Shown one piece after another: positions 1 to 64,000 of a stretch of 64,000 nt of DNA. The stretch covers positions 62,001 through 126,000 of the forward strand of contig NZ_OCNH01000002.1 in assembly GCF_900230225.1 (NCBI RefSeq), given 5' to 3'. This DNA comes from Spirosoma fluviale (GTDB lineage: Bacteria; Bacteroidota; Bacteroidia; Cytophagales; Spirosomataceae). The position numbers were made by a program, and so were the translations under genes. Below the pieces are notes generated by a model, which did no database searches, was not told the origin of the DNA, and worked only from the letters and a program-made list of their open reading frames with translations. Position 1 is the stretch's first letter; every line of letters begins with the position of its first letter.

Positions 1-1
1 G

Positions 2-724
2 CAGCGATGGGGCAATCCCATTTACGACTGGGCGGAGCACGAACGGACCGGCTTTGTCTGGTGGATGCATCGGCTGCGGCACCAGATGTCCCTCTACAGC
101 CTGACACGGCTCGACCATTTTCTGGGTTTTGCGGTGTATTGGGAAATCCCGGCCAGCGAACCGACTGCCAAAGTGGGGGAATGGGTGAAAGCGCCCATTG
201 AGGCTTTTATGCACGCTATGCACCGGCAGTTTGTTCAGTTGCCCATTATTGCTGAAGATTTGGGAGCGAAGGCCGCCGACATTCAGCCGTATCTCCGGCA
301 TTACGGGATACCGGGTATGCGGGTGGTTCAATTTGGCTTCGGAGTCGACATGCCCACGTCGACCTATGCCGTTCACAACCACGCCGAGAACTTTGTGGTC
401 TATTCCGGCACGCACGATAACAACACGACTCTGGGTTGGTTCCGGGAGTTGGATAAGCTCCACCGGCAGCGCATGAACGATTACCTCGGCACTAAAGTAA
501 CTGAAAAGAACGTGGTCGATCAGGTCTGTCGGCTCACGATGCAGTCGGTAGCGCGTCTGGCCATTATGCCCATCCAGGATGTGTTGAATCTTGACGAAAC
601 CCACCGGATGAATACGCCGGGCCTGGGCGGTCGAAGCTGGCAGTGGCGATTGCAGCCAAATCAACTAACTGCTGATGTAGCGGCTAAGTTGTTGCGACTC
701 ACAAAAATGACCGGCCGGGGGTAG
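2..724 (+). CDS. malQ: 4-alpha-glucanotransferase (amylomaltase), C-terminal part
   Basis: This is the 3' end of a GH77 glucanotransferase, which moves alpha-1,4-glucan segments between maltodextrins in the cytoplasm. The frame is open from base 2 and begins QRWGNPIYDW, a strongly conserved MalQ stretch, so the gene starts outside the window. All three catalytic acids of the family are visible: the nucleophile Asp in RLDHF, the acid/base Glu in IAEDLG, and the third Asp in GTHDNNT. The C-terminus ends with a typical short helix after GGRSWQWR. The internal ATG at base 65 is not a real start, because conserved sequence lies upstream. Identification is secure. The missing N-terminal part, which in Bacteroidota often carries CBM20 starch-binding modules, cannot be judged. 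Confidence 0.95.
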   Translation, partial: QRWGNPIYDWAEHERTGFVWWMHRLRHQMSLYSLTRLDHFLGFAVYWEIPASEPTAKVGEWVKAPIEAFMHAMHRQFVQLPIIAEDLGAKAADIQPYLRHYGIPGMRVVQFGFGVDMPTSTYAVHNHAENFVVYSGTHDNNTTLGWFRELDKLHRQRMNDYLGTKVTEKNVVDQVCRLTMQSVARLAIMPIQDVLNLDETHRMNTPGLGGRSWQWRLQPNQLTADVAAKLLRLTKMTGRG

Positions 725-891
725 TGATACCGTAAGGCACTCAGTAAGCTGTTTGTATACCGAAAAAACTACTTTGGCACTATAAGTGCTGAGCTACTTA
801 AGTAATGTTTCCTGAGTTACGTTAACCGAATCTCAGGAATACATTGATCATGTATGGACTGTCCGTCCACTCAATTAATGTAGCTGTGCTC

Positions 892-2280
892 ATGTTTCGG
901 AATTTACCTACTTCACTGCTTCGGCTGACCGGTTTTGTTTTACTGGTTGCAGCCTGTAAAACATCAATTGATACCCAGCCTGTTACAACCGGTAAGGCGA
1001 TTGAATCATTCACCTTCACGAACGTGGCTCCGGCGGCTACAGCGGTCGTAGACTCTGTTGTGTATAGCGTCAGAGCGACCGTACCGGCTGGGACCGATTT
1101 AACCAAACTGTTGCCCATCATAAAAGTATCGCCCGGCGCCATTATAACACCGGCTTCGGGGGTTGTGATGGATTTTAGCAAGCCAGTGTCGTACACCGTT
1201 ACGGCCATGGATGGGTTAATTCAGTCTTATACCGTTACGGCTAGCGTGGCAAGTACGATTGCCAACGGGGGCGCGCTCGTGTATATTGGTAACGGAGCGG
1301 GTAACTTTTATGCTGTTGACGGAGGCACAGGCGCTGTAAAATGGCGGACATCAACCGGGTCGTCAATCTCTGCCAGTGCGTATGTAGCGGCTGGTATGGC
1401 GTTTACGGGCAGCGAAAACGGTAACCTATACGCTTTTGACGCCCTGACGGGTGCTCAGAAATGGAAAATTAGTACGGGCAACAGCATCCTGTCGAGCCCG
1501 GTTGTATCGGGCACTACAGTATTTGCGGGTAGTGAAGACCAGAATCTGTATGCAATCAATTTATTGACGGGAGCTCAACGCTGGAAGTTCAGTACGGCGG
1601 GTGGGGTTACATCCAGCCCGGTTGTTGCCAATGGGGTAGTCTACACAGCTAGTAAAGATCAGACGTTATACGCACTCGACGTAGCCACGGGTAAGCAACG
1701 CTGGAAATTCAGTGCAGGGGACAAAATCACATCCAGTCCTGCTGTAGTTAGCGGGGTCGTTTATATTGGTACCAACGATTATAATCTATACGCACTCGAT
1801 GCTGTTTCCGGAGCCATCAAGTGGAAATTCAGTACGGGTGGCCCCGTTACATCCAGCCCCACGGTAGCCGATGGAGTCGTTTATGTTGGGAGCGATGATT
1901 ACACGTTTTACGCGCTCGACCTTACCACGGGTAAGCAACGCTGGAAGTTCAGCACTAATGGCCGTATAAGTGCCAGTGCGGCTATTGCCGGTGGAGCCGT
2001 TTATTTGGGTGTTGAGGATAAAACCTTCTATTCGCTGGATGCCGCTACTGGTGCGTTGCGCTGGAAATTTGGCACGGGCGGTATCATCAGTTCAAGTGCT
2101 GTGGTCTACAATGGGTTTGTTTATTTCGGGAGTCAGGATGCTAGTTTGTATTGCCTGAATACCACGTCGGGGGCTATGCGGTGGCGTGTTCCGCTCGATG
2201 CCAAACTACTGGCGAGTCCGTGTCTGGCCACTACAAACCTGATTCCCGTTGCGCCAGGGATTAGTGGCGGACAACAGTAA
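892..2280 (+). CDS. PQQ-like beta-propeller lipoprotein
   Basis: A 462-residue exported protein of unknown function. The start at 892 gives MFRNLPTSLLRLTGFVLLVA followed by a lipobox ending at Cys22, so it is probably a lipoprotein. A TTG at 844 would add 16 residues before the signal and is less likely. Residues ~30-115 resemble the DUF5018-like/cadherin-like module common in Bacteroidota surface proteins (it ends in SYTVTAMDG and QSYTVTASV). The rest is eight tandem blade repeats of ~38 residues, each of the form VVYxGSxDxxLYALDxxTG followed by RWKFSTGG and TSSPVV. This is the PQQ/quinoprotein-type propeller of BamB-like proteins. It has no separate catalytic domain and no haem motif, so a binding or scaffold role is more likely than a dehydrogenase. 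It stands alone between malQ and the TPR gene. Confidence 0.85.
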   Translation: MFRNLPTSLLRLTGFVLLVAACKTSIDTQPVTTGKAIESFTFTNVAPAATAVVDSVVYSVRATVPAGTDLTKLLPIIKVSPGAIITPASGVVMDFSKPVSYTVTAMDGLIQSYTVTASVASTIANGGALVYIGNGAGNFYAVDGGTGAVKWRTSTGSSISASAYVAAGMAFTGSENGNLYAFDALTGAQKWKISTGNSILSSPVVSGTTVFAGSEDQNLYAINLLTGAQRWKFSTAGGVTSSPVVANGVVYTASKDQTLYALDVATGKQRWKFSAGDKITSSPAVVSGVVYIGTNDYNLYALDAVSGAIKWKFSTGGPVTSSPTVADGVVYVGSDDYTFYALDLTTGKQRWKFSTNGRISASAAIAGGAVYLGVEDKTFYSLDAATGALRWKFGTGGIISSSAVVYNGFVYFGSQDASLYCLNTTSGAMRWRVPLDAKLLASPCLATTNLIPVAPGISGGQQ

Positions 2281-2350
2281 GCGATTGACCGGCAGGACTT
2301 GTAGGAGGGAATAGCAGGCACTAACCCGCCGTTAACTACGTTTCTCTTTC

Positions 2351-5300
2351 ATGTCATCCTTATTTTTCTGGAAAGATTGGAGCCGGGGGTACCGGCTTAC
2401 GTATCTGATTAGCTTTATTGCCTTCATTGTCAGTATTGTTCTGTTTGCTATTGCCTGGGCGAAAGGCTTGAGCAATGTTGTTCGGTGGGATGTGCTGAGC
2501 GAACTCAATGAGCTTCCCATTATACTGCATACCTTCTCCGATGGGCTGCTCGATTACTCCGTCAACGGGAAAGCGTATGCAGTTTCGGAGCAATTTATTG
2601 CGGGTGCCATGCAAACGCACCCCGGTCTGGCTACAGCTTTTTTAATTGGCGTTTGTCTGGCGTTTGTTCTTCTGTTAAGCGCCATAACCCGGCTCGACCG
2701 GATTCGCTACCTGGTCGGCATGGGGATTCTTATTCTCGGGCTGGCCTTTTTTCGCTGGGAAATGCTCGATGTCCCGGGTCTCGGCGGTAATTATCTGTTT
2801 CTATTGCTGACGTTCGTCTTCGGTTCGGTCAGTTACTATTTCCACGCTTTCCGGGCTGACTACCTCATCCCCGTTCGGCTGGTTACGTTCGGGCTATTAA
2901 CGGCCGTCGTTGCACTGGCGATTGGAGCGTTGTCGCCGGTACCGTTTCCGGCTTTAGTGGTTGTCAGCTACGGAATGCCGGTGCTGCTGGTGTTTAGCAT
3001 TGGTTTTATCTTCTTTATCGCTACCGAAATCATTGCCGGGCTCGTCTGGCTCACATCGGCCGGGCGTTCAGAAGGCGGGGAGGTACCGGTTGGTCAACGG
3101 CGGGTGCTGGGGCTTAATAACTTTCTGTTTGTCAGTGCGCTGTATCTCGTCAATCTGATACTTATCTGGCTCAAAAATACGAAGTCGATTGATTGGGATT
3201 TACTGGCAATCAGTCCGTTTATTCTGTACCTGATTTCTGTTACGCTGGGGGTTTGGGGTTTTCGCCGGTTGGTTCAGCAACAGGATTCGTTCTCTTTTCG
3301 CGATGCCGGGGCGTATCTCTATGCCGGTCTGGCCCTGCTCACAACCCTCACGATCACCTACGCGTTTGCAACGGCCAACGACCCGCTGGTCGAAATGTTC
3401 GAAGATGTAATCGTGTACACGCATCTGGCGATGGGCGTGGTTTTTGTGGCCTACGTCCTGATTAACTTCCTGCCGATCTTTCAACAAAACTTACCCGTTT
3501 ACCGCATTCTATACAAACCTAAACGACTGGAGTTGAGTCTGTTTCGGGTGGCCGGTGTGTTTGGTATCGCCGTTTTGCTGGCATCAGGTGGGCTTATTAC
3601 GTTCCGGCAGGGGGTAGCGGGTTATTACAATGGACTAGGCGACGTGTACACCGCTACCGGCGAACCGCAGTCGGCCAGTGCCTTCTACCAGCTCGCGCTG
3701 GAGCAGGAATTTCAGAACCACAAATCGAACTACGCGCTGGCTTCGCTGGCGATCGCGCAGAGCAACCAGACGGCAGCTGCTTTCTTTTATCAGCAGGCGC
3801 TCCTCAAACAGCCTCATCCGCAGGATTATGCTGGCCTGAGTCAGACGTATTTACAGACGAATCTGTTCTTTGAAGCCGTCAAAACCTTACAGCGGGGTAT
3901 TCGGGCGTTTCCGAAAAGTGGCGAGTTGCAAAACAACCTGGGGTATCTATACGCACGCACCAGCGTGGCCGACTCCGCTTATTATTACCTGAAATCAGCA
4001 ACGGATTACGCCGGAAAAAGCGAAGTGCCGGAAGCCAACCTGCTGTCGTTCTACGTCCGAAACCCGAAAGTACTGGCGGCCGATTCGAGCCTGGTAAAAA
4101 CCAGCCGGGATTTGTCGTATGAATCTTATCAGTCAAATGCGCTTGCCCTTCGCTTGCTCACGCAGGCGGATACCGCGCAGCCCCAAAGGCCTAACTGGCT
4201 GGCTACGGAGCAGAGCAAAGAAGGGTTAAGCGTTGGTCGTTTTGCCAGTTTATATAATTACACGTTAGCCACACAACGGGCAGATACGTCGCTGGCGGGA
4301 CTGCTTCAGCGCTTGTCGGCGGACCCCCTCAATCAGGATTTTACGGACGATTTACTCCTCGCCCGCGCCGTGGCCGAGTACAATAACTACAATCATCCGG
4401 CGGCCTTTAGCCTGATGAGCCAGTTAGCAGAGGGCGATGACAAAAATGGCCCTGCTTACCGTTCCCTGACCGGACTGTGGCTTATGGAGCAGGGGTTATA
4501 CCGAAAAGCGGCCGAAACGTTCGGCTACAACACCGATACGACTTCTATTTATTTCCACGCGGTAGCGCTCACCAAAGCCAATGACCCGGCTCTGGCGCAG
4601 CCTCTCTGGGAAGCGGTCGCTAAAAGTGACCCGGCCGTAGCGGCCCTCAAGGAAGTATTGTATCAGGAGCGGAAACCACAGACTGATCTGGAAAAAGCGT
4701 TTTACGCCACTTACCGGACTGATGATCCTAACCGGGGGGCTTATTGGGAAACCGTTCAGGAACCAAGCCTCAAAACCGTAGCGGGGGTAGCCCTCACGAA
4801 CGATTTTCTCGATCAGCTACAGTGGCGCAATGCACAACTGGTACTATCGGGTTTGCCGAATCCCAAACAGGTCAGTCCGGTGGCGACTTCCCTGCGAAAC
4901 GTGGTTGCCATTCGTTTATCGGCCTTCCGGCGAAGTGTTGGCTCGGCCGAAACGATGGCCAAAGAATTTATAGTACCCCTCTATCAGGCCGAACGGGATT
5001 ATTGGCTGGGACAGACCTACGAACGCACCCGCCGGACTGCGCAGGCTCGAAAAGCGTACCAGCAGGCACTGCAACGGGCTCCTCTGAATGCCAGGATCGT
5101 GACGGCAGCCGCTCAGCTCGATCAGCAGCGAAAGCAACCGAAGTCGGGTTACGACCTTGTGCTGACGGCCCTGCCCTTCAACGAAGACAATGTTGATTTG
5201 CTCAAAACATACATCAACTTATGTACGGAACTCAGCCTGCGGGACTATGCCGAAAGGGGTATGATTAAGCTTCAGCTGGCCACAACACCCGCCGATTATC

Positions 5301-5371
5301 AGGCGTTTGAAGCGGCTTATCAGGAAAAATTAGCGTCAATCGAAAAGAGTAGAGAGAAGTTTCTTCAATAA
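2351..5371 (+). CDS. Polytopic membrane protein with C-terminal TPR repeats
   Basis: A 1006-residue protein that I do not recognise as a named family. The first ~420 residues hold about eleven or twelve hydrophobic segments (for example ~16-39, 95-117, 121-137, 148-167, 176-195, 200-233, 256-272, 283-303, 316-337, 350-375 and 399-417). The remaining ~580 residues are soluble and helical with TPR-like units (around GDVYTATGEPQSASAFYQLA, LSQTYLQTNLFFEAVKTLQR and RRTAQARKAYQQALQRAP). The soluble half may face the periplasm or cytoplasm; topology is not decided by eye. An ABC ATPase starts 50 bp downstream on the same strand and may be co-transcribed, although a promoter-like box lies between them. 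The TPR half suggests a scaffold for a protein complex, which is inference only. Confidence 0.75.
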   Translation: MSSLFFWKDWSRGYRLTYLISFIAFIVSIVLFAIAWAKGLSNVVRWDVLSELNELPIILHTFSDGLLDYSVNGKAYAVSEQFIAGAMQTHPGLATAFLIGVCLAFVLLLSAITRLDRIRYLVGMGILILGLAFFRWEMLDVPGLGGNYLFLLLTFVFGSVSYYFHAFRADYLIPVRLVTFGLLTAVVALAIGALSPVPFPALVVVSYGMPVLLVFSIGFIFFIATEIIAGLVWLTSAGRSEGGEVPVGQRRVLGLNNFLFVSALYLVNLILIWLKNTKSIDWDLLAISPFILYLISVTLGVWGFRRLVQQQDSFSFRDAGAYLYAGLALLTTLTITYAFATANDPLVEMFEDVIVYTHLAMGVVFVAYVLINFLPIFQQNLPVYRILYKPKRLELSLFRVAGVFGIAVLLASGGLITFRQGVAGYYNGLGDVYTATGEPQSASAFYQLALEQEFQNHKSNYALASLAIAQSNQTAAAFFYQQALLKQPHPQDYAGLSQTYLQTNLFFEAVKTLQRGIRAFPKSGELQNNLGYLYARTSVADSAYYYLKSATDYAGKSEVPEANLLSFYVRNPKVLAADSSLVKTSRDLSYESYQSNALALRLLTQADTAQPQRPNWLATEQSKEGLSVGRFASLYNYTLATQRADTSLAGLLQRLSADPLNQDFTDDLLLARAVAEYNNYNHPAAFSLMSQLAEGDDKNGPAYRSLTGLWLMEQGLYRKAAETFGYNTDTTSIYFHAVALTKANDPALAQPLWEAVAKSDPAVAALKEVLYQERKPQTDLEKAFYATYRTDDPNRGAYWETVQEPSLKTVAGVALTNDFLDQLQWRNAQLVLSGLPNPKQVSPVATSLRNVVAIRLSAFRRSVGSAETMAKEFIVPLYQAERDYWLGQTYERTRRTAQARKAYQQALQRAPLNARIVTAAAQLDQQRKQPKSGYDLVLTALPFNEDNVDLLKTYINLCTELSLRDYAERGMIKLQLATTPADYQAFEAAYQEKLASIEKSREKFLQ

Positions 5372-5372
5372 A

Positions 5373-5380
5373 GTAGCTTT
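5373..5380 (+). promoter_or_regulatory. Candidate Bacteroidota -7 promoter box
   Basis: TAGCTTTG matches the Bacteroidota sigma-A -7 consensus TAnnTTTG and lies 41 bp before the ABC ATPase start. No convincing TTTG -33 element is seen, so an independent promoter for the ATPase is only a suggestion. Confidence 0.35.
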
Positions 5381-5421
5381 GTGTGTTCATCCGTAGCTGC
5401 TACCCGACAAGCCAACAAACT

Positions 5422-6144
5422 ATGAATATTATTGAAACCCAAAGTATTGCCAAACGCTATGTGATGGGCACCGAGGTAGTAGAAGCCCTCAAGTCAATTA
5501 CCATCAGCATTCATAAAGGAGAGTATGTTGCATTTATGGGACCATCAGGCTCCGGTAAATCGACGCTCATGAATATTGTTGGCTGTCTTGACTCGCCCAC
5601 GTCCGGGAAATACATCTTAAACAACCAGGACGTTAGCGGCATGGGCGAAAACGAACTGGCGGAAGTACGAAACAAGGAAATTGGGTTCGTTTTCCAGACG
5701 TTCAACCTGCTGCCCCGGCAAACATCGCTCGAAAACGTGGCGCTTCCGCTCATTTATGCTGGTTACAGCAAAGCTGACCGTACCGAAAAAGCAATGATGG
5801 CCCTCAAAAATGTTGGCCTGGAAAATCGGGCGGGGCACCGGCCTAACGAATTGTCGGGTGGACAGCGGCAACGGGTAGCCGTAGCGCGGGCACTGGTCAA
5901 CGATCCCAGCATTCTGCTCGCCGATGAACCAACCGGTAACCTCGACACCAAAACCTCCTACGAAATCATGGACCTATTCGACCAGATTCATAGTAAGGGG
6001 AATACGGTAATCATGGTTACGCACGAAGAAGATATTGCCGAGTACGCACACCGCATTGTCCGGCTTCGCGATGGTCTGGTTGAAACCGATCGCGCCAACG
6101 CGAACATCCGCAAAGCAAAAGCCCTGATGCAGTCATTGGGATAA
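5422..6144 (+). CDS. ABC transporter ATP-binding protein (LolD/MacB type)
   Basis: A 240-residue ATPase subunit. Walker A is GPSGSGKST (residues 40-48), the Q-loop is in [10 protein letters not shown] (~Gln92), the signature is [15 protein letters not shown] (~144-158), Walker B is [12 protein letters not shown] and the H-loop is in MVTHEED. The FQTFNLLP and DEPTGNLD motifs place it in the LolD/MacB/FtsE group, which works with FtsX-like permeases in lipoprotein release, efflux or cell-envelope processes. The start at 5422 gives the usual N-terminus [13 protein letters not shown]; an upstream ATG-free extension to 5383 adds non-conserved residues. No FtsX-like permease is adjacent. The only membrane partner nearby is the TPR protein immediately upstream, so its permease is either encoded elsewhere or is unusual. 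Confidence 0.9.
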
Positions 6145-6372
6145 GTAATAACAAGGGCTTTTGGCAACGTCTTTACCTGGAGCCAGTGGTATCGGGTCCT
6201 CAGACCTGACGTCACGATAAAAATAACCTCAATTGAGGATCTCCGGAAGCTCTTTTCGATAGCAAGACTGGGTAGAGCACAATTGTATTAAAATACGAAC
6301 AGCAGTTTTTGTACAAATTCTTCTGTTAAAGAAAATCTCATAATATAATTCTTAGTTATAGGACGATCCTCC

Positions 6373-6470
6373 AAGAAGTACAATGCCTGGCCACTGATCG
6401 AGCTGGCCAGGCATTGTACTTCTTCTCTTTTATAAGGGGGTGGCCTACATTCGTACGAAATGTTCCATCA
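6373..6470 (+). repeat. 98-bp hairpin repeat, copy A
   Basis: Copy A of a repeat whose second copy lies at 7372-7469 in opposite orientation. It begins with a perfect 21-bp stem (6373-6393 pairing with 6404-6424, 10-nt loop). This is followed by CTCTTTTATAAGGGGGTGGC and a short palindrome TTCGTACGAA (6451-6460). Read on the plus strand the hairpin is followed by a pyrimidine run, so it could end transcription of the ABC ATPase gene, whose stop lies 228 bp upstream. The copies differ at six of 98 positions by my alignment. The remaining non-coding sequence at 6145-6372 and 6471-6601 shows no gene. Confidence 0.85.
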
Positions 6471-6601
6471 AAGTTTATTCCGACAGAAATTCAATAAGTT
6501 ACGGAGCGAGGTAAAGAAAACGTTCTGTTTCTTTACTATTTATCTCGATGGGCAGACTAAAGCGATCAAGAAACTGACCAACGTCTTAAATTAGGGCGTT
6601 T

Positions 6602-7180
6602 TTATCTCTTCCGTGTCGGCAAGGTATAACCGAGTTGTATAGAACCAGCAAACCCTGTTCCCCGGGTAGATACACCAACACCAGCGGCTAGATTGAGATA
6701 AAAATTACGTCGGTAGGTACGTTGTAACCCCCACAAGGCCCGCAAGCCAACATCATTATCGGGTCGCGCCAGTTCTATGCTCGACAGATATTGCTCGGTA
6801 AAAGGTGCCGACTCAGATATAGCACCGATAGACAAGTAGTTTGCCGAATTAGCATTGATGCTCTTTCCCTGTTGCAGACGTTTTGCGATATTGTAGTAAT
6901 AACGCCCCTCGGCTGAAGCCACCACATTGAGGTAGTAGGATGAATAAAAGCCCGAACTATTTCCAGGCAATGTGCCCGCTCGTGTGCCCGACGCCACAAA
7001 ACCCCCACCCAGTTGCAGGGTAGGAACGAAGGTAATTTTGGGGCCTAGCCTGACCTCGTGCGTGATACCAGGAGTTAAGATCAATGCCCGCCAAACATAT
7101 TTTTGGGTGTAATTGGTTGTTGAATCCTGTGCGTGACAAACCACCGACAGCAACATCAAGATAGCTATACTTGTTTTCAT
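6602..7180 (-). CDS. Small outer-membrane beta-barrel-like protein
   Basis: A 192-residue protein with an N-terminal signal peptide (MKTSIAILMLLSVVCHAQDS; cleavage probably after HAQ). The mature part alternates aromatic and polar residues with glycine-rich turns, as in small outer-membrane barrels (PGITHEVRLGPKITFVPTLQ, then LNLAAGVGVSTRGTGFAGS and the ending IQLGYTLPTRKR). I place the start at 7180 because an earlier ATG at 7213 would put eleven residues before the signal. It is the only gene between the two inverted 98-bp repeats. No family name can be given. It reads like members of the DUF3575/outer-membrane-beta-barrel superfamily, but that assignment is tentative. Confidence 0.7.
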   Translation of the reverse strand: MKTSIAILMLLSVVCHAQDSTTNYTQKYVWRALILTPGITHEVRLGPKITFVPTLQLGGGFVASGTRAGTLPGNSSGFYSSYYLNVVASAEGRYYYNIAKRLQQGKSINANSANYLSIGAISESAPFTEQYLSSIELARPDNDVGLRALWGLQRTYRRNFYLNLAAGVGVSTRGTGFAGSIQLGYTLPTRKR

Positions 7181-7371
7181 GGTGAGTATTACCGGGGAAT
7201 AAACTAGTACCACACAAATATATAATTAGCTCTAAAACAATAACTTTTCACACGCATTAGAATCTTATTAGACTTGTAGGTTAAGCGCATTTAAAATAAG
7301 TGTGAGGATATTAAGTAGATACTTGTCATCCCCTCCGTTCAAGTCGAGTTGTTATACTAGCATAATTGGTC

Positions 7372-7469
7372 TGATGGTACATTTCGTACGAAAGTGGGCC
7401 ACCCCCTTATAAAAGAGAAAAAGTACAATGCCTGGTCAGCTCGATCAGTGGCCAGGCATTGTACTTTTT
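7372..7469 (-). repeat. 98-bp hairpin repeat, copy B (inverted)
   Basis: Inverted partner of the repeat at 6373-6470. The hairpin stem pairs 7418-7438 with 7449-7469 and has one wobble position. The TTTCGTACGAAA palindrome is at 7383-7394. In the minus-strand direction the hairpin is followed by TTTTTCTCTTTTATAAGG, so it can act as a terminator for the lipoprotein gene that ends at 7576. Together the two copies enclose 901 bp and the outer-membrane gene. The flanks (6361-6372 and 7470-7480) show no obvious target duplication. Confidence 0.85.
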
Positions 7470-7575
7470 GAAGCGGTGTTGTATAACTATCATTATGTAA
7501 ATTGATAAAAGACAGAATTAGCAAGTCTCGACAGTCCTCATCAACCTTAGAAAAAGCTAAAAATATGATTAATAA

Positions 7576-8040
7576 CTAAGGTTTATCCGGGATGCCTACC
7601 CGCTGATAGAAATGGCGAGTGCTACCATAACCTTGCGAGGGGGTTGTGACCAAGTCAGTGGTCGTCATAGTCTGATACGTATTGTCAGAAGCCTTCTTAA
7701 GCATGAATTGGATATAGGACCCACTGAATTGTTCTACTAACAGACCTTGGGCTTGATCTGACTCGCCAACGGAGTTATCTTGATATAATACCTTAGGGGG
7801 CTGCCCATCCTCGGTCAAATAGAGATAATTCCGTGAGCCGTCATTACCATAACTCAAGCTTTTGTCGTGGCCCAGCGTTTGTGGAGTAATATCACCACTC
7901 GATGTGCTGGTTTTAACCCATTGCCATTTGCCAACTAACGCTGAGCCAAACGGAGGAGCACAACCACAGTCCGGTTTTTTACAAGCTTGTAGTAAAAAGC
8001 AAAGGCTTAGCGTTACGAATAATGATCTGGTCGGTTTCAT
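7576..8040 (-). CDS. Small lipoprotein, lipocalin-like
   Basis: A 154-residue lipoprotein. The signal is MKPTRSLFVTLSLCFLLQAC with the lipid-modified Cys at residue 20. The mature protein begins KKPDCGC and then has LVGKWQWVKT, the opening of many Bacteroidota lipocalin-like (DUF5004/lipocalin_4 type) lipoproteins. The YLYLTEDGQP and QTMTTTDLVTTPS segments fit further beta strands. The function is unknown. It is a single gene, flanked on its 3' side by a copy of the 98-bp repeat. The upstream 8041-8270 stretch is AT-rich and holds nothing else recognised. Confidence 0.7.
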   Translation of the reverse strand: MKPTRSLFVTLSLCFLLQACKKPDCGCAPPFGSALVGKWQWVKTSTSSGDITPQTLGHDKSLSYGNDGSRNYLYLTEDGQPPKVLYQDNSVGESDQAQGLLVEQFSGSYIQFMLKKASDNTYQTMTTTDLVTTPSQGYGSTRHFYQRVGIPDKP

Positions 8041-8270
8041 ACAGTTTTAGACTTGACAGTTGATTGACCCATTTTCCACTAGTAAAGGTTGTATTTTGCT
8101 GTTATATAAGTGGCATTATGTTAATTAGATGATAAATATGCAATTGCTTGCTGGAAATTTCATATTATTTCTAATCGAGAATAAGAATGCTTTTGTTAGA
8201 GGCAACATTCTTACAACATAAAGTGGATGTGCAGTTAGCTACTTGAAATTCCCTTTTAACAGGATAGTAA

Positions 8271-8321
8271 AAAAGAAGCTCACCTAGCTGACTATTTTAC
8301 AGTTCCGGATGAGCTTCTTTT
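8271..8321 (-). terminator. Intrinsic terminator
   Basis: A 12-bp perfect stem (AAAAGAAGCTCA at 8271-8282 pairing with 8310-8321) with a T-rich 3' side on the minus strand, 11 bp after the stop of the oxidoreductase gene. Confidence 0.75.
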
Positions 8322-8332
8322 GATTAACGTAA

Positions 8333-9511
8333 TCAAGCTTTTAAATTGATCTTCCGGCCGGTTTCGGCTGCCCGGTAGATGGCTTGCAACAGCGTCACAT
8401 CCCGCATACCTTCGGCACCCGTTACATGGTCGGGGAGTTGTTTTCCGTCGATCAGGTCTTTACAGACACCGTCCATGTGAGCGGCCTGGTGGTTTACAAT
8501 GGGCATCTCGATCGGGCCTTTGCTGGTGCGGCCTTTCAGCGGACCGTACCCGAATGCCGGAGAAAGTTCAAACCAGCCTTTTTCGCAGGAAGCGTAGAGT
8601 CGTTCAACACCCGCTGCATAACTTGTTGTCGAGTTGGAAACGGCACCCCCTGGAAATTCAAACTGCCAGAACATCGTTTCTTCAACATCTTTAAATTTTA
8701 CAGGGTCTGTTTTTGGGGCAAACTGTGCCGATACCGTAATGGGTTCTTCGCCCGTTATATACCGGGTGCCCTGAACGGCATAAATACCTACGTCCATCAA
8801 GGGACCACCCCCGGCCATACTTTTTTTCAATCGCCATTGCGTAGGATCGCCACTCCGGAAACCATCGCTGCTTTCAATGAATTTAACGGCACCAAATACC
8901 TTCTCCTGACCCAGTCGCATCACTTCTCTGGTGAATGGCTCGTAGTGCAACCGGTACCCGATGGCCAATTGCTTGTTCGCCTTTTTGCAGGCGTCGATCA
9001 TGGCCTGGCACTCCTTTGGGTAAATGGCCATTGGCTTCTCGCAAATGACGTGTTTACCGGCCTGAGCGGCTTTGATGACGTATTCGGCATGCATCGAGTT
9101 GGGCAGCACGACGTAAATCACGTCGATGTCCTTGTTGTCGGCAATGCGGTCGAAGTTCTTGTAGTCGTAAACGTTTTCCTTGGGGATGTTGTATTTCTGC
9201 ATCCACTCGGTGGCTTTGGATGGAGTACCCGTTACGATACCCGCCAGACGGCAGTGCTGGGTTTGCTGCAGGGCGGGAGCCAGTTGATTTTTGCTGTAGC
9301 CTCCCAGCCCAACGAGCGCGATGCCCAGTTTACGGCCCGGCTGCGAGGAGCGTACCGAATCGAGATTGGTGACCAGCGAATGAATACCGCTGTGCTCATT
9401 CTGATAGGTCAGCGTTTCGCCGAAGCCGGCAAGGGGTAAAGATAAAGCCGAGGCACCCGCGCCGAGATTACGTAAAAAAGTGCGTCGGGAATTGTAGTCT
9501 TGATTTTTCAT
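8333..9511 (-). CDS. Gfo/Idh/MocA family oxidoreductase, Tat-exported
   Basis: A 392-residue NAD(P)-dependent oxidoreductase of the glucose-fructose oxidoreductase family, acting on a sugar or sugar derivative. The N-terminus carries a twin-arginine signal (RRTFLRN at residues 9-15 followed by a hydrophobic alanine/leucine stretch), so it is probably exported folded with its cofactor. The Rossmann motif is ALVGLGGYSKN (~65-75) and the family EKP motif is at 158-160 (VICEKPMA). The GGGPLMDVGIYAVQGTRYIT segment is the usual start of the C-terminal substrate domain. It is monocistronic, with a terminator right after the stop. The exact substrate cannot be read from the sequence. Confidence 0.9.
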   Translation of the reverse strand: MKNQDYNSRRTFLRNLGAGASALSLPLAGFGETLTYQNEHSGIHSLVTNLDSVRSSQPGRKLGIALVGLGGYSKNQLAPALQQTQHCRLAGIVTGTPSKATEWMQKYNIPKENVYDYKNFDRIADNKDIDVIYVVLPNSMHAEYVIKAAQAGKHVICEKPMAIYPKECQAMIDACKKANKQLAIGYRLHYEPFTREVMRLGQEKVFGAVKFIESSDGFRSGDPTQWRLKKSMAGGGPLMDVGIYAVQGTRYITGEEPITVSAQFAPKTDPVKFKDVEETMFWQFEFPGGAVSNSTTSYAAGVERLYASCEKGWFELSPAFGYGPLKGRTSKGPIEMPIVNHQAAHMDGVCKDLIDGKQLPDHVTGAEGMRDVTLLQAIYRAAETGRKINLKA

Positions 9512-9578
9512 GAGCAGCCGTTTTGAGAGACCTTATAAAGCTACTGAAAAGTACAACGCTTTAGAGTCCATAAAAAAA

Positions 9579-9612
9579 GCACCGATGCTGGTTTTTCTAC
9601 CAACATCGGTGC
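9579..9612 (-). terminator. Intrinsic terminator
   Basis: A 14-bp stem with one mismatch (9579-9592 pairing with 9599-9612), followed on the minus strand by seven T residues. It lies 25 bp after the stop of the effector-binding protein gene. Confidence 0.85.
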
Positions 9613-9637
9613 CTATGTTCTTTTAAGCGAATTGGGC

Positions 9638-10123
9638 TTACACGAGTCCAATCTGTATTTCTGTCACACAGTTCGATGGATTTTCCAGATCAACAACAGC
9701 ATATACCTCACGAATATGCCCATCATTCTGATACCCATCCCGATACAATTGAGCGAAAAGTGCATCGTATACCGGGCCGGAGTCGCTCCAGGATCCTGTG
9801 TATGAATGACAGGCACACCGAAACGAGCGAAAGCTACGGTAGATGAATGCATCGGATGGATCGCCCGGCTGGCTAATGGGCAGCGCAACTTCCAGTTGGA
9901 ACTCATTGGTTTCATCGCCATTTACACCGGTATATATCCAGTGAATAGGACCGGTGATGGTGAGGCCAAGCCGCGTAGCTTCCTGAAAAAGACGCTGAGC
10001 CGATCCGTCCGTTTGCTGGGGAAGCGTCAGGAGGGTAGCGTGGGTAGTGAAACAAAGTGCGGTGAAAGGCTGGGTTTCTTTTACCTGGAGGGCATTTGCG
10101 GGGCTCGTTAGTTCAGTTGTCAT
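9638..10123 (-). CDS. GyrI-like / effector-binding domain protein
   Basis: A 161-residue soluble protein with a single GyrI-like small-molecule-binding (bacterial effector-binding) domain. The C-terminal pattern, with PVYDALFAQLYRDGYQNDG, then REVYAVVDLENPSN and CVTEIQIGLV, is typical of this fold. There is no helix-turn-helix, so it is a stand-alone binding domain rather than a regulator of the AraC or MerR type. I prefer the ATG at 10123 (MTTELTSPANALQVKE), which begins just before the domain; an ATG at 10153 would add ten residues. A strong terminator follows. The ligand is unknown. Confidence 0.75.
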   Translation of the reverse strand: MTTELTSPANALQVKETQPFTALCFTTHATLLTLPQQTDGSAQRLFQEATRLGLTITGPIHWIYTGVNGDETNEFQLEVALPISQPGDPSDAFIYRSFRSFRCACHSYTGSWSDSGPVYDALFAQLYRDGYQNDGHIREVYAVVDLENPSNCVTEIQIGLV

Positions 10124-10230
10124 GAGATTTGCTGTGTGTTTTTTACTCATCACAACAAAGGTCGCGCATGGTAGTGACAGCCCTATGTCAGTAGGGTTTG
10201 GCTCGGTTGAAAAATCGACATCTTTACGAG

Positions 10231-10992
10231 CTATTGGTGCCTGTGGGTAGGTCCGGCCTCATTTACCACCTTCAACTGACGGATTTCTCCCTGCTGCCAG
10301 GCATCCGCTCCGGGCTGGATTTGGGGAGCCGGAATATCGGTCCGATTCTCCTTATTTTTAGTAGTCGACACGTTGAACCGTTTATCGCGGTCGGCAACCA
10401 TCTTCGGGTTCGTTTGGCCGTCTTTAGTGAATCCCATCATGACCATCGGGTGGCCAACGGGCAGTGTCAACTCACGGTCGGTGTGCCAGGTGTGGAAGGT
10501 CTTACCGTAGGTAGATACCAGTTTTTCCATTAGTTCGTGTTCGGCTACCTGTGGAATGCCGGGCGCAATCAACTGACCTGATTTTACCTCATGGACGTGA
10601 CTATGCCAGAGTTTCTTTTCTTCATCGGGCAGGGTTTTGAACAGTTTTTCGGACACAATGTACTCAATGCCCATGATCTTGGCATTTTCGCCATTGCCAT
10701 CGTAAATCACGCACTGGGTGAGGTCTTCATTGATGCTTGAGCAATAGTGGTGCGCTTCCATCTGGCCCTCCATGTGCCCGTTGTAAAAATGAAAGCCATC
10801 CAGATACATGTTCAGCTTGTTGAGAGGTGCCTTATTCTGAAGTAGATCCGCGCCCGTTTCCAGTGTTTTCGTCTTGACCGTCTTTTCGTCTCCCGGCGAC
10901 TCAACATTGGAGGAGGTGTTCTTGCCGCCACAACTTAGCAGAAACAGCAGGGTAAAGGCTATAAAGACGGATCGGAAGCTGAATGAGGCCAT
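10231..10992 (-). CDS. DUF1264 (OBAP-like) lipoprotein
   Basis: A 253-residue lipoprotein. The signal ends in FTLLFLLSC with the modified Cys near residue 21, followed by a Ser/Asn/Lys-rich linker. From ~residue 60 it matches the DUF1264 family, named after plant oil-body-associated proteins. The supporting signs are HHYCSSINEDLTQCVIYDGN, then GIEYIVSEKLFKTLPDEEKK, LWHSHVHEVKSGQL and HTWHTDRELTLPVGHPMVMM. The many conserved histidines (HH, WHSHVHE, WHTDR) suggest a metal or small-molecule site, but no activity is established for the family as far as I know. It is monocistronic. The C-terminus ends THRHQ. Confidence 0.85.
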   Translation of the reverse strand: MASFSFRSVFIAFTLLFLLSCGGKNTSSNVESPGDEKTVKTKTLETGADLLQNKAPLNKLNMYLDGFHFYNGHMEGQMEAHHYCSSINEDLTQCVIYDGNGENAKIMGIEYIVSEKLFKTLPDEEKKLWHSHVHEVKSGQLIAPGIPQVAEHELMEKLVSTYGKTFHTWHTDRELTLPVGHPMVMMGFTKDGQTNPKMVADRDKRFNVSTTKNKENRTDIPAPQIQPGADAWQQGEIRQLKVVNEAGPTHRHQ

Positions 10993-11114
10993 AGGAATCT
11001 ACATTGACTAGTCCTACTCAACGACTCCAATTCTCCATTGTTTGTTGTGGTGAAGGGATGTAAGGATTCGGTACGTTAGGCTAACTCATGAACATACTTC
11101 CTCACAAACAAATC

Positions 11115-11140
11115 GAGCCAGATCTGTGCAGGTCTGGCTC
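11115..11140 (-). terminator. Probable terminator of the acyl-CoA dehydrogenase gene
   Basis: A 10-bp stem (11115-11124 pairing with 11131-11140, one G-T pair) 28 bp after the stop. The T-tract on the minus strand (ATTTGTTTGTG) is weak. Confidence 0.55.
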
Positions 11141-11168
11141 GTTACTATATACTCTGAAATTTTCGTTT

Positions 11169-12968
11169 CTAGAAAATATACTTGTTCTCGGCAATCATCG
11201 CATCGGCAATCTGACGACGGGCATCTTTCAGGTTCATTGGTTCAATTTTCGTGAACCGTTTCAGACCCATCAGCATGCCCCGTAGCTCATCGCCTTCGGC
11301 AAATGATGTAATGGCAGCCCGACCGGCGTTGTTTACTTTTTCAACGGCCTCGTGAAGATACACCAATGCCATTTGTTTCTGAAGCGCCACCGCTTCTTCG
11401 CCCTGGATACCGATCAGCTTCTCAACGCGCAACAGCACCGATTCTGCCACGTAGATTTCAATGGCCATGTCGGCTACGTTCATCAGGATTTCCTGCTCGT
11501 TCGAGAGGTTCATCATGAACTTCTGAACGGCGGCTCCCGATACCATCAGGGCGGCTTTCTTGAGGTTGCGAATGACTTTCTTCTCGGCAACGAATATGCC
11601 TTCTTCCTCATCCGAATTGAAATCGGGGATCGACATGATCTCTTTGGCAACGGCCATGGCTGGTCCCATCAAATCGAGTTCACCCTTCATGGCCCGCTTC
11701 AGCAGCATGTCCACAACGAGCATCCGGTTGATTTCGTTGGTGCCTTCAAAAATCCGGTTGATCCGCGCATCGCGGTATGAACGGTCCATGGGAGCATCGG
11801 CCGAGTAGCCCATGCCGCCGTATACCTGAACGCCTTCGTCGACCACATAATCCAGCACTTCCGAGCCATGCACTTTCATGATCGCGCACTCGATCGAGAA
11901 CTGCTCCAGCGCTTTCAGTTTAGCGGAGGCATCGTCCATACCCTGTCCTTTCAGGTCTTCAATCAGGTCGTCGATGTTTTGACCGGCGCGGTACGAAGCC
12001 GTTTCGGATGCGTACACCTTCAGCGCCATTTCGGCTAGCTTGTGCTTGATGGCACCAAATTGCGAAATAGCCGTTTTAAACTGCTTCCGTTCGTTGGAAT
12101 ACCGAACAGCGTGATTTATTACTTCTTTCGAGCCACCAACGGCTGCAATACCGAGTTTGATTCGGCCAATATTCAGAATATTTACCGCGATTTTAAAGCC
12201 GTTCTCCCGCGAAGACAATAAGTTCTCGACGGGTACTTTGCAATCGTTGAAGAAAATCTGGCGGGTGTCAGAGCCTTTGATACCCATTTTGTGCTCCGGC
12301 TCATTCATCGCGATACCTTCATAACCCCGTTCGACAATGAACGCCGATAGGTTTTTGTCTGCGTCGATCTTGGCAAAAACGATATACACATCAGCAAAAC
12401 CACCGTTGGTGATCCACATCTTCTGACCATTCAGAACGTAGTGTTTACCATCTTCGGTCAGCGTTGCTTTTGTTTTGCCGGAGTTTGCATCCGAACCTGA
12501 ATCCGGCTCGGTGAGGCAGTAAGCCGCTTTCCACTCGCCCGATGCCAATTTAGGCAGGTATTTGGCTTTTTGCTCTTCGTTACCGTAATATACGATGGGC
12601 AACGTACCGATACCCGTGTGGGCCGACAGCGCCACCGAGAACGAATGCCCGGCACCGGTTACTTCGGCAACCAGCATTGATGTATTGAAATTTGTACCAA
12701 AGCCGCCGTATTCTTCAGGAACCGAAGTACCCAAAATACCTAATTCACCGGCTTTGTCCATCAGCGATGAGATCAGCTCCGGCGATTTGGCGTTATCAAT
12801 TTCATTCAGACGCGGCCAGATTTCACGTTCCAGGAACTCGCGGCAGGTAGCCGCAATCATCTGCTGCTCTTCGGTAAATTCTTCAGGAATAAAAACCTGT
12901 GCTGCCTGCGTTTCTTTGATCAGAAATTCGCCACCTTTTAAGGAAGCTTTTGGTTCTGTCGCAATCAT
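11169..12968 (-). CDS. fadE: Acyl-CoA dehydrogenase (long/very-long-chain type)
   Basis: A 599-residue FAD-dependent acyl-CoA dehydrogenase, the first step of beta-oxidation. Domain order is the N-terminal helical domain (~30-150, with GTSVPEEYGGFGTNFN), the beta domain (CLTEPDSGSDANSGKT and KMWITNGGFADVY) and the C-terminal helical domain (RKQFKTAISQFGAIKHKLAE). The catalytic Glu is in RIFEGTNEINR. After this a further ~150 residues extend the protein beyond the ~380 of short and medium-chain enzymes, as in VLCAD-like and other Bacteroidota enzymes. Two copies of a 20-bp palindrome sit just upstream (12983-13002 and 13031-13050), and the thiolase gene 2.7 kb away has a third. The gene symbol is by function; it is not a close orthologue of E. 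coli FadE. Confidence 0.93.
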   Translation of the reverse strand: MIATEPKASLKGGEFLIKETQAAQVFIPEEFTEEQQMIAATCREFLEREIWPRLNEIDNAKSPELISSLMDKAGELGILGTSVPEEYGGFGTNFNTSMLVAEVTGAGHSFSVALSAHTGIGTLPIVYYGNEEQKAKYLPKLASGEWKAAYCLTEPDSGSDANSGKTKATLTEDGKHYVLNGQKMWITNGGFADVYIVFAKIDADKNLSAFIVERGYEGIAMNEPEHKMGIKGSDTRQIFFNDCKVPVENLLSSRENGFKIAVNILNIGRIKLGIAAVGGSKEVINHAVRYSNERKQFKTAISQFGAIKHKLAEMALKVYASETASYRAGQNIDDLIEDLKGQGMDDASAKLKALEQFSIECAIMKVHGSEVLDYVVDEGVQVYGGMGYSADAPMDRSYRDARINRIFEGTNEINRMLVVDMLLKRAMKGELDLMGPAMAVAKEIMSIPDFNSDEEEGIFVAEKKVIRNLKKAALMVSGAAVQKFMMNLSNEQEILMNVADMAIEIYVAESVLLRVEKLIGIQGEEAVALQKQMALVYLHEAVEKVNNAGRAAITSFAEGDELRGMLMGLKRFTKIEPMNLKDARRQIADAMIAENKYIF

Positions 12969-12982
12969 GTTGAAAAAAGAGT

Positions 12983-13002
12983 TTATTATGCTTGCATACT
13001 AA
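12983..13002. promoter_or_regulatory. Palindromic operator 1 of the fad genes
   Basis: TTATTATGCTTGCATACTAA: two 9-bp arms around a 2-bp centre, with one mismatch. It lies 15 bp before the acyl-CoA dehydrogenase start, inside the likely leader, where a bound repressor would block transcription. Confidence 0.75.
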
Positions 13003-13025
13003 TTCGTTAACAAATAAAGTCAATT

Positions 13026-13033
13026 CAAAATTA
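13026..13033 (-). promoter_or_regulatory. Candidate -7 box of the fadE-type gene
   Basis: On the minus strand TAATTTTG matches TAnnTTTG and overlaps the edge of operator 2 by three bases. This is the arrangement expected for repression by promoter occlusion. No clear TTTG -33 element was found. Confidence 0.4.
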
Positions 13034-13050
13034 GTATGCAAGCATACTAA
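13031..13050. promoter_or_regulatory. Palindromic operator 2 of the fad genes
   Basis: TTAGTATGCAAGCATACTAA: perfect 9-bp arms with a 2-bp centre, the best copy of the three. Its centre is 48 bp from the centre of operator 1, between the divergent acyl-CoA dehydrogenase and amidohydrolase genes. Confidence 0.8.
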
Positions 13051-13233
13051 TAATATTTTTTGTTTAACTTTTCCCTTCCTCTGTCCAACATTAGGTATGT
13101 CTGCCTAAAGAAGGCTTGTTGTAGGAAAAATGCGTTTAACAGCCCAAAATTTAGTTATTTGCCTTCTTGTTATTTACGTATTTAATGGAGTTGATTATGA
13201 GCCTTTTATAAATCAATTCCTTTCTGACAATCC

Positions 13234-14529
13234 ATGAAAAAAGCACTACTTATCTGTCTTTCACTGATTCCGTTCTTGGCAACTGCTCAGGTGCCGTTCC
13301 AAAACCTGAAAATCAATCCGCAGCGAATTCAAAACCGCTTGCTGGAGTTATCAAAATTTGGTGAACTGCCTAATGGTGGGATAGGGCGGGTGGCGTACAG
13401 CAAAGCTGATCTGGAAGGGCGGGCTTACTTTATCGGCCTGATGAAAAAAGCCGGACTCGACGTAAGCATTGACTTTGCGGGTAACATCATCGGCCGCCGG
13501 AAAGGGAAAAACCCGAACCTGAAACCCATCGGCTTCGGCTCGCACATCGACAGCGTACCTAATGGCGGTAATTATGACGGGCCCGTTGGGTCAATTAGTG
13601 GGCTGGAGTTGATCGAGACGCTCAATGAGAACAAGATCGTTACGGAACACCCGCTGGAGCTGATCATTTTTGCGAATGAAGAAGGGGGTACCGTTGGCAG
13701 CGGTGCCATGATTGGTAAAATTACCCCGGCTGCCCTGAAGTCGGTAAGCCAAAGTGGGCTAACCATTGCTGATGGTATCCGGGCAATTGGCGGCAATCCG
13801 GATAGCCTGAGCAAAGTGGTCAGAAAGAAAGGTGATTTGATCGCCTTCATCGAACTGCACATCGAGCAGGGTGGTATTCTGATGACGGAAAATCAGCAAA
13901 TCGGTATTGTTGAGGGCATTGTTGGGATTGAACACTGGGATGCTACGATTGAAGGTACACCCAACCATGCCGGTACCACGCCCATGAATATCCGTCGCGA
14001 TGCGCTGCTGGCAGCCTCCCGACTTATTATCGCACTGAATGAAGTGGTTACGAGTCACGAAGGGCGGCAAGTTGGCACGGTGGGTAAACTCGTGGTTGAG
14101 CCCGGTGCGTACAATGTTATTCCGGGAAAAGTGGTGCTGGGTGTAGAAATCCGGGATTTGTCGTACGATAAAATCTGGATGCTGTTTCGCGAATTCGAGA
14201 GCAAGGCCAGCCAGATTGCTAAAGCGTCTGAAACGACCATTACCTTCGCTCAGTCGGGCGTGCCTGTCATTCCCGCTTTAACGGCTAAACCCATTCAGGA
14301 TAAGATCATCGGTGCCGCCAAATCGCTGGGACTTTCTTATCGATACATGCAAAGTGGTGCCGGTCATGATTCGCAGGAAATAGCACAAATTGCCCCCGTA
14401 GGCATGATTTTCATCCCCAGCGTAGGGGGCATCAGCCATTCGCCCAAAGAATTTTCGAAAGGGGTCGATATTGGCAACGGGGCTACTGTGTTGTTGCAAA
14501 CGCTACTGGCCATTGACCGGGAAAAATGA
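13234..14529 (+). CDS. Exported M20-family hydrolase (carbamoylase / allantoate amidohydrolase type)
   Basis: A 431-residue zinc amidohydrolase with a signal peptide (MKKALLICLSLIPFLATAQ), so periplasmic. It belongs to the M20 hydantoinase/carbamoylase family, which cleaves N-carbamoyl amino acids, allantoate or related ureido compounds. Metal-site motifs are in order: GFGSHIDSVPNGGNYDGPVG, ANEEGGTVGSGAM, FIELHIEQGGIL and SGAGHDSQEIAQIAPVGMIF. The dimerisation domain begins at GTPNHAGTTPMNIRRDA. Export is unusual for this family, whose best-known members are cytoplasmic. It is divergent from the acyl-CoA dehydrogenase gene and its stop is only 22 bp from the convergent outer-membrane gene. 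The substrate is not determined. Confidence 0.87.
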   Translation: MKKALLICLSLIPFLATAQVPFQNLKINPQRIQNRLLELSKFGELPNGGIGRVAYSKADLEGRAYFIGLMKKAGLDVSIDFAGNIIGRRKGKNPNLKPIGFGSHIDSVPNGGNYDGPVGSISGLELIETLNENKIVTEHPLELIIFANEEGGTVGSGAMIGKITPAALKSVSQSGLTIADGIRAIGGNPDSLSKVVRKKGDLIAFIELHIEQGGILMTENQQIGIVEGIVGIEHWDATIEGTPNHAGTTPMNIRRDALLAASRLIIALNEVVTSHEGRQVGTVGKLVVEPGAYNVIPGKVVLGVEIRDLSYDKIWMLFREFESKASQIAKASETTITFAQSGVPVIPALTAKPIQDKIIGAAKSLGLSYRYMQSGAGHDSQEIAQIAPVGMIFIPSVGGISHSPKEFSKGVDIGNGATVLLQTLLAIDREK

Positions 14530-14551
14530 GAAGATTCGGTGCTTACGATTA

Positions 14552-15478
14552 TTAGTTAGGGCATTTTACAGGCGTTGGAATCAGGTAGTGAACGGCCAGA
14601 TGAGTGAGTATATAGATGTCATTACCCGGTAATCCGCGTCTTACATTGGTCGATACGTTCGTCAGGCTGGCCAGTTCGAACGTTCGACTTTGACCCGTGC
14701 GGGCATCGGTGGGTTCGTAGCGTCGGTCAGAAAGCATAGCCGACTGTTCGTTCGGCAGGTCGCTTCTATTGGGATACAGCCCGCTCACATCGTCGAGATA
14801 ATCCGTAAACGTATAGCGAAAGCTAAGCTCGGCGGATACGTTCAGGCTTTGGTTGAGTTTCCAGCGAAGGCCCACCCCTACGGGTATAGCCAGCGCAATC
14901 AGCGAGTAAGGCTTTGCATAACCGGCTTGCCCCTGTCCTTCGGTTCCCAGTGGTTGTAGGTCGGTCCAGGCACCTAATGCATCGCCAGAAGTGCGGGTGG
15001 GTAACCGTGCTTGTGGATTGTGGGCCACCAACGCCAGACCGAGCGTGGCATAGGGCGTCAAAGACGGACGTTGAGAAGGCCGTGCCGTTTCCGGAAAAAA
15101 TTGGTAGATGCCACTTACGGCGATTTCTTTCAAATCATTTCTGAAATGAAGATTTCGATGAAACTGGACCGGATGCAGGTTAGGGTTGTCTTTGTTATAG
15201 GTATAATCGTCGCCAACTAAACGTATCCAGGTAAACGAGGCTCGAACGGAGAAATAAGGCGTGAGATGACGCATGTAGTTTATCCCAACGTTCCAGCGGG
15301 GAAGTGGCGCAATAGGCTGCACCAACTGGCTTATGGGGGCCAACTCTCCCCGATAAATCGCTGAACCGGCTCCAATACCGATTTCAGAATACAATATGGG
15401 TTGCCTGTTGCGACGCTGTCCCTGAACTTCCGACAGGCACATGTAAATTAGAAAGAGGGCAATAAAGGTAGATCTCAT
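14552..15478 (-). CDS. Outer-membrane beta-barrel protein, DUF6089-like
   Basis: A 308-residue exported protein. A signal peptide (MRSTFIALFLIYMCLSEVQG) is followed by the DUF6089-type opening YSEIGIGAGSAIYRGEL, then GINYMRHLTPYFSVRASFTW. Alternating aromatic strands continue, including VGLRWKLNQSLNVSAELSFR and DYLDDVSGLYPNRSDLP. This family is a predicted outer-membrane barrel common in Cytophagales; no function is established. The gene converges on the amidohydrolase gene and is separated from the thiolase gene upstream by a strong terminator. Confidence 0.75.
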   Translation of the reverse strand: MRSTFIALFLIYMCLSEVQGQRRNRQPILYSEIGIGAGSAIYRGELAPISQLVQPIAPLPRWNVGINYMRHLTPYFSVRASFTWIRLVGDDYTYNKDNPNLHPVQFHRNLHFRNDLKEIAVSGIYQFFPETARPSQRPSLTPYATLGLALVAHNPQARLPTRTSGDALGAWTDLQPLGTEGQGQAGYAKPYSLIALAIPVGVGLRWKLNQSLNVSAELSFRYTFTDYLDDVSGLYPNRSDLPNEQSAMLSDRRYEPTDARTGQSRTFELASLTNVSTNVRRGLPGNDIYILTHLAVHYLIPTPVKCPN

Positions 15479-15617
15479 ACAAGTTCGGCAAACAAGTAGC
15501 CAAATTAGATGAAATATACCCTTGCACCAACTATTGACGTGAACAGCCTTATGACTTTGTCATCCATCCCGTTAATAATAGTTCTGATAACACAAGATCC
15601 TAGCTATATACAAAGCA

Positions 15618-15664
15618 ACGAGCTGGGTACCGAACCTGATTAATCAGTTCAGTACCCAGCTCGT
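15618..15664 (-). terminator. Intrinsic terminator of the thiolase gene
   Basis: A 17-bp stem with one mismatch (15618-15634 pairing with 15648-15664), 22 bp past the thiolase stop. Confidence 0.75.
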
Positions 15665-15685
15665 TTATGGTCTCCTGGCTACAAA

Positions 15686-16864
15686 TTAATTCAGGCGTTC
15701 AAAAATGCCGGCTACGCCCTGCCCGCCACCAACGCAGGCCGATACCATGCCGTATTTCTGATCTCGACGGCGCATTTCGTTCAATAGTTGTACCGATAAC
15801 CGTGCCCCGGTTGAACCCAGCGCGTGACCAAGGGCAATGGCACCTCCGTTCGGGTTGATTTTAGCGGGGTCTAGCCCCAATTCCTGAACAACGGCCAGCG
15901 CCTGAGCCGCAAAGGCCTCATTCAGTTCAATCAGATCGATGTCGTTCTGTTGTAAACCGGCTTTTTTGAGGGCGATGGGGATAGCCGCTACCGGTCCGAT
16001 ACCCATAATTTTAGGTTCTACACCGGCGGTGGCATATGATACCATACGCGCAACGGGTTGTAAGTTTAACTCGTTGACCAACCGCTCGGACATTACCACC
16101 ACAAAAGCGGCTCCGTCTGACGTTTGCGATGAGTTGCCGGCCGTAACGGAGCCCCCCGCAGCAAAAACGGGTTTCAGCTTGGCCAAACCTTCGGCACTGG
16201 TGTCTTTCCGTGGACCTTCGTCCTGAGCAACGGTCCACTCACGTGTTTTCTTCTTATTACTCTCCGCATCGAAATACGTTTCGCTCACCTTGATGGGCAC
16301 TATTTCGTCGGCAAATTTACCGTCTTTCTGAGCAGCCAGCGCTTTCACGTGCGAAGCGTACGCAAACTCGTCCTGAGCGTCGCGACTAATATTAAATTGC
16401 TGGGCAACCTGTTCGGCCGTAAGCCCCATGCCAATATAGTAGTCGGGGTGCGTTTTGGCTATTTCGTAGTTCAGGGCCGTTTTCCAGCCCATTACGGGTA
16501 CCATCGACATCGACTCGGTGCCTCCGGCAATAATACAATCGGCCAGACCGGCGTGGATTTTTGCCGAAGCAATGGCAATAGCCTCTAGACCTGAACCACA
16601 ATACCGGTTGATGGTCATGCCAGGAACACTGTTGGGCAATGAAAGTAAGGCTATGTAACGGGCAATCTGCATACCCTGCTCGGCTTCGGGCACGGCATTG
16701 CCTACAATAAGGTCCTCAACGCGGGCCGGGTCCAGTGCGGGAACCTGACTTAATAAATGCTTGATAACTTCGGCCGCCATATCATCGGGGCGGGTAAAGC
16801 GGAGACCGCCACGTGGTGCTTTACCCACAGCTGTACGATATCCGGCTACAATGTATGCGTCCAT
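15686..16864 (-). CDS. fadA: Acetyl-CoA acyltransferase (thiolase)
   Basis: A 392-residue thiolase, full length for the family. It performs the last step of beta-oxidation, releasing acetyl-CoA from 3-ketoacyl-CoA. The acyl-accepting Cys89 is in NRYCGSGLEA, His347 is in NGGAIALGHALGSTGAR, and Cys377 is in SACVGGGQG; all active-site positions are present. A hydratase/hydroxyacyl-CoA dehydrogenase (fadB) is normally adjacent but is not in this window. An operator like those of the acyl-CoA dehydrogenase gene lies 88 bp upstream (16952-16971), which ties the two genes to one regulator. An acetoacetyl-CoA-specific role is possible but the context favours beta-oxidation. Confidence 0.92.
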   Translation of the reverse strand: MDAYIVAGYRTAVGKAPRGGLRFTRPDDMAAEVIKHLLSQVPALDPARVEDLIVGNAVPEAEQGMQIARYIALLSLPNSVPGMTINRYCGSGLEAIAIASAKIHAGLADCIIAGGTESMSMVPVMGWKTALNYEIAKTHPDYYIGMGLTAEQVAQQFNISRDAQDEFAYASHVKALAAQKDGKFADEIVPIKVSETYFDAESNKKKTREWTVAQDEGPRKDTSAEGLAKLKPVFAAGGSVTAGNSSQTSDGAAFVVVMSERLVNELNLQPVARMVSYATAGVEPKIMGIGPVAAIPIALKKAGLQQNDIDLIELNEAFAAQALAVVQELGLDPAKINPNGGAIALGHALGSTGARLSVQLLNEMRRRDQKYGMVSACVGGGQGVAGIFERLN

Positions 16865-16951
16865 AAAGATGCGATGTTGATTTACTGGTTAAGCAGGAAA
16901 TTCATGACAATAACTGAATTTTCAATCGAAAAATTACAGCGATTCGTCAAA

Positions 16952-16971
16952 TTATTATGCAAGCATACTAT
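16952..16971. promoter_or_regulatory. Palindromic operator 3, upstream of the thiolase
   Basis: TTATTATGCAAGCATACTAT has the same core TATGC-AA-GCATA as the two operators before the acyl-CoA dehydrogenase gene. The minus strand next to it contains AATAATTTG, close to a -7 box. Confidence 0.75.
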
Positions 16972-17119
16972 TTTCTTTTGACAAGTGCAATTCAAGGTGC
17001 TTTACTGCCCTCATGAGCGTCTGTATAGTCGAATTGTACTAGGTTGTGAGGATAATCGCGGGCAAATGACCTTTATAGGTGTGTGCCGTCGTTGGCTCTA
17101 TTCCGTTAAGACCTAAGCC

Positions 17120-18286
17120 ATGAAACCAAAAATCAACGCCTTCTTCCTGCTACTAACCAGCCTGCTTCTTGTCACGGCAACCGGTTGGATACCTTTATCA
17201 ACTGCTCCTTTGTCCTGGAACGCTACTGAAACGTTAGCCCCTAAAGTACAGCGGTATTTATACGTAGTGACCCCCGGCGTACGCAATTACCTGGGTTATG
17301 GCGGGCACGGGATTCAGGTGTTCGACATGGATAATAACCATCGGTTTGTGAAATTTGTGAAAACCGGTGGATTCAATAAAGATGGCAAGCCTTCTAATGT
17401 AAAAGGCGTTGATGTAAGTCTGGCAACAAACTGCATTTACATCAGCACGCTGGAAGCGCTCCAGTGTATTGATCTGACTACCGAGAAACTCGTATGGGAA
17501 AAGCAGTACGAAGGGGGTGTTGACCGTATTTCGATTTCGCCGGACGGGCAAACGATTTACATGCCGTCGCTGGAGAAAGAGTTCTGGACGGTGGTTGACG
17601 CCAAAACCGGGAATATTATCAGGAAAATCGTTACCAATTCCGGTGCCCACAACACCATTTACGGACCCGATGGCAACTATGTGTACCTGGCTGGCCTCAA
17701 ATCGACCATGTTGAATGTGGCCGATGCGAAAACGCATACGGTCGTCAAAAAAGTGGGTCCGTTTGGCGCAGACATTCGTCCGTTTACGATTAATGGAGCC
17801 CAGACGCTGGTGTATGTGAATGTAAATGGTCTGCTTGGTTTTGAAGTGGGTGATCTGGTCAGTGGAAAGTTTCTGCACCGGGTGGTTGTGGAAGGGTTCA
17901 ATATCGGCGAAGTGAAGCGGCACGGCTGCCCGAGTCATGGGATTGGGATGACACCCGATGAAAAGGAAATCTGGCTCTGCGATGGAGCCAACAATCGCCT
18001 TCATGTATTCGACAATACCGTTATGCCGCCGGTGCAGAAAACGTCTATATTGGTAAAAGATATGCCCGGCTGGATTACGTTTAGTCTGGATGGTAAATAC
18101 GCGTACCCGTCAACCGGCGATGTGATTGATGTGAAGACGCGGAAAATCATTGCCAGTCTGGAAGATGAACAGTACAACGATGTGCAGAGCGAAAAGATGG
18201 TCGAGATTCATTTCGCTGGTAACAGGGCCATAGCGGCAGGCGATCAGTTTGGGTTGGGGCAGGTAAAGAAATCAGCTAAGAATTGA
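17120..18286 (+). CDS. Exported YncE-like seven-bladed beta-propeller protein
   Basis: A 388-residue protein with a signal peptide (MKPKINAFFLLLTSLLLVTA). It has a YVTN/YncE-type propeller: QRYLYVVTPGVRNYLGYGGH, IQVFDMDN, VDRISISPDGQTIYMPSLEK, NTIYGPDGNYVYLAGLKST, HGIGMTPDEKEIWLCDGANN and WITFSLDGKYAYPSTGDVID are successive blades. Such proteins are periplasmic or secreted binding scaffolds. There is no catalytic signature and no sorting tail. It is monocistronic and convergent with the nuo operon, with a shared bidirectional terminator between them. The ligand is unknown. Confidence 0.8.
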   Translation: MKPKINAFFLLLTSLLLVTATGWIPLSTAPLSWNATETLAPKVQRYLYVVTPGVRNYLGYGGHGIQVFDMDNNHRFVKFVKTGGFNKDGKPSNVKGVDVSLATNCIYISTLEALQCIDLTTEKLVWEKQYEGGVDRISISPDGQTIYMPSLEKEFWTVVDAKTGNIIRKIVTNSGAHNTIYGPDGNYVYLAGLKSTMLNVADAKTHTVVKKVGPFGADIRPFTINGAQTLVYVNVNGLLGFEVGDLVSGKFLHRVVVEGFNIGEVKRHGCPSHGIGMTPDEKEIWLCDGANNRLHVFDNTVMPPVQKTSILVKDMPGWITFSLDGKYAYPSTGDVIDVKTRKIIASLEDEQYNDVQSEKMVEIHFAGNRAIAAGDQFGLGQVKKSAKN

Positions 18287-18294
18287 GCGTAAAA

Positions 18295-18328
18295 AAAAGC
18301 CGCTCGTGTCTTCATACGAGCGGCTTTT
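18295..18328. terminator. Bidirectional terminator between the propeller gene and nuoJ
   Basis: A 13-bp perfect stem (AAAAGCCGCTCGT at 18295-18307 pairing with 18316-18328) with A and T tracts on both sides, between convergent genes. It marks the true end of the nuo operon after nuoJ. Confidence 0.9.
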
Positions 18329-18365
18329 GAAATCAAAAAGATCAATTAAATCCGATAAATCCTGG

Positions 18366-18920
18366 TCAGAAGTGACGATCACCAGCTTCGCGTTTGCCGA
18401 GCATGACAGCGCCAACCATGGCAACCAGGAAAAGCACGGAGGCAAGCTCGAAAGGCAGGATGTAATCGCTATACAGCAACTGCCCTAAATTCTCAACCAA
18501 TCCTGTTTTTGCGCTGAACGTTCCAGCATTGACCGTAGGTACCTGCGCACTCTTAGCCCGGAAGATCGTGATCAGCATGATCATCAATAACCCGCCAACG
18601 ACTACCGACGCCATTTTGGTCAGGTTTGTTTTCGACTCTTCATCTTCTTTCCGAAGATTCAGAAACATGATGGTAAACAGAAACAAGACCATGATAGCCC
18701 CTGCGTAAACAATAATGTTGACAGCTGCCAAAAACTGTGCGTTCAACAGCACGTAATGGCCCGATAAACAGAAGAACGTCGCAATCAACGCCAGTACGCT
18801 GTAGACCGGGTTACGCGCTGTAACAACACCAATGGCGCTAAACAACGTGAGTACTGTCAGGAAAAGGAACAGATAGCCGGTTGGCGTCAGGGATTTGAAA
18901 AAACTCAAAAATTCAGTCAT
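18366..18920 (-). CDS. nuoJ: NADH-quinone oxidoreductase subunit J
   Basis: A 184-residue membrane subunit of Complex I. About five hydrophobic helices are visible (GYLFLFLTVLTLFSAIGVVT, VYSVLALIATFFCLSGHYVL, AAVNIIVYAGAIMVLFLFTI, MASVVVGGLLMIMLITIF and ELASVLFLVAMVGAVMLG). The conserved NuoJ stretch IVYAGAIMVLFLF is intact. The start at 18920 (MTEFLSFFKS) fits the family; an ATG at 18944 adds eight residues. It is the last gene of the operon. NuoK normally follows directly, but here a terminator and a convergent gene follow. Confidence 0.95.
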   Translation of the reverse strand: MTEFLSFFKSLTPTGYLFLFLTVLTLFSAIGVVTARNPVYSVLALIATFFCLSGHYVLLNAQFLAAVNIIVYAGAIMVLFLFTIMFLNLRKEDEESKTNLTKMASVVVGGLLMIMLITIFRAKSAQVPTVNAGTFSAKTGLVENLGQLLYSDYILPFELASVLFLVAMVGAVMLGKREAGDRHF

Positions 18921-18961
18921 TGTGTAGCTTAGTCGAATAAACAACAGTAGAAAAAGGTCGG

Positions 18962-19528
18962 CTAGGTCGCGGCCCGCGTTAGGCTGGGCTCCGTTGGGGT
19001 AGTCTGGACTTCGGAGTTAGCTACCCGAATATACCGGTCGTTCATGTTCTCGACCAGTCGATCTTTACCATAAATAACTTCGTCGCGTTCCTGGAAAACA
19101 GGAACCATAAGATCATGACGAAGGTAAACGGCCTGTTTAGGGCAAGCTTCTTCGCATAGACCACAGAAGATACAACGCAGCATGTTAATCTCGTACACGG
19201 CCGCGTATTTCTCTTCCCGGTACAAGTTTTCCTCGCCTTTCTTACGCTCTGCCGCTACCATCGAGATGGCTTCTGCCGGACAGGCTACCGCGCACAGGCC
19301 ACAGGCGGTACAACGCTCGCGGCCTTGTTCATCCCGTTTCAGGATGTGATGCCCCCGATAAATGGGACCGAGGTATTTTTTTACCTCAGGGTATTGAATC
19401 GTCGGCTTTTTACGAAAAAAGTGGCTGATCGTGATGGCAAGCCCACCCACAATGGCGGGTAGGTACATCTTCTCGGCCAGCGTCATTTCTTTATTGCTGA
19501 CTTGCTTGGATCGATTCGTTAGTTGCAT
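18962..19528 (-). CDS. nuoI: NADH-quinone oxidoreductase subunit I
   Basis: A 188-residue subunit carrying clusters N6a and N6b. The two 4Fe-4S motifs are CTACGLCAVACP and CIFCGLCEEACP, both complete. The N-terminal helix region (MYLPAIVGGLAITISHFFRK) anchors it to the membrane arm. It lies 86 bp after nuoH and 41 bp before nuoJ in the same operon. Length and motifs are normal. Confidence 0.96.
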   Translation of the reverse strand: MQLTNRSKQVSNKEMTLAEKMYLPAIVGGLAITISHFFRKKPTIQYPEVKKYLGPIYRGHHILKRDEQGRERCTACGLCAVACPAEAISMVAAERKKGEENLYREEKYAAVYEINMLRCIFCGLCEEACPKQAVYLRHDLMVPVFQERDEVIYGKDRLVENMNDRYIRVANSEVQTTPTEPSLTRAAT

Positions 19529-19614
19529 TCTTTTCAGTATTCGGTTTATGGAATTCAGTTTAGTGTAGTACCAGAGTTAACCGGCTGAAAACACAATTTT
19601 GAATCGCCGTTAAC

Positions 19615-20769
19615 TTAAACTTGTTGCGGAATGGCTTCCCGCTTTGGTGCCCGTGCGCCTGATACGACTACCATAAGAACCATAACAATAACAATGGCCC
19701 AGGTTGAATACTTAAAGTTATACAACAGACCAGCGCCGGTTATCACAACATTGAGAATAGACAGCGGAATGAGCGTTTTCCAGCCCAGATTCATCAGTTG
19801 GTCATAGCGGAAACGGGGAAGCGTCCACCGAACCCACATGAAAAAGAAGATGAAGAAGAAAATTTTGCCGAAGAATACCACAAAGCCAATGGCCGTGGCA
19901 ATGTTATGTCCGGTAATGGCACCCATCGACTTTTCGAGTGCATTGCCTACTTCATTCATGAATGGATAATGGAACCCACCAAAATACAAGGCCGAAATGA
20001 AAGCCGATGACACAAACATATTGATATACTCGGCAAACAGGTAAAAGCCCAGTTTCATAGAGCTGTACTCCGTGTGATAACCGCCGATCAGTTCTGTTTC
20101 GCACTCGGGTAAGTCGAACGGAGTACGGTTACATTCTGCAAAAGCGCATGTCAGGAAAATAACAAAGCCCAATGGCTGAGTGAAGATGTTCCACTCGAAG
20201 AAACTGGCCTGCTGATCGACAATAGCCCGCACAGAAAGCGACCCGGTCATCATCAGAATGGCAATCATGGAAAGTCCAAGCGCAATTTCGTAACTGATGT
20301 TCTGCGATGCCGCCCGGATAGCACCCAGGAGCGAGAACTTATTGTTGGATGCCCAGCCGCCTACCATGACGCCATATACACCCAGCGAAACAACACCGAA
20401 GATGTACAACACGCCAATGTTGATTTCAATAGCCTGAAGCGGAATCGAATAGTTATCAAATCGAATGCTGTCGCCAAACGGAATAACCGCACTAGCCATC
20501 AGGGCTGTGAGCATGGCCAGACAGGGGCCGAGGATAAATAGCCATTTACTGGCCTGCGACGGAATGAAGTCCTCTTTAAAGAACATCTTGCCCGCATCGG
20601 CAATGGGTTGCAGAAGCCCCCATGGGCCTGCCCGGTTTGGGCCTAAACGATCTTGCAGGAAGGCCGCCACCTTGCGCTCGGCGTAGGTGGAGTAGGTCGC
20701 AATCAGGAGTGTTATCCCGAAAATGACGAGGATAATGATCCCTTTGACGAGTAATACGGTTAAGTCCAT
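19615..20769 (-). CDS. nuoH: NADH-quinone oxidoreductase subunit H
   Basis: A 384-residue membrane subunit at the junction of the two arms, forming part of the quinone site. Conserved stretches are YAERKVAAFLQDRLGPNRAG, GLLQPIADAGKMFFKEDFIP and FDLPECETELIGGYHTEYSS. About eight hydrophobic helices are present. The start at 20769 (MDLTVLLVKG) is chosen because the ATG at 20802 adds a basic segment with no counterpart in the family. Confidence 0.96.
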   Translation of the reverse strand: MDLTVLLVKGIIILVIFGITLLIATYSTYAERKVAAFLQDRLGPNRAGPWGLLQPIADAGKMFFKEDFIPSQASKWLFILGPCLAMLTALMASAVIPFGDSIRFDNYSIPLQAIEINIGVLYIFGVVSLGVYGVMVGGWASNNKFSLLGAIRAASQNISYEIALGLSMIAILMMTGSLSVRAIVDQQASFFEWNIFTQPLGFVIFLTCAFAECNRTPFDLPECETELIGGYHTEYSSMKLGFYLFAEYINMFVSSAFISALYFGGFHYPFMNEVGNALEKSMGAITGHNIATAIGFVVFFGKIFFFIFFFMWVRWTLPRFRYDQLMNLGWKTLIPLSILNVVITGAGLLYNFKYSTWAIVIVMVLMVVVSGARAPKREAIPQQV

Positions 20770-20836
20770 TTTGAAAAAAAATTTCGGCCGCTTTCCGTCC
20801 ACTAACCGAAAGCCAAAGCCATGTACCTGTTACTAA

Positions 20837-21928
20837 TTAAGGTTCTGGATCTAATGCAGCGGGTAAGACTTTGGCGAAACGCTCGGGTGGCAACTGCTGA
20901 ATGGTTAGTTGCGATGTGTCGCGCTTATCGTCAATAGGCTTATAATCAGCAGCCGCCATTCGTTCGCCGAAGCTGGGCTTGATCGTGTCGGCCCGGTATT
21001 TGTTGGCCGCAATGACGGAGCTGCGAGATATTTTTGTTGGCCCTTCGATAGTCCAGTCACTGGTTTTCTTCGTTTCGAAGCGGCAGGTGTTACAGATGAA
21101 CTCCGTTACTTCGCTCCACTCGTTTTTGCGGGCGGTTACCCGAATCACTTCGTCACCCCGATACCAGAGCGTAACGTTGCCTGAGCAGGTAGGGCAATCA
21201 CGGTGGGCATCAACAGGTTTGGTAAACCAAACCCGATTCTTAAATCGGTACGTTTTATCCGTTAAAGCACCAACCGGGCACACATCAATGACGTTACCGG
21301 AAAAGTCATTGTCGATGGCTTTCTCGATGTACGTACTGATTTCCGATGCATCGCCCCGGTTCATCACACCGTGAACACGCTTATTCGTAATCTGATCGGC
21401 CGTGTACACACATCGATAGCAGAGAATACAGCGCGTCATGTGCAACTGAATGAAAGGGCCGATATCCCGTTTCTCAAACGTCCGGCGATCTTCTTCATAG
21501 CGGGTGGTTGCTTTGCCATGGTCGAAGGCAAAGTTTTGAAGGTCGCACTCGCCGGCCTGATCGCAAACGGGACAATCGAGTGGGTGGTTGAGCAGCAGGA
21601 ATTCAACAACCCCGTTGCGGGCGTCGATAACCTGTGGGCTGGTCTCATTTTCAACGATCATGCCATCCTGCACCGCTGTCAGACATGACGCCACCAGCTT
21701 GGGCATTGGGCGTGGGTCTTTCGCCGATCCGGCGGCCACACGAACTAAACAAGCCCGGCATTTGCCGCCACTGCCCTTGAGTGGCTGGTAATAGCACATG
21801 GCTGGCGGAGCCACTGCTGGCCCTATTTTCCGAGCAGCCTGCAAAATAGTTGTTCCCGGCTCCACCTCGACCTCAATTCCGTCGATGGTAACTTTTAAGA
21901 GTTGCGGCTTTATTTCCTGTTCAGCCAT
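20837..21928 (-). CDS. nuoG: Short NuoG-like 2Fe-2S/4Fe-4S subunit
   Basis: A 363-residue NuoG containing only the iron-sulfur part. It has an N-terminal 2Fe-2S ferredoxin domain (MCYYQPLKGSGGKCRACLV, LVASCLTAV), the His-Cys3 region (LNHPLDCPVCDQAGECDLQN) and a 4Fe-4S domain (MTRCILCYRCV, and VIDVCPVGALTDKTY). It stops soon after a further cysteine cluster (HRDCPTCSGNVTLWYRGDEV and FICNTCRF). The large molybdopterin-oxidoreductase-like C-terminal domain of the ~700-900-residue NuoG is missing. No frameshift remnant is visible downstream, so the short form appears native, as I understand to be usual in this group. It transfers electrons from NuoE/F towards NuoI. Confidence 0.93.
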   Translation of the reverse strand: MAEQEIKPQLLKVTIDGIEVEVEPGTTILQAARKIGPAVAPPAMCYYQPLKGSGGKCRACLVRVAAGSAKDPRPMPKLVASCLTAVQDGMIVENETSPQVIDARNGVVEFLLLNHPLDCPVCDQAGECDLQNFAFDHGKATTRYEEDRRTFEKRDIGPFIQLHMTRCILCYRCVYTADQITNKRVHGVMNRGDASEISTYIEKAIDNDFSGNVIDVCPVGALTDKTYRFKNRVWFTKPVDAHRDCPTCSGNVTLWYRGDEVIRVTARKNEWSEVTEFICNTCRFETKKTSDWTIEGPTKISRSSVIAANKYRADTIKPSFGERMAAADYKPIDDKRDTSQLTIQQLPPERFAKVLPAALDPEP

Positions 21929-21970
21929 AATTTTTTACTAAGTTGACAAACAACAAGTTCTGGCGTGACC

Positions 21971-23494
21971 TTATTTATGCTTATAAATTTGATACACGCC
22001 CATTTCTTTCGCTAATACGTAGTCACGCGAGTCAAACGTATGGTTCAAAGCAGTGAAGTATAGCGAATTCTTTCTGGGTGTGATAATGAATTTTACCCCT
22101 CCCTGTTTTACTAATTCATCGAACCGACTAAAATCATACTTTTTACTATTGTACAAAAATCGCAGGATATCGTCGGAGTAGGCTAACTCATGGCGAAACA
22201 GCATTTGATGAAGCATCCATCCCTCGAAATCGTCCCCAAACGTGACAACGATTTTATCTTTTTCCGACAGTTGAGGCTCTACAAACTTTTTAACCATCAG
22301 TTCATCCCGGTACATGAGCGCATAATGACCATTATTGATACTTTGATACCGCTCTATCTGCTTACTCACAAAAAAGAGCATGGTCATGCAAATCATTGCC
22401 GGAAATAAATACTTGCCTAACTCACTCGTCTGCGCAATTGATTTTTCATTACAAAAATACCAAAATATTACCAGCAAGCCGGTATAGGCGAATTCGTGAT
22501 AATAACCCACAGCGGCACCATGTTTAAATGCCGTAGCCGTGGCAAATCCAAAAAACATAAACGTTGCCAGGGCGAGAAACCGTTGGGGATTATCTGTACC
22601 CGTAAGCAACCATTTAAAGCTGATTAAAAACGATACCGCAATCAGTAAACTGGCGGTTGGAATCAGGTGTCGGAACGTGTAATCATAAAACCAGACTGGA
22701 GAAAGTGGCAACGCCAGACTGATAAAAAGATTCTGAAAAAATACCTGATAATTACCTTCATCCAGCAACAAGGTCAACCCTACAAACGTAACCGCCATCA
22801 ACCCAACGGTGCGAATCAGGATACGCCAGTGTCCAAACAAAATTAAGTAGGCAAGCAGGATCGCAATGTGAATCATACCGCTCTGCTTTATGAAAAAACA
22901 CGTAACTGACAGAAGAACTGCTGCCAGAACATAGCGATTCCATAAATTCTCCTGACCTACTCCGCGCAGCATACAATACAGGTACGTTGTTGTACACAAA
23001 AAAAGCAGACTGTCTGCCCGGGAATTGGTTAGGTGCCAATGTTGCAGAACACCAAAGACAAGGCAACAAAACAATATCGTTTGCGTGAGCCTTATTCGCA
23101 GGAACCTATAAGCTGTTATAGATACCACGACCATTGCTAACAGCACCAAGGCAAACGACATTATACGGCTCACTAACTGAACCCTGTGAATATCTGTCGG
23201 GTCCCAACCGGTTAGCCGGTACATATTTCCAACTAACTGGTAGTAGATTGGTGCATACTGTGTAACCCAAAAAGGAATTTCTTCTGGATTGTAGTATAAA
23301 TGCCGACCATCGGCAATCAGTTGGATACCATACGTTGTACTCCGCTCTGAGCCAGAAATGTCAGGGAAATAACTCTTGGATAAATTTATCTTGACGAAGA
23401 AAATTACTGCCGTGCAGACTAAGCAAAAAATTAAAGTCAAAAACCAAGCCTTATTTTTAAGGGTATTATATAAATTTAGTACCAGGCGCTGCAT
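21971..23494 (-). CDS. Polytopic membrane glycosyltransferase-like protein inside the nuo operon
   Basis: A 507-residue membrane protein with a GT-C-like layout. It has one helix near residues 17-34 and a long first extracytoplasmic loop with DISGSERSTTYGIQLIADGR and PFWVTQYAPIYYQLVGNMYR. About nine or ten further helices follow, then a ~130-residue soluble C-terminal part. The loop pattern resembles glycosyltransferases of the GT39/GT87-like (polyprenol-phosphate sugar) class, but no diagnostic DD or DE pair could be assigned with confidence. It has no link to Complex I. It sits between nuoF (116 bp away) and nuoG (42 bp away) on the same strand. Its DNA looks more AT-rich than that of the neighbouring nuo genes, which suggests later insertion. 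Confidence 0.65.
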   Translation of the reverse strand: MQRLVLNLYNTLKNKAWFLTLIFCLVCTAVIFFVKINLSKSYFPDISGSERSTTYGIQLIADGRHLYYNPEEIPFWVTQYAPIYYQLVGNMYRLTGWDPTDIHRVQLVSRIMSFALVLLAMVVVSITAYRFLRIRLTQTILFCCLVFGVLQHWHLTNSRADSLLFLCTTTYLYCMLRGVGQENLWNRYVLAAVLLSVTCFFIKQSGMIHIAILLAYLILFGHWRILIRTVGLMAVTFVGLTLLLDEGNYQVFFQNLFISLALPLSPVWFYDYTFRHLIPTASLLIAVSFLISFKWLLTGTDNPQRFLALATFMFFGFATATAFKHGAAVGYYHEFAYTGLLVIFWYFCNEKSIAQTSELGKYLFPAMICMTMLFFVSKQIERYQSINNGHYALMYRDELMVKKFVEPQLSEKDKIVVTFGDDFEGWMLHQMLFRHELAYSDDILRFLYNSKKYDFSRFDELVKQGGVKFIITPRKNSLYFTALNHTFDSRDYVLAKEMGVYQIYKHK

Positions 23495-23610
23495 GTAAGC
23501 AATTTTACGTGTTAATGTGTTCTCAGGGTTTAGAGTTTATCATAACTAGTTGAATGAGTGTGGCTATTTGTCTTATTTTGTTCAAGTGCCTTTACCCCAA
23601 TATAGGTTAG

Positions 23611-24951
23611 CTATACTAACGCCATATCGCCCCGGTAAACCGCCCCAGGCTGGGTAGCTTCGGCTGGATTGTCGATATGCCACTGGAACTCATCCCGAAA
23701 GTGACGAATTGCACTGGCAACGGGCCAGGCAGCAGCATCTCCAAGTGGACAAATTGTATTTCCTTCAATTTTCTTGGCTACATCTACGAGCAGGTCAATA
23801 TCCTGCTGGTGCCCGTGTCCGTGTTCAATACGGTGCAGTACTTTTTCCATCCAGCCGGTTCCTTCCCGGCAGGGACTGCACTGACCACAGGACTCGTGGT
23901 GGTAAAAACGGGAGAAATTCCATGTGTTCCGTACGATACACGAGGTTTCGTCGAATACGATAAACCCACCCGAACCCAGCATGGTACCGGTGGCAAAACC
24001 ACCATCAGACAATGACTCATAGCTCATCAGGCGTTTTTCGCCATTGGCTAATGTCAGGGCCAGATTCGCTGGCAGAATAGGGACGGATGAACCACCGGCA
24101 ACGAGTGCTTTAAACTTGTGCCCCGGCCGGATACCACCACACCACTCATCGGCATAGATGAAATCTTCGACAGGAACGCCAAGTTCAATTTCGTAAACGC
24201 CGGGTTTATTGATATGCCCCGATGCCGAAATGAGTTTGGTACCCGTACTGCGGCCGATACCTACGCCCGCATACGCATCACCACCATTATTAATAATCCA
24301 GGCGGTTGTAGCTATGGATTCTACGTTATTAACAACCGTTGGAGATTGATACAATCCCTTTACGGCTGGAAATGGAGGCTTGTTTCGTGGGTTGCCGCGC
24401 TTGCCTTCCAGTGATTCGAGCAATGCTGTTTCTTCACCGCAGATGTAGGCACCCCCACCAGGCTGCACAACTAATTCCAGATCGTAGCCGCTGCCAAGAA
24501 TATTTTTTCCTAAGAAGCCTTTTGCCGTTGCTTCGGCAATAGCTTTCTCAAGGATATGGATAACGTACATTAACTCGCCCCGTACGTAGATGAACGACTT
24601 ATTGGCACCCAGGGCAAACGATGAAATGATCATTCCCTCAATCAGTAAGTGAGGAATGTTCTTCATCAGGTAATGGTCTTTGAACGTACCCGGCTCCGAT
24701 TCATCGGCATTGCAGACGAGGTAACGGGGAACACCTTCCGGTTTTGCCAGGAAGCTCCACTTCATGCCCATTGGGAATCCGGCACCGCCCCGACCCCGAA
24801 CGCCCGCTTTTTTCACCTCTTCAACAATGGCTTCGGGCGTCATTGTCTTGATTGCCTTTTCTACGGCCGTATAGCCGCCCTGCTTCCGGTATACATCGAA
24901 CGTTTCAATGCCGGGAACGTTGATATGCTCAGTTAATATTTTGGTAGCCAT
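23611..24951 (-). CDS. nuoF: NADH-quinone oxidoreductase subunit F (NADH-binding)
   Basis: A 446-residue subunit that binds NADH, FMN and cluster N3. The nucleotide-binding glycine motif is GVRGRGGAGFPMGMKW, the FMN region is CNADESEPGTFKDHYLMKN, and the 4Fe-4S ligands are in CGQCSPCREGTGW and NTICPLGDAAAW. Length is normal. NuoE ends 8 bp upstream, so the two are probably translated together. Confidence 0.97.
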   Translation of the reverse strand: MATKILTEHINVPGIETFDVYRKQGGYTAVEKAIKTMTPEAIVEEVKKAGVRGRGGAGFPMGMKWSFLAKPEGVPRYLVCNADESEPGTFKDHYLMKNIPHLLIEGMIISSFALGANKSFIYVRGELMYVIHILEKAIAEATAKGFLGKNILGSGYDLELVVQPGGGAYICGEETALLESLEGKRGNPRNKPPFPAVKGLYQSPTVVNNVESIATTAWIINNGGDAYAGVGIGRSTGTKLISASGHINKPGVYEIELGVPVEDFIYADEWCGGIRPGHKFKALVAGGSSVPILPANLALTLANGEKRLMSYESLSDGGFATGTMLGSGGFIVFDETSCIVRNTWNFSRFYHHESCGQCSPCREGTGWMEKVLHRIEHGHGHQQDIDLLVDVAKKIEGNTICPLGDAAAWPVASAIRHFRDEFQWHIDNPAEATQPGAVYRGDMALV

Positions 24952-24959
24952 GTGTGCGG

Positions 24960-25460
24960 TTATTTCGACAGTTCATCAATGATCTCATCCACACGTTCGT
25001 TGGTGAGGTGCATGTAATATTTTTCCCGAATCTGAAACACCGGTCCCATACCGCAGGCTGCCAGACACTCTACTTCCTTGAGCGTAAACTGACCATCTAC
25101 GGTTGTTTGACCCGTATCAATGCCGAGCCGTTGCTTTAGGTGGGCGTATACCTCTTCGCCACCCATGAGGCAGCAGGGACCTGTGCGGCAGTATTCGATA
25201 ACGTGCTTACCAACCGGGTTGAGGTGGTACATGGTATAGAATGACGCTACCTCATATACTTCGATTGGCTGAATGTCGAGCATCCGGGCCACACAATCCA
25301 TACCCTCAGGGCTGGTCCAGCCTTCCTGTTCCTGCAATAAATGCAACAAGGGTAATAAAGCTGATTTTTGCTTGCCTTCCGGATATCGGGCAATAATTTC
25401 CTGTGCTTTGGTGAGCCGTTCCGGGGTAAAAGTTACAGTATTGTTGGTTTCAGTTGTCAT
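24960..25460 (-). CDS. nuoE: NADH-quinone oxidoreductase subunit E
   Basis: A 166-residue thioredoxin-like subunit with the N1a 2Fe-2S cluster. The ligands are in CRTGPCCLMG and CLAACGMGP, in the usual spacing. The start at 25460 (MTTETNNTVTF) follows the nuoD stop by 14 bp; a TTG at 25472 is possible but less likely. It pairs with NuoF to form the NADH dehydrogenase tip. Confidence 0.95.
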   Translation of the reverse strand: MTTETNNTVTFTPERLTKAQEIIARYPEGKQKSALLPLLHLLQEQEGWTSPEGMDCVARMLDIQPIEVYEVASFYTMYHLNPVGKHVIEYCRTGPCCLMGGEEVYAHLKQRLGIDTGQTTVDGQFTLKEVECLAACGMGPVFQIREKYYMHLTNERVDEIIDELSK

Positions 25461-25474
25461 AGTAAATGGCAAAT

Positions 25475-26707
25475 TTAGGCATCCAGCTCACCGGCAATGA
25501 CGTTCATGCTACTCATGATTACAATGGCATCAGACAGGGTCAGCCCCTTACACATTTCAGGATAAGCCTGATAATAGATGAAGCATGGACGTCGGAAGTG
25601 CAGCCGGTATGGGGTACGTCCACCATCACTGATCAGGTAGAAGCCGAGCTCTCCGTTGCCGCCTTCAACCGCATGATAGACTTCGCCAACGGGCGCATCA
25701 ATTTCACCCATCACTATTTTAAAGTGGTAAATGAGGGCTTCCATATTCTTGTACACTTCCTGCTTTGGAGGCAGGTAGTACTGAGGAGCATCGGCAAAAT
25801 AAGATCCTTCGGGCAGATTGTTTATGGCTTGCTGAATGATGCGCAGGCTCTGCTTCATTTCTTCGTTCCGAACCATGAAACGGTCGTAAGTGTCGCCACT
25901 TTGACCAACCGGGATATCGAACTCGAAGTCCTCGTACGATGAGTAAGGATTCATGACACGAACGTCGTAGTCAACCCCCGCAGCCCGCAAATTAGGGCCG
26001 GTGAAGCCATAGCTCAGTGCCCGTTCTGCCGAAATGCCACCCACGTTCACCACGCGGTCCATAAAAATACGGTTGCGATTAAAGAGGTTTTCGAACTCGT
26101 TCAGCACTTTCGGAAAACGAACGAGCAGTTCTTTGATCTTACGAATAGCCGTAGGGGAGAGGTCGCGCTCCATACCGCCAATCCGACCCATGTTGGTAGT
26201 GAGACGCGCTCCGCAAACTTCTTCGTAAATTTCGTAGATGTGCTCCCTTTCCTGGTAGATGTACAGGAAGCCGGTAAAGGCACCAGTGTCGACACCGAGA
26301 ATACCATTACAAATGAGGTGATCGGACAAGCGAGCCAGTTCCATCATGATAACCCGGATGTACTGCGCCCGTTTGGGTACTTCAACGCCCAGCAATTTCT
26401 CTACCGTCATGTGCCATCCCATGTTGTTGATGGGCGACGAGCAGTAGTTCATGCGGTCGGTGAGGGTCGTGATCTGGTAAAACGGCCGACGTTCGGCAAT
26501 TTTTTCAAACGCCCGGTGAATGTAGCCGATGGTCTGCTCACCCGACACGATTTTTTCGCCATCCATTTGCAGGATGTTTTGAAAAATTCCGTGGGTAGCG
26601 GGGTGAGTAGGACCGAGGTTTAGTGTTGTCAGTTCATTGACGTATTGAACCGGACCCTGCTCGGCAGGTAAGTTTTTATTCGCAATATCGAGTTCTTCAG
26701 AAACCAT
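25475..26707 (-). CDS. nuoD: NADH-quinone oxidoreductase subunit D
   Basis: A 410-residue subunit that forms the quinone pocket with NuoB and NuoH. Signature stretches are NLGPTHPATHGIFQNILQMD, IGYIHRAFEKIAERRPFYQ and RLSDHLICNGILGVDTGAFT. The C-terminus (ADAIVIMSSMNVIAGELDA-like) is standard. NuoC and NuoD are separate genes here, unlike the fused NuoCD of E. coli, and a repeat-rich hairpin lies between them. Confidence 0.97.
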   Translation of the reverse strand: MVSEELDIANKNLPAEQGPVQYVNELTTLNLGPTHPATHGIFQNILQMDGEKIVSGEQTIGYIHRAFEKIAERRPFYQITTLTDRMNYCSSPINNMGWHMTVEKLLGVEVPKRAQYIRVIMMELARLSDHLICNGILGVDTGAFTGFLYIYQEREHIYEIYEEVCGARLTTNMGRIGGMERDLSPTAIRKIKELLVRFPKVLNEFENLFNRNRIFMDRVVNVGGISAERALSYGFTGPNLRAAGVDYDVRVMNPYSSYEDFEFDIPVGQSGDTYDRFMVRNEEMKQSLRIIQQAINNLPEGSYFADAPQYYLPPKQEVYKNMEALIYHFKIVMGEIDAPVGEVYHAVEGGNGELGFYLISDGGRTPYRLHFRRPCFIYYQAYPEMCKGLTLSDAIVIMSSMNVIAGELDA

Positions 26708-26711
26708 ATTT

Positions 26712-26785
26712 AAAGAGCGAAAGAGCGAAAGAGTGAAAGAGTGACAAACAGCTGGTAGTACCGCTCATTCACTCTTTCGCTCTTT
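26712..26785 (-). repeat. Tandem 8-mers and intercistronic hairpin between nuoC and nuoD
   Basis: Four tandem 8-bp units (AAAGAGCG twice at 26712-26727, AAAGAGTG twice at 26728-26743). The two middle units plus two bases (26720-26737) pair perfectly with 26768-26785 to form an 18-bp stem. It lies in the 87-bp gap between nuoC and nuoD and could slow processing or stabilise the nuoD-J transcript. Confidence 0.75.
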
Positions 26786-26794
26786 CCCTGATAT

Positions 26795-27295
26795 TTATCG
26801 TCCAAACAATGCATCAATTTTGTCTTCCCGAGTCGCATCTTCCAGCGGATATTCCTTGCGCATCGGGTGATAGTCCATTTCTTCCATGTTCAAAATCCGG
26901 CGTAGGTCGGGGTGACCATCGAAGAGAATGCCGAACAGGTCGAAGGTTTCGCGCTCCATCCAGTTGGCACTGGCAAAGAGTGGAATAAGGGTTGTAATAT
27001 GAAGATCCTCTGTTGTTAAGTAGACTTTGACCCGCAGCCGAAAGTTTCTGGTCAAACTATGCAGATGGTATACAACACAAAACTCTTTGCCCACCGAATC
27101 GGGATAATGGACCGCTGTGATATCGGTCAGGAAGCCCATCTGTATCGTTGAGTGTTCTTTTAAAAACTTGACCAACGAAACAATCTGGTCCCGGCTGGTT
27201 GAGCAGGTCAGGAGGTTATACGGATCATCGAAGTCCGTAACGGTCTCACCAAACTGGTTTATTATAATCTGCGCAACTTCTTCGTTGGTCAGCAT
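26795..27295 (-). CDS. nuoC: NADH-quinone oxidoreductase subunit C
   Basis: A 166-residue subunit of the peripheral arm. The family motif region WMERETFDLFGILFDGHPDL, and RRILNMEEMDYHPMRKEYPL directly after it, are present. The start at 27295 (MLTNEEVAQIIINQFG) is chosen because the upstream extension to 27361 adds 22 residues with no family counterpart and would nearly reach the nuoB stop at 27382. Confidence 0.95.
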   Translation of the reverse strand: MLTNEEVAQIIINQFGETVTDFDDPYNLLTCSTSRDQIVSLVKFLKEHSTIQMGFLTDITAVHYPDSVGKEFCVVYHLHSLTRNFRLRVKVYLTTEDLHITTLIPLFASANWMERETFDLFGILFDGHPDLRRILNMEEMDYHPMRKEYPLEDATREDKIDALFGR

Positions 27296-27381
27296 TGTCA
27301 ATGTATAAAGGAGTGAATGGACAAGTTCGCAAATAAATAACACAGCATAGCGCTTGGTCACCCATTTTACGAACTTGTTCT

Positions 27382-27927
27382 CTATTGAATGTTGTAGGAA
27401 TTCAGCAGCTTCGTATACTCGTCTGTATTGCGACGGCGCAGAGACTCATTTTTGGCAAGTTCCTGTACCTGCATAACTCCTTCCAGAATCTGCTCGGGGC
27501 GGGGTGGGCAACCTGGAACGTACACGTCAACCGGAATGATCCGGTCAATTCCCTGAAGCACGCTGTAGGTATCGAAAATACCACCGCTCGATGCACAGGC
27601 ACCAATCGCGATAACCCAGCGGGGTTCTGCCATTTGCAGATATACCTGCTTCACAATCGGCCCCATTTTTTTAGCAATGGTACCGGCTACGAGCAACATA
27701 TCCGCCTGACGGGGCGAAAAGCTGGGTCGTTCTGAACCAAAGCGGGCCAGGTCATAGTGTGATGCCATGGTCGACATAAATTCAATACCACAACAGGATG
27801 TTGCAAAGGGCAATGGCCAGAGCGAATTAGCCCGGGCAAGTCCAATTATTTTATCGAATGACGTGGCCGAGAAACCCGGTCCATCATAACTCGCGGGGGC
27901 TTCAGCCAGCTTGATATCAGTTGCCAT
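27382..27927 (-). CDS. nuoB: NADH-quinone oxidoreductase subunit B
   Basis: A 181-residue subunit that carries cluster N2, the last iron-sulfur cluster before quinone. The ligands are the tandem cysteines of ATSCCGIEFMST, the Cys of IGACASSGG and the Cys of VYVPGCPPRPEQIL. Length and motifs are standard. It lies between nuoA and nuoC. Confidence 0.97.
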   Translation of the reverse strand: MATDIKLAEAPASYDGPGFSATSFDKIIGLARANSLWPLPFATSCCGIEFMSTMASHYDLARFGSERPSFSPRQADMLLVAGTIAKKMGPIVKQVYLQMAEPRWVIAIGACASSGGIFDTYSVLQGIDRIIPVDVYVPGCPPRPEQILEGVMQVQELAKNESLRRRNTDEYTKLLNSYNIQ

Positions 27928-27999
27928 AAAAACACGGTCTGCGGTTGTAGTTGCTTACCCTAACAACGAATAAATATGTTCGAAAATTCATTTAAAGGC

Positions 28000-28371
28000 T
28001 TATTCCCACTTTAGAACACCCTTACGGATAACGTAGTAGAAACCAGCCAAAAGTAAACCCATGAACAGAACCATTTCAATGAATCCGGTCATGCCAAGTC
28101 CTTTGAAATTTACAGCCCAGGGGTATAGAAAGATAACCTCCACATCGAACAGAACAAAGAGGATGGCAATCAGGAAATATTTAATGGAAATCGGGGTGCG
28201 GGCATCGCCCTGTACAGGTATACCGCACTCGAATGGATCGTCCTTTTTCTGGCTATTGCGTTTCGGGCCAATAGAGTGGGTAACAATCATTGTCGTTACA
28301 ATGAAACCAAGTGCCAGACCTAATTGAATAAGTACCGGTATGTAATCGGCCGGTAGGTAAGTTGCGTTCAT
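28000..28371 (-). CDS. nuoA: NADH-quinone oxidoreductase subunit A
   Basis: A 123-residue membrane subunit with three helices: IPVLIQLGLALGFIVTTMIV, FLIAILFVLFDVEVIFLYPW and GFIEMVLFMGLLLAGFYYVI. The conserved loop DPFECGIPVQGDAR is present. It is the first gene of the operon and has a promoter-like box 24 bp upstream. Confidence 0.96.
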   Translation of the reverse strand: MNATYLPADYIPVLIQLGLALGFIVTTMIVTHSIGPKRNSQKKDDPFECGIPVQGDARTPISIKYFLIAILFVLFDVEVIFLYPWAVNFKGLGMTGFIEMVLFMGLLLAGFYYVIRKGVLKWE

Positions 28372-28394
28372 ATAGTTAGTTGACAGTACCTACG

Positions 28395-28402
28395 CAAAGG
28401 TA
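28395..28402 (-). promoter_or_regulatory. Candidate -7 box of the nuo operon
   Basis: On the minus strand TACCTTTG matches TAnnTTTG and lies 23 bp before the nuoA ATG. The -33 region is not recognisable. Confidence 0.5.
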
Positions 28403-28518
28403 GCGATAAAACCAATAGACCCATTTGTTTAGGGGTGTACGTAATGCCTAATAGGCGTCAAATATAACCCACAAGCGTTGTTTTATCAATTCATGCCGTA
28501 GTATAGAAAGGGAGTAAA

Positions 28519-28554
28519 CAACAACAGCCCCCTCTACAGAGGGGGCTGTTGTTG
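28519..28554 (-). terminator. Intrinsic terminator of the esterase gene
   Basis: A 17-bp inverted repeat with a GC-rich core (GCCCCCTCT) and only two unpaired central bases, so the tip would open in practice. It lies 20 bp after the stop of the esterase gene and before the nuo promoter. Confidence 0.75.
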
Positions 28555-28574
28555 ATAAAGCGAAAAAGCGATAC

Positions 28575-30758
28575 TTATCGGTTTATAATGATCCGTCTGG
28601 ATACATCAAAGCCCGCCGACCGCACACGAACCAGATAAACGCCCTGCCCCAGTCCTGTCAAATCAATGGCCTTTCGTTCGTTAAACGAAGGAACTTGCGA
28701 TGAAAATAACTTCTGCCCACTTAGCGAAAAGACATCGACGTTGGCATTAGCCAGGTCTTCAATGGTTTCGATGGTGATCGAACCTGTCGATGATGGGTTA
28801 GGATAAATGCTTAACCCACCATTGGATCGGTCAAAGGCAAAAGCTTTAGGCGTGCTAAATTCAGAAAAACACGTCAACGCGGACCCATTATTGAGGGTGA
28901 ACGTGGTTCGGGCACGTGCCGAATAGTTGGCCGAGACGATCACCTTTGCAACCGCACCAGTTTGGGGGATTACTTCGCCCGCAGCTCGTCGCCAGTCAAA
29001 TAAATCAGGCTGACCTCCTGTTGGCCTGGGCAACACGGCTTGCAGGCTATACGCACCAATCTGCTCAATACTTGGTGTGGGTACTTTAGGACGAACCGTT
29101 AAGTTCAGCGCTGCGGGCTGTGCTGATCTACAGCCGTAAATATTTACGGCCTGTAAACTATACGAACCCGACTGATTCAGTTTTATTGCTTTGCCAATGG
29201 TTGTAGTTGTACTCGTGCCCCATACTCCCGTACTGTTAGTGGTCGTGTTGGCCAGTAGAGACAAAGTAGAGTCTGCGCAAATCTGCTGTTGGTTGTCGAT
29301 AACCTTACCTGGCTGGCTGGCTAATGAAATGGTTGGCGTTGCGGGCTGAATCGGCCCTTGCAGGTCGAGGGCTGGAGACAGGTACGTGTTTCCAAAATTG
29401 TCCTTTAATACAGCCTGGTAAACACCCGGTTGCGTAACGGTAATATTCTGTGTGGTCTGTCCGGTACTCCATGTAAACGATTTATACAAATTAGGCAGAC
29501 TCAGGCTCACGCTATTTGCCGATGGTGCACACGCTACCGTGATGGTTGGCTGAGGCAACGGAGGAAGTGGGCGCGAACTCGAAAAGAAAACGGCGTTGAG
29601 ACTTTCAAACCAGGCCTGACCCAGATCATTCAGCCCTTTGTCGCCCGGGTTGTTGGTTGCCCGGTTACCAAAGTGAACATCGTCAAAGCGTGGAACCTGG
29701 ATGTTGTCTGTAAACGGACCGGCAAAAACGTTATTGTTGTACGTGTTTATTACATCATTCTGGGCCTGAATTACATTTTCACTTACGGTGCCATTACTGT
29801 ACGAAGATCTGGCCAACACCCAGGCCGGATATCTGTCTGTGTCAGCACGGGTTTTATTGACCAGAAACTGCATGTTATCCGCATATTCTTTCCTTGACGA
29901 TTTTAACGGGAAGTTGTCATATTCGCCCTGTTGCCACAACACGGCCCTTAATCCCTGAAGTGAGCAATAATATCGTAGCGCAATGACCAGATTTGAGTAG
30001 GGCATTCCTTTGGGAAAGTTTTCACCAGGCGTTCCAAGGGCAAATAAGTTTTTAGTAATTAAACCAAGTGAACTTTCGCGCCAGTTCTGAAGGCTGGTAC
30101 CCTCCCAGGCCGTATTGATGAACAGGACAGGAACATTATACTGCTTAACCAGTAAATCGCCCAGATAACCCCAGCACCAGGCACTCTTTCCGCGCGGACC
30201 AATTAACGACGTAGCGGTTAATTGCTGAAAAGAAGGAGCGGGCGGGTCGCCCAGCGAATTAGCCGCTGTGTTGTCGTACGTGACGCAGTTTACCCGGTCG
30301 TCTACAGCGCCAACGGCACCATAATTTTGAAAACCCTGCGCGTTGGACTGTCCTGTAATAATGAATACTTCACCAATGCCTACCTTCCGAACAACATCGC
30401 TTGCTGTAGCAACACCGCCAATAAAAGCCTGCACTTCTAACCGATACCAGCCACCTCTGGCTCGTATAGCGCCCTGGAAAATTCCTCCCTGCGGATTGCG
30501 CTGGATAGTAACCCAGTTGGTGTTGAGCCCCTGCCCGGTTGCTTCTACTTGTAGGCGTGCCTGAATGCTATCGACGGGTTGGTACAGACTTCCTGATAAG
30601 TAAATTGTACTGGTATTGTCATTTTCTCGTTGAAAAATCGCCCGGCTTTCCGGATATGTAATTTTTAAGACCTGATTAGTTGTCTGAGCTGATAAACGTG
30701 TACCAGTAGCTACTAAGCTGATGACAATTAGATGTTTTAATAGGTAACGATTCTTCAT
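28575..30758 (-). CDS. Secreted SASA-type (sialate O-acetylesterase-like) esterase with T9SS tail
   Basis: A 727-residue secreted protein. After the signal peptide (start MKNRYLLKHLIVISLVATG at 30758) comes a beta-rich domain (~25-125) and then a SASA/DUF303 carbohydrate-esterase domain of the SGNH class. The nucleophile Ser is in GEVFIITGQSNAQGF, a conserved WQQGEYDN follows, and the Asp-x-x-His pair is in FDDVHFGN. Then come Ig-like segments with HYR/PKD-type patterns. The C-terminal ~80 residues (LSIYPNPSSTGSITIETIED to GVYLVRVRSAGFDVSRRIII) form a type IX secretion sorting domain. It probably removes acetyl groups from glycans outside the cell. The next gene upstream is a longer paralogue. 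Confidence 0.87.
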   Translation of the reverse strand: MKNRYLLKHLIVISLVATGTRLSAQTTNQVLKITYPESRAIFQRENDNTSTIYLSGSLYQPVDSIQARLQVEATGQGLNTNWVTIQRNPQGGIFQGAIRARGGWYRLEVQAFIGGVATASDVVRKVGIGEVFIITGQSNAQGFQNYGAVGAVDDRVNCVTYDNTAANSLGDPPAPSFQQLTATSLIGPRGKSAWCWGYLGDLLVKQYNVPVLFINTAWEGTSLQNWRESSLGLITKNLFALGTPGENFPKGMPYSNLVIALRYYCSLQGLRAVLWQQGEYDNFPLKSSRKEYADNMQFLVNKTRADTDRYPAWVLARSSYSNGTVSENVIQAQNDVINTYNNNVFAGPFTDNIQVPRFDDVHFGNRATNNPGDKGLNDLGQAWFESLNAVFFSSSRPLPPLPQPTITVACAPSANSVSLSLPNLYKSFTWSTGQTTQNITVTQPGVYQAVLKDNFGNTYLSPALDLQGPIQPATPTISLASQPGKVIDNQQQICADSTLSLLANTTTNSTGVWGTSTTTTIGKAIKLNQSGSYSLQAVNIYGCRSAQPAALNLTVRPKVPTPSIEQIGAYSLQAVLPRPTGGQPDLFDWRRAAGEVIPQTGAVAKVIVSANYSARARTTFTLNNGSALTCFSEFSTPKAFAFDRSNGGLSIYPNPSSTGSITIETIEDLANANVDVFSLSGQKLFSSQVPSFNERKAIDLTGLGQGVYLVRVRSAGFDVSRRIIINR

Positions 30759-30939
30759 TTTTTGTCTTTCAATAACTTCGTGTTGGGCGATACTTGCTCT
30801 AGAGACAGTTCTGAAACGAGGTGAGCAATTCAATTGCTTTTTTAGCCTATCCTCATATTACGGAGAGTCAATGACTTTTCCCGGTAAAGTGCAAAATTAG
30901 TGCTAATATCTATGATTAAACGGTCTGTGCGGAATTATA

Positions 30940-33909
30940 TTACAATCCTAATATAATTCGCTTTGAAACGTCAAAATCAGTTGATTGAACCCGTAAAATG
31001 TAAGAGCCAGACATCAGACTTGTTAAAACTAACTGTTTCCGCTCATCCAAGGAAGGAACTGCAGTGGTAAAGATTACCTGTCCATTGACCGTGTAAATCG
31101 TGATGACGGCATTTGTCAGATTGGCCAGCGTTTCGATGGTGATGATTTTAGCCGGATTGGGATTTGGGTAAATGCTTAGTCCTTTGTTGCTTACATCAAC
31201 CGTAAAGTTAAATGAAGCTGATGGTAACGAGAAACAGGTTAGTGTCTGTGAATAGACGATTGACGAGCGAGCCGTATAAGATCCGGATTGATTTGCTTTA
31301 ATTATTGCCGTTTGTGCTGCCAGCGAATCACTACCCAGCCGCCAACGGAACACGGTGCCATTCGTTGAGCTTACTGCTTGGAGTGTATATGTGCCAATTA
31401 CATTAATGGTAGGCGAGGGAGGAAGAGGTCTTAGCTCAACCGTTATAGTTCCTGCCTGAGGTGACACACAGCCATTGACATCCCGAACTTTTGCGGTATA
31501 GTTACCTGCTGAACCAGTTATAATACGCTGTGTAGAATCGCCGGTGCTCCAGAAAACTGTGTAGGGGCCATCAACCCGTAAGGTGGTTCTATCTCCTTCA
31601 CAAATGATTGGGGAGGGAGCCGCGAGGATGGTTGGCGTTGCCGGCAATGGGTTAACTTTTACGGCTATAACCGGTGAAAAAGGTGATAAGCAACCGTTTT
31701 GATCCAGCGCCTGGACGGCAAAGTTTCCAGAAGTGCCAACACTAATGCTGTAGCTACTTTGGCCGCTCGACCAAACAACTGCATTGTTGCTACTTGCACT
31801 TAACGTAACACGATTGCCGTCGCAAAACGTTGTTGCACCCCCAGCCGTAACAGACGGTGTTTGGGGAAGGGGATTTACTTTAAGGGTTAAAACGTCTGAT
31901 TGCTCGGATGTACACCCAAACTGGTTACTCGTTCGGACGGCAAAATTTCCAGACTGGTTTAGTATAATGCTCTGGGTTGTCTGGCCACTTGTCCATTGGT
32001 AAGCAACATCCTGAGGAGCGGTTAACGTGATTGTCCTGTCGGCGCAGAATGTGGTTGGTCCATTTGTGGCAATGATTGGTTTAGCCGGTACAGGATTGGC
32101 TGTCACCGCTATTACGTTTGACTGCGCCGATGTACAGCCATTTTGATCGGTTACCGTCAAAAAATAAGAACCGGAGTTGCCAATAGTTACGACCTTGTTC
32201 TTTTGGCCATCGCTCCAGTTATACTGAATGTTGTCGACATTGGTACGGAGCGTTGTGTTGTCGCCCTGACAAAATACCGTTGGCTTTTCATTGGTAATAC
32301 TGGGTGTAGGCGGGAGTGGATTTACCGTTACATTTAACACATTCGATGTGAAATCGCAGCCACTTACGTCACGATAGCGAACAAAGTAAGCACCAGCCGA
32401 AACGGTGGAGAAGTTTCTTGACGTTGCTACCGTTGAATTAGTTTGCTGGTTTAGCCATGTTACGTTATCGTAATTTGTTGTTAATGCCAGACTACTGCCA
32501 ATACAAACAGAAGGGGGCCTGTTATCGCTTGTTGCCGCTACAGGGGCGTCGGACACCCGTATCTGATTCGTAAATAAGGTATTACCACGAGAATCTTTAA
32601 CCTTTGCCCGGTATATGCCTGCTCCTTTTGTTATGCTGTTACCTGACTCGCCCGACTCCCACTGTATGCTGGAATAATTGCCATTGACGGTAAGCGAAAG
32701 GTTATTGTTGGAGGCACAGGCGACAGAAATCGTAGGCGAGCCAACAGGAGATATGGGGGTAGAACGCTGAAAAAAAGAGTCGTTTAGGCTTGCATTCCAT
32801 GCATTCGCTAAATCGACAATGCCATTATAATCGAAGTGAACGCCTTCCGGATCATTACGTGGTGGCCGTTGGCGTGGTATTTGAATTAAGTCTGTATTAG
32901 GACCTGCAAATACGTTAGCTGTTGAACTAATCACCTGGTTTTGGGCATCAATAATGACTGGATTAACCCCACCACTAAAGTCACTATAACTTACTCGGGC
33001 CACCACCCACGACATGTTGTTGTTGTAATCCTGCCGTGACTGGTTGATGATAAACTGGAGATCGTTAACGTATTGATCTTTTGGTGTCTTAAACTGGTTG
33101 TCTGATTCGCCCTGTTGCCAAAGTATGGCCCGTAAACCCAGCGAATTGGCATAAAACTGTAAGGCAAGTTTTAAATTAATGTATGGCTGACGAGCAGGGT
33201 ACGCTCCCCCGGGCCCATAGGCAACTCCACCTTCGGGCGCGCTGTCTCGCCAGTTACGCACAAATGTTCCGGTAAAGGCTGCGTTAAAAAACATAACCGG
33301 GACACGTAACCTTTTTACCAGAATGTCGCCCAACTGACCCCAGGACCAACTACCTAAACCTCTGGGAGCGATGGTAAAGCCGGATGAGTTGTCGAGTTGT
33401 GTAAATACGGGTGTGGGTGGTTCGTTTGGAAATCCCTGGTCGGGATACCGGTAGTTAACGCAGTTGACCAGATCATTAAGTGGGTTAGGCGCATCCTGAT
33501 GGACTCCCTGTGCATTGGATTGCCCGGCAACAACGAATACTTCGCCAATGCCAACGCGCTCCACTAGGGTTGAATTGCCCACCTGCTGATCACCATTCAT
33601 TCCCCGCACTTCGAGGTTATACCATCCCCCGGAACCCGTTATGTCGCCAGCAAATACACCCCCCGACGGGTTGTTTTGGAGCGTAGTCCAATCCGTTGAT
33701 GCACCTATACCATCCCGTGCCTGTAAGCGTGCTTCTATGCGCCCAACCTGCGCCGTGTAATACCCCGTAATGCGAATAGTGGCCTGGTTTGAATTGTTTC
33801 GTTGCAGAACCGCCCGGGTTGTTGGAAAAGACACCTGCACCTGAGCTAAGGCAAGAATGGGAAGCAATAAAATAAATGCCGCACCAATGGCTACGGAAAA
33901 GTATCTCAT
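30940..33909 (-). CDS. Large SASA-type esterase with Ig-like repeats and T9SS tail
   Basis: A 989-residue paralogue of the preceding esterase. The signal is MRYFSVAIGAAFILLLPILA, followed by the same N-terminal beta domain. The SASA domain has GEVFVVAGQSNAQGV, WQQGESDN and PEGVHFDYN. Residues ~400-905 hold about six or seven Ig-like repeats of ~75 residues, most with a Cys pair of the type FC-to-GC and separated by NPLPPTPSI linkers. It ends in the type IX sorting domain (LSIYPNPNPAKIITIETLAN onwards). The repeats would hold the enzyme away from the surface or bind polysaccharide. The tandem duplication differs mainly in repeat number. Confidence 0.87.
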   Translation of the reverse strand: MRYFSVAIGAAFILLLPILALAQVQVSFPTTRAVLQRNNSNQATIRITGYYTAQVGRIEARLQARDGIGASTDWTTLQNNPSGGVFAGDITGSGGWYNLEVRGMNGDQQVGNSTLVERVGIGEVFVVAGQSNAQGVHQDAPNPLNDLVNCVNYRYPDQGFPNEPPTPVFTQLDNSSGFTIAPRGLGSWSWGQLGDILVKRLRVPVMFFNAAFTGTFVRNWRDSAPEGGVAYGPGGAYPARQPYINLKLALQFYANSLGLRAILWQQGESDNQFKTPKDQYVNDLQFIINQSRQDYNNNMSWVVARVSYSDFSGGVNPVIIDAQNQVISSTANVFAGPNTDLIQIPRQRPPRNDPEGVHFDYNGIVDLANAWNASLNDSFFQRSTPISPVGSPTISVACASNNNLSLTVNGNYSSIQWESGESGNSITKGAGIYRAKVKDSRGNTLFTNQIRVSDAPVAATSDNRPPSVCIGSSLALTTNYDNVTWLNQQTNSTVATSRNFSTVSAGAYFVRYRDVSGCDFTSNVLNVTVNPLPPTPSITNEKPTVFCQGDNTTLRTNVDNIQYNWSDGQKNKVVTIGNSGSYFLTVTDQNGCTSAQSNVIAVTANPVPAKPIIATNGPTTFCADRTITLTAPQDVAYQWTSGQTTQSIILNQSGNFAVRTSNQFGCTSEQSDVLTLKVNPLPQTPSVTAGGATTFCDGNRVTLSASSNNAVVWSSGQSSYSISVGTSGNFAVQALDQNGCLSPFSPVIAVKVNPLPATPTILAAPSPIICEGDRTTLRVDGPYTVFWSTGDSTQRIITGSAGNYTAKVRDVNGCVSPQAGTITVELRPLPPSPTINVIGTYTLQAVSSTNGTVFRWRLGSDSLAAQTAIIKANQSGSYTARSSIVYSQTLTCFSLPSASFNFTVDVSNKGLSIYPNPNPAKIITIETLANLTNAVITIYTVNGQVIFTTAVPSLDERKQLVLTSLMSGSYILRVQSTDFDVSKRIILGL

Positions 33910-33969
33910 ACGTGTTAAAGCGCAACAACCCCGGCAGGTTATTTGCAGATAAATTTATGTAGGCACTAC

Positions 33970-34974
33970 TCAGACTGGCTCGATATTCGTCAGGTTTTGC
34001 CAGATCATATCTTTTAGCTCATCCAAACCCTGTTGACTAACTGCCGAAATATACGCTACCGGTATCTTCTTGGGTAGATCATCCTGCAACTTTTGCCGGG
34101 TTTCGTCGTCGACCAAATCCATTTTAGTGATCGCCAGCATCCGGCTTTTATCCATCAACTCCGGATTAAACTCACGTAGCTCGTTCAGCAGGGTATTGTA
34201 TTCCTGACGAATGTTCTCGCTGGTAGCCGGAATTAGAAACAGTAAGATGGAGTTTCGTTCAATGTGGCGTAAAAAACGCAGCCCAAGTCCTTTGCCCTGC
34301 GAAGCTCCCTCAATGATTCCCGGAATATCGGCCATGACAAAGGATTTGTAATCTCTGTAGGCTACGACCCCTAAATTGGGGACAAGGGTTGTAAAGGGAT
34401 AATCCGCAATTTCAGGGCGGGCCGCCGATAGAACAGATAACAATGTGGATTTGCCCGCATTGGGGAAACCAACAAGACCAACGTCCGCTAATAATTTTAA
34501 CTCCAGAACTACCCATTCTTCCCGACCTGGTTCGCCAGGTTGAGCGTACTCGGGCGCTTGCTGGGTCGCTGTTTTGAAATGGTCGTTGCCCATGCCACCG
34601 CGTCCGCCGGCAAACAGGATGATCTCCTGCCCGTCTTCCGTAATTTCGGCTAATTGTTGACTCGTCTCGGGATCTCGCGCTATTGTTCCCAGCGGTACAT
34701 CTAAAATAACATCTTCGCCCTGAGCACCGCTCCGCCGGCCACCTTCGCCAGCTACACCATGACCTGCTTTAACGTGCTTGCGGTATTTTAGATGCAAAAG
34801 AGTCCACAACTGCGAGTTGCCGCGAAGGATAATGTGCCCTCCGCGACCACCGTCGCCCCCATCCGGGCCACCTTTGGGCGTGTGTTTTTCCCGACGAAAA
34901 TGAACGGATCCTGCACCGCCCGCGCCCGAACGGCAATTTATTTTTACGTAATCAATAAAGTTCGATGAAGCCAT
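33970..34974 (-). CDS. obgE: Obg-family GTPase
   Basis: A 334-residue GTPase involved in late 50S ribosome assembly and growth control. The glycine-rich Obg fold is present ([20 protein letters not shown]). The G domain follows, with G1 [12 protein letters not shown]3 [20 protein letters not shown] and G4 ITKMDLVD. The variable C-terminal OCT domain of some homologues is missing, which is normal for many bacteria. The adk stop lies 9 bp upstream, so the pair is probably one operon. Confidence 0.96.
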
Positions 34975-34983
34975 AGTAAATAG

Positions 34984-35565
34984 TTACCGCTCGACTGCCT
35001 TATCAATTTGATAACAGATCTCTTTAAAGATCGTGTCTATCTCACCAATACCGTCAATCGCAGCGAATTTCCCCTGTTGACTATAATAGTCAGCAACAGG
35101 AGCTGTCTTGTCATTATACTCTTTTACGCGTCGCCGAATCAGTTCCTCGTTTTGGTCGTCAGGGCGTCCGGAAGTTTGTCCCCTCAATAACAACCGTCGT
35201 GTTAGTTCTTCACTATCAACAACCAGAGCGATCATAGTTGTTATTTTCGTATCATGTTGACTCAAAAGTTGGTCTAAAGCAACAGCCTGGGGTACTGTTC
35301 TAGGGAAGCCGTCAAAAATAAAGCCGGCAACTAATTGATTTTCCTCCAATTTGTTTTCAATCATACCAATCACAACCTCGTCTGGTACTAGTAAGCCCTG
35401 ATCCATAAGTTGCTTTGCCCGCAACCCCAGTTCCGTACCGGCAGTAATCTGCGAACGCAACAAATCACCCGTAGATAAGTGAACCAGATTATACTTTTTA
35501 ATCAAGTATTCGCTTTGGGTGCCTTTTCCGGCACCCGGCGGGCCAAACAGTACAAGGTTAAGCAT
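34984..35565 (-). CDS. adk: Adenylate kinase
   Basis: A 193-residue short-form adenylate kinase that interconverts AMP, ADP and ATP. The P-loop is FGPPGAGKGTQSE, the AMP site is in HLSTGDLLRSQI and FDGFPRTVPQAVAL, and the LID region is short (RGQTSGRPDDQNEELIRRRV), with no zinc-binding cysteines. The long LID insertion of the 214-residue enzymes is missing, as usual for this size class. Confidence 0.96.
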   Translation of the reverse strand: MLNLVLFGPPGAGKGTQSEYLIKKYNLVHLSTGDLLRSQITAGTELGLRAKQLMDQGLLVPDEVVIGMIENKLEENQLVAGFIFDGFPRTVPQAVALDQLLSQHDTKITTMIALVVDSEELTRRLLLRGQTSGRPDDQNEELIRRRVKEYNDKTAPVADYYSQQGKFAAIDGIGEIDTIFKEICYQIDKAVER

Positions 35566-35614
35566 ACGGCTTTTAAGGTAATGTCAGTATAGATCAGTCA
35601 AAAATTTGCGCCCG

Positions 35615-35622
35615 CAAAGTTA
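35615..35622 (-). promoter_or_regulatory. Candidate -7 box of adk-obgE
   Basis: On the minus strand TAACTTTG matches TAnnTTTG, 49 bp before the adk start. No clear -33 element is seen. Confidence 0.4.
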
Positions 35623-35681
35623 CAACTCCCATTCAGAATATTAGCTGTAATAATGTCACAAGCTTTATTATTGGTAAAATA

Positions 35682-35713
35682 AAAAAAGCGTAGGTTCGAA
35701 CCTACGCTTTTTT
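35682..35713. terminator. Intrinsic terminator after the TPR gene
   Basis: A perfect 32-bp palindrome (16-bp arms, AAAAAAGCGTAGGTTC) with A and T tracts at both ends, 22 bp past the stop of the TPR gene. It ends the Exb/TonB cluster. Confidence 0.9.
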
Positions 35714-35735
35714 GAGTATCAGCCAAGAAATTCTA

Positions 35736-37514
35736 TTACTTATCGGCCACTTTCTTTTTTGCAGGGGTTGCCTTTGGCGCTACTTTGGTAGGTGCTGGCG
35801 CGGCCTTTGGACCTTCAAGCGCTTTTTTCACGCTTTCGTCATTCGGATCGAGTGCTAATACTTTATCAAAGTATTCCTTCGCTTTAGCATCATCTTTCTT
35901 CAGGAGTGCGAAACCAGCCAGTGCTTTATAAGAGGTTATCAGATAACGTTTGTAATCTGTCTTATCAGTTGAATCCGGAGTCGTAGCCTGCTCGATGAAT
36001 TTTTCGTACAATGGTCCCGCTAACTCAGCTGCTTTTTCCTGCTCTTTAGGGTAAGCATAATAGTTAGCACCGGCACGATAGTAATAGGCTAATGGATACT
36101 TTTTGCCATCAGCTTCAATTCGTGATGCCATTTGTGTGAAGGCTGAATCGGCACGCAGATAGTACTGTTGTTTTACCTGACGGATCTGAGCGGTATCCAT
36201 TATTGCTATCGTACTATCCCGACCAACACGTGGGGCAAATTGGTAGCTGGAAAGACCTAACCACAGGAAGTCATTGTTTTGTGGTTTCTTGTCGGTTGCA
36301 ATGGTCTTACTATAATAAGTTGCTGCTTTGTCATACCGCTTCGTATCGTAGTATTTTTTAGCAATTTCACGATACAGATTTTCGGTCGTATCCATTGGCG
36401 CGGCTTTCTCCAGGTTTACAATGCTCAACGAATCACCCTGAGGGTTACCCAACTGGGCATATGCACGGCCAAGGTATTTATAGTCGTCAGCCATTACTTT
36501 CTGAGGAGCAACTTTGATGAATCGTTCCAAGGATTCAACAGACTCATTGTTCTTACCCAATGCAGAATAGGCCCAACCGTACATCCGGTCAATAATTGGG
36601 TTATTGATTTTACCTTTCAGCTGATCCAGGTAAGCGATAGCACCTTGATAATCCTGAGCAAGGAATTTATAACGGGCTACGTCAAGCAGCATCTCCGGGT
36701 CTGTAGTACCGCTTTTCTGTACATACAGTTCATAGTTCGAAGCTGCCGCTTTGTAGGCACGCGAGTTAGCCAGGGCATCGGCATAAGCACGATACGTAGG
36801 AGCAAACTCAGCATCACCCTGAATGGCAAGTTTAAAGAAATCCTGTGCTTTCTGATAGTTTTTACCTCGCAGATACAAACGGCCAATTTTGTAGTTGGCT
36901 TCGGCAAGGTTAGGATTGATCGCCAATGCGTTTTCGTACTTCGTGATCGCGTTACCACCATCATTTTTCAGAAAGTACGCATCGCCCATCAACATTTCGA
37001 TCTCAGCGTTTTCATTTTTCTTGTCTTTCTCGTCAGCAACGGTTAGCAGGCTCAACGCAGCTGCCGGATCACTTTGCTTCGGTTGATCAAACAAGGTGTA
37101 CATTTCAGCACCACGAACCAGCACATCCTGGTTCTTGCTTTTCGTTTGGGCAACAGCGTTGTCAATTAAACCTTTAGCTGTAGCTCCATCACTTTTGGCT
37201 AGGGCTACCCCGGCCAGACCGATGTTGTTTAATTGGTTTTTGGCATCGGCAGCAGCACCTTTTTCAAACGTTGCTTTAGCTTTATCCAGCTGCCCGCTTC
37301 GTAGATAATAGTAGCCCAGATAAAACTGATTATCAGCCGTCGGCGAGCTGGTGGCCAACTGCGTTAGCGTTTGCCCCGCCTTGTTATAGCGCTCAGCTTC
37401 TAGATCCTTCAGGGCCGATTGGACGTCCTGTGCAAATAAAGGAGTCGTTAGTGTAGCCCCCACAAACAGGATGGTCATCAGCGATTGCTTCTGGTTGTTC
37501 ATCATGTAATTCAA
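35736..37514 (-). CDS. Exported TPR protein of the TonB cluster
   Basis: A 592-residue protein with a signal peptide (core SLMTILFVGATLTTPLFAQ), so periplasmic. It has about ten TPR units, for example SALKDLEAERYNKAGQTLTQ, NQFYLGYYYLRSGQLDKAKA and LAEANYKIGRLYLRGKNYQK. The C-terminus is a low-complexity Ala/Pro/Lys tail (KAAPAPTKVAPKATPAKKK). Its place behind a PstS-like lipoprotein and TonB suggests a periplasmic partner of the TonB machine, but a promoter-like pair of boxes just upstream means it may also be expressed alone. The exact start is uncertain among three nearby ATGs (37514, 37505 and 37502). Confidence 0.83.
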   Translation of the reverse strand: MNYMMNNQKQSLMTILFVGATLTTPLFAQDVQSALKDLEAERYNKAGQTLTQLATSSPTADNQFYLGYYYLRSGQLDKAKATFEKGAAADAKNQLNNIGLAGVALAKSDGATAKGLIDNAVAQTKSKNQDVLVRGAEMYTLFDQPKQSDPAAALSLLTVADEKDKKNENAEIEMLMGDAYFLKNDGGNAITKYENALAINPNLAEANYKIGRLYLRGKNYQKAQDFFKLAIQGDAEFAPTYRAYADALANSRAYKAAASNYELYVQKSGTTDPEMLLDVARYKFLAQDYQGAIAYLDQLKGKINNPIIDRMYGWAYSALGKNNESVESLERFIKVAPQKVMADDYKYLGRAYAQLGNPQGDSLSIVNLEKAAPMDTTENLYREIAKKYYDTKRYDKAATYYSKTIATDKKPQNNDFLWLGLSSYQFAPRVGRDSTIAIMDTAQIRQVKQQYYLRADSAFTQMASRIEADGKKYPLAYYYRAGANYYAYPKEQEKAAELAGPLYEKFIEQATTPDSTDKTDYKRYLITSYKALAGFALLKKDDAKAKEYFDKVLALDPNDESVKKALEGPKAAPAPTKVAPKATPAKKKVADK

Positions 37515-37557
37515 GTTGGAAATTAGGGAAATTGGTTAATGCTTATAAAACAATTGA

Positions 37558-37586
37558 CAAAACTAAAAAATTGCGGTCGAACCAAA
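37558..37586 (-). promoter_or_regulatory. Candidate promoter of the TPR gene
   Basis: On the minus strand TTTG (37583-37586) and TAGTTTTG (37558-37565) are separated by 17 bp. Both elements of the Bacteroidota promoter are present, ending 43 bp before the TPR start. Confidence 0.6.
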
Positions 37587-37594
37587 AAACTTAC

Positions 37595-38536
37595 TTATTT
37601 AGTCAGATTTATGATTCGATCATATGGAGTTCTGGGCCAAAGTCCCAATTTACGAATGATTAGCGAACCTGCATCTCTAACTATATAATTAATCAATCCG
37701 CCACCTAAACCCGGATGCGTTTCACGGCTCAAAATATATACTGGCCTACGTAAAGGGTAACGCTGCATGCCCAGGTCCTCCTGAAACGGCTGAAAATAGT
37801 CATTGCGATTAACCGGGTTTATTTTATCTGAAACTCCCATTACACGCAAATCCTTCGCTAATTCAACAGACAGTGGTTCATCACTATCACTTATCCAGTT
37901 GACACCAATAAAGCCAATGGCCGATGGGTTCTTCCGGACAAAGTCAATGACTTCCCGATTGGAGTGCGTCGTGAATATTCGCAATCCTTTTACGTCTTTA
38001 ATATTAAAAGTTTTTAATACAAACGCTAGATTACTTGAATTGTTATTATCAAAAACCAGGGTGATCGGGCTACTCTGATTGCCTCCTTTTAGTTGTCCCC
38101 ACTGACTTATCTGCCCATTGAAAATACGTTGCAACTCAGCCATCGTGATCAGGCTGTCTGTGTTCGCTTTATTGACGATCAGCGCTACGCCATCCGTTGC
38201 AATCTTTTCAGTAGCTCCTTTTATTTTTCGTTGATCGAATACAGCCCGCTCGTTGGGTTTTAACACACGTGTTGCGAAGACCAGCCGCGCGCTATCCTGA
38301 AGCATCATATTGATAGCTTCCTGTTCTGGCCTAAAGATAACTTTAAAATGAGCGTCTGGATAAATTCCGGAGTAAGCAGAGGTCAACTGGGTTACCAGCG
38401 GCTGAAATGATTCATCAGCAGCAATAACGATCTCCCCCCGCGATGGATTGTCAAGCGCTGGTTTCCCATTGCCGCAACTCAACAGGCTAGCCAGTAGTCC
38501 GACTGTTGCTACGATAACTAAAAAGTGTTTACTCAT
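37595..38536 (-). CDS. PstS-like substrate-binding lipoprotein
   Basis: A 313-residue lipoprotein of the phosphate-binding (PBP-like) superfamily. The start at 38536 gives MSKHFLVIVATVGLLASLLSC, with a lipobox Cys at residue 21. The binding-protein pattern includes GEIVIAADESFQPLVTQLTS, DGVALIVNKANTDSLITMAE, LQRIFNGQISQWGQL and NREVIDFVRKNPSAIGFIGV. The start overlaps the stop of the small membrane gene by 8 bp. No pst permease or ATPase is near. Its link to exbB-exbD-tonB suggests that it binds a ligand, or helps assemble the TonB system, rather than feeding an ABC importer. Confidence 0.85.
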   Translation of the reverse strand: MSKHFLVIVATVGLLASLLSCGNGKPALDNPSRGEIVIAADESFQPLVTQLTSAYSGIYPDAHFKVIFRPEQEAINMMLQDSARLVFATRVLKPNERAVFDQRKIKGATEKIATDGVALIVNKANTDSLITMAELQRIFNGQISQWGQLKGGNQSSPITLVFDNNNSSNLAFVLKTFNIKDVKGLRIFTTHSNREVIDFVRKNPSAIGFIGVNWISDSDEPLSVELAKDLRVMGVSDKINPVNRNDYFQPFQEDLGMQRYPLRRPVYILSRETHPGLGGGLINYIVRDAGSLIIRKLGLWPRTPYDRIINLTK

Positions 38537-38750
38537 TTTCCTGAAAACGCTGGTAGGCCCTGTACGCTCGAAACGCACCATAAATGATCAGCAATGCCCC
38601 CATCGAATACCGCAATAAGCCGGGCTCCGGGAGCACCCCAAAAGACTGAGAGGAGGCTATCAGTCCGATGCCTCCTCCCAAGTATGCCAGCGAAGCCAGT
38701 ACTGAAATATACAGTGTTAGCTTGGCTGGACCTCGATTCTGTCCGCGCAT
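38529..38750 (-). CDS. Small two-helix membrane protein of the TonB cluster
   Basis: A 73-residue protein with two hydrophobic helices (LTLYISVLASLAYLGGGIGL and LLRYSMGALLIIYGAFRAYR) and a charged tail. TonB ends 5 bp upstream and the PstS-like gene starts inside its 3' end, so it is tightly coupled to both. No named family recognised. The tight packing argues that it is real. Confidence 0.75.
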   Translation of the reverse strand: MRGQNRGPAKLTLYISVLASLAYLGGGIGLIASSQSFGVLPEPGLLRYSMGALLIIYGAFRAYRAYQRFQENE

Positions 38751-38755
38751 AGGTA

Positions 38756-39580
38756 TTATTCCAGCGTGAAGTTGATCGGTAGGTTATACTTAACCCGAAC
38801 CGGCCGACCTGATTGCTTACCAGGGCGCCACTTCGGCATACCCTTCACTACGCGTTGTGCTTCTTCGTCTGTTCCGAAGCCCAGACCTTTCAGTACCTGA
38901 ACATCCTGAATACTACCATCGGTGTTAACGACGAAGCTTACGAACACACGGCCTGAAACGTTAGCGCGCTGAGCTGCTGCCGGGTAACGCAGGTTTTTGC
39001 TTAGGTATTGACCAAGAGCGGCCATACCACCACTAAACTCTGGCTGTTGTTCTACCACCGTAAAGATTTCTTCTTCTTTCGGGGCAGCTTCAACGGCAAC
39101 TTCCACTTTTGTTGGGGCGGCTGATGCTTCAGGAGCGGCAATCACTTCTTCGGCGTTGGGGTCGCCTTCCTGCGTTTTTTCAGCAGCAACGGCTTCCTTC
39201 AGTTCCTCCACAGCGGGTGGTGGTGTTTCTTCGGGTACTTCCTCATCCGGTTTTACTTCCGGCGGAAGAAATTTCACCGTGTTTACCTTCGGCAATTCAA
39301 CCGGTGGTGGTGGCGGTGGTGGCGGTTCGTTCGGGTCAATTGGCGGTGGTGGGAGCTTCATTAAGTCCACCTCTACCATTGCCTGTTCTTCTTTCTCCGG
39401 AGTTAGAGCGGTTATGATCGTAGGAGCTAATACACCAAGTGTAAACAGGACGCCACCGATAATCAGGGCCCGAGTTACAGTTTTAGGATACGATTTCCGC
39501 AAATCATAGGCACCATACGCTTGGTTCCGGTTGGCAAACACGATATCATCGAGTGTTGCCTGGGAGTCTAATTCTGCCAT
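38756..39580 (-). CDS. tonB: TonB family energy transducer
   Basis: A 274-residue TonB that passes proton-motive-force energy from ExbB/ExbD to outer-membrane receptors. The Bacteroidota N-terminus with FANRNQAYGAYDLRKSYPK is followed by a membrane helix at ~38-60. A Pro-rich periplasmic spacer follows, with PPPPPPPP runs and Glu-rich segments. The TonB C-terminal domain starts near residue 185 (AALGQYLSKNLRYPAAAQRA, then NVSGRVFVSFVVNTDGSIQD and the end VRVKYNLPINFTLE). ExbD lies 4 bp upstream. Confidence 0.95.
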   Translation of the reverse strand: MAELDSQATLDDIVFANRNQAYGAYDLRKSYPKTVTRALIIGGVLFTLGVLAPTIITALTPEKEEQAMVEVDLMKLPPPPIDPNEPPPPPPPPVELPKVNTVKFLPPEVKPDEEVPEETPPPAVEELKEAVAAEKTQEGDPNAEEVIAAPEASAAPTKVEVAVEAAPKEEEIFTVVEQQPEFSGGMAALGQYLSKNLRYPAAAQRANVSGRVFVSFVVNTDGSIQDVQVLKGLGFGTDEEAQRVVKGMPKWRPGKQSGRPVRVKYNLPINFTLE

Positions 39581-39584
39581 GGTG

Positions 39585-40121
39585 TTATACGTCTAATTTT
39601 GCTTTGTCTTTGAGAAGCTTTACTTCATCCGGAGTCAGTGCGTCCACAAGGGCATACCGCTTCAGTTTCGTAATCGCCATTTCATCCAGAACGTCAACCA
39701 TGTTTTTGTAGGTCGATAGTTTTGTTGGTTTGATAACCACAACAAACTTTTCGCCACCTACTTTCTTCACGTTCTCCTGGAGGGCCTGCCGAAATTCGTA
39801 GCCGTATCCGACGGTTTTCACTTCTGGATCTTCGCCCGCAGCCTTACCAAAGATGTAGTAGGCCTTGTTGTCTTTGCCCAGAAAGACGGTCATTACGTTG
39901 GAGGCCTTAATAGGCTCCGTTTCTTCTGTTTTTGTTTTATCCGGCACGTTGAGCGTCATCGAAGATGGTTTGCTCAGTGTGGTGGCCAAAATGAAGAAGG
40001 TAATCAGGAGAAATCCAAGGTCTACCATGGGGGTCATATCCACCCGAGTCGACGCTTTCTTTGACCGTACCTTACCACCATCATGTTTACCACCACCACC
40101 GCCGGTATTAATTTCTGCCAT
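39585..40121 (-). CDS. exbD: ExbD/TolR family biopolymer transport protein, second copy
   Basis: A 178-residue ExbD. After a Gly-rich start, the family motif TRVDMTPMVDLGFLLITFFI carries the single membrane helix with the conserved proton-path Asp (in MVDLGF). The periplasmic part contains VVIKPTKLSTYKNMVDVLDE. It lies 4 bp from tonB and 56 bp after the first exbD. Paired ExbD copies in one cluster are common in Bacteroidota. Confidence 0.93.
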   Translation of the reverse strand: MAEINTGGGGGKHDGGKVRSKKASTRVDMTPMVDLGFLLITFFILATTLSKPSSMTLNVPDKTKTEETEPIKASNVMTVFLGKDNKAYYIFGKAAGEDPEVKTVGYGYEFRQALQENVKKVGGEKFVVVIKPTKLSTYKNMVDVLDEMAITKLKRYALVDALTPDEVKLLKDKAKLDV

Positions 40122-40177
40122 GTTTTCTTAACAGATTCGCGTGGTGAAAATCAACTATAGATGCAATCGCTACGCGC

Positions 40178-40804
40178 TTAATCAGCTTTCCAACCGGCCG
40201 GGGGAGCTTCCGTTCCCGTAATCAGGTTGAATTTGTTGATGTTTTGCGCTTGTAACGTAGCCAGTACATTCTTGAATTCGGGGAATTTAGCGAGGTTATC
40301 GCCTTTCAACGCAATTCGAAGATTGTTGTTGGCCTTCCGGGCATTATAAACCCACTCTTTCAACTCGTTGGTTGGGCCTGCTCCGGTGGTGTCCGTTGGA
40401 ATCCCCGCCTGTTTAACCTTAGCCTGTTGCTCTTTTGAGAGATTCAGGTAAGATTTCAATTGGTTAATGGGGATACCAAAGTTCGACATTAGAGAAAACT
40501 CCTTCTTTTCGTTGTTAGAGAAGGAAAGTCCTTTAGCAGCAGCAATGTTATCCAGCATGGCAATGCGGTTCTGTGCATTGTCGATACCGAAATATACCTT
40601 GCCGTCTCTACCAAGACCGATGGTCATGATATCGCTATCAGGGACTTTGATCCCGGAAATGGACGAGGGCGTTTCGATGGTAGCTGCATCCTGCGACCGG
40701 AACTGGGCCGTCAGGATAAAGAACGTCAACAAAAGAAACGCCACGTCGCACATCGCGGTCATGTCCACTGTGGAACTGGCGCGTTTTATTTTAACTGCTG
40801 GCAT
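40178..40804 (-). CDS. exbD: ExbD/TolR family biopolymer transport protein, first copy
   Basis: A 208-residue ExbD paralogue. The motif STVDMTAMCDVAFLLLTFFI includes the conserved Asp, with a Cys before it in place of the Val in the other copy. The periplasmic part is longer and ends with LRIALKGDNLAKFPEFKNVL. ExbB lies 14 bp upstream. The two copies differ enough to suggest different roles in the ExbB/D complex. Confidence 0.92.
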   Translation of the reverse strand: MPAVKIKRASSTVDMTAMCDVAFLLLTFFILTAQFRSQDAATIETPSSISGIKVPDSDIMTIGLGRDGKVYFGIDNAQNRIAMLDNIAAAKGLSFSNNEKKEFSLMSNFGIPINQLKSYLNLSKEQQAKVKQAGIPTDTTGAGPTNELKEWVYNARKANNNLRIALKGDNLAKFPEFKNVLATLQAQNINKFNLITGTEAPPAGWKAD

Positions 40805-40818
40805 AAGTTATTAAACTA

Positions 40819-41652
40819 TTAATAATGGGCTGCGAAGTTCTGCTGAATGCTCAGACCGATTTCGTCAATGTTGTAAGTCAATACGTCAATACGGCTCGTG
40901 AAGTAGCTATACATGATCGTAGCAATAGCGGCCGTACCGATACCAAGAGCCGTGTTTACAAGGGCCTCAGAGATACCCGTCGAAAGAGCACCTGTGTCAG
41001 GCTGTCCCGTAGCACCCATGGCTGCGAACGCGCGAATCATACCAAGTACCGTACCGAGCAGGGCGATCAGCGTCGAAACCGAAGCCAGGGTAGCAATGAT
41101 GGTCAGGTTTTTTTCCAGCATTGGCAATTCCAGCGTTGTAGCTTCTTCTACTTCTTTCTGCAGGGCTACTAGTTTCTGCTCTTTGTCTAACTGGGTATCG
41201 GTAGCTAACTGCTGGTACTTCAACAGGGCTGTTTTCACAACGTTGCCAATCGAACCTTTCTGACGGTCGCACTCCTGAATAGCGGCAGCTACTTCGTTGC
41301 GGTCAAGCTGGCCTTTAACTTTACGAACGAAATCGTCGATAGATCCCGTACCGTTTGCACGGCCGATGGTGATGAAACGCTCAATCGAGAATACCAGTAC
41401 CGTTAGAAAACAGGTAAACAGAATTGGTACGATGAAGCCTCCCTTGTAGACCGTACCGAAGTAGTCGCCTGGAAGTGGTTCTTTCGTATTGTCGCCTTCC
41501 TGGAAGTGGCTACCATCACCGAAGACGAACATGTACGTCAGGATACCGATCAGCAACAATACCGGAATTACGAATGCGGGGTTTAGACCACCTGACTTCT
41601 TTTTTGGTGCCGGTGCTTTGGCGGGTGCTGGAGAAGGAGTTTGTGTTTTCAT
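40819..41652 (-). CDS. exbB: ExbB/MotA/TolQ family proton channel protein
   Basis: A 277-residue ExbB. A Lys/Pro/Ala-rich N-terminus precedes three membrane helices: LNPAFVIPVLLLIGILTYMF, FIVPILFTCFLTVLVFSIER, and the paired region LTIIATLASVSTLIALLGTV with SEALVNTALGIGTAAIATIM. The TolQ/ExbB signature GMIRAFAAMG is present. It is the first gene of the Exb/TonB cluster; the 600 bp upstream has no gene. Confidence 0.94.
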   Translation of the reverse strand: MKTQTPSPAPAKAPAPKKKSGGLNPAFVIPVLLLIGILTYMFVFGDGSHFQEGDNTKEPLPGDYFGTVYKGGFIVPILFTCFLTVLVFSIERFITIGRANGTGSIDDFVRKVKGQLDRNEVAAAIQECDRQKGSIGNVVKTALLKYQQLATDTQLDKEQKLVALQKEVEEATTLELPMLEKNLTIIATLASVSTLIALLGTVLGMIRAFAAMGATGQPDTGALSTGISEALVNTALGIGTAAIATIMYSYFTSRIDVLTYNIDEIGLSIQQNFAAHY

Positions 41653-42253
41653 TGGAACTGGACTGTAGGGTTAAAAATTAAAAGTTGGTTTACCCGGTAA
41701 AAAAAGTGAAAAATTTAGACTCTTTCGGTTTGTGCATCTAAATTTTTAAAGGAAATGCCTTCAAACCTCCACAAAAATATGAGTTTTCCAGCAATAACCG
41801 CACAATTCAATAAGTCTAATCTATCATCTTTATTGCAATCCAGCGGCAATTACTAGGATAAAAACCACTTATTGGCTTTTTTTTATCCTAGGCTAGGATA
41901 GACATAAAACCTTGTCGTTCAACTCTCATATACAAAATCTCCTTCGCTTTCAGGGATTAACAGGTTGAGTCTAGGGCGGGGTGTAGTTCATAAAATAATT
42001 GTTAAGATTATTAATATGGCTTTTGAAGACTAGCCTACATTGTTTTTAAAAGGGATGCCGGTGAAGACCCGATTCCATAAACTCCTCGAAAATTTTTGAG
42101 AAATTATTGAACAGTACTTTACGGCGTCAGTAAGTACGCCCAGCCTTAGTAGCGGTCTTGGTTGGAAAAATAGCTGGCTTTTGGTTAGAACTACACTCTA
42201 ACTAACTCACTCGTAAAGAGTATTTGTGGGACAGATTTAGTTATACAGTGAAT
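41653..42253. other. 601-bp non-coding region upstream of exbB
   Basis: No gene was found. It is AT-rich and contains an inverted repeat CTAGGATAAAAA (41853-41864) pairing with 41880-41891, and a third CTAGGATA at 41893-41900. The hairpin lacks a T-tract, so it may be a regulatory palindrome or a weak terminator of the response regulator gene. A small RNA cannot be excluded. Confidence 0.55.
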
Positions 42254-42706
42254 TTAATTGGTAAAGCCTTTGCCAAACCACACTGTAGGAACCGTAATTG
42301 TCTCAAACCAATAATGCCGTAATTGTTGCACGTAAGCCTGCCAGGCTGAATAGACAGATGGCTTTCGGGTAAATAACGAAGCTCCCATCGAAAAAGCCTT
42401 TTCTACATTCTCTGTCTCGTCGTGGTACGAAAGCATCACCACAGGCAGTAGTCGTCCTTGTGGGTGGTTGCGGAGATAATACAGGAAGGCAAAGCCATCT
42501 GGCCCTGTTTGCAAATCGATGTCCAGAAGAATTAATTTGGGCCCTTTCCCCTCAAGGCTTTCAACATAGGCCTGGGCCTCTGCATAGCTGGTTTTAACCT
42601 GAATAGAAGCTTCCGGGAAATTTTGCCGGGCTGAACGCGTAAGTACCTCAGCAACAAACGGGTCATCATCAACCAGTAGGATCGAAAATGGAGATGAGGT
42701 AGTCAC
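42254..42706 (-). CDS. Single-domain response regulator
   Basis: A 150-residue CheY-like receiver with no output domain. The acidic pocket is LLVDDDPFVAEVL (Asp13-15), the phospho-accepting Asp62 is in LILLDIDL, the switch Ser93 is in VVMLSYHDE, and Lys115 is in FTRKPS. No histidine kinase is nearby, so its partner is unknown. The short tail (QAYVQQLRHYWFETITVPTV) is not a DNA-binding domain. Confidence 0.88.
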   Translation of the reverse strand: MTTSSPFSILLVDDDPFVAEVLTRSARQNFPEASIQVKTSYAEAQAYVESLEGKGPKLILLDIDLQTGPDGFAFLYYLRNHPQGRLLPVVMLSYHDETENVEKAFSMGASLFTRKPSVYSAWQAYVQQLRHYWFETITVPTVWFGKGFTN

Positions 42707-42879
42707 AATTGAGTAACTTGGTTAATAAATAAACAGAGTAACGGTTTTTAGTTCATCAAATTAACAAATTCTTTAGACAAAAGTTTGATTCATCCGCTCA
42801 ATTCAATGGGACAAATAGACTTTATAAATAAAACTGAATAGGCTGTTGACTTAGGTAAAGGACGCGGTAAGGGCATAAT

Positions 42880-42907
42880 AAAGGTAGTCCGTTTCCAGAC
42901 TACCTTT
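42880..42907 (-). terminator. Terminator of katG
   Basis: A 10-bp perfect stem (AAAGGTAGTC at 42880-42889 pairing with 42898-42907) 26 bp after the katG stop, followed on the minus strand by only a short T stretch. Confidence 0.6.
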
Positions 42908-42933
42908 TATTTCTAATCTATCAGTCAAACCAT

Positions 42934-45228
<2,295 letters not shown>

Positions 45229-45292
45229 TTAATAGTTTTTATTAATTGTTTTTATGTAACTATAGATAAAATCTATATAAGTAAAAATACTG

Positions 45293-45571
45293 GTGTCGGG
45301 AAGATGGAAGTTACTTATCTTATTCTCGTTGTCGGAAAGTCCCAAACGATTTAAGCAGATAGCCCCACAGGTCAGTGGAATAACAGATAAAACACTATCC
45401 AAAGAACTAAAAAGTCTGGAAGCGAATAAACTCGTTTTTCGGGAGGTCCACCATACTTTTCCGCCAACCGTTGAGTATTCCATTACGCCACACGGGATGT
45501 CGCTCGAAAAAGTGATAGATGAACTTCATTTCTGGGGACTAGCCCATCGAAAGGAAGTTATAGAGCAATGA
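45293..45571 (+). CDS. Short HxlR-type winged-helix regulator
   Basis: A 92-residue MarR/HxlR-type DNA-binding protein. The family core is there: SGRWKLLILFSLSESPKRFK, GITDKTLSKELKSLEANKLV and PTVEYSITPHGMSLEKVID. Homologues normally begin 15-25 residues earlier with a cysteine-containing segment before the GxWK motif. Here the frame is closed by a TAA at 45278 and starts with a GTG at 45293, so the sensing Cys segment is missing. It may be a degraded copy or a truncated functional repressor. Its neighbours are katG (divergent) and arr. Confidence 0.7.
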   Translation: MSGRWKLLILFSLSESPKRFKQIAPQVSGITDKTLSKELKSLEANKLVFREVHHTFPPTVEYSITPHGMSLEKVIDELHFWGLAHRKEVIEQ

Positions 45572-45668
45572 AAGATCAGCCCATTTAGTTTTACGTTTAC
45601 GCTGTTGTTCGCAAAGGTTGCGGCTAACGTTCATGCATTGTTCTACTTAAGCCGAATTTAAAACCACT

Positions 45669-46103
45669 TCAATCTTCTATGGCCTCAATGCCCTGATCTT
45701 TAAGTTTTGCTAATCCATCTTTCATAGCCTTGACTTGCTCCGGAGCATGTCCTTGCCAGACAGTAATCTCGCCAACGACTTTAAAAGGTTGTTTTGAGCG
45801 GTACGATTTTGTTGGATTACCCGGAAATTTTTTGTCAGTTAAATTCGGATCGTCCTCAATTGAACCTGTTGGCTCTACTAAATATATTCTTTCTCGCCCT
45901 TCTCCTAAGGCTAGTTCAGCCCCCCAAATGGCGGCATCTAACGTAGCTGTCAGATAGATGTATTTTGCTTTACTATTTTTTCCATAATTTGAGGTAACGC
46001 CTATTTCGATAAAGTCGCCAATCCTCAGATCAGCCTTAGTGCCGTGGAAGAAAGTCTGTGCAAAAGGACTTTGACTTGGTTCTTTCGATTGATTTTCGTT
46101 CAT
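45669..46103 (-). CDS. arr: NAD-dependent rifamycin ADP-ribosyltransferase
   Basis: A 144-residue Arr protein, which inactivates rifamycins by transferring ADP-ribose to the ansa-chain hydroxyl. The match to known Arr proteins is strong: FFHGTKADLRIGDFIEIG, KYIYLTATLDAAIWGAELAL, GEGRERIYLVEPTGSIEDDP and NLTDKKFPGNPTKSYRS, followed by KVVGEITVWQGH. The key Asp of the EDDP motif is present. The enzyme is compact and complete. Its surroundings are AT-rich and no integrase or IS is adjacent. It may be an intrinsic resistance or self-protection gene rather than a recent plasmid acquisition. Confidence 0.93.
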   Translation of the reverse strand: MNENQSKEPSQSPFAQTFFHGTKADLRIGDFIEIGVTSNYGKNSKAKYIYLTATLDAAIWGAELALGEGRERIYLVEPTGSIEDDPNLTDKKFPGNPTKSYRSKQPFKVVGEITVWQGHAPEQVKAMKDGLAKLKDQGIEAIED

Positions 46104-46249
46104 ATACTTTGTCGGGATTTTAGGTCTTATTGATGTTACCGTGTTTCAGAAGCTCACGAAGTAGCCGTATTTATTCACCACGAACATGTGAATGTATAAT
46201 CCAGTTATAAATGACGACTAGGAAAGTCAGGCCGTTAGGAGGCAGATGT

Positions 46250-47110
46250 TCAATACATCCGCTTCGGCGTTGCGCCGTACTGGCTCTTGTAGGCTTTAAT
46301 GAAGTGTGAGACACTTTCGTAACCAATTTCCATACTCACTTCCGAAACGTTCTTATCGGTATTGCGGAGCAGGAAATGGGCATGTTCTAGTCGTTTTCGG
46401 CGTATCCATTGGCCGGGGGAGGTATGGAAATGTTCTTCAAAATCACGCTTGAAGGCTGACAGGCTTCGGCCCGATAGCCTCGATAGCTCGCTCATGGAGA
46501 GGGGCTTGAGGAAGTAGGTGCTCATCAGGTAATCGAGATCGGTTTTTTGGCCCTGGTAGATGTGCCAGAGAATGGCCCGCAGGTGCCGGGCGGTATCTAG
46601 TTCGAGCAGGTGAAGCAGGAGCTCCTGCGATTTAAGTCGCAGTAATTCGTTCAAAAACGGGGTTCTGGCACCAAAATAGGGCAATAAGGAGTTAATAAAT
46701 GTCGCGAAGGTAGATGATGACGTGAAGGACAAGATTGGGTCGTCGGGGAGGGGAGTTTGCAGGTCCTCAAACAGGTTTAGATGCTGGCTAACAAACTCCT
46801 TCAGTGATTTTTCATTCACGAAAAAGACCAGGCTTTTGTAATTGGCGTCGATGGATTCGTTCATCGAATAACAGCCCCGCTGAAAGAAAAGGATCTGGCT
46901 TTTGTGTACGTGTAGTTCCTGGGTAGGTGAGCTGAATTTCTTCTCCCCTTCGAGCACGACAATAACGGCGTGTTCTTCAAAAAAAACCTCGTTCCGTTCG
47001 GGATAGACGTCACTACGGTAGGCCACAAACGTCATCTCCGAACCATCAGGTCGCTGAATGTTCAGCGACTGAAATTGATTGGCCTGAATAGAAGAGGGGA
47101 CGCGGATCAT
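46250..47110 (-). CDS. AraC family transcriptional regulator
   Basis: A 286-residue regulator. The N-terminal ~170 residues are a cupin-type sensor (EVFFEEHAVIVVLEGEKKFS). The C-terminal two helix-turn-helix motifs are SMSELSRLSGRSLSAFKRDF and KNVSEVSMEIGYESVSHFIK, followed by AYKSQYGATPKRMY, which is typical of AraC. It sits between arr and ilvA; the target gene is unknown. A role in ilv control is possible by position only. Confidence 0.88.
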   Translation of the reverse strand: MIRVPSSIQANQFQSLNIQRPDGSEMTFVAYRSDVYPERNEVFFEEHAVIVVLEGEKKFSSPTQELHVHKSQILFFQRGCYSMNESIDANYKSLVFFVNEKSLKEFVSQHLNLFEDLQTPLPDDPILSFTSSSTFATFINSLLPYFGARTPFLNELLRLKSQELLLHLLELDTARHLRAILWHIYQGQKTDLDYLMSTYFLKPLSMSELSRLSGRSLSAFKRDFEEHFHTSPGQWIRRKRLEHAHFLLRNTDKNVSEVSMEIGYESVSHFIKAYKSQYGATPKRMY

Positions 47111-47161
47111 AATACGGATGATTCAGCCAAAGCAACTGCCAGTACTATCAGTTACTACAAA

Positions 47162-48436
47162 CTACACCAAAAACTGAAACAAGTCGGGTTGGTCGTTTAG
47201 GTACTCGAATACGATGTTTTGATCGTGCATACGCTGAATCAGCGGCTCGAAATCTTCGCGGTTCTTCAACTCAATACCAACAACCGCCGGACCGGTTTCG
47301 CGGTTTGTTTTCTTGGCGTATTCAAACCGGCTGATGTCGTCATTAGGGCCAAGTACGTTCAGGAAGTCGCGGAAGGCACCGGCCCGTTGCGGGAATCGGA
47401 TGATGAAGTAATGTTTCAGCCCTTCATATAGGAGTGATCGTTCCTTAATTTCTTCCGTTCGGGTGATGTCGTTATTGCCGCCACCGACCAGACACACGAC
47501 GTTTTTGCCTTTAATTTCGTCTTTCAGGAAGTCCAGCGCAGCAATCGTCAGGGCACCGGCGGGTTCAGCTACGATAGCTTCTTCGTTATACAACTGCAGG
47601 ATAGTTGTACACACCTTACCCTCGGGAATGAGTACCACCCGATCCAGATTTTGACGGCATATTTCAAAGGTGGTATCGCCCACCCGCTTTACAGCGGCTC
47701 CATCTACGAATTTATCGATCTTGTCGAGCGTAACGACGTGACCTTCCTCCATCGCTACTTTCATAGAGGGTGAACCCAGTGGCTCAACGCCAATAAGCTT
47801 TGTTTTGGGACTCAGTTGCCTGAAAACTGTCGAAACGCCCGAGGCTAAACCACCTCCGCCAATAGCCATCAGCAGGTAGTCGATCTTGAAATTAGAGTCT
47901 TTGAAGATTTCCAGCCCAACGGTGCCCTGTCCCTCCATCACCTGCACATCATCGAAAGGATGCACAAATATGCTTTCGTGGGTATCGACAAACTCCATAG
48001 CGGCATGGTAGGCGTCGTCGTAGGTATCGCCAACGAGAACGACCTCAACAAACTCTTTACCGAACAGTTTTACCTGCTTCACCTTCTGGTTCGGCGTAGT
48101 TGTTGGCATGAAGATGGTGCCATGAACGGACATTTTCCGGCAGGCGTAGGCTAGCCCCTGCGCGTGATTACCAGCACTGGCGCACACAACACCTTTAGCC
48201 AGCATCTCCGGCGATAGGCTTGCCATTTTATTATAAGCTCCCCGGATCTTATAGGAGCGGACGACCTGCAAATCTTCGCGTTTAAGGAAAATCTTGGCGC
48301 CGTACCGGTCTGATAGATTAATGTTCTCCTGAAGGGGGGTATGCGTTGCCACGCCCCGAAGCCGTTCGGCGGCTAAATAAATATTGTCGAGGTCTGGGAA
48401 TATAAATTTCGTCTCTCCTTTTACTACCGTGCTCAT
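47162..48436 (-). CDS. ilvA: Threonine ammonia-lyase (threonine dehydratase)
   Basis: A 424-residue PLP enzyme that makes 2-oxobutanoate for isoleucine synthesis. The PLP lysine is in VVRSYKIRGAYNKM. The SAGNHAQG motif (ASAGNHAQGLAYACR) and the phosphate-binding loop MAIGGGGLASGVS are present. The ACT-like C-terminal domain is short (ending EYLNDQPDLFQFLV), which suggests the short biosynthetic form. It is the last gene of ilvD-B-N-C-A. Confidence 0.94.
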   Translation of the reverse strand: MSTVVKGETKFIFPDLDNIYLAAERLRGVATHTPLQENINLSDRYGAKIFLKREDLQVVRSYKIRGAYNKMASLSPEMLAKGVVCASAGNHAQGLAYACRKMSVHGTIFMPTTTPNQKVKQVKLFGKEFVEVVLVGDTYDDAYHAAMEFVDTHESIFVHPFDDVQVMEGQGTVGLEIFKDSNFKIDYLLMAIGGGGLASGVSTVFRQLSPKTKLIGVEPLGSPSMKVAMEEGHVVTLDKIDKFVDGAAVKRVGDTTFEICRQNLDRVVLIPEGKVCTTILQLYNEEAIVAEPAGALTIAALDFLKDEIKGKNVVCLVGGGNNDITRTEEIKERSLLYEGLKHYFIIRFPQRAGAFRDFLNVLGPNDDISRFEYAKKTNRETGPAVVGIELKNREDFEPLIQRMHDQNIVFEYLNDQPDLFQFLV

Positions 48437-48477
48437 AACGTAAAGTTAAACAAACAACGCATAGGGGCGCTGAAAAC

Positions 48478-48546
48478 GTTAATAGGCTATCGGTTATTGA
48501 GTTATTAACGGACAGTCAATAACTCAATAACCGATAACCTATTAAC
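48478..48546 (-). repeat. Intercistronic hairpin between ilvC and ilvA
   Basis: Two 29-nt arms (48478-48506 pairing with 48518-48546, one G-T position) with an 11-nt loop, in the 127-bp gap between ilvC and ilvA. There is no clear T-tract, so partial termination or mRNA processing is more likely than full termination. Confidence 0.75.
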
Positions 48547-48563
48547 TTAATCACTAAAGAAAA

Positions 48564-49607
48564 CTAGGTCCGCTCTGGGCGCAACGAACGGACAGCTTTA
48601 CCCGCCTGCCACATTTCCGATTCGCGGAGTTCGGCCAGTTCAACTTCCAGTTTCTCGCGGTAGTCGGGCTGCGAGTTGCGGGTAATGCTGATTTCTGCCT
48701 GCTCCTGCGTTTTTACCGAGTTATATAATTGTTCAAAAACGGGCTTGGTGGCATCGCGGAACGGCTTCCACCAATCGAGGGCACCACGTTGGGCGGTTGT
48801 CGAACAGTTGGCGTACATCCAGTCCATACCGTTTTCGGCCACCAGCGGCATTAGCGACTGGGTTAACTCTTCAACCGTTTCGTTGAAGGCTTCAGACGGG
48901 CTGTGGCCATTGGCGCGCAGTACTTCGTATTGAGCGGCAAAAATACCCTGGATAGCACCCATCAGCGTACCACGTTCGCCGGTTAAGTCAGACGTTACTT
49001 CTTTATAGAAATCAGTTTCGAACAGGTAGCCCGAACCCACACCGATACCCATTGCAATGGCTTTGGTGCGTGCGTTGCCCGATGCATCCTGATAGATAGC
49101 AAAGCTGGAATTCAGCCCTTTGCCTTCTACGAACAACCGGCGCAGCGATGTTCCCGAACCTTTAGGAGCTACGAGGAATACATCGACATCGGCAGGAGGA
49201 ACGATACCGGTTTTTTCTTTATACGTTACGCCGAAACCGTGCGAGAAATACAGCGATTTGCCGGGTTTCAGGGCGGCTTTCACCGTTGGCCACAGTTCGA
49301 TCTGAGCGGCATCGGAGAGCAGGAAGCAAATGATCGTACCTTTTTCCAACGCTTCTTCGATTTCGAACAGCGTTTCGCCCGGTACCCAGCCATCGGCAAT
49401 GGCTTTGTCGAACGTTTTGCCTTTACGTTGTCCAACGATCACGTTGAAGCCATTATCGCGCATGTTCAACGACTGGCCGGGGCCTTGTACGCCGTAACCG
49501 ATAACCGCAATGGTTTCATTGGCCAGCACCTCACGGGCTTTTTCTAACGGAAATTCTTCCCGTGTTACAACTTGTTCCTCAACTCCTCCGAAATTAATCG
49601 TTGCCAT
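48564..49607 (-). CDS. ilvC: Ketol-acid reductoisomerase
   Basis: A 347-residue class I reductoisomerase, NADPH- and Mg-dependent, in valine/isoleucine synthesis. The dinucleotide motif is IAVIGYGVQGPGQS (GxGxxG). Catalytic acidic segments are in ERGTLMGAIQGIFAAQYEVL and HSPSEAFNETVEELTQ. The start at 49607 (MATINFGGVEEQVV) is standard; an in-frame ATG at 49667 would add 20 residues of no family match. Confidence 0.96.
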   Translation of the reverse strand: MATINFGGVEEQVVTREEFPLEKAREVLANETIAVIGYGVQGPGQSLNMRDNGFNVIVGQRKGKTFDKAIADGWVPGETLFEIEEALEKGTIICFLLSDAAQIELWPTVKAALKPGKSLYFSHGFGVTYKEKTGIVPPADVDVFLVAPKGSGTSLRRLFVEGKGLNSSFAIYQDASGNARTKAIAMGIGVGSGYLFETDFYKEVTSDLTGERGTLMGAIQGIFAAQYEVLRANGHSPSEAFNETVEELTQSLMPLVAENGMDWMYANCSTTAQRGALDWWKPFRDATKPVFEQLYNSVKTQEQAEISITRNSQPDYREKLEVELAELRESEMWQAGKAVRSLRPERT

Positions 49608-49648
49608 GTTTAATTGGTTTTGTACTCGTATTGTAGGATTGTGATTGG

Positions 49649-50182
49649 TTATAAATAATAAGCCCATTCAGACTCGGGCAGGTACTCGACCAGGCCTTTT
49701 TCCGTCTTGCCAACAGCGACGCGGCCCGACCGAACGAACTCCAGGATCTCGTACTGCTTGAGGTAGCCGAAAAACTCGAAAATTTCGGTGTCGTTACCGG
49801 TTTTTTCGATAACGACGTAATCCAGTCCCCAGTAAACGACCCAAGCTTTATACTCTTTATTGATCGTTTCGACATCCAGTGATTTACTGCCCAGCGGAGT
49901 CGAAATTTTGAAAAGCGCAATTTCGTTATAGACGATCTCATCGTTGAGGTAGCCGAAAACGGCCATCACTTCCACGATCTTGCGAATCTGACGAACAAGT
50001 TTTTCAACCTCTTCCCGCGATTCGTGTTTGATAACGATTGTAAACCGAGATATCCCTTTGCGCTCCGTTTCCGAAACGGTCAGGCTTTCGATGTTAATGC
50101 GCCGACGGGTGAAAATGATCGTGATGCGGTTCAGCAGCCCGATGGTATTTTCGGTAAATATGCAGATCGTGTAGGTCGTCAT
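49649..50182 (-). CDS. ilvN: Acetolactate synthase small (regulatory) subunit
   Basis: A 177-residue ACT-domain subunit that gives feedback inhibition by valine. The N-terminal ACT domain is TTYTICIFTENTIGLLNRIT followed by IIFTRRRINIESLTVSETER. The start ATG at 50182 follows the ilvB stop by 1 bp, so the subunits are translationally coupled. The protein is slightly longer than the E. coli IlvN and closer to IlvH. Confidence 0.94.
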   Translation of the reverse strand: MTTYTICIFTENTIGLLNRITIIFTRRRINIESLTVSETERKGISRFTIVIKHESREEVEKLVRQIRKIVEVMAVFGYLNDEIVYNEIALFKISTPLGSKSLDVETINKEYKAWVVYWGLDYVVIEKTGNDTEIFEFFGYLKQYEILEFVRSGRVAVGKTEKGLVEYLPESEWAYYL

Positions 50183-50183
50183 C

Positions 50184-51950
50184 TTATTTAAGTCTAATCT
50201 GCGAAACGCTGGCCCCTGCGGGAACCATCGGAAATACGTTCTCCTCTTTTTCCACAATCACTTCGAGCAGGAATGGCCCTTCATGTGCCAGCATGGTGTC
50301 AAGGGCGTCGGACAGGTTATCCCGTTGATCGCAGGTTTGTCCGTCCATTCCAAAGCCACGAGCAATGGTGATAAAATCAGGGTTTTGCAGCTCTACGAAC
50401 GAATAGCGCCGTTCGTGGAACAACTGCTGCCACTGGCGCACCATACCCAGAAAGTTATTATTCAGGATGATGGCTTTAACGGGCTGTTTGTTCTGCACAA
50501 TGGTGCCAAGCTCCTGAAGGGTCATCTGGAAACAGCCATCGCCAATGATGGCTACCACCTGGCGGTCGGGAGCACCAACCTGTGCGCCAAAAGCGGCCGG
50601 TAGAGCAAAGCCCATGGTGCCCATTCCTCCCGACGTAACCAGACTGTTTGGTCGGCGGAACTGGTAATAACGAGAGGCCATCATCTGGTGCTGACCAACG
50701 TCCGTTACCAGCACGGCTTCGCCTTTTGTTTTCTGCGACAGCATGTCGATTACCTCGGCCATTCTGATTTTGCCGTTCAGATTTGTCAGTTCAGGAACCG
50801 TAATGGTTTCGTTTTCGATCGCATCGAACTTCCGAAACTCGTTACGCCATACCGTGTGGTCATTCGGCTTAACGAGGGGTAGTAATGCTTTTAGTACTTC
50901 TTTGGCATCGCCAATAACAGGGGCATCTGCCCGGATAATTTTGTCAATCTCCGAGGGGTCGATTTCAATATGAACAACTTTTGCCTGTTTAATGAACTTG
51001 CTGGCATCGCCGGTTACGCGGTCGTCGAAGCGCATACCAATGGCAATGATCACATCGGCCTGATCGGTCATGACGTTCGGGCCGTAATTGCCATGCATGC
51101 CCAGCCAGCCCACGTACAAAGGGTGATTGGTCGAAATAGTTGATTGCCCAAGTAGGGTTGTGGCTACCGGAATGCCCGTTTTCTCGGCAAATTCGATCAG
51201 TTCGGCTTCAGCTTTGGCAATCTGAATACCGTGACCTGCAAATATATAGGGACGCTTGGCTGAGTTGATCAGGTTAGCCGCTGCTTCGACCTGTTCCTGT
51301 TTCGGAATCCGCCGTGGTCGATAACTGACCAGACTCTGACAGCGTTCGTATACGAAGGGCTTCGTCATTAACTCCAGCTGCGAGCTTTTGGTCATGTCGA
51401 TCAGGACCGGACCCGGCCGACCCGACTGTGCGATGTAGAAGGCTTTAGCCAGTATTTCGGGCACTTCGTTCGCATCCGTAATCTGGTAGTTCCATTTCGT
51501 GATCGGCATGGTAACGCCCATGACATCCGCTTCCTGAAACGCATCGGTACCCAGCAGTTTTTTGCCAACTTGCCCAACAATGCAAACCAATGGCGTGGAG
51601 TCAATCAGCGCATCGGCAATGGCCGTCACCAGATTAGTCGCTCCCGGCCCCGAGGTAACAAGGCAGATACCGGCCCGGCCTGTTACGCGGGCGTAGCCCT
51701 GTGCGGCATGACCGGCCCCTTGTTCGTGCCGAACCAGAATGTGGTTTAGTTGATCCTGATAGTCGTAAAGAGCATCATAGACGGGCATGATAGCACCACC
51801 GGGGTAACCAAAAATAGTTTCTACGCCTTCGGCTAGCAGGCATCTCATCAGGGCGTGCGAGCCGTTGATGTATGTAGCATCCGGAGCAACCACTGGGGCT
51901 GTATCTACTGCGTGAGCGGTTTCCGGTTTAATACTGGCGATTGCTTCCAT
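50184..51950 (-). CDS. ilvB: Acetolactate synthase large subunit
   Basis: A 588-residue ThDP enzyme that condenses pyruvate with pyruvate or 2-oxobutanoate. The catalytic Glu is in VRHEQGAGHAAQGYARVTGR, and the ThDP/Mg motif begins IGDGCFQMTLQELGTIVQNK and continues with ILNNNFLGMVRQWQ. N-terminal FGYPGGAIMPVYDALYD is standard. It lies 54 bp after ilvD and 1 bp before ilvN. Confidence 0.97.
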   Translation of the reverse strand: MEAIASIKPETAHAVDTAPVVAPDATYINGSHALMRCLLAEGVETIFGYPGGAIMPVYDALYDYQDQLNHILVRHEQGAGHAAQGYARVTGRAGICLVTSGPGATNLVTAIADALIDSTPLVCIVGQVGKKLLGTDAFQEADVMGVTMPITKWNYQITDANEVPEILAKAFYIAQSGRPGPVLIDMTKSSQLELMTKPFVYERCQSLVSYRPRRIPKQEQVEAAANLINSAKRPYIFAGHGIQIAKAEAELIEFAEKTGIPVATTLLGQSTISTNHPLYVGWLGMHGNYGPNVMTDQADVIIAIGMRFDDRVTGDASKFIKQAKVVHIEIDPSEIDKIIRADAPVIGDAKEVLKALLPLVKPNDHTVWRNEFRKFDAIENETITVPELTNLNGKIRMAEVIDMLSQKTKGEAVLVTDVGQHQMMASRYYQFRRPNSLVTSGGMGTMGFALPAAFGAQVGAPDRQVVAIIGDGCFQMTLQELGTIVQNKQPVKAIILNNNFLGMVRQWQQLFHERRYSFVELQNPDFITIARGFGMDGQTCDQRDNLSDALDTMLAHEGPFLLEVIVEKEENVFPMVPAGASVSQIRLK

Positions 51951-52004
51951 GATGTATGATCAATTTTAAGGTCTTCTTCAGTTTGTTGATTTACTGTTGT
52001 TCAG

Positions 52005-53705
52005 TTACGCTTCGTCTGTTACACAGCCTTCACTCGCTGATTTTACGTTGCGGATGTACTTACCCAACACCCCTTTTGTAAATCGGGGAGCCGATTGGTT
52101 CCATTCGCTTTTACGCTGTGCCATCTCCTCATCGGAAATGTGCAGGATCAACTGGCGGGTAGTGGCGTCGATAGTGATGCGGTCGCCGTCGTGTACCAGC
52201 GCAATGGGACCACCGTCGAAAGCTTCCGGGGTCACGTGACCTACCACAAAGCCGTGGGTTCCGCCTGAGAAACGTCCGTCGGTAATCAAGGCTACTTTGT
52301 CGCCCAGACCCGCGCCCATGATAGCCGAGGTTGGTTTCAGCATCTCGCTCATGCCCGGACCGCCTTTGGGACCTGCATTCCGGATAACGATCACCTGACC
52401 CGGTAAAATCTCACCCTTCTGGAGCGCGTCGATTACTTCGCCTTCGTGCTCACACACTTTCGCGGTGCCATCGAACTGCATGCCCTCTTTACCCGTAATC
52501 TTAGCGACAGCGCCTGTTGGTGACAGGTTGCCCCGCATAATCTGGATATGGCCGGTTGCTTTGATCGGGTTGCTCAGTGGTCGGACAATCTGTTGTTTCT
52601 CAAAATCAAGATCGGGCGCATCCGCCAGATTCTCGGCAACTGTTTTGCCGGTTACCGTCAGGCAGTCGCCGTGCAGCATGCCGTTCTGATAGAGGTATTT
52701 CATCACGGCCGGTACGCCCCCAATTTCGAGCATATCCTCCATGTAATATTTGCCACTTGGCTTCAGATCGGCCAGAAACGGAACCCGGTCGCTGATCGCC
52801 TGAATTTCGTCGAGGGTTAGCTCGATACCGGCCGCCCGGGCAATGGCCAGGTAGTGGAGTACGGCATTTGTAGAACCACCCAGCGCCATCACAATCGTGA
52901 GCGCGTTTTCGAGCGATTTGCGGGTAATGATATCGGCAGGGGTAATGTTGCGTTCGAGCAGGACGCGCATGGCGGCCCCAATTTTTTTGCACTCCTCCTG
53001 CTTACCAGTATGGGTGGCGGGGTAGCTGCTGCTGAACGGCAGGCTTAGGCCCATGGCTTCAATGCTGCTGGCCATGGTATTGGCCGTATACATACCACCA
53101 CAGGCACCGGCACCCGGAATGGAGTTTTTGATAACCCCCTCGTAATCTTCGTCGGAGATATTTCCTGCGTATTTCTTGCCCAGCGCTTCAAACGCCGAAA
53201 CGATGTCCAGTTTCTGTCCTTTATAATGACCTGACCGGATTGTTCCTCCGTAGACCATAATGCCCGGCCGATCGAGACGGGCCATGGCCATAACAGCACC
53301 GGGCATATTTTTGTCACAACCTACTACCGTAACCACACCATCATACCATTGAGCTGCTACTACCGACTCAATCGAATCGGCAATCAAATCTCGGCTGGGG
53401 AGCGAGTAGCGCATGCCATCGTTCCCGTTGGTCATGCCGTCTGATACGCCAATAGTATTGAAAATCAATCCGACCAGTCCGTTAGCCGTAATGCCCTGCT
53501 TTACATAAACAGATAAGCCGTTGAGGTGCATGTTGCAGGTGTTTCCTTCATACCCCGTGCTGGCAATGCCAATCTGAGGCTTTTGCATGTCCTCCTCACT
53601 CAGACCTACTCCATATAGCATAGCTTTCGCAGCTGGATTACTTATTTCCTGGGTGAGAGTACGACTAAAACGGTTTAGTTCGGTAGTTGACTGGTCGGTA
53701 AGCAT
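52005..53705 (-). CDS. ilvD: Dihydroxy-acid dehydratase
   Basis: A 566-residue iron-sulfur dehydratase of the ilv pathway. The cluster cysteines are in [20 protein letters not shown] and [14 protein letters not shown]. The C-terminal motif [20 protein letters not shown] and the [20 protein letters not shown] stretch are conserved. The start is at 53705 or 53714. It is the first gene of the operon. A 14-bp palindrome lies 11 bp before it. Confidence 0.96.
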
Positions 53706-53716
53706 AATTAACATTT

Positions 53717-53730
53717 AGCGAAATTTCGCT
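53717..53730. promoter_or_regulatory. Palindrome in the ilvD leader
   Basis: AGCGAAATTTCGCT, a perfect 14-bp palindrome 11 bp before the ilvD start at 53705. Position and symmetry suggest an operator or a leader hairpin that covers the translation start. Confidence 0.45.
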
Positions 53731-53793
53731 GATAGTGTAATAACGCCGTAAATTAAGCCGATGTTTCTGGGAAAGGCAAGAAAAAACAGATTA

Positions 53794-53826
53794 TTTGTTC
53801 GGTAAAATTCGACTGTATTAATTTTG
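53794..53826 (+). promoter_or_regulatory. Promoter of murQ
   Basis: TTTG (53794-53797) and TAATTTTG (53819-53826) with 21 bp between them fit the Bacteroidota promoter. The -7 box ends only 4 bp before the murQ ATG, so transcription would begin at or very near the start codon. Confidence 0.6.
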
Positions 53827-53830
53827 AACC

Positions 53831-54643
53831 ATGACAACAGAAACGACTTCCCATTACGACCATTTAGAGCAAATGTCGGTTCACGACTTGCTGACGAATA
53901 TTAATAAAGAAGACAAGACAGTACCGATGGCGGTTGAGCGGGCAATCCCACAAATTGAAGCTCTCGTTGCGCAAATTGTTATCCGCATGAAGCAGGGTGG
54001 CCGACTTATTTACATCGGTGCCGGTACGAGTGGTCGGCTGGGGGTTGTCGATGCCTCCGAATGCCCGCCAACTTATGGTGTGCCGCCCGATCTGGTTATT
54101 GGTTTGATGGCTGGTGGCGACGGTGCTATTCGAAAGGCGGTTGAATTTGCTGAAGATGATGCCGAACAGGCCTGGAAAGATATAGCTCCGTACCATCCCG
54201 ACGAGCTGGATACAGTTATTGGTATTGCGGCATCGGGCCGAACGCCCTATGTAATTGGTGGCCTGAACCAGGCTCGGAAAGCTGGACTGTTGACGGGATG
54301 CATCGTTTGCAATGCAGGTTCGGCGGTGGCGCAGGCGGCAGAGTTTCCGGTAGAGGTGGTTACCGGGCCGGAGTTTGTGACCGGAAGTACCCGTATGAAA
54401 GCGGGAACGGCGCAAAAGCTGGTGTTGAACATGATCTCAACGGCAGTGATGATTCAGTTGGGACGCGTGAAAGGAAACAAGATGGTCGATATGCAACTGA
54501 CCAATATTAAGCTACAGGACCGGGCCGCTAAAATGGTTATGAGCGAAATTGGTGTAGACCGCGAGCAGGCCGAAGGGCTGTTGAAACAATTCGGTAATGT
54601 TCGGGGCGCTATCGAAGGGTTTGCCCGGATGAATTCCTTATAA
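53831..54643 (+). CDS. murQ: N-acetylmuramic acid 6-phosphate etherase
   Basis: A 270-residue SIS-domain enzyme that cleaves the lactyl ether of MurNAc-6-P to give GlcNAc-6-P in peptidoglycan recycling. The SIS motif and phosphate site are RLIYIGAGTSGRLGVVDASE and CPPTYG. GIAASGRTPYVIGGLNQARK and FVTGSTRMKAGTAQKLVLNM are conserved. It is somewhat shorter than the ~300-residue E. coli form. The gene is divergent from the ilv operon and stands alone. Confidence 0.95.
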   Translation: MTTETTSHYDHLEQMSVHDLLTNINKEDKTVPMAVERAIPQIEALVAQIVIRMKQGGRLIYIGAGTSGRLGVVDASECPPTYGVPPDLVIGLMAGGDGAIRKAVEFAEDDAEQAWKDIAPYHPDELDTVIGIAASGRTPYVIGGLNQARKAGLLTGCIVCNAGSAVAQAAEFPVEVVTGPEFVTGSTRMKAGTAQKLVLNMISTAVMIQLGRVKGNKMVDMQLTNIKLQDRAAKMVMSEIGVDREQAEGLLKQFGNVRGAIEGFARMNSL

Positions 54644-54685
54644 GCTAAATGATCTAGGTCGTTGATATGCTCGCACCAGCTTTAA

Positions 54686-55933
54686 CTAAAAATTAAGCGA
54701 AATGCCCGCCCGGCCGGTTCGCTGCGTTTTCTGTAGTGGCTCGCATTTAGTCAGGAGTGTTCCTGTTTCGGCCAGGCAACGGATAAGGGAAAAGCAGCCT
54801 ACCGATGGAGTCGCTTTGGCCGCGAGCAGGGGATGTGCATAGGTGTCAAGAACCAGATGCCAGCCCGCCTGTTTGCTATCGGGAAAATGCTGAAAGGTGT
54901 AATCATGAATACGCTTGAACCATTTCAGGCAGTCGGGCTGACGGGTGTGTACGTAGCTTTTTAGTAAGGCCGTCAGCGCTTCGACCTGTACCCAGGCCCA
55001 TTTCTGCTGCCAGTCTGGAAAAATTGATGCCTGTTGCTTAAAATCAACGTATTGATTTAAACCTGCATTGGTTTCGTCCCAGGCCTGATCGCAAAGACGC
55101 AAACACCAGCCAGCGACCTGCATTGCTAGCTTGCGATGGTTATTGATACCGGGCGTGTTCTTAAGTGATGCGCTCTCCGCGTAAAAGTCCAGGAGATAAC
55201 CGGCCGTTTGGAACGTTAGCCCTACGTTTAACCGTCGGCCTTCGGGAGTGTTGATGAACGCGCCTTCGGGTAAGACATTGTCGAGAAGTGTTTCGGAGCG
55301 TCGATCTAAAAACTCGTGCTGTATTTCGTGTATAATAAGGTCGGTTGTTTCTTTTCCTGTTTCTTCACCCAGCAGTGGCTGCATGTCCAGGACCAGTTTG
55401 AGTAGGGCAATCGCTTCGCTCAATTGTTGTACGTGCCGAAAGCTACCGACGGTATGCACCTGTTCGGCCCGGATGTCGGCCCGGCGTTCGAGCAAGTTGG
55501 TAAATGTTTGCTTTGCCAGCATCGCCCATTCATCCTCTCCGGTAGCGCGATGGAGTTGTGCGTACGCCATCGTTGTGAAACAATCCGGAAGTAAATCGGC
55601 TGATTGGCTAACCGGACGACCTCGTCGGTCGAGCTGGGCGTAGCAGTCCAGACTATCCTGGTGCGCGAATTGGCTCAGAAATATAGCACCATGCCGGGCG
55701 TGTTCGAGCCAGGCGGGTTGCCTGTCGAGGGTGTTGTGTAACCACGAAAAAGCCCATACTTGCTGGGCTTGTAGTAGTATGGACTTATCACCCTCAATAA
55801 CCTCTCCCGATGCTGACAACAGATCGAAATAGCCGCCACACAGTTCATCCCGGCTATTTTTGAGCCAGAAGGGAACAACTTGTTGAAGCAGTGCCTGTTG
55901 ATATGCAGAAGAAAGTTTTTGAAAATCGAGCAC
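54686..55933 (-). CDS. AGE-family epimerase/isomerase
   Basis: A 415-residue protein of the N-acylglucosamine 2-epimerase (AGE) family, an alpha6/alpha6 barrel acting on amino sugars or cellobiose-like sugars. Family features are GGYFDLLSASGEV, LQAQQVWAFSWLHNTL, RHVQQLSEAIALLKLVLDMQ and WAWVQVEALTALLKSYVHTR. I prefer the GTG at 55933 (MLDFQKLSSAYQQAL) because the ATG at 56017 would place the N-terminus inside the long hairpin downstream of lon. It converges on murQ, and a link with amino-sugar recycling is suggestive but not proven. Confidence 0.8.
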   Translation of the reverse strand: MLDFQKLSSAYQQALLQQVVPFWLKNSRDELCGGYFDLLSASGEVIEGDKSILLQAQQVWAFSWLHNTLDRQPAWLEHARHGAIFLSQFAHQDSLDCYAQLDRRGRPVSQSADLLPDCFTTMAYAQLHRATGEDEWAMLAKQTFTNLLERRADIRAEQVHTVGSFRHVQQLSEAIALLKLVLDMQPLLGEETGKETTDLIIHEIQHEFLDRRSETLLDNVLPEGAFINTPEGRRLNVGLTFQTAGYLLDFYAESASLKNTPGINNHRKLAMQVAGWCLRLCDQAWDETNAGLNQYVDFKQQASIFPDWQQKWAWVQVEALTALLKSYVHTRQPDCLKWFKRIHDYTFQHFPDSKQAGWHLVLDTYAHPLLAAKATPSVGCFSLIRCLAETGTLLTKCEPLQKTQRTGRAGISLNF

Positions 55934-55941
55934 AGCGTAAA

Positions 55942-56040
55942 GATAGGAATGCGGATGGAACGGATTGAGCGGATCAAAACGGATTTTTTTACTATTTATC
56001 CGTATAAACCCGCTCAATCCGTTCCATCCGCGTTCCTATC
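55942..56040 (-). terminator. Long hairpin after lon
   Basis: Two 31-nt arms (55942-55972 pairing with 56010-56040, one mismatch) with a 37-nt loop that holds a T7 run. It begins 7 bp after the lon stop and ends 9 bp before the AGE gene start. Arms rich in GGATGGAACGGATTGAGC suggest a dispersed repeat that acts as a terminator or mRNA stabiliser. Confidence 0.75.
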
Positions 56041-56047
56041 TCGTGGA

Positions 56048-58537
56048 TCAATAGACTTTTTCTACTTCCCGTGGCTCTTTTTCTTCAGGAAGAATAAACT
56101 TCATGGGTTTACCAACCTTACCGGGAAGCAGGGCAATGTCAAGGACCTGATCGACCGTATCGGCGTAATGGAACACCAGATCTTTAATATACGACTGATT
56201 GATCTCTTCTATATCCTTGCGATTTTTTGAGCAAAGAATAAGCTCTTTGATGCCCGCCCGGTTAGCCGCCAGTATCTTCTCTTTGATACCACCCACGGGC
56301 AGCACTTTACCCCGCAAGGTCACCTCACCGGTCATGGCCAGATATGGCTTCACTTTGCGCTGGGTATAAATAGATGTCATGGACGTGAGCATCGTAATGC
56401 CAGCCGATGGGCCATCTTTAGGAACAGCCCCCGCCGGAATGTGGATGTGCAGGTCGTAATGGCTGAAAATACGGTAGTCGATACCCAGATCATCGGCATG
56501 GGCTTTCAGGTAGGAAAGAGCCGTAACGGCCGATTCCTTCATTACATCACCGAGTTGCCCCGATAGAGTAAGTACGCCTTTACCCCGGCTCAGACTTGAT
56601 TCGATCAGGAGAATTTCGCCCCCAACTTGTGTCCAGGCTAGTCCCGTAACCACACCGGCAATATCATCGTCGGCGTAGAGTTCTTTGTCGAAAACTTCGG
56701 CGCCGAGCATTTTAGGGATGTCGTTGACCCTAATTGTGTGATTGTATTCCTCCTCCATCGCAATGGATTTGGCCACTTTCCGAATCAACGCGCCGATTTT
56801 CTGCTCCAGATTCCGAACGCCCGATTCGCGGGTGTAGCCTTCAATAATACGCAGAACGGCTTTATCCTCGAATGCCAGATCTTTCGGCTTGAGGCCGTGA
56901 TCCCGACGTTGTTTTGGAATCAGGTATTTCTTGGCAATCTGTACTTTCTCTTCAACGGTATAACCCGCAATGTCGATGATTTCCATCCGGTCGCGCAGGG
57001 CGGGGTGGATAGTATCGAGCGAGTTAGCCGTAGCGATGAACAAAACCCGCGAGAGATCAAACTCCGTTTCGAGGTAGTTGTCCATGAACGTTGAGTTTTG
57101 CTCGGGGTCCAGTACTTCAAGCAATGCCGATGATGGGTCGCCCCGGAAGTCTGAACTGACTTTATCAATCTCATCCAGAATGAATACGGGGTTGGCCGTA
57201 CCGCATTTGCGGATGTTCTGAATGACTTTGCCCGGCATAGCACCGATGTACGTTTTGCGGTGGCCACGAATTTCGGCTTCGTCGTGTACCCCACCCAGCG
57301 CCATCCGGCTGTATTTCCGTCCCAATGCCTTGGCTACCGATTTTCCCAGGGAGGTTTTACCTACACCCGGAGGCCCGTATAAGCAAAGAATCGGGGCTTT
57401 CATGTCGTTTTTAAGCTTCAGAACGGCGAGGTATTCAATAATCCGTTCTTTTACTTTTTCCAGACCGAAATGGTCTGTATCCAGAATCTTTTGAGCGCGC
57501 TTCAGGTCGAAGTTATCCTTGGTATATTCGTTCCAGGGCAGATCGACCATCAGTTCAACGTAGTTCATGGTAACCGGGTATTCCGGGGCCATGGGGTTTA
57601 TACGTTGCAGTTTGGTCAATTCCTTATCGAAATGCGCCCGTACCTCACTCGGCCATTTTTTACGGTCGGCTTTGATACGTAATTCGTCGATGTCACGATC
57701 CGGGTTTTCCATGCCCAGTTCGTCCTGCAGAACCTTCATCTGCTGGCGGAGGTAATAATCGCGCTGCTGCTGGTCGAGGTCAGAGGAGGCTTTCGACTGA
57801 ATTTCGCGTTTGAGTTCAAGCAACTGTACTTCCCGAAGCATAAATTCGAGGAGCAAATTGGCCTGCTGGTTGCCTTCGAGGGTTTCCAGAAGCCGCTGCT
57901 TGTCTGCTACATCGGCATTGACGTTCGAGGAAAGGAAGTGCAGCAGAAAATGCGGGCTTTCGATGTTGTCGAGCGCAATTCGGGCTTCCTGTGGAATTTC
58001 CGGATTCAAACGCAGCATTTTATACGCAGCGTCTTTCAGGGATTGCAGCAGGGCTTTACCTTCTTTCTTGGTTACGTTGGGGAATGAGTCGTCAATCTGG
58101 CGTACCTGGGCCGTCATAAATGGCTCTTCCTGTGTGATTTGCTGAATTTCAAAACGCTTTTTACCCTGTATGATTATCGTTATGTTGCCATCAGGCAGCG
58201 TAATCATTTTGATAATGTACGCGACGGTTCCAAACCGATAAAGATCATCAACCGTAGGCTCATCTTTTTGCTGGTTCAACTGAGCAACAACACCGATGAT
58301 TCGGTTTCCCTTATACGCTTTCTTTACTAATCGAATTGACTTGGACCGTCCAACGGTGACGGGAATAACCATTCCTGGGAATAAAACGGTATTGCGAACT
58401 GGCAAAATAGGGAGGTTTGCCGGTAATTCGTAATCATCATCTAACCCTTCCGGCGACCCAAGCGGCACAATTTCTAAATTGTCCGAATCAAAATCGGTCA
58501 TTAACAAACGGGTAGCTAAATCCTGGTCTAAATGCAT
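56048..58537 (-). CDS. lon: Lon ATP-dependent protease
   Basis: An 829-residue Lon. The N-terminal substrate domain starts [20 protein letters not shown]. The AAA+ module has Walker [15 protein letters not shown] and Walker B FILDEIDK. The Ser-Lys dyad is Ser711 in [11 protein letters not shown] and Lys752 in [12 protein letters not shown]. It has the normal length for Bacteroidota Lon, with a slightly acidic tail ([12 protein letters not shown]). The ATG at 58537 or one at 58501 may start it. It is monocistronic and stops 7 bp before a long hairpin. Confidence 0.96.
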
Positions 58538-58708
58538 AAGTATACTGCCAGCCTGGCAGCAATGAATATATGGTGCCTGATACTATAGGAAAGGCAAAAA
58601 AATGGAGTAGTTGCAAGGCCCGTGCCAACTACTAATGTATGACGAAGTGGCGGACTAATTGTAACAACTACAAAATTAACTAAATAGGACGCTTTGTGAC
58701 CGAAAAAT

Positions 58709-59218
58709 TTATCTATCGAACGAAATGTCCTGAGTGGCCTGATTTTTTCGAAAGACAAATGTTTTTTTCTGGCTCTGGTACTGAACATTCACCATATTAA
58801 CTTGGTCGTCAAACACTTCCATCAAGGCGTTCTGTTTTAATAAGCCGCCCCGAAATGGCTCACTGTAAGGCATTTCAAGATAAATCCAGTGGGCATCTGC
58901 TTCAACTTCGTACCCCACGTATTTAATTGGCTTTACTTGCTTCTGCGGGCTTGTATACACAAAGTGAGATTCAATGTATTTTTCGATAATTAAATCATGT
59001 TTTGTTTTTCCACTCAGGTTAACTTTTGCCCTGGTTGCTTCTGCAAGCGCCTTTTCAAAATCATCGGTAAATAGTCGAACGCTGATTTCAAATACGTGCT
59101 CTTTGGGGTCATACTGCATTTGCGTAACGCTGGCATGAAATTCATGGACAAATGTACTGCCGGATAAAAGCCCAACGAGTAAGACTAAAAAGCCTGACCG
59201 AATCAAAAAATTAATCAT
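58709..59218 (-). CDS. DUF6702 family exported protein
   Basis: A 169-residue protein with a signal sequence (MINFLIRSGFLVLLVGLLSG). The mature start HEFHASVTQMQYDPKEHVFE, followed by ISVRLFTDDFEKALAEAT, is the hallmark of DUF6702. The function is unknown. The start at 59218 is selected because an ATG at 59290 would place residues across the rseP terminator. It lies between lon and rseP on the same strand but is separated from rseP by a terminator. Confidence 0.82.
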   Translation of the reverse strand: MINFLIRSGFLVLLVGLLSGSTFVHEFHASVTQMQYDPKEHVFEISVRLFTDDFEKALAEATRAKVNLSGKTKHDLIIEKYIESHFVYTSPQKQVKPIKYVGYEVEADAHWIYLEMPYSEPFRGGLLKQNALMEVFDDQVNMVNVQYQSQKKTFVFRKNQATQDISFDR

Positions 59219-59237
59219 AGAAACAGAGCAAGAAAAA

Positions 59238-59282
59238 GGATTCGCAGAGCTGGAAGAGTATCCTCGTTTCCGCTGCGAATCC
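59238..59282 (-). terminator. Terminator of rseP
   Basis: A 10-bp stem (59238-59247 pairing with 59273-59282) followed on the minus strand by CCTTTTTCTTGC, 27 bp past the rseP stop. Confidence 0.8.
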
Positions 59283-59309
59283 TCTTCCAACTAAGCAGTT
59301 GGCAAATGC

Positions 59310-60626
59310 TTAAAAAACGGCTTTTAAGACATCGTTGAAAATAGCAAACGCCATCAGCCCAAGTAAAATGACCATACCAACCTTTTGAGCTCCTTCCAGA
59401 AAACGATCCGAAGGCTTACGGCCCGAAATAATCTCATAACCGAGAATAGTAGCATGACCACCATCAAGAGCGGGTATTGGCAGTATGTTGAAGAAGGCAA
59501 GGGCCATAGAAAGCAAGCCTGTAACGGTCCAGAAGCGATCCCAGACCCAAATGCCGCCAAAGAGATTCTGCGCAATGCCAATCGGGCCGCTCAGGGCTTT
59601 TGATGCTGATACTTCGCCCCGGAAGATCTTACCAAATCCTTTAATGTTATCGTAAACGACCTGAAACGCTTTCGAGGTACCCACGCTCAGCGCTTCGCCA
59701 AAGGTGTAATCCTGTTTGGTGAGCGGGAGCAGAAATTCGGGATAAAAACCAATGGTGCCCTCGGGCGTGGTGATCATCGTGAGGGTTGTAGCTTGGCCGT
59801 TGCGGTTGATACCCAGCGTAAGCGCTTTATTCTTGAGGGGCTTCACCGCTTCCGTAAACTCATGGTAAAACTGGATTGGCTTGCCGTTGATACTTGTAAT
59901 AACGTCGCCGGCTTTCAGACCCGCTTTACCAGCCGGTTGGCCCGGTACCAACTCACCAACTTTAAACGGCTCGATGGGCTCAATGAACTGACCGGCTGCT
60001 TTCTTATCGGCCAGTTTATCGACAAAATCATTAGGAATGAAAATGTCTTCTATTTTGCCGTTCCGGTCGATGGTGTAAGAGCTATTATCGCCAAGGAATA
60101 CGTCGGAACCGCGAATCTCGTTGAAGTCCGTAATCGGCTTTCCGTTTACTTTGATGATTTTATCGCCGGTTTGTAACCCGATACCTTTAGCCAGGTCGTA
60201 GGCAACGATACCGTACTTGGCATCTTTAGCGGCCAGATAAGTGTTGCCATTTTTATAAGCCAGAATCACAAAAATCAGGATGCCCACAATCACGTTGACG
60301 ATAATCCCGCCGAGCATAACGATCAGTCGTTGCCAGGCTGGTTTCGCGCGGAACTCGTATGGCTGGGGTTCGGCATTTAAGTGGGTAGTGTCAAGCGACT
60401 CGTCGATCATACCCGTAATTTTCACGAAGCCACCGAGCGGAATAGCGCCAACGCCGTATTCCGTTTCGCCACGTTTGATACTCCAAACTTTAGGAGGAAA
60501 TCCGATGAAATACTGCTCCACCCGCATACCAAACGCTTTTGCCGCCAGCAGGTGCCCTAACTCGTGTAAACCAACTAAAATAGATAAGCCCAAAATGAGC
60601 TGACCTGCCATCACTAAAATTTCCAT
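59310..60626 (-). CDS. rseP: Site-2 protease (RseP family)
   Basis: A 438-residue intramembrane zinc protease that cleaves membrane-bound regulators such as anti-sigma factors. The HExxH motif is HELGHLLAAK (His21, Glu22, His25), and the third ligand Asp is in NILPIPALDGGHATI. Two PDZ-like regions lie between (KGIGLQTGDKIIKVNGKPIT and AGKAGLKAGDVITSINGKPI). Four hydrophobic segments are present. A 26-codon ORF and dxr lie upstream on the same strand; dxr-rseP is a common pairing. Confidence 0.95.
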   Translation of the reverse strand: MEILVMAGQLILGLSILVGLHELGHLLAAKAFGMRVEQYFIGFPPKVWSIKRGETEYGVGAIPLGGFVKITGMIDESLDTTHLNAEPQPYEFRAKPAWQRLIVMLGGIIVNVIVGILIFVILAYKNGNTYLAAKDAKYGIVAYDLAKGIGLQTGDKIIKVNGKPITDFNEIRGSDVFLGDNSSYTIDRNGKIEDIFIPNDFVDKLADKKAAGQFIEPIEPFKVGELVPGQPAGKAGLKAGDVITSINGKPIQFYHEFTEAVKPLKNKALTLGINRNGQATTLTMITTPEGTIGFYPEFLLPLTKQDYTFGEALSVGTSKAFQVVYDNIKGFGKIFRGEVSASKALSGPIGIAQNLFGGIWVWDRFWTVTGLLSMALAFFNILPIPALDGGHATILGYEIISGRKPSDRFLEGAQKVGMVILLGLMAFAIFNDVLKAVF

Positions 60627-60689
60627 GTATTCAGAACCGCTCCGTCGGCCCGTTATGTTAAAATCAATTGTGGGTGTATGCTACTGCGT

Positions 60690-60770
60690 TTACTTCGACC
60701 GCCCTTTGAGGGCACGAAATAAGATAATACCGAGTACGATACCTAAAATAAACCAAATCCAGTACGTCAC
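60690..60770 (-). CDS. Candidate 26-residue membrane peptide between dxr and rseP
   Basis: A GTG at 60770 opens 26 codons ending in TAA. The product starts MTYWIWFILGIVLGIILFRA and ends in a basic tail (LKGRSK). It has one membrane helix with positive-inside charge, as in known small membrane proteins. It lies 42 bp after the dxr stop and 63 bp before the rseP start. No ATG is available in the frame, and the upstream part of the frame runs on from the dxr stop. Coding status is uncertain and it is too short to place in a family. Confidence 0.4.
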   Translation of the reverse strand: MTYWIWFILGIVLGIILFRALKGRSK

Positions 60771-60812
60771 GTGAATCGAAAACGTTGAGGTTGACAGATA
60801 CCGTACAAACAG

Positions 60813-61985
60813 CTAAACTAAACTTTTAATTCGCTCCAGCGCCAGTCGTCGGGTTTCCTCATCGGTTTGAACGTAGTCTTCGTACGTCGGGGTTTTGACG
60901 AAGGCTATTTTATTCAGACATAACTCGATAATTTCTGAAATCTCCAGAAAACTGATATGGTCGTTCAGGAACGCATCGACAGCTATTTCGTTGGCTGCGT
61001 TAATGATACAGGGCGCATTGCCGCCTAGTTTCAGCGCATCGAAAGCGAGTTGAAGGTTTCGGAATGTTTTCAGGTCGGGTTGTTCAAAGGTCAGGGATGG
61101 GTAATCCATGAAATTGAACCGCGGGAAATCGGACTTTAGCCGATCCGGATAGCCCAGCGCGAACTGAATGGGCAGACGCATGTCGGGCAGGCCCATCTGC
61201 GCTTTGATGCTGCCGTCCTCAAACTGCACCATCGAATGGATGATGCTTTGCGGGTGAACGATTACGTCGATCTGGTCGGCCGTTAGCCCGAATAACCATT
61301 TGGCTTCGATAACCTCCAGCCCTTTGTTCATCAACGTGGCCGAGTCGATGGTTATTTTAGCACCCATCGTCCAGTTTGGATGTTTCAGAGCCTGTGCTTT
61401 CGTAACCGTCGCCAAAAACTCCGGCGATTTCCCCCGAAAAGGTCCGCCGGAAGCGGTCAGGATAATCTTTTCGATAGGGTTATGAAACTCACCGACCAGG
61501 CACTGGAAAATAGCCGAGTGTTCTGAATCTACGGGGTAGATATTGACGCCCTTTTGAGCTGCCAGCTGGGTAATGAGTTCGCCCGCCACAACGAGCGTTT
61601 CCTTATTGGCCAGCGCAATGGACTTGCCCGCTTCGATGGCCTTAATCGTGGGCAGCAAACCCGCATAGCCAACCATAGCCGTCAGAACCATGTCGATGCT
61701 ATCCATCTGCACGACAGACGCGATTGCCTTGGCACCCGCGTAGACCTTGATGCCCAGCGGATCGAGTGCCGTGAAGACCTGCTCGTAGCGGTCCTCATTG
61801 CAAATGACCACCACATTGGGTTTTAGCTCAACCGCCTGCTGAATGAGCAGTTCGGCATTGTTGTTGGTTGTCAGCACCTCGACCTGAAACCGGTCGGAGT
61901 GGGACTTTATCACGTCGACGGCCTGCGTTCCAATGGAACCGGTCGAGCCGAGGATGGCGATGTGTCGTTTTTTTATGTCAGTCAT
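60813..61985 (-). CDS. dxr: 1-deoxy-D-xylulose 5-phosphate reductoisomerase
   Basis: A 390-residue NADPH-dependent enzyme of the MEP isoprenoid pathway. The dinucleotide motif is ILGSTGSIGTQAVDVI (residues 11-26). Metal and substrate motifs are PVDSEHSAIFQCL, ILTASGGPFRG and the Lys-Glu stretch DSATLMNKGLEVIEAKWLFG. The length is normal. Its ATG overlaps the stop of the HNH-like gene by 4 bp (ATGA), so its translation is coupled to that gene. Confidence 0.96.
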   Translation of the reverse strand: MTDIKKRHIAILGSTGSIGTQAVDVIKSHSDRFQVEVLTTNNNAELLIQQAVELKPNVVVICNEDRYEQVFTALDPLGIKVYAGAKAIASVVQMDSIDMVLTAMVGYAGLLPTIKAIEAGKSIALANKETLVVAGELITQLAAQKGVNIYPVDSEHSAIFQCLVGEFHNPIEKIILTASGGPFRGKSPEFLATVTKAQALKHPNWTMGAKITIDSATLMNKGLEVIEAKWLFGLTADQIDVIVHPQSIIHSMVQFEDGSIKAQMGLPDMRLPIQFALGYPDRLKSDFPRFNFMDYPSLTFEQPDLKTFRNLQLAFDALKLGGNAPCIINAANEIAVDAFLNDHISFLEISEIIELCLNKIAFVKTPTYEDYVQTDEETRRLALERIKSLV

Positions 61986-62572
61986 TTAGTTTTTACTAAG
62001 TCGAAATTGACTTTCACTCCTAATTCTTCTTCAATGGCGCGGATGAAGTAAAGTCCGTCTGGATCTGTTATTAGCAGGTCGTTTATGAATTCTTGATTCG
62101 CTTTGCCTGACCATTCAATTGTGCTCCTTATTCGTTTAATGTAGCGTTTACGCACATCAGCTAAAGCTATATCGTCTAGTTTTAGCAATCTTATCAAATT
62201 CACAGCCTCAATGTCATCCTGAGATTTAGGATAATATTCGCCTTCAATATATAGAATCCGTTGTTCGAAAGTCGGGTCTGTTGGATAAAGGATAGGTTGA
62301 TATTTAGACCACTTGTCTGATTTCTCGCTATTCCATTGTGCTTTAACTAAAAACCAGTTCTCGTAATTATCGTCCGATTTACCTTTTAAGGTTGGATTAA
62401 AATGTTCAATATCTTTTTTATCGGAGCGTCCGAAATAAGTTTCGGTATAAGCACAAATTTTATGCTGTTCGTCTGCCAGTATTTTTGTCAAAACAGAATT
62501 ATTTCCACCAATCTTATAAGCAAGCTTGTTCCTAAGAACCTCTGAGTCGTCTAATTTATTTATTCTACGCAT
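61982..62572 (-). CDS. HNH-like nuclease, PtuB-like
   Basis: A 196-residue protein with an HNH/beta-beta-alpha-metal core. Visible residues are Cys40-Ala-Tyr-Thr43 (KICAYTETYFGRSDKKD), Glu56-His57 (DIEHFNP), Asn72 (NYENWFLV) and Asn81 (WNSEKSDKW). The second Cys of the usual CxxC zinc knuckle is Thr43, so the zinc-binding pair is changed, as in a subgroup of these nucleases. It lies 5 bp after an SMC/ABC-like ATPase gene. That ATPase-HNH pairing is characteristic of Septu defence (PtuA/PtuB) and of retron-associated PtuAB effectors. The DNA is AT-richer than dxr, which hints at transfer. The nuclease function is inferred, not proven. Confidence 0.7.
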   Translation of the reverse strand: MRRINKLDDSEVLRNKLAYKIGGNNSVLTKILADEQHKICAYTETYFGRSDKKDIEHFNPTLKGKSDDNYENWFLVKAQWNSEKSDKWSKYQPILYPTDPTFEQRILYIEGEYYPKSQDDIEAVNLIRLLKLDDIALADVRKRYIKRIRSTIEWSGKANQEFINDLLITDPDGLYFIRAIEEELGVKVNFDLVKTK

Positions 62573-62577
62573 CCGGC

Positions 62578-63924
62578 TCAGAAGTTATAACGATTGCCCA
62601 ACTCAAGCCGCTCGGCAATAAGTTGATTTTTCTTTTTTTCATCCGTTTCAGCCCGGATCTGCATCGCAAGCTGCCGATACCGTTCATATTCTTCCAGCCC
62701 TTTTTGCAGCATTAACTCAGCCATAGCGAAATCCTGACGTAAAATATCGTTTGGGTCGTCACCTTCGGGCGCAATGCCAGAATGCACTTCTACCTCACCT
62801 TGTTCATTAAACGAAAGTATAAACCGTTCACAAGGCTCAAAGGCTGATGCGATGATGGGCGAATGCGTAGCAAAGAAAAATTGGGCTTCGGGTGCGAGGG
62901 AAGTGTAATAATCGATTAAACCCCGCTGAATGTCTGGAAATAAAGACCTTTCTGGTTCATCGAAGAGAATTACCGTGTCTTTAGTGTTGAATTTATAAAG
63001 AGGGATAGCCGTGGATAATAGCTGTCGAGTACCGGTACTGAGGTAGGAACTATTGATTTTAACGCCCTGCCTTGTACGAAGGGCAATGGGAACATTACCC
63101 CCATCCGTATCTACTTCCAGAAAAAACTTGTTTAAGATTGGGTTTAGGCATTTTTCTGCTAAATCGATGCGGGGGTTAGAATCTATCCACTTTTGAATCT
63201 CTTCCGCTACTTGGCTTTTAGGCGTATTCTGAACGATTTTTGTAATATGTTGTACCGTTTCATCATCATACTGATTAATCTCCTTAAGTAAATATTGCCA
63301 AATAGATAGCGATCGCATATCGCCTAATGAAACTACTTTTTTAGAGCCAGCCGTATTAATACGGTCATCGTGAATTGCTTTTTCTTTTTCAATTTGTGTA
63401 TCGGTCTTTACAAAGTCTGAAAACGTTTGTGGCTGGTCCTTTTGGTCAAATAGAAATGCATCAGCTTCACGGGAAATTGATTCCTTAAGAAGTATGCCTA
63501 ATTTTTTGGTATTATTATTAGTATTCGCAATTTGCTCGATATCTTCGTCATTAGTAAGTAAAATTTCGAAGAATTCTTTGTTACTATTTAACTCTGTTAA
63601 AACGGTTGCCGCAAGATTAATAGATTGCCTACTAAAATCTGTTGTGTAGGAAATGCGTCCATAAAGTTTTGAAGATGGACTATTTAATTCTTTGCCAAGT
63701 TTATAATACCCTTGGTTAATAAGAAACTTCTCCCAATCCTGTAGTGATTCAATTAGCTTCCAAATCACATTCAACAACGTCGTTTTTCCCGTTCCACTCT
63801 GCCCGATAAAACACACTTTCTCCAACGGCTGTCCTTCTTTCGGGTGGCCTTCGGGATACGTAAAATCAAACTTTATATTTTTGAACTGGCGGTAATCGCC
63901 AATTTCGATTCCGGTTATTTTCAT
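62578..63924 (-). CDS. SMC/ABC-like ATPase, PtuA-like
   Basis: A 448-residue AAA15/RecF-type ATPase. Walker A is IGQSGTGKTTLLN (~residues 40-52), the signature is LSTGTRQLLS (~295-304), Walker B is ILFDEPERSLFPD (319-331) and the H-loop is FATHSPIIAS (His354). The segment between Walker A and the signature is helical and variable, as in these proteins. The C-terminus is a short coiled stretch (ELMLQKGLEEYERYRQLAMQ) with no TOPRIM nuclease domain, so it needs a partner nuclease. The HNH-like gene 5 bp downstream fits that role. Starting 3 bp after the stop of an unidentified upstream gene, it belongs to a larger operon. Confidence 0.82.
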   Translation of the reverse strand: MKITGIEIGDYRQFKNIKFDFTYPEGHPKEGQPLEKVCFIGQSGTGKTTLLNVIWKLIESLQDWEKFLINQGYYKLGKELNSPSSKLYGRISYTTDFSRQSINLAATVLTELNSNKEFFEILLTNDEDIEQIANTNNNTKKLGILLKESISREADAFLFDQKDQPQTFSDFVKTDTQIEKEKAIHDDRINTAGSKKVVSLGDMRSLSIWQYLLKEINQYDDETVQHITKIVQNTPKSQVAEEIQKWIDSNPRIDLAEKCLNPILNKFFLEVDTDGGNVPIALRTRQGVKINSSYLSTGTRQLLSTAIPLYKFNTKDTVILFDEPERSLFPDIQRGLIDYYTSLAPEAQFFFATHSPIIASAFEPCERFILSFNEQGEVEVHSGIAPEGDDPNDILRQDFAMAELMLQKGLEEYERYRQLAMQIRAETDEKKKNQLIAERLELGNRYNF

Positions 63925-63927
63925 GGG

Positions 63928-64000
63928 TTACACCATTTGTCCAATAGCTATTAATCCGTCGGCAAGTTTCCGGTCGTTGGCCAGACGCGGTACTTTGTTC
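63928..64000 (-). CDS. C-terminal end of an unidentified protein (partial)
   Basis: The minus strand is open from the window edge to a TAA at 63928-63930, giving 23 residues that end KLADGLIAIGQMV. It lies 3 bp before the ATPase start, which suggests co-transcription. Too little is present to name it. Confidence 0.45.
   Translation of the reverse strand, partial: NKVPRLANDRKLADGLIAIGQMV

Follow-up and report, generated by a model that had tools for sequence, protein, structure and literature searches.

What is known of the control of fat oxidation comes, to our knowledge, mostly from TetR and GntR regulators in other phyla. FadR of Bacillus subtilis belongs to the TetR family, acts on a fadN-fadA-fadE unit and is released by long-chain acyl-CoA. 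FadR of Escherichia coli, a GntR-family protein, exerts genome-wide control of beta-oxidation by acyl-CoA, and FabT of streptococci is a MarR-family regulator of fatty acid metabolism that controls synthesis. The system described here resembles Bacillus subtilis FadR as a putative local repressor of a fadB/fadN-fadA-fadE set, and the fadE gene in our window matches the Bacillus-type FadE family. It differs from that system in that the predicted regulator is a MarR rather than a TetR protein, the operator is different, and the regulator is encoded alongside its presumed target genes. With Escherichia coli FadR it would share genome-wide control of beta-oxidation by acyl-CoA, the two protein families and operators being unrelated; with streptococcal FabT it shares the MarR family, whereas FabT controls synthesis and uses another operator. 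Local repressors of beta-oxidation are therefore already known, Bacillus FadR being the example, and what would be new is a MarR protein in this role with this operator. A literature search, which covered few subscription journals and long result sets in part, returned no MarR-type regulator of beta-oxidation in Bacteroidota.

The window, i.e., the whole stretch of 64,000 nucleotides of Spirosoma fluviale DNA that was analyzed, contains three copies of a 20-bp palindrome of the form TATGC-NN-GCATA (Table 1). The preliminary description had placed two of them before an acyl-CoA dehydrogenase gene and one before a thiolase gene, and the exact core is present at all three positions. When one of the 10 fixed core bases may differ, the window holds seven matches against 1.79 (sd 1.27) expected, and none of 100 shuffled windows reached seven. 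The site before fadA also occurs ahead of fadA in two other genomes (G029, locus L088; G100, locus L097). Our main reading, to which we assign a probability of about 0.83, is that a dedicated MarR repressor acting on these palindromes would keep the beta-oxidation units, together with its own gene, repressed as long as no acyl ligand detaches it from the DNA.

Table 1. Genes, operators and promoter elements of the window, with the regulator gene.
Feature	Position	Strand	Remarks
fadE, acyl-CoA dehydrogenase, 599 aa	11169–12968	-	NCBIfam Bacillus-type FadE, 809.5 bits, cut-off 600
Operator 1 of fadE, TTATTATGCTTGCATACTAA	12983–13002		Exact core TATGCNNGCATA at 12987; kept in 30/30 loci of the genus; just ahead of the fadE start codon
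Likely -7 box of fadE, TTTATTTG	13011–13018	-	Putative; conserved TTTcTTTG block, one mismatch to TAnnTTTG
TAnnTTTG box of the preliminary description, TAATTTTG	13026–13033	-	Present, not conserved
Operator 2 of fadE, TTAGTATGCAAGCATACTAA	13031–13050		Exact core at 13035; kept in 30/30 loci of the genus
TTG in operator 2 centre, possible -33 element	13039–13041	-	Putative; 20 nt from the TTTcTTTG block
M20 peptidase gene, between fadE and fadA	13234–14529	+	
DUF6089 gene (outer-membrane-like), between fadE and fadA	14552–15478	-	
fadA, acetyl-CoA C-acyltransferase (thiolase), 392 aa	15686–16864	-	
Operator 3, ahead of fadA, TTATTATGCAAGCATACTAT	16952–16971		Exact core at 16956
marR, gene before fadB	G000:C10:160841–161308		On another contig than the window; PF01047

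The preliminary description had suggested a genome-wide scan for the 20-mer. In the complete set of 18 contigs (7.8 Mb), the core KTATGCNNGCATAM was found 11 times, against three times for the reversed control. The motif is neither scattered at random nor absent before other fatty-acid genes: nine of the 11 sites lie ahead of beta-oxidation, ETF or marR-fadB genes, in eight units. The earlier idea that the motif is an operator linking the two beta-oxidation genes is thereby supported, the same core standing before further fatty-acid genes across the genome. Two of the nine sites belong to fadE and one to fadA, all in the window, and one each to marR with an 821-aa FadB-like fusion, etfBA, an enoyl-CoA hydratase gene with an SDR gene, a second acyl-CoA dehydrogenase (389 aa), a second thiolase (402 aa), and a pair encoding a membrane Fe-S protein and a CCG protein. 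The site of this last pair lies 301 bp upstream and has perfect 15-base arms around GT. The Fe-S/CCG pair may pass electrons from ETF to quinone, making it a candidate ETF:quinone oxidoreductase, and the regulon links beta-oxidation genes with their partners in electron transfer, this pair included. Between the tRNA-Phe and Fe-S genes of this genome lies an operator with one mismatch, which was absent in the six relatives examined.

The two remaining sites, ahead of an ECF sigma factor gene and a dynamin-like gene, are judged to be chance occurrences, without proof. They may be taken to favor the explanation that all of the palindromes are chance matches or copies of a repeat element, and a fixed core of 10 bases should indeed turn up a few times in a genome, as the reversed control does here, with three occurrences. 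Against this, nine of 11 sites precede genes of one pathway while 0 of 15 control sites across 16 genomes do so, and both fadE sites are retained at all 30 genus loci, the DNA farther upstream being variable. The site contexts and the fadE conservation refute an origin by chance or as a repeat element, to which we give practically no credence.

Among the 12 MarR-domain genes above cut-off in the genome, only one adjoins a site. Its product is a protein of 156 aa (PF01047, 32.5 bits, cut-off 24.6) that is 93% identical to a Spirosoma validum MarR, the best named match. No NCBIfam model scored above its cut-off for this protein, the nearest being Saro_0803 (43.5 bits against a cut-off of 200), and the present analysis thus offers a likely function for a MarR protein that lacks such a model. 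The protein contains no cysteine, which makes a thiol redox switch less likely. An AlphaFold2 model of an orthologue (L158), built with 60 sequences, has a MarR winged-helix fold with a pLDDT of 91, and the Foldseek matches listed for it are MarR-type proteins. The modelled structure shares its fold with DNA-bound MepR (4lln_J, rmsd 1.7) and CouR (6c2s_A, rmsd 2.2), from which it differs by an identity of only about 20–25% in the structural alignments and by having other targets.

The regulator gene and the motif are linked far beyond this genome. Of 194 genomes sampled from the order, 134 encode this MarR, as do 54 of 296 genomes in a sample of the phylum; all 54 belong to the same class. Within 350 bp upstream of marR, the exact core was found at 46 of the 54 orthologue loci and a one-mismatch version at six (L036–L038, L042, L057 and L059); the other two (L052 and L055) had nothing close to the core in that interval. 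Outside the order, the exact core was found at all 18 orthologue loci, at a protein identity of 44–53%. A set of 80 named relatives, which overlaps the 54 loci, gave 67 loci with the exact core, six with one mismatch and seven with no good site. A fadB homologue is the next gene on the same strand, at most 0.9 kb after marR, in 48 of the 54 loci. Judged by sequence, marR carries a palindromic operator at its own promoter, and binding there is predicted.

The preliminary description had proposed a TetR-type repressor that responds to acyl-CoA, and had found no such regulator encoded in the window; the latter observation holds, as no TetR gene lies within it. If such a repressor bound the operators, marR would be merely one of its targets. 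TetR control of beta-oxidation occurs in other lineages, for example through Sulfolobus FadR (PMC6449355), and the genome of Spirosoma fluviale contains 13 TetR genes. A search for TetR genes near the 11 sites, however, found none of the 13 closer than 59 kb to any of them, and TetR_N was not among the Pfam hits of the MarR protein (E 0.001). The only repressor-family gene under the operator in this genome is marR, the motif sits before marR itself across the class, and it is enriched where MarR is present. The TetR proposal was accordingly rejected on the grounds that no TetR gene lies near the sites and that the motif goes with marR; we consider it very improbable.

Whether the motif accompanies the regulator or the pathway can be read from the 194 genomes of the order, among which 125 have both MarR and fadE, nine MarR only (at the cut-off used for the fadE match), 32 fadE only and 28 neither; a fadE orthologue was thus found in 157 of them, several genomes being incomplete. 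The 134 genomes with MarR contain 503 copies of the motif against 82 of the reversed control, about a sixfold excess in raw counts from related genomes, and the 60 genomes without MarR contain 27 against 18. In the 32 genomes that have fadE and lack MarR, the counts are 16 and 15, and therefore the motif follows MarR rather than the pathway: as far as these genome counts indicate, it goes with MarR presence and not with beta-oxidation as such. Together with the position of the motif before marR, this makes the assignment of this MarR protein as the regulator of the palindromes strongly supported, its DNA binding being predicted.

Site contexts were determined in 14 genomes picked for spread out of the 134 with MarR, using as a reference set MarR, FadB, both acyl-CoA dehydrogenases, both thiolases, EtfB, enoyl-CoA hydratase and the Fe-S protein. 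The count covers 94 of the 96 sites of these genomes, two of the five sites of G025 being left out. Sixty-four of 91 sites, plus the three window sites counted by hand, lie at most 450 bp before a reference-set gene (tblastn start); an alternative rule that takes the nearest reading frame within 400 bp gave 65 of 94. Reversed-control sites stood before a reference-set gene in 0 of 15 cases in 16 genomes, and 13 of the 15 lie inside reading frames of at least 100 aa. The 27 misses among the 91 sites comprise seven in G190, four each in G119 and G037, three in G004, two each in G000, G034 and G025, and one each in G014, G024 and G040, the share being highest in G190 (7/11), G119 (4/6), G037 (4/7) and G004 (3/4). 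They include sites before genes for an enoyl-CoA hydratase (L128), acpP (L121, in G034), a nitronate-monooxygenase-like protein (L122) and two lipase-like hydrolases (L125 and L126), one of which has a secretion tail; these five may be additional members of the regulon.

PMC6847099 gives the primary promoter of Bacteroidetes as TTTG / TANNTTTG and its refined form as TAHHTTTG; the start follows after 4 or 5 nt, and the -33 element is weak. In the surroundings of 65 distinct regulon operators we counted 43 TAnnTTTG boxes, some of them shared by neighboring operators, where shuffled flanks gave 6.4 (sd 2.7; highest value 15 in 200 runs). Full TTG-N18-21-TAnnTTTG pairs were found at nine operators, against 0.4 (largest value 4) with shuffled flanks. 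Twenty-four of the 43 boxes start either 15–19 bp after or 20–31 bp before the operator centre, and a bound dimer should hinder polymerase at both positions. By contrast, activation by MarR of some or all units would be favored by a more upstream operator: at etfBA (L017, L083) and at L146/L156, the nearest TAnnTTTG lies 26–27 bp after the operator centre. At etfBA itself this distance is 26 bp, which would put the operator farther upstream than the usual place of the promoter spacer. The box search yielded no promoter assignment for fadA. At other sites the operator overlaps or follows the likely promoter, and at fadE the likely transcription start would be covered by operator 1; activation therefore seems quite unlikely, and repression remains our preferred reading.

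The fadE promoter was compared within the genus, where 35 of 36 genomes gave a match and 30 loci were returned, this genome included. Both operators are kept 46–48 bp apart in all 30 loci, the DNA farther upstream varies, and a TTTcTTTG block is conserved between them. The preliminary description had noted a TAnnTTTG box overlapping operator 2: TAATTTTG is there on the minus strand, yet it is not conserved among the 30 genus promoters and was rejected as the fadE promoter. The conserved block is the likely -7 box in its place. According to PMC6847099, an A of the -7 box is nearly invariant in Flavobacterium; the block of fadE has T at that position, which counts against the -7 role.

The two fadE operators differ at their centres. 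The upstream one, on the coding strand, has TT in all 30 genus loci; the downstream one has AA in 21, AC in six, GT in two and AT in one. One explanation, which we hold tentatively and at a little under even odds, is that in this genus the central TTG of the upstream operator serves as the -33 element of the primary-sigma promoter too, so that the core is locked as TATGC-TT-GCATA and repressor and polymerase compete for the same bases, and that beta-oxidation in the class has in MarR a master regulator so far undescribed. Where fadE has two operators in other families (G034 and G003), the spacing differs, which counts against the -33 part of this explanation. If it were true, MarR would be the master beta-oxidation regulator of the class that contains Cytophagales and Flavobacteriales, replacing the TetR- and GntR-type FadR proteins of other phyla.

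In the mechanism that we propose, a MarR dimer would bind TATGC-NN-GCATA with one half-site per winged helix. At fadE, both operators could be occupied, with operator 2 covering the upstream portion of the likely promoter and operator 1 the likely start, which would shut out RNA polymerase. Single operators would act in the same manner at fadA, marR-fadB, the second thiolase, the second acyl-CoA dehydrogenase, etfBA, the enoyl-CoA hydratase/SDR unit and the Fe-S/CCG pair, and MarR would also keep down its own production. Once fatty acids become available, MarR would probably be released by a fatty acyl-CoA or by some other acyl ligand from the pathway, and the set turned on. The regulon, its cognate regulator, the operator directed at the regulator's own gene and their conservation are results of computation. 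Repression is fairly supported by operator placement and by analogy with the usual behavior of MarR proteins. The short motif, the MarR gene and the eight transcription units together form a testable regulon, which suggests fatty-acid-inducible promoters for Bacteroidota.

An acyl-CoA ligand is plausible from pathway logic. The fold comparison gave no ligand for the MarR protein among the Foldseek matches listed, and CouR, which is among them with p-coumaroyl-CoA (5cyv), is an example of a MarR protein that responds to an acyl-CoA, in its case an aromatic one, unlike the ligand proposed here. MarR might thus bind the sites and sense something other than long-chain acyl-CoA, such as a free fatty acid, a short-chain or 3-hydroxyacyl-CoA, an aromatic acyl-CoA or acyl-ACP; several steps of the regulon are chain-length-neutral, and the acpP site of G034 points the same way. 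All gene types of the set nonetheless fit general fatty acid oxidation, and none of the genes seen next to the sites of this genome belongs to an aromatic pathway. We regard another ligand as a real possibility, though the less probable one; a fatty acyl-CoA remains the ligand that we tentatively propose.

As the preliminary description had stated, two unrelated genes separate fadE and fadA, namely the M20 peptidase and DUF6089 genes. In the 30 genus loci, the M20 gene adjoins fadE in only three, this genome included, and fadA does so in 13; therefore the gap between fadE and fadA in the window looks to be of recent origin. No reference-set gene was seen within the retrieved stretch at 14 of the 30 loci. 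In 16 of the 80 named loci, with stretches of up to 6 kb downstream considered, fadB, fadA and fadE all lie downstream of marR, and the window genes therefore look like parts of an operon of the marR-fadB-fadA-fadE type that would have moved away, each with an operator set to itself in its present place.

Seven loci from three families have the predicted operator ahead of the pair of genes for a membrane Fe-S protein and a CCG protein (L019, L086, L089, L101, L140, L146 and L156), and in all seven an oppositely oriented tRNA-Phe gene separates the operator from the pair. Any transcript starting at the operator's predicted promoter would cross the tRNA-Phe gene in antisense. Such a transcript might couple tRNA-Phe to fatty-acid induction. 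The N-terminal part of the Fe-S protein at L019, a locus of the S. fluviale genome, had no Pfam match; by inference, the two proteins together look like a split ETF:quinone oxidoreductase.

Coordinates of features at the motif-associated loci
Feature	Position	Details
Gap from operator to Fe-S/CCG pair, with tRNA-Phe gene	L019:5894-6208 (G000:C6)	tRNA-Phe strand opposite to gene pair
Fe-S and CCG protein genes	L019:6208-8404	
Motif copy upstream of acpP	L121:3001-3342 (G034)	92 bp to acpP
Motif copy upstream of ECF sigma factor gene	L080:3001 = G000:C4:846246	53 bp to gene
Strong inverted repeat past fadA end	window 15617-15665	19-base arms, 95% complementary; 11-base loop

Motif copies also precede lipid genes in two relatives. 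The copy before acpP would tie fat synthesis to fat breakdown in the G034 lineage. Two lipase-like hydrolase genes of G037 (L125 and L126) are preceded by copies, and one of the hydrolases carries a secretion-system sorting tail; this may reflect lipid scavenging under shared control. The copy before the ECF sigma factor gene of S. fluviale was judged a chance occurrence.

At five marR loci (L036-L038, and L189 and L190, both named Runella), the half-site upstream of marR is altered, and fadB was not found within the sequence stretch around marR. The inverted repeat 3' of fadA, the thiolase gene, is probably a terminator.
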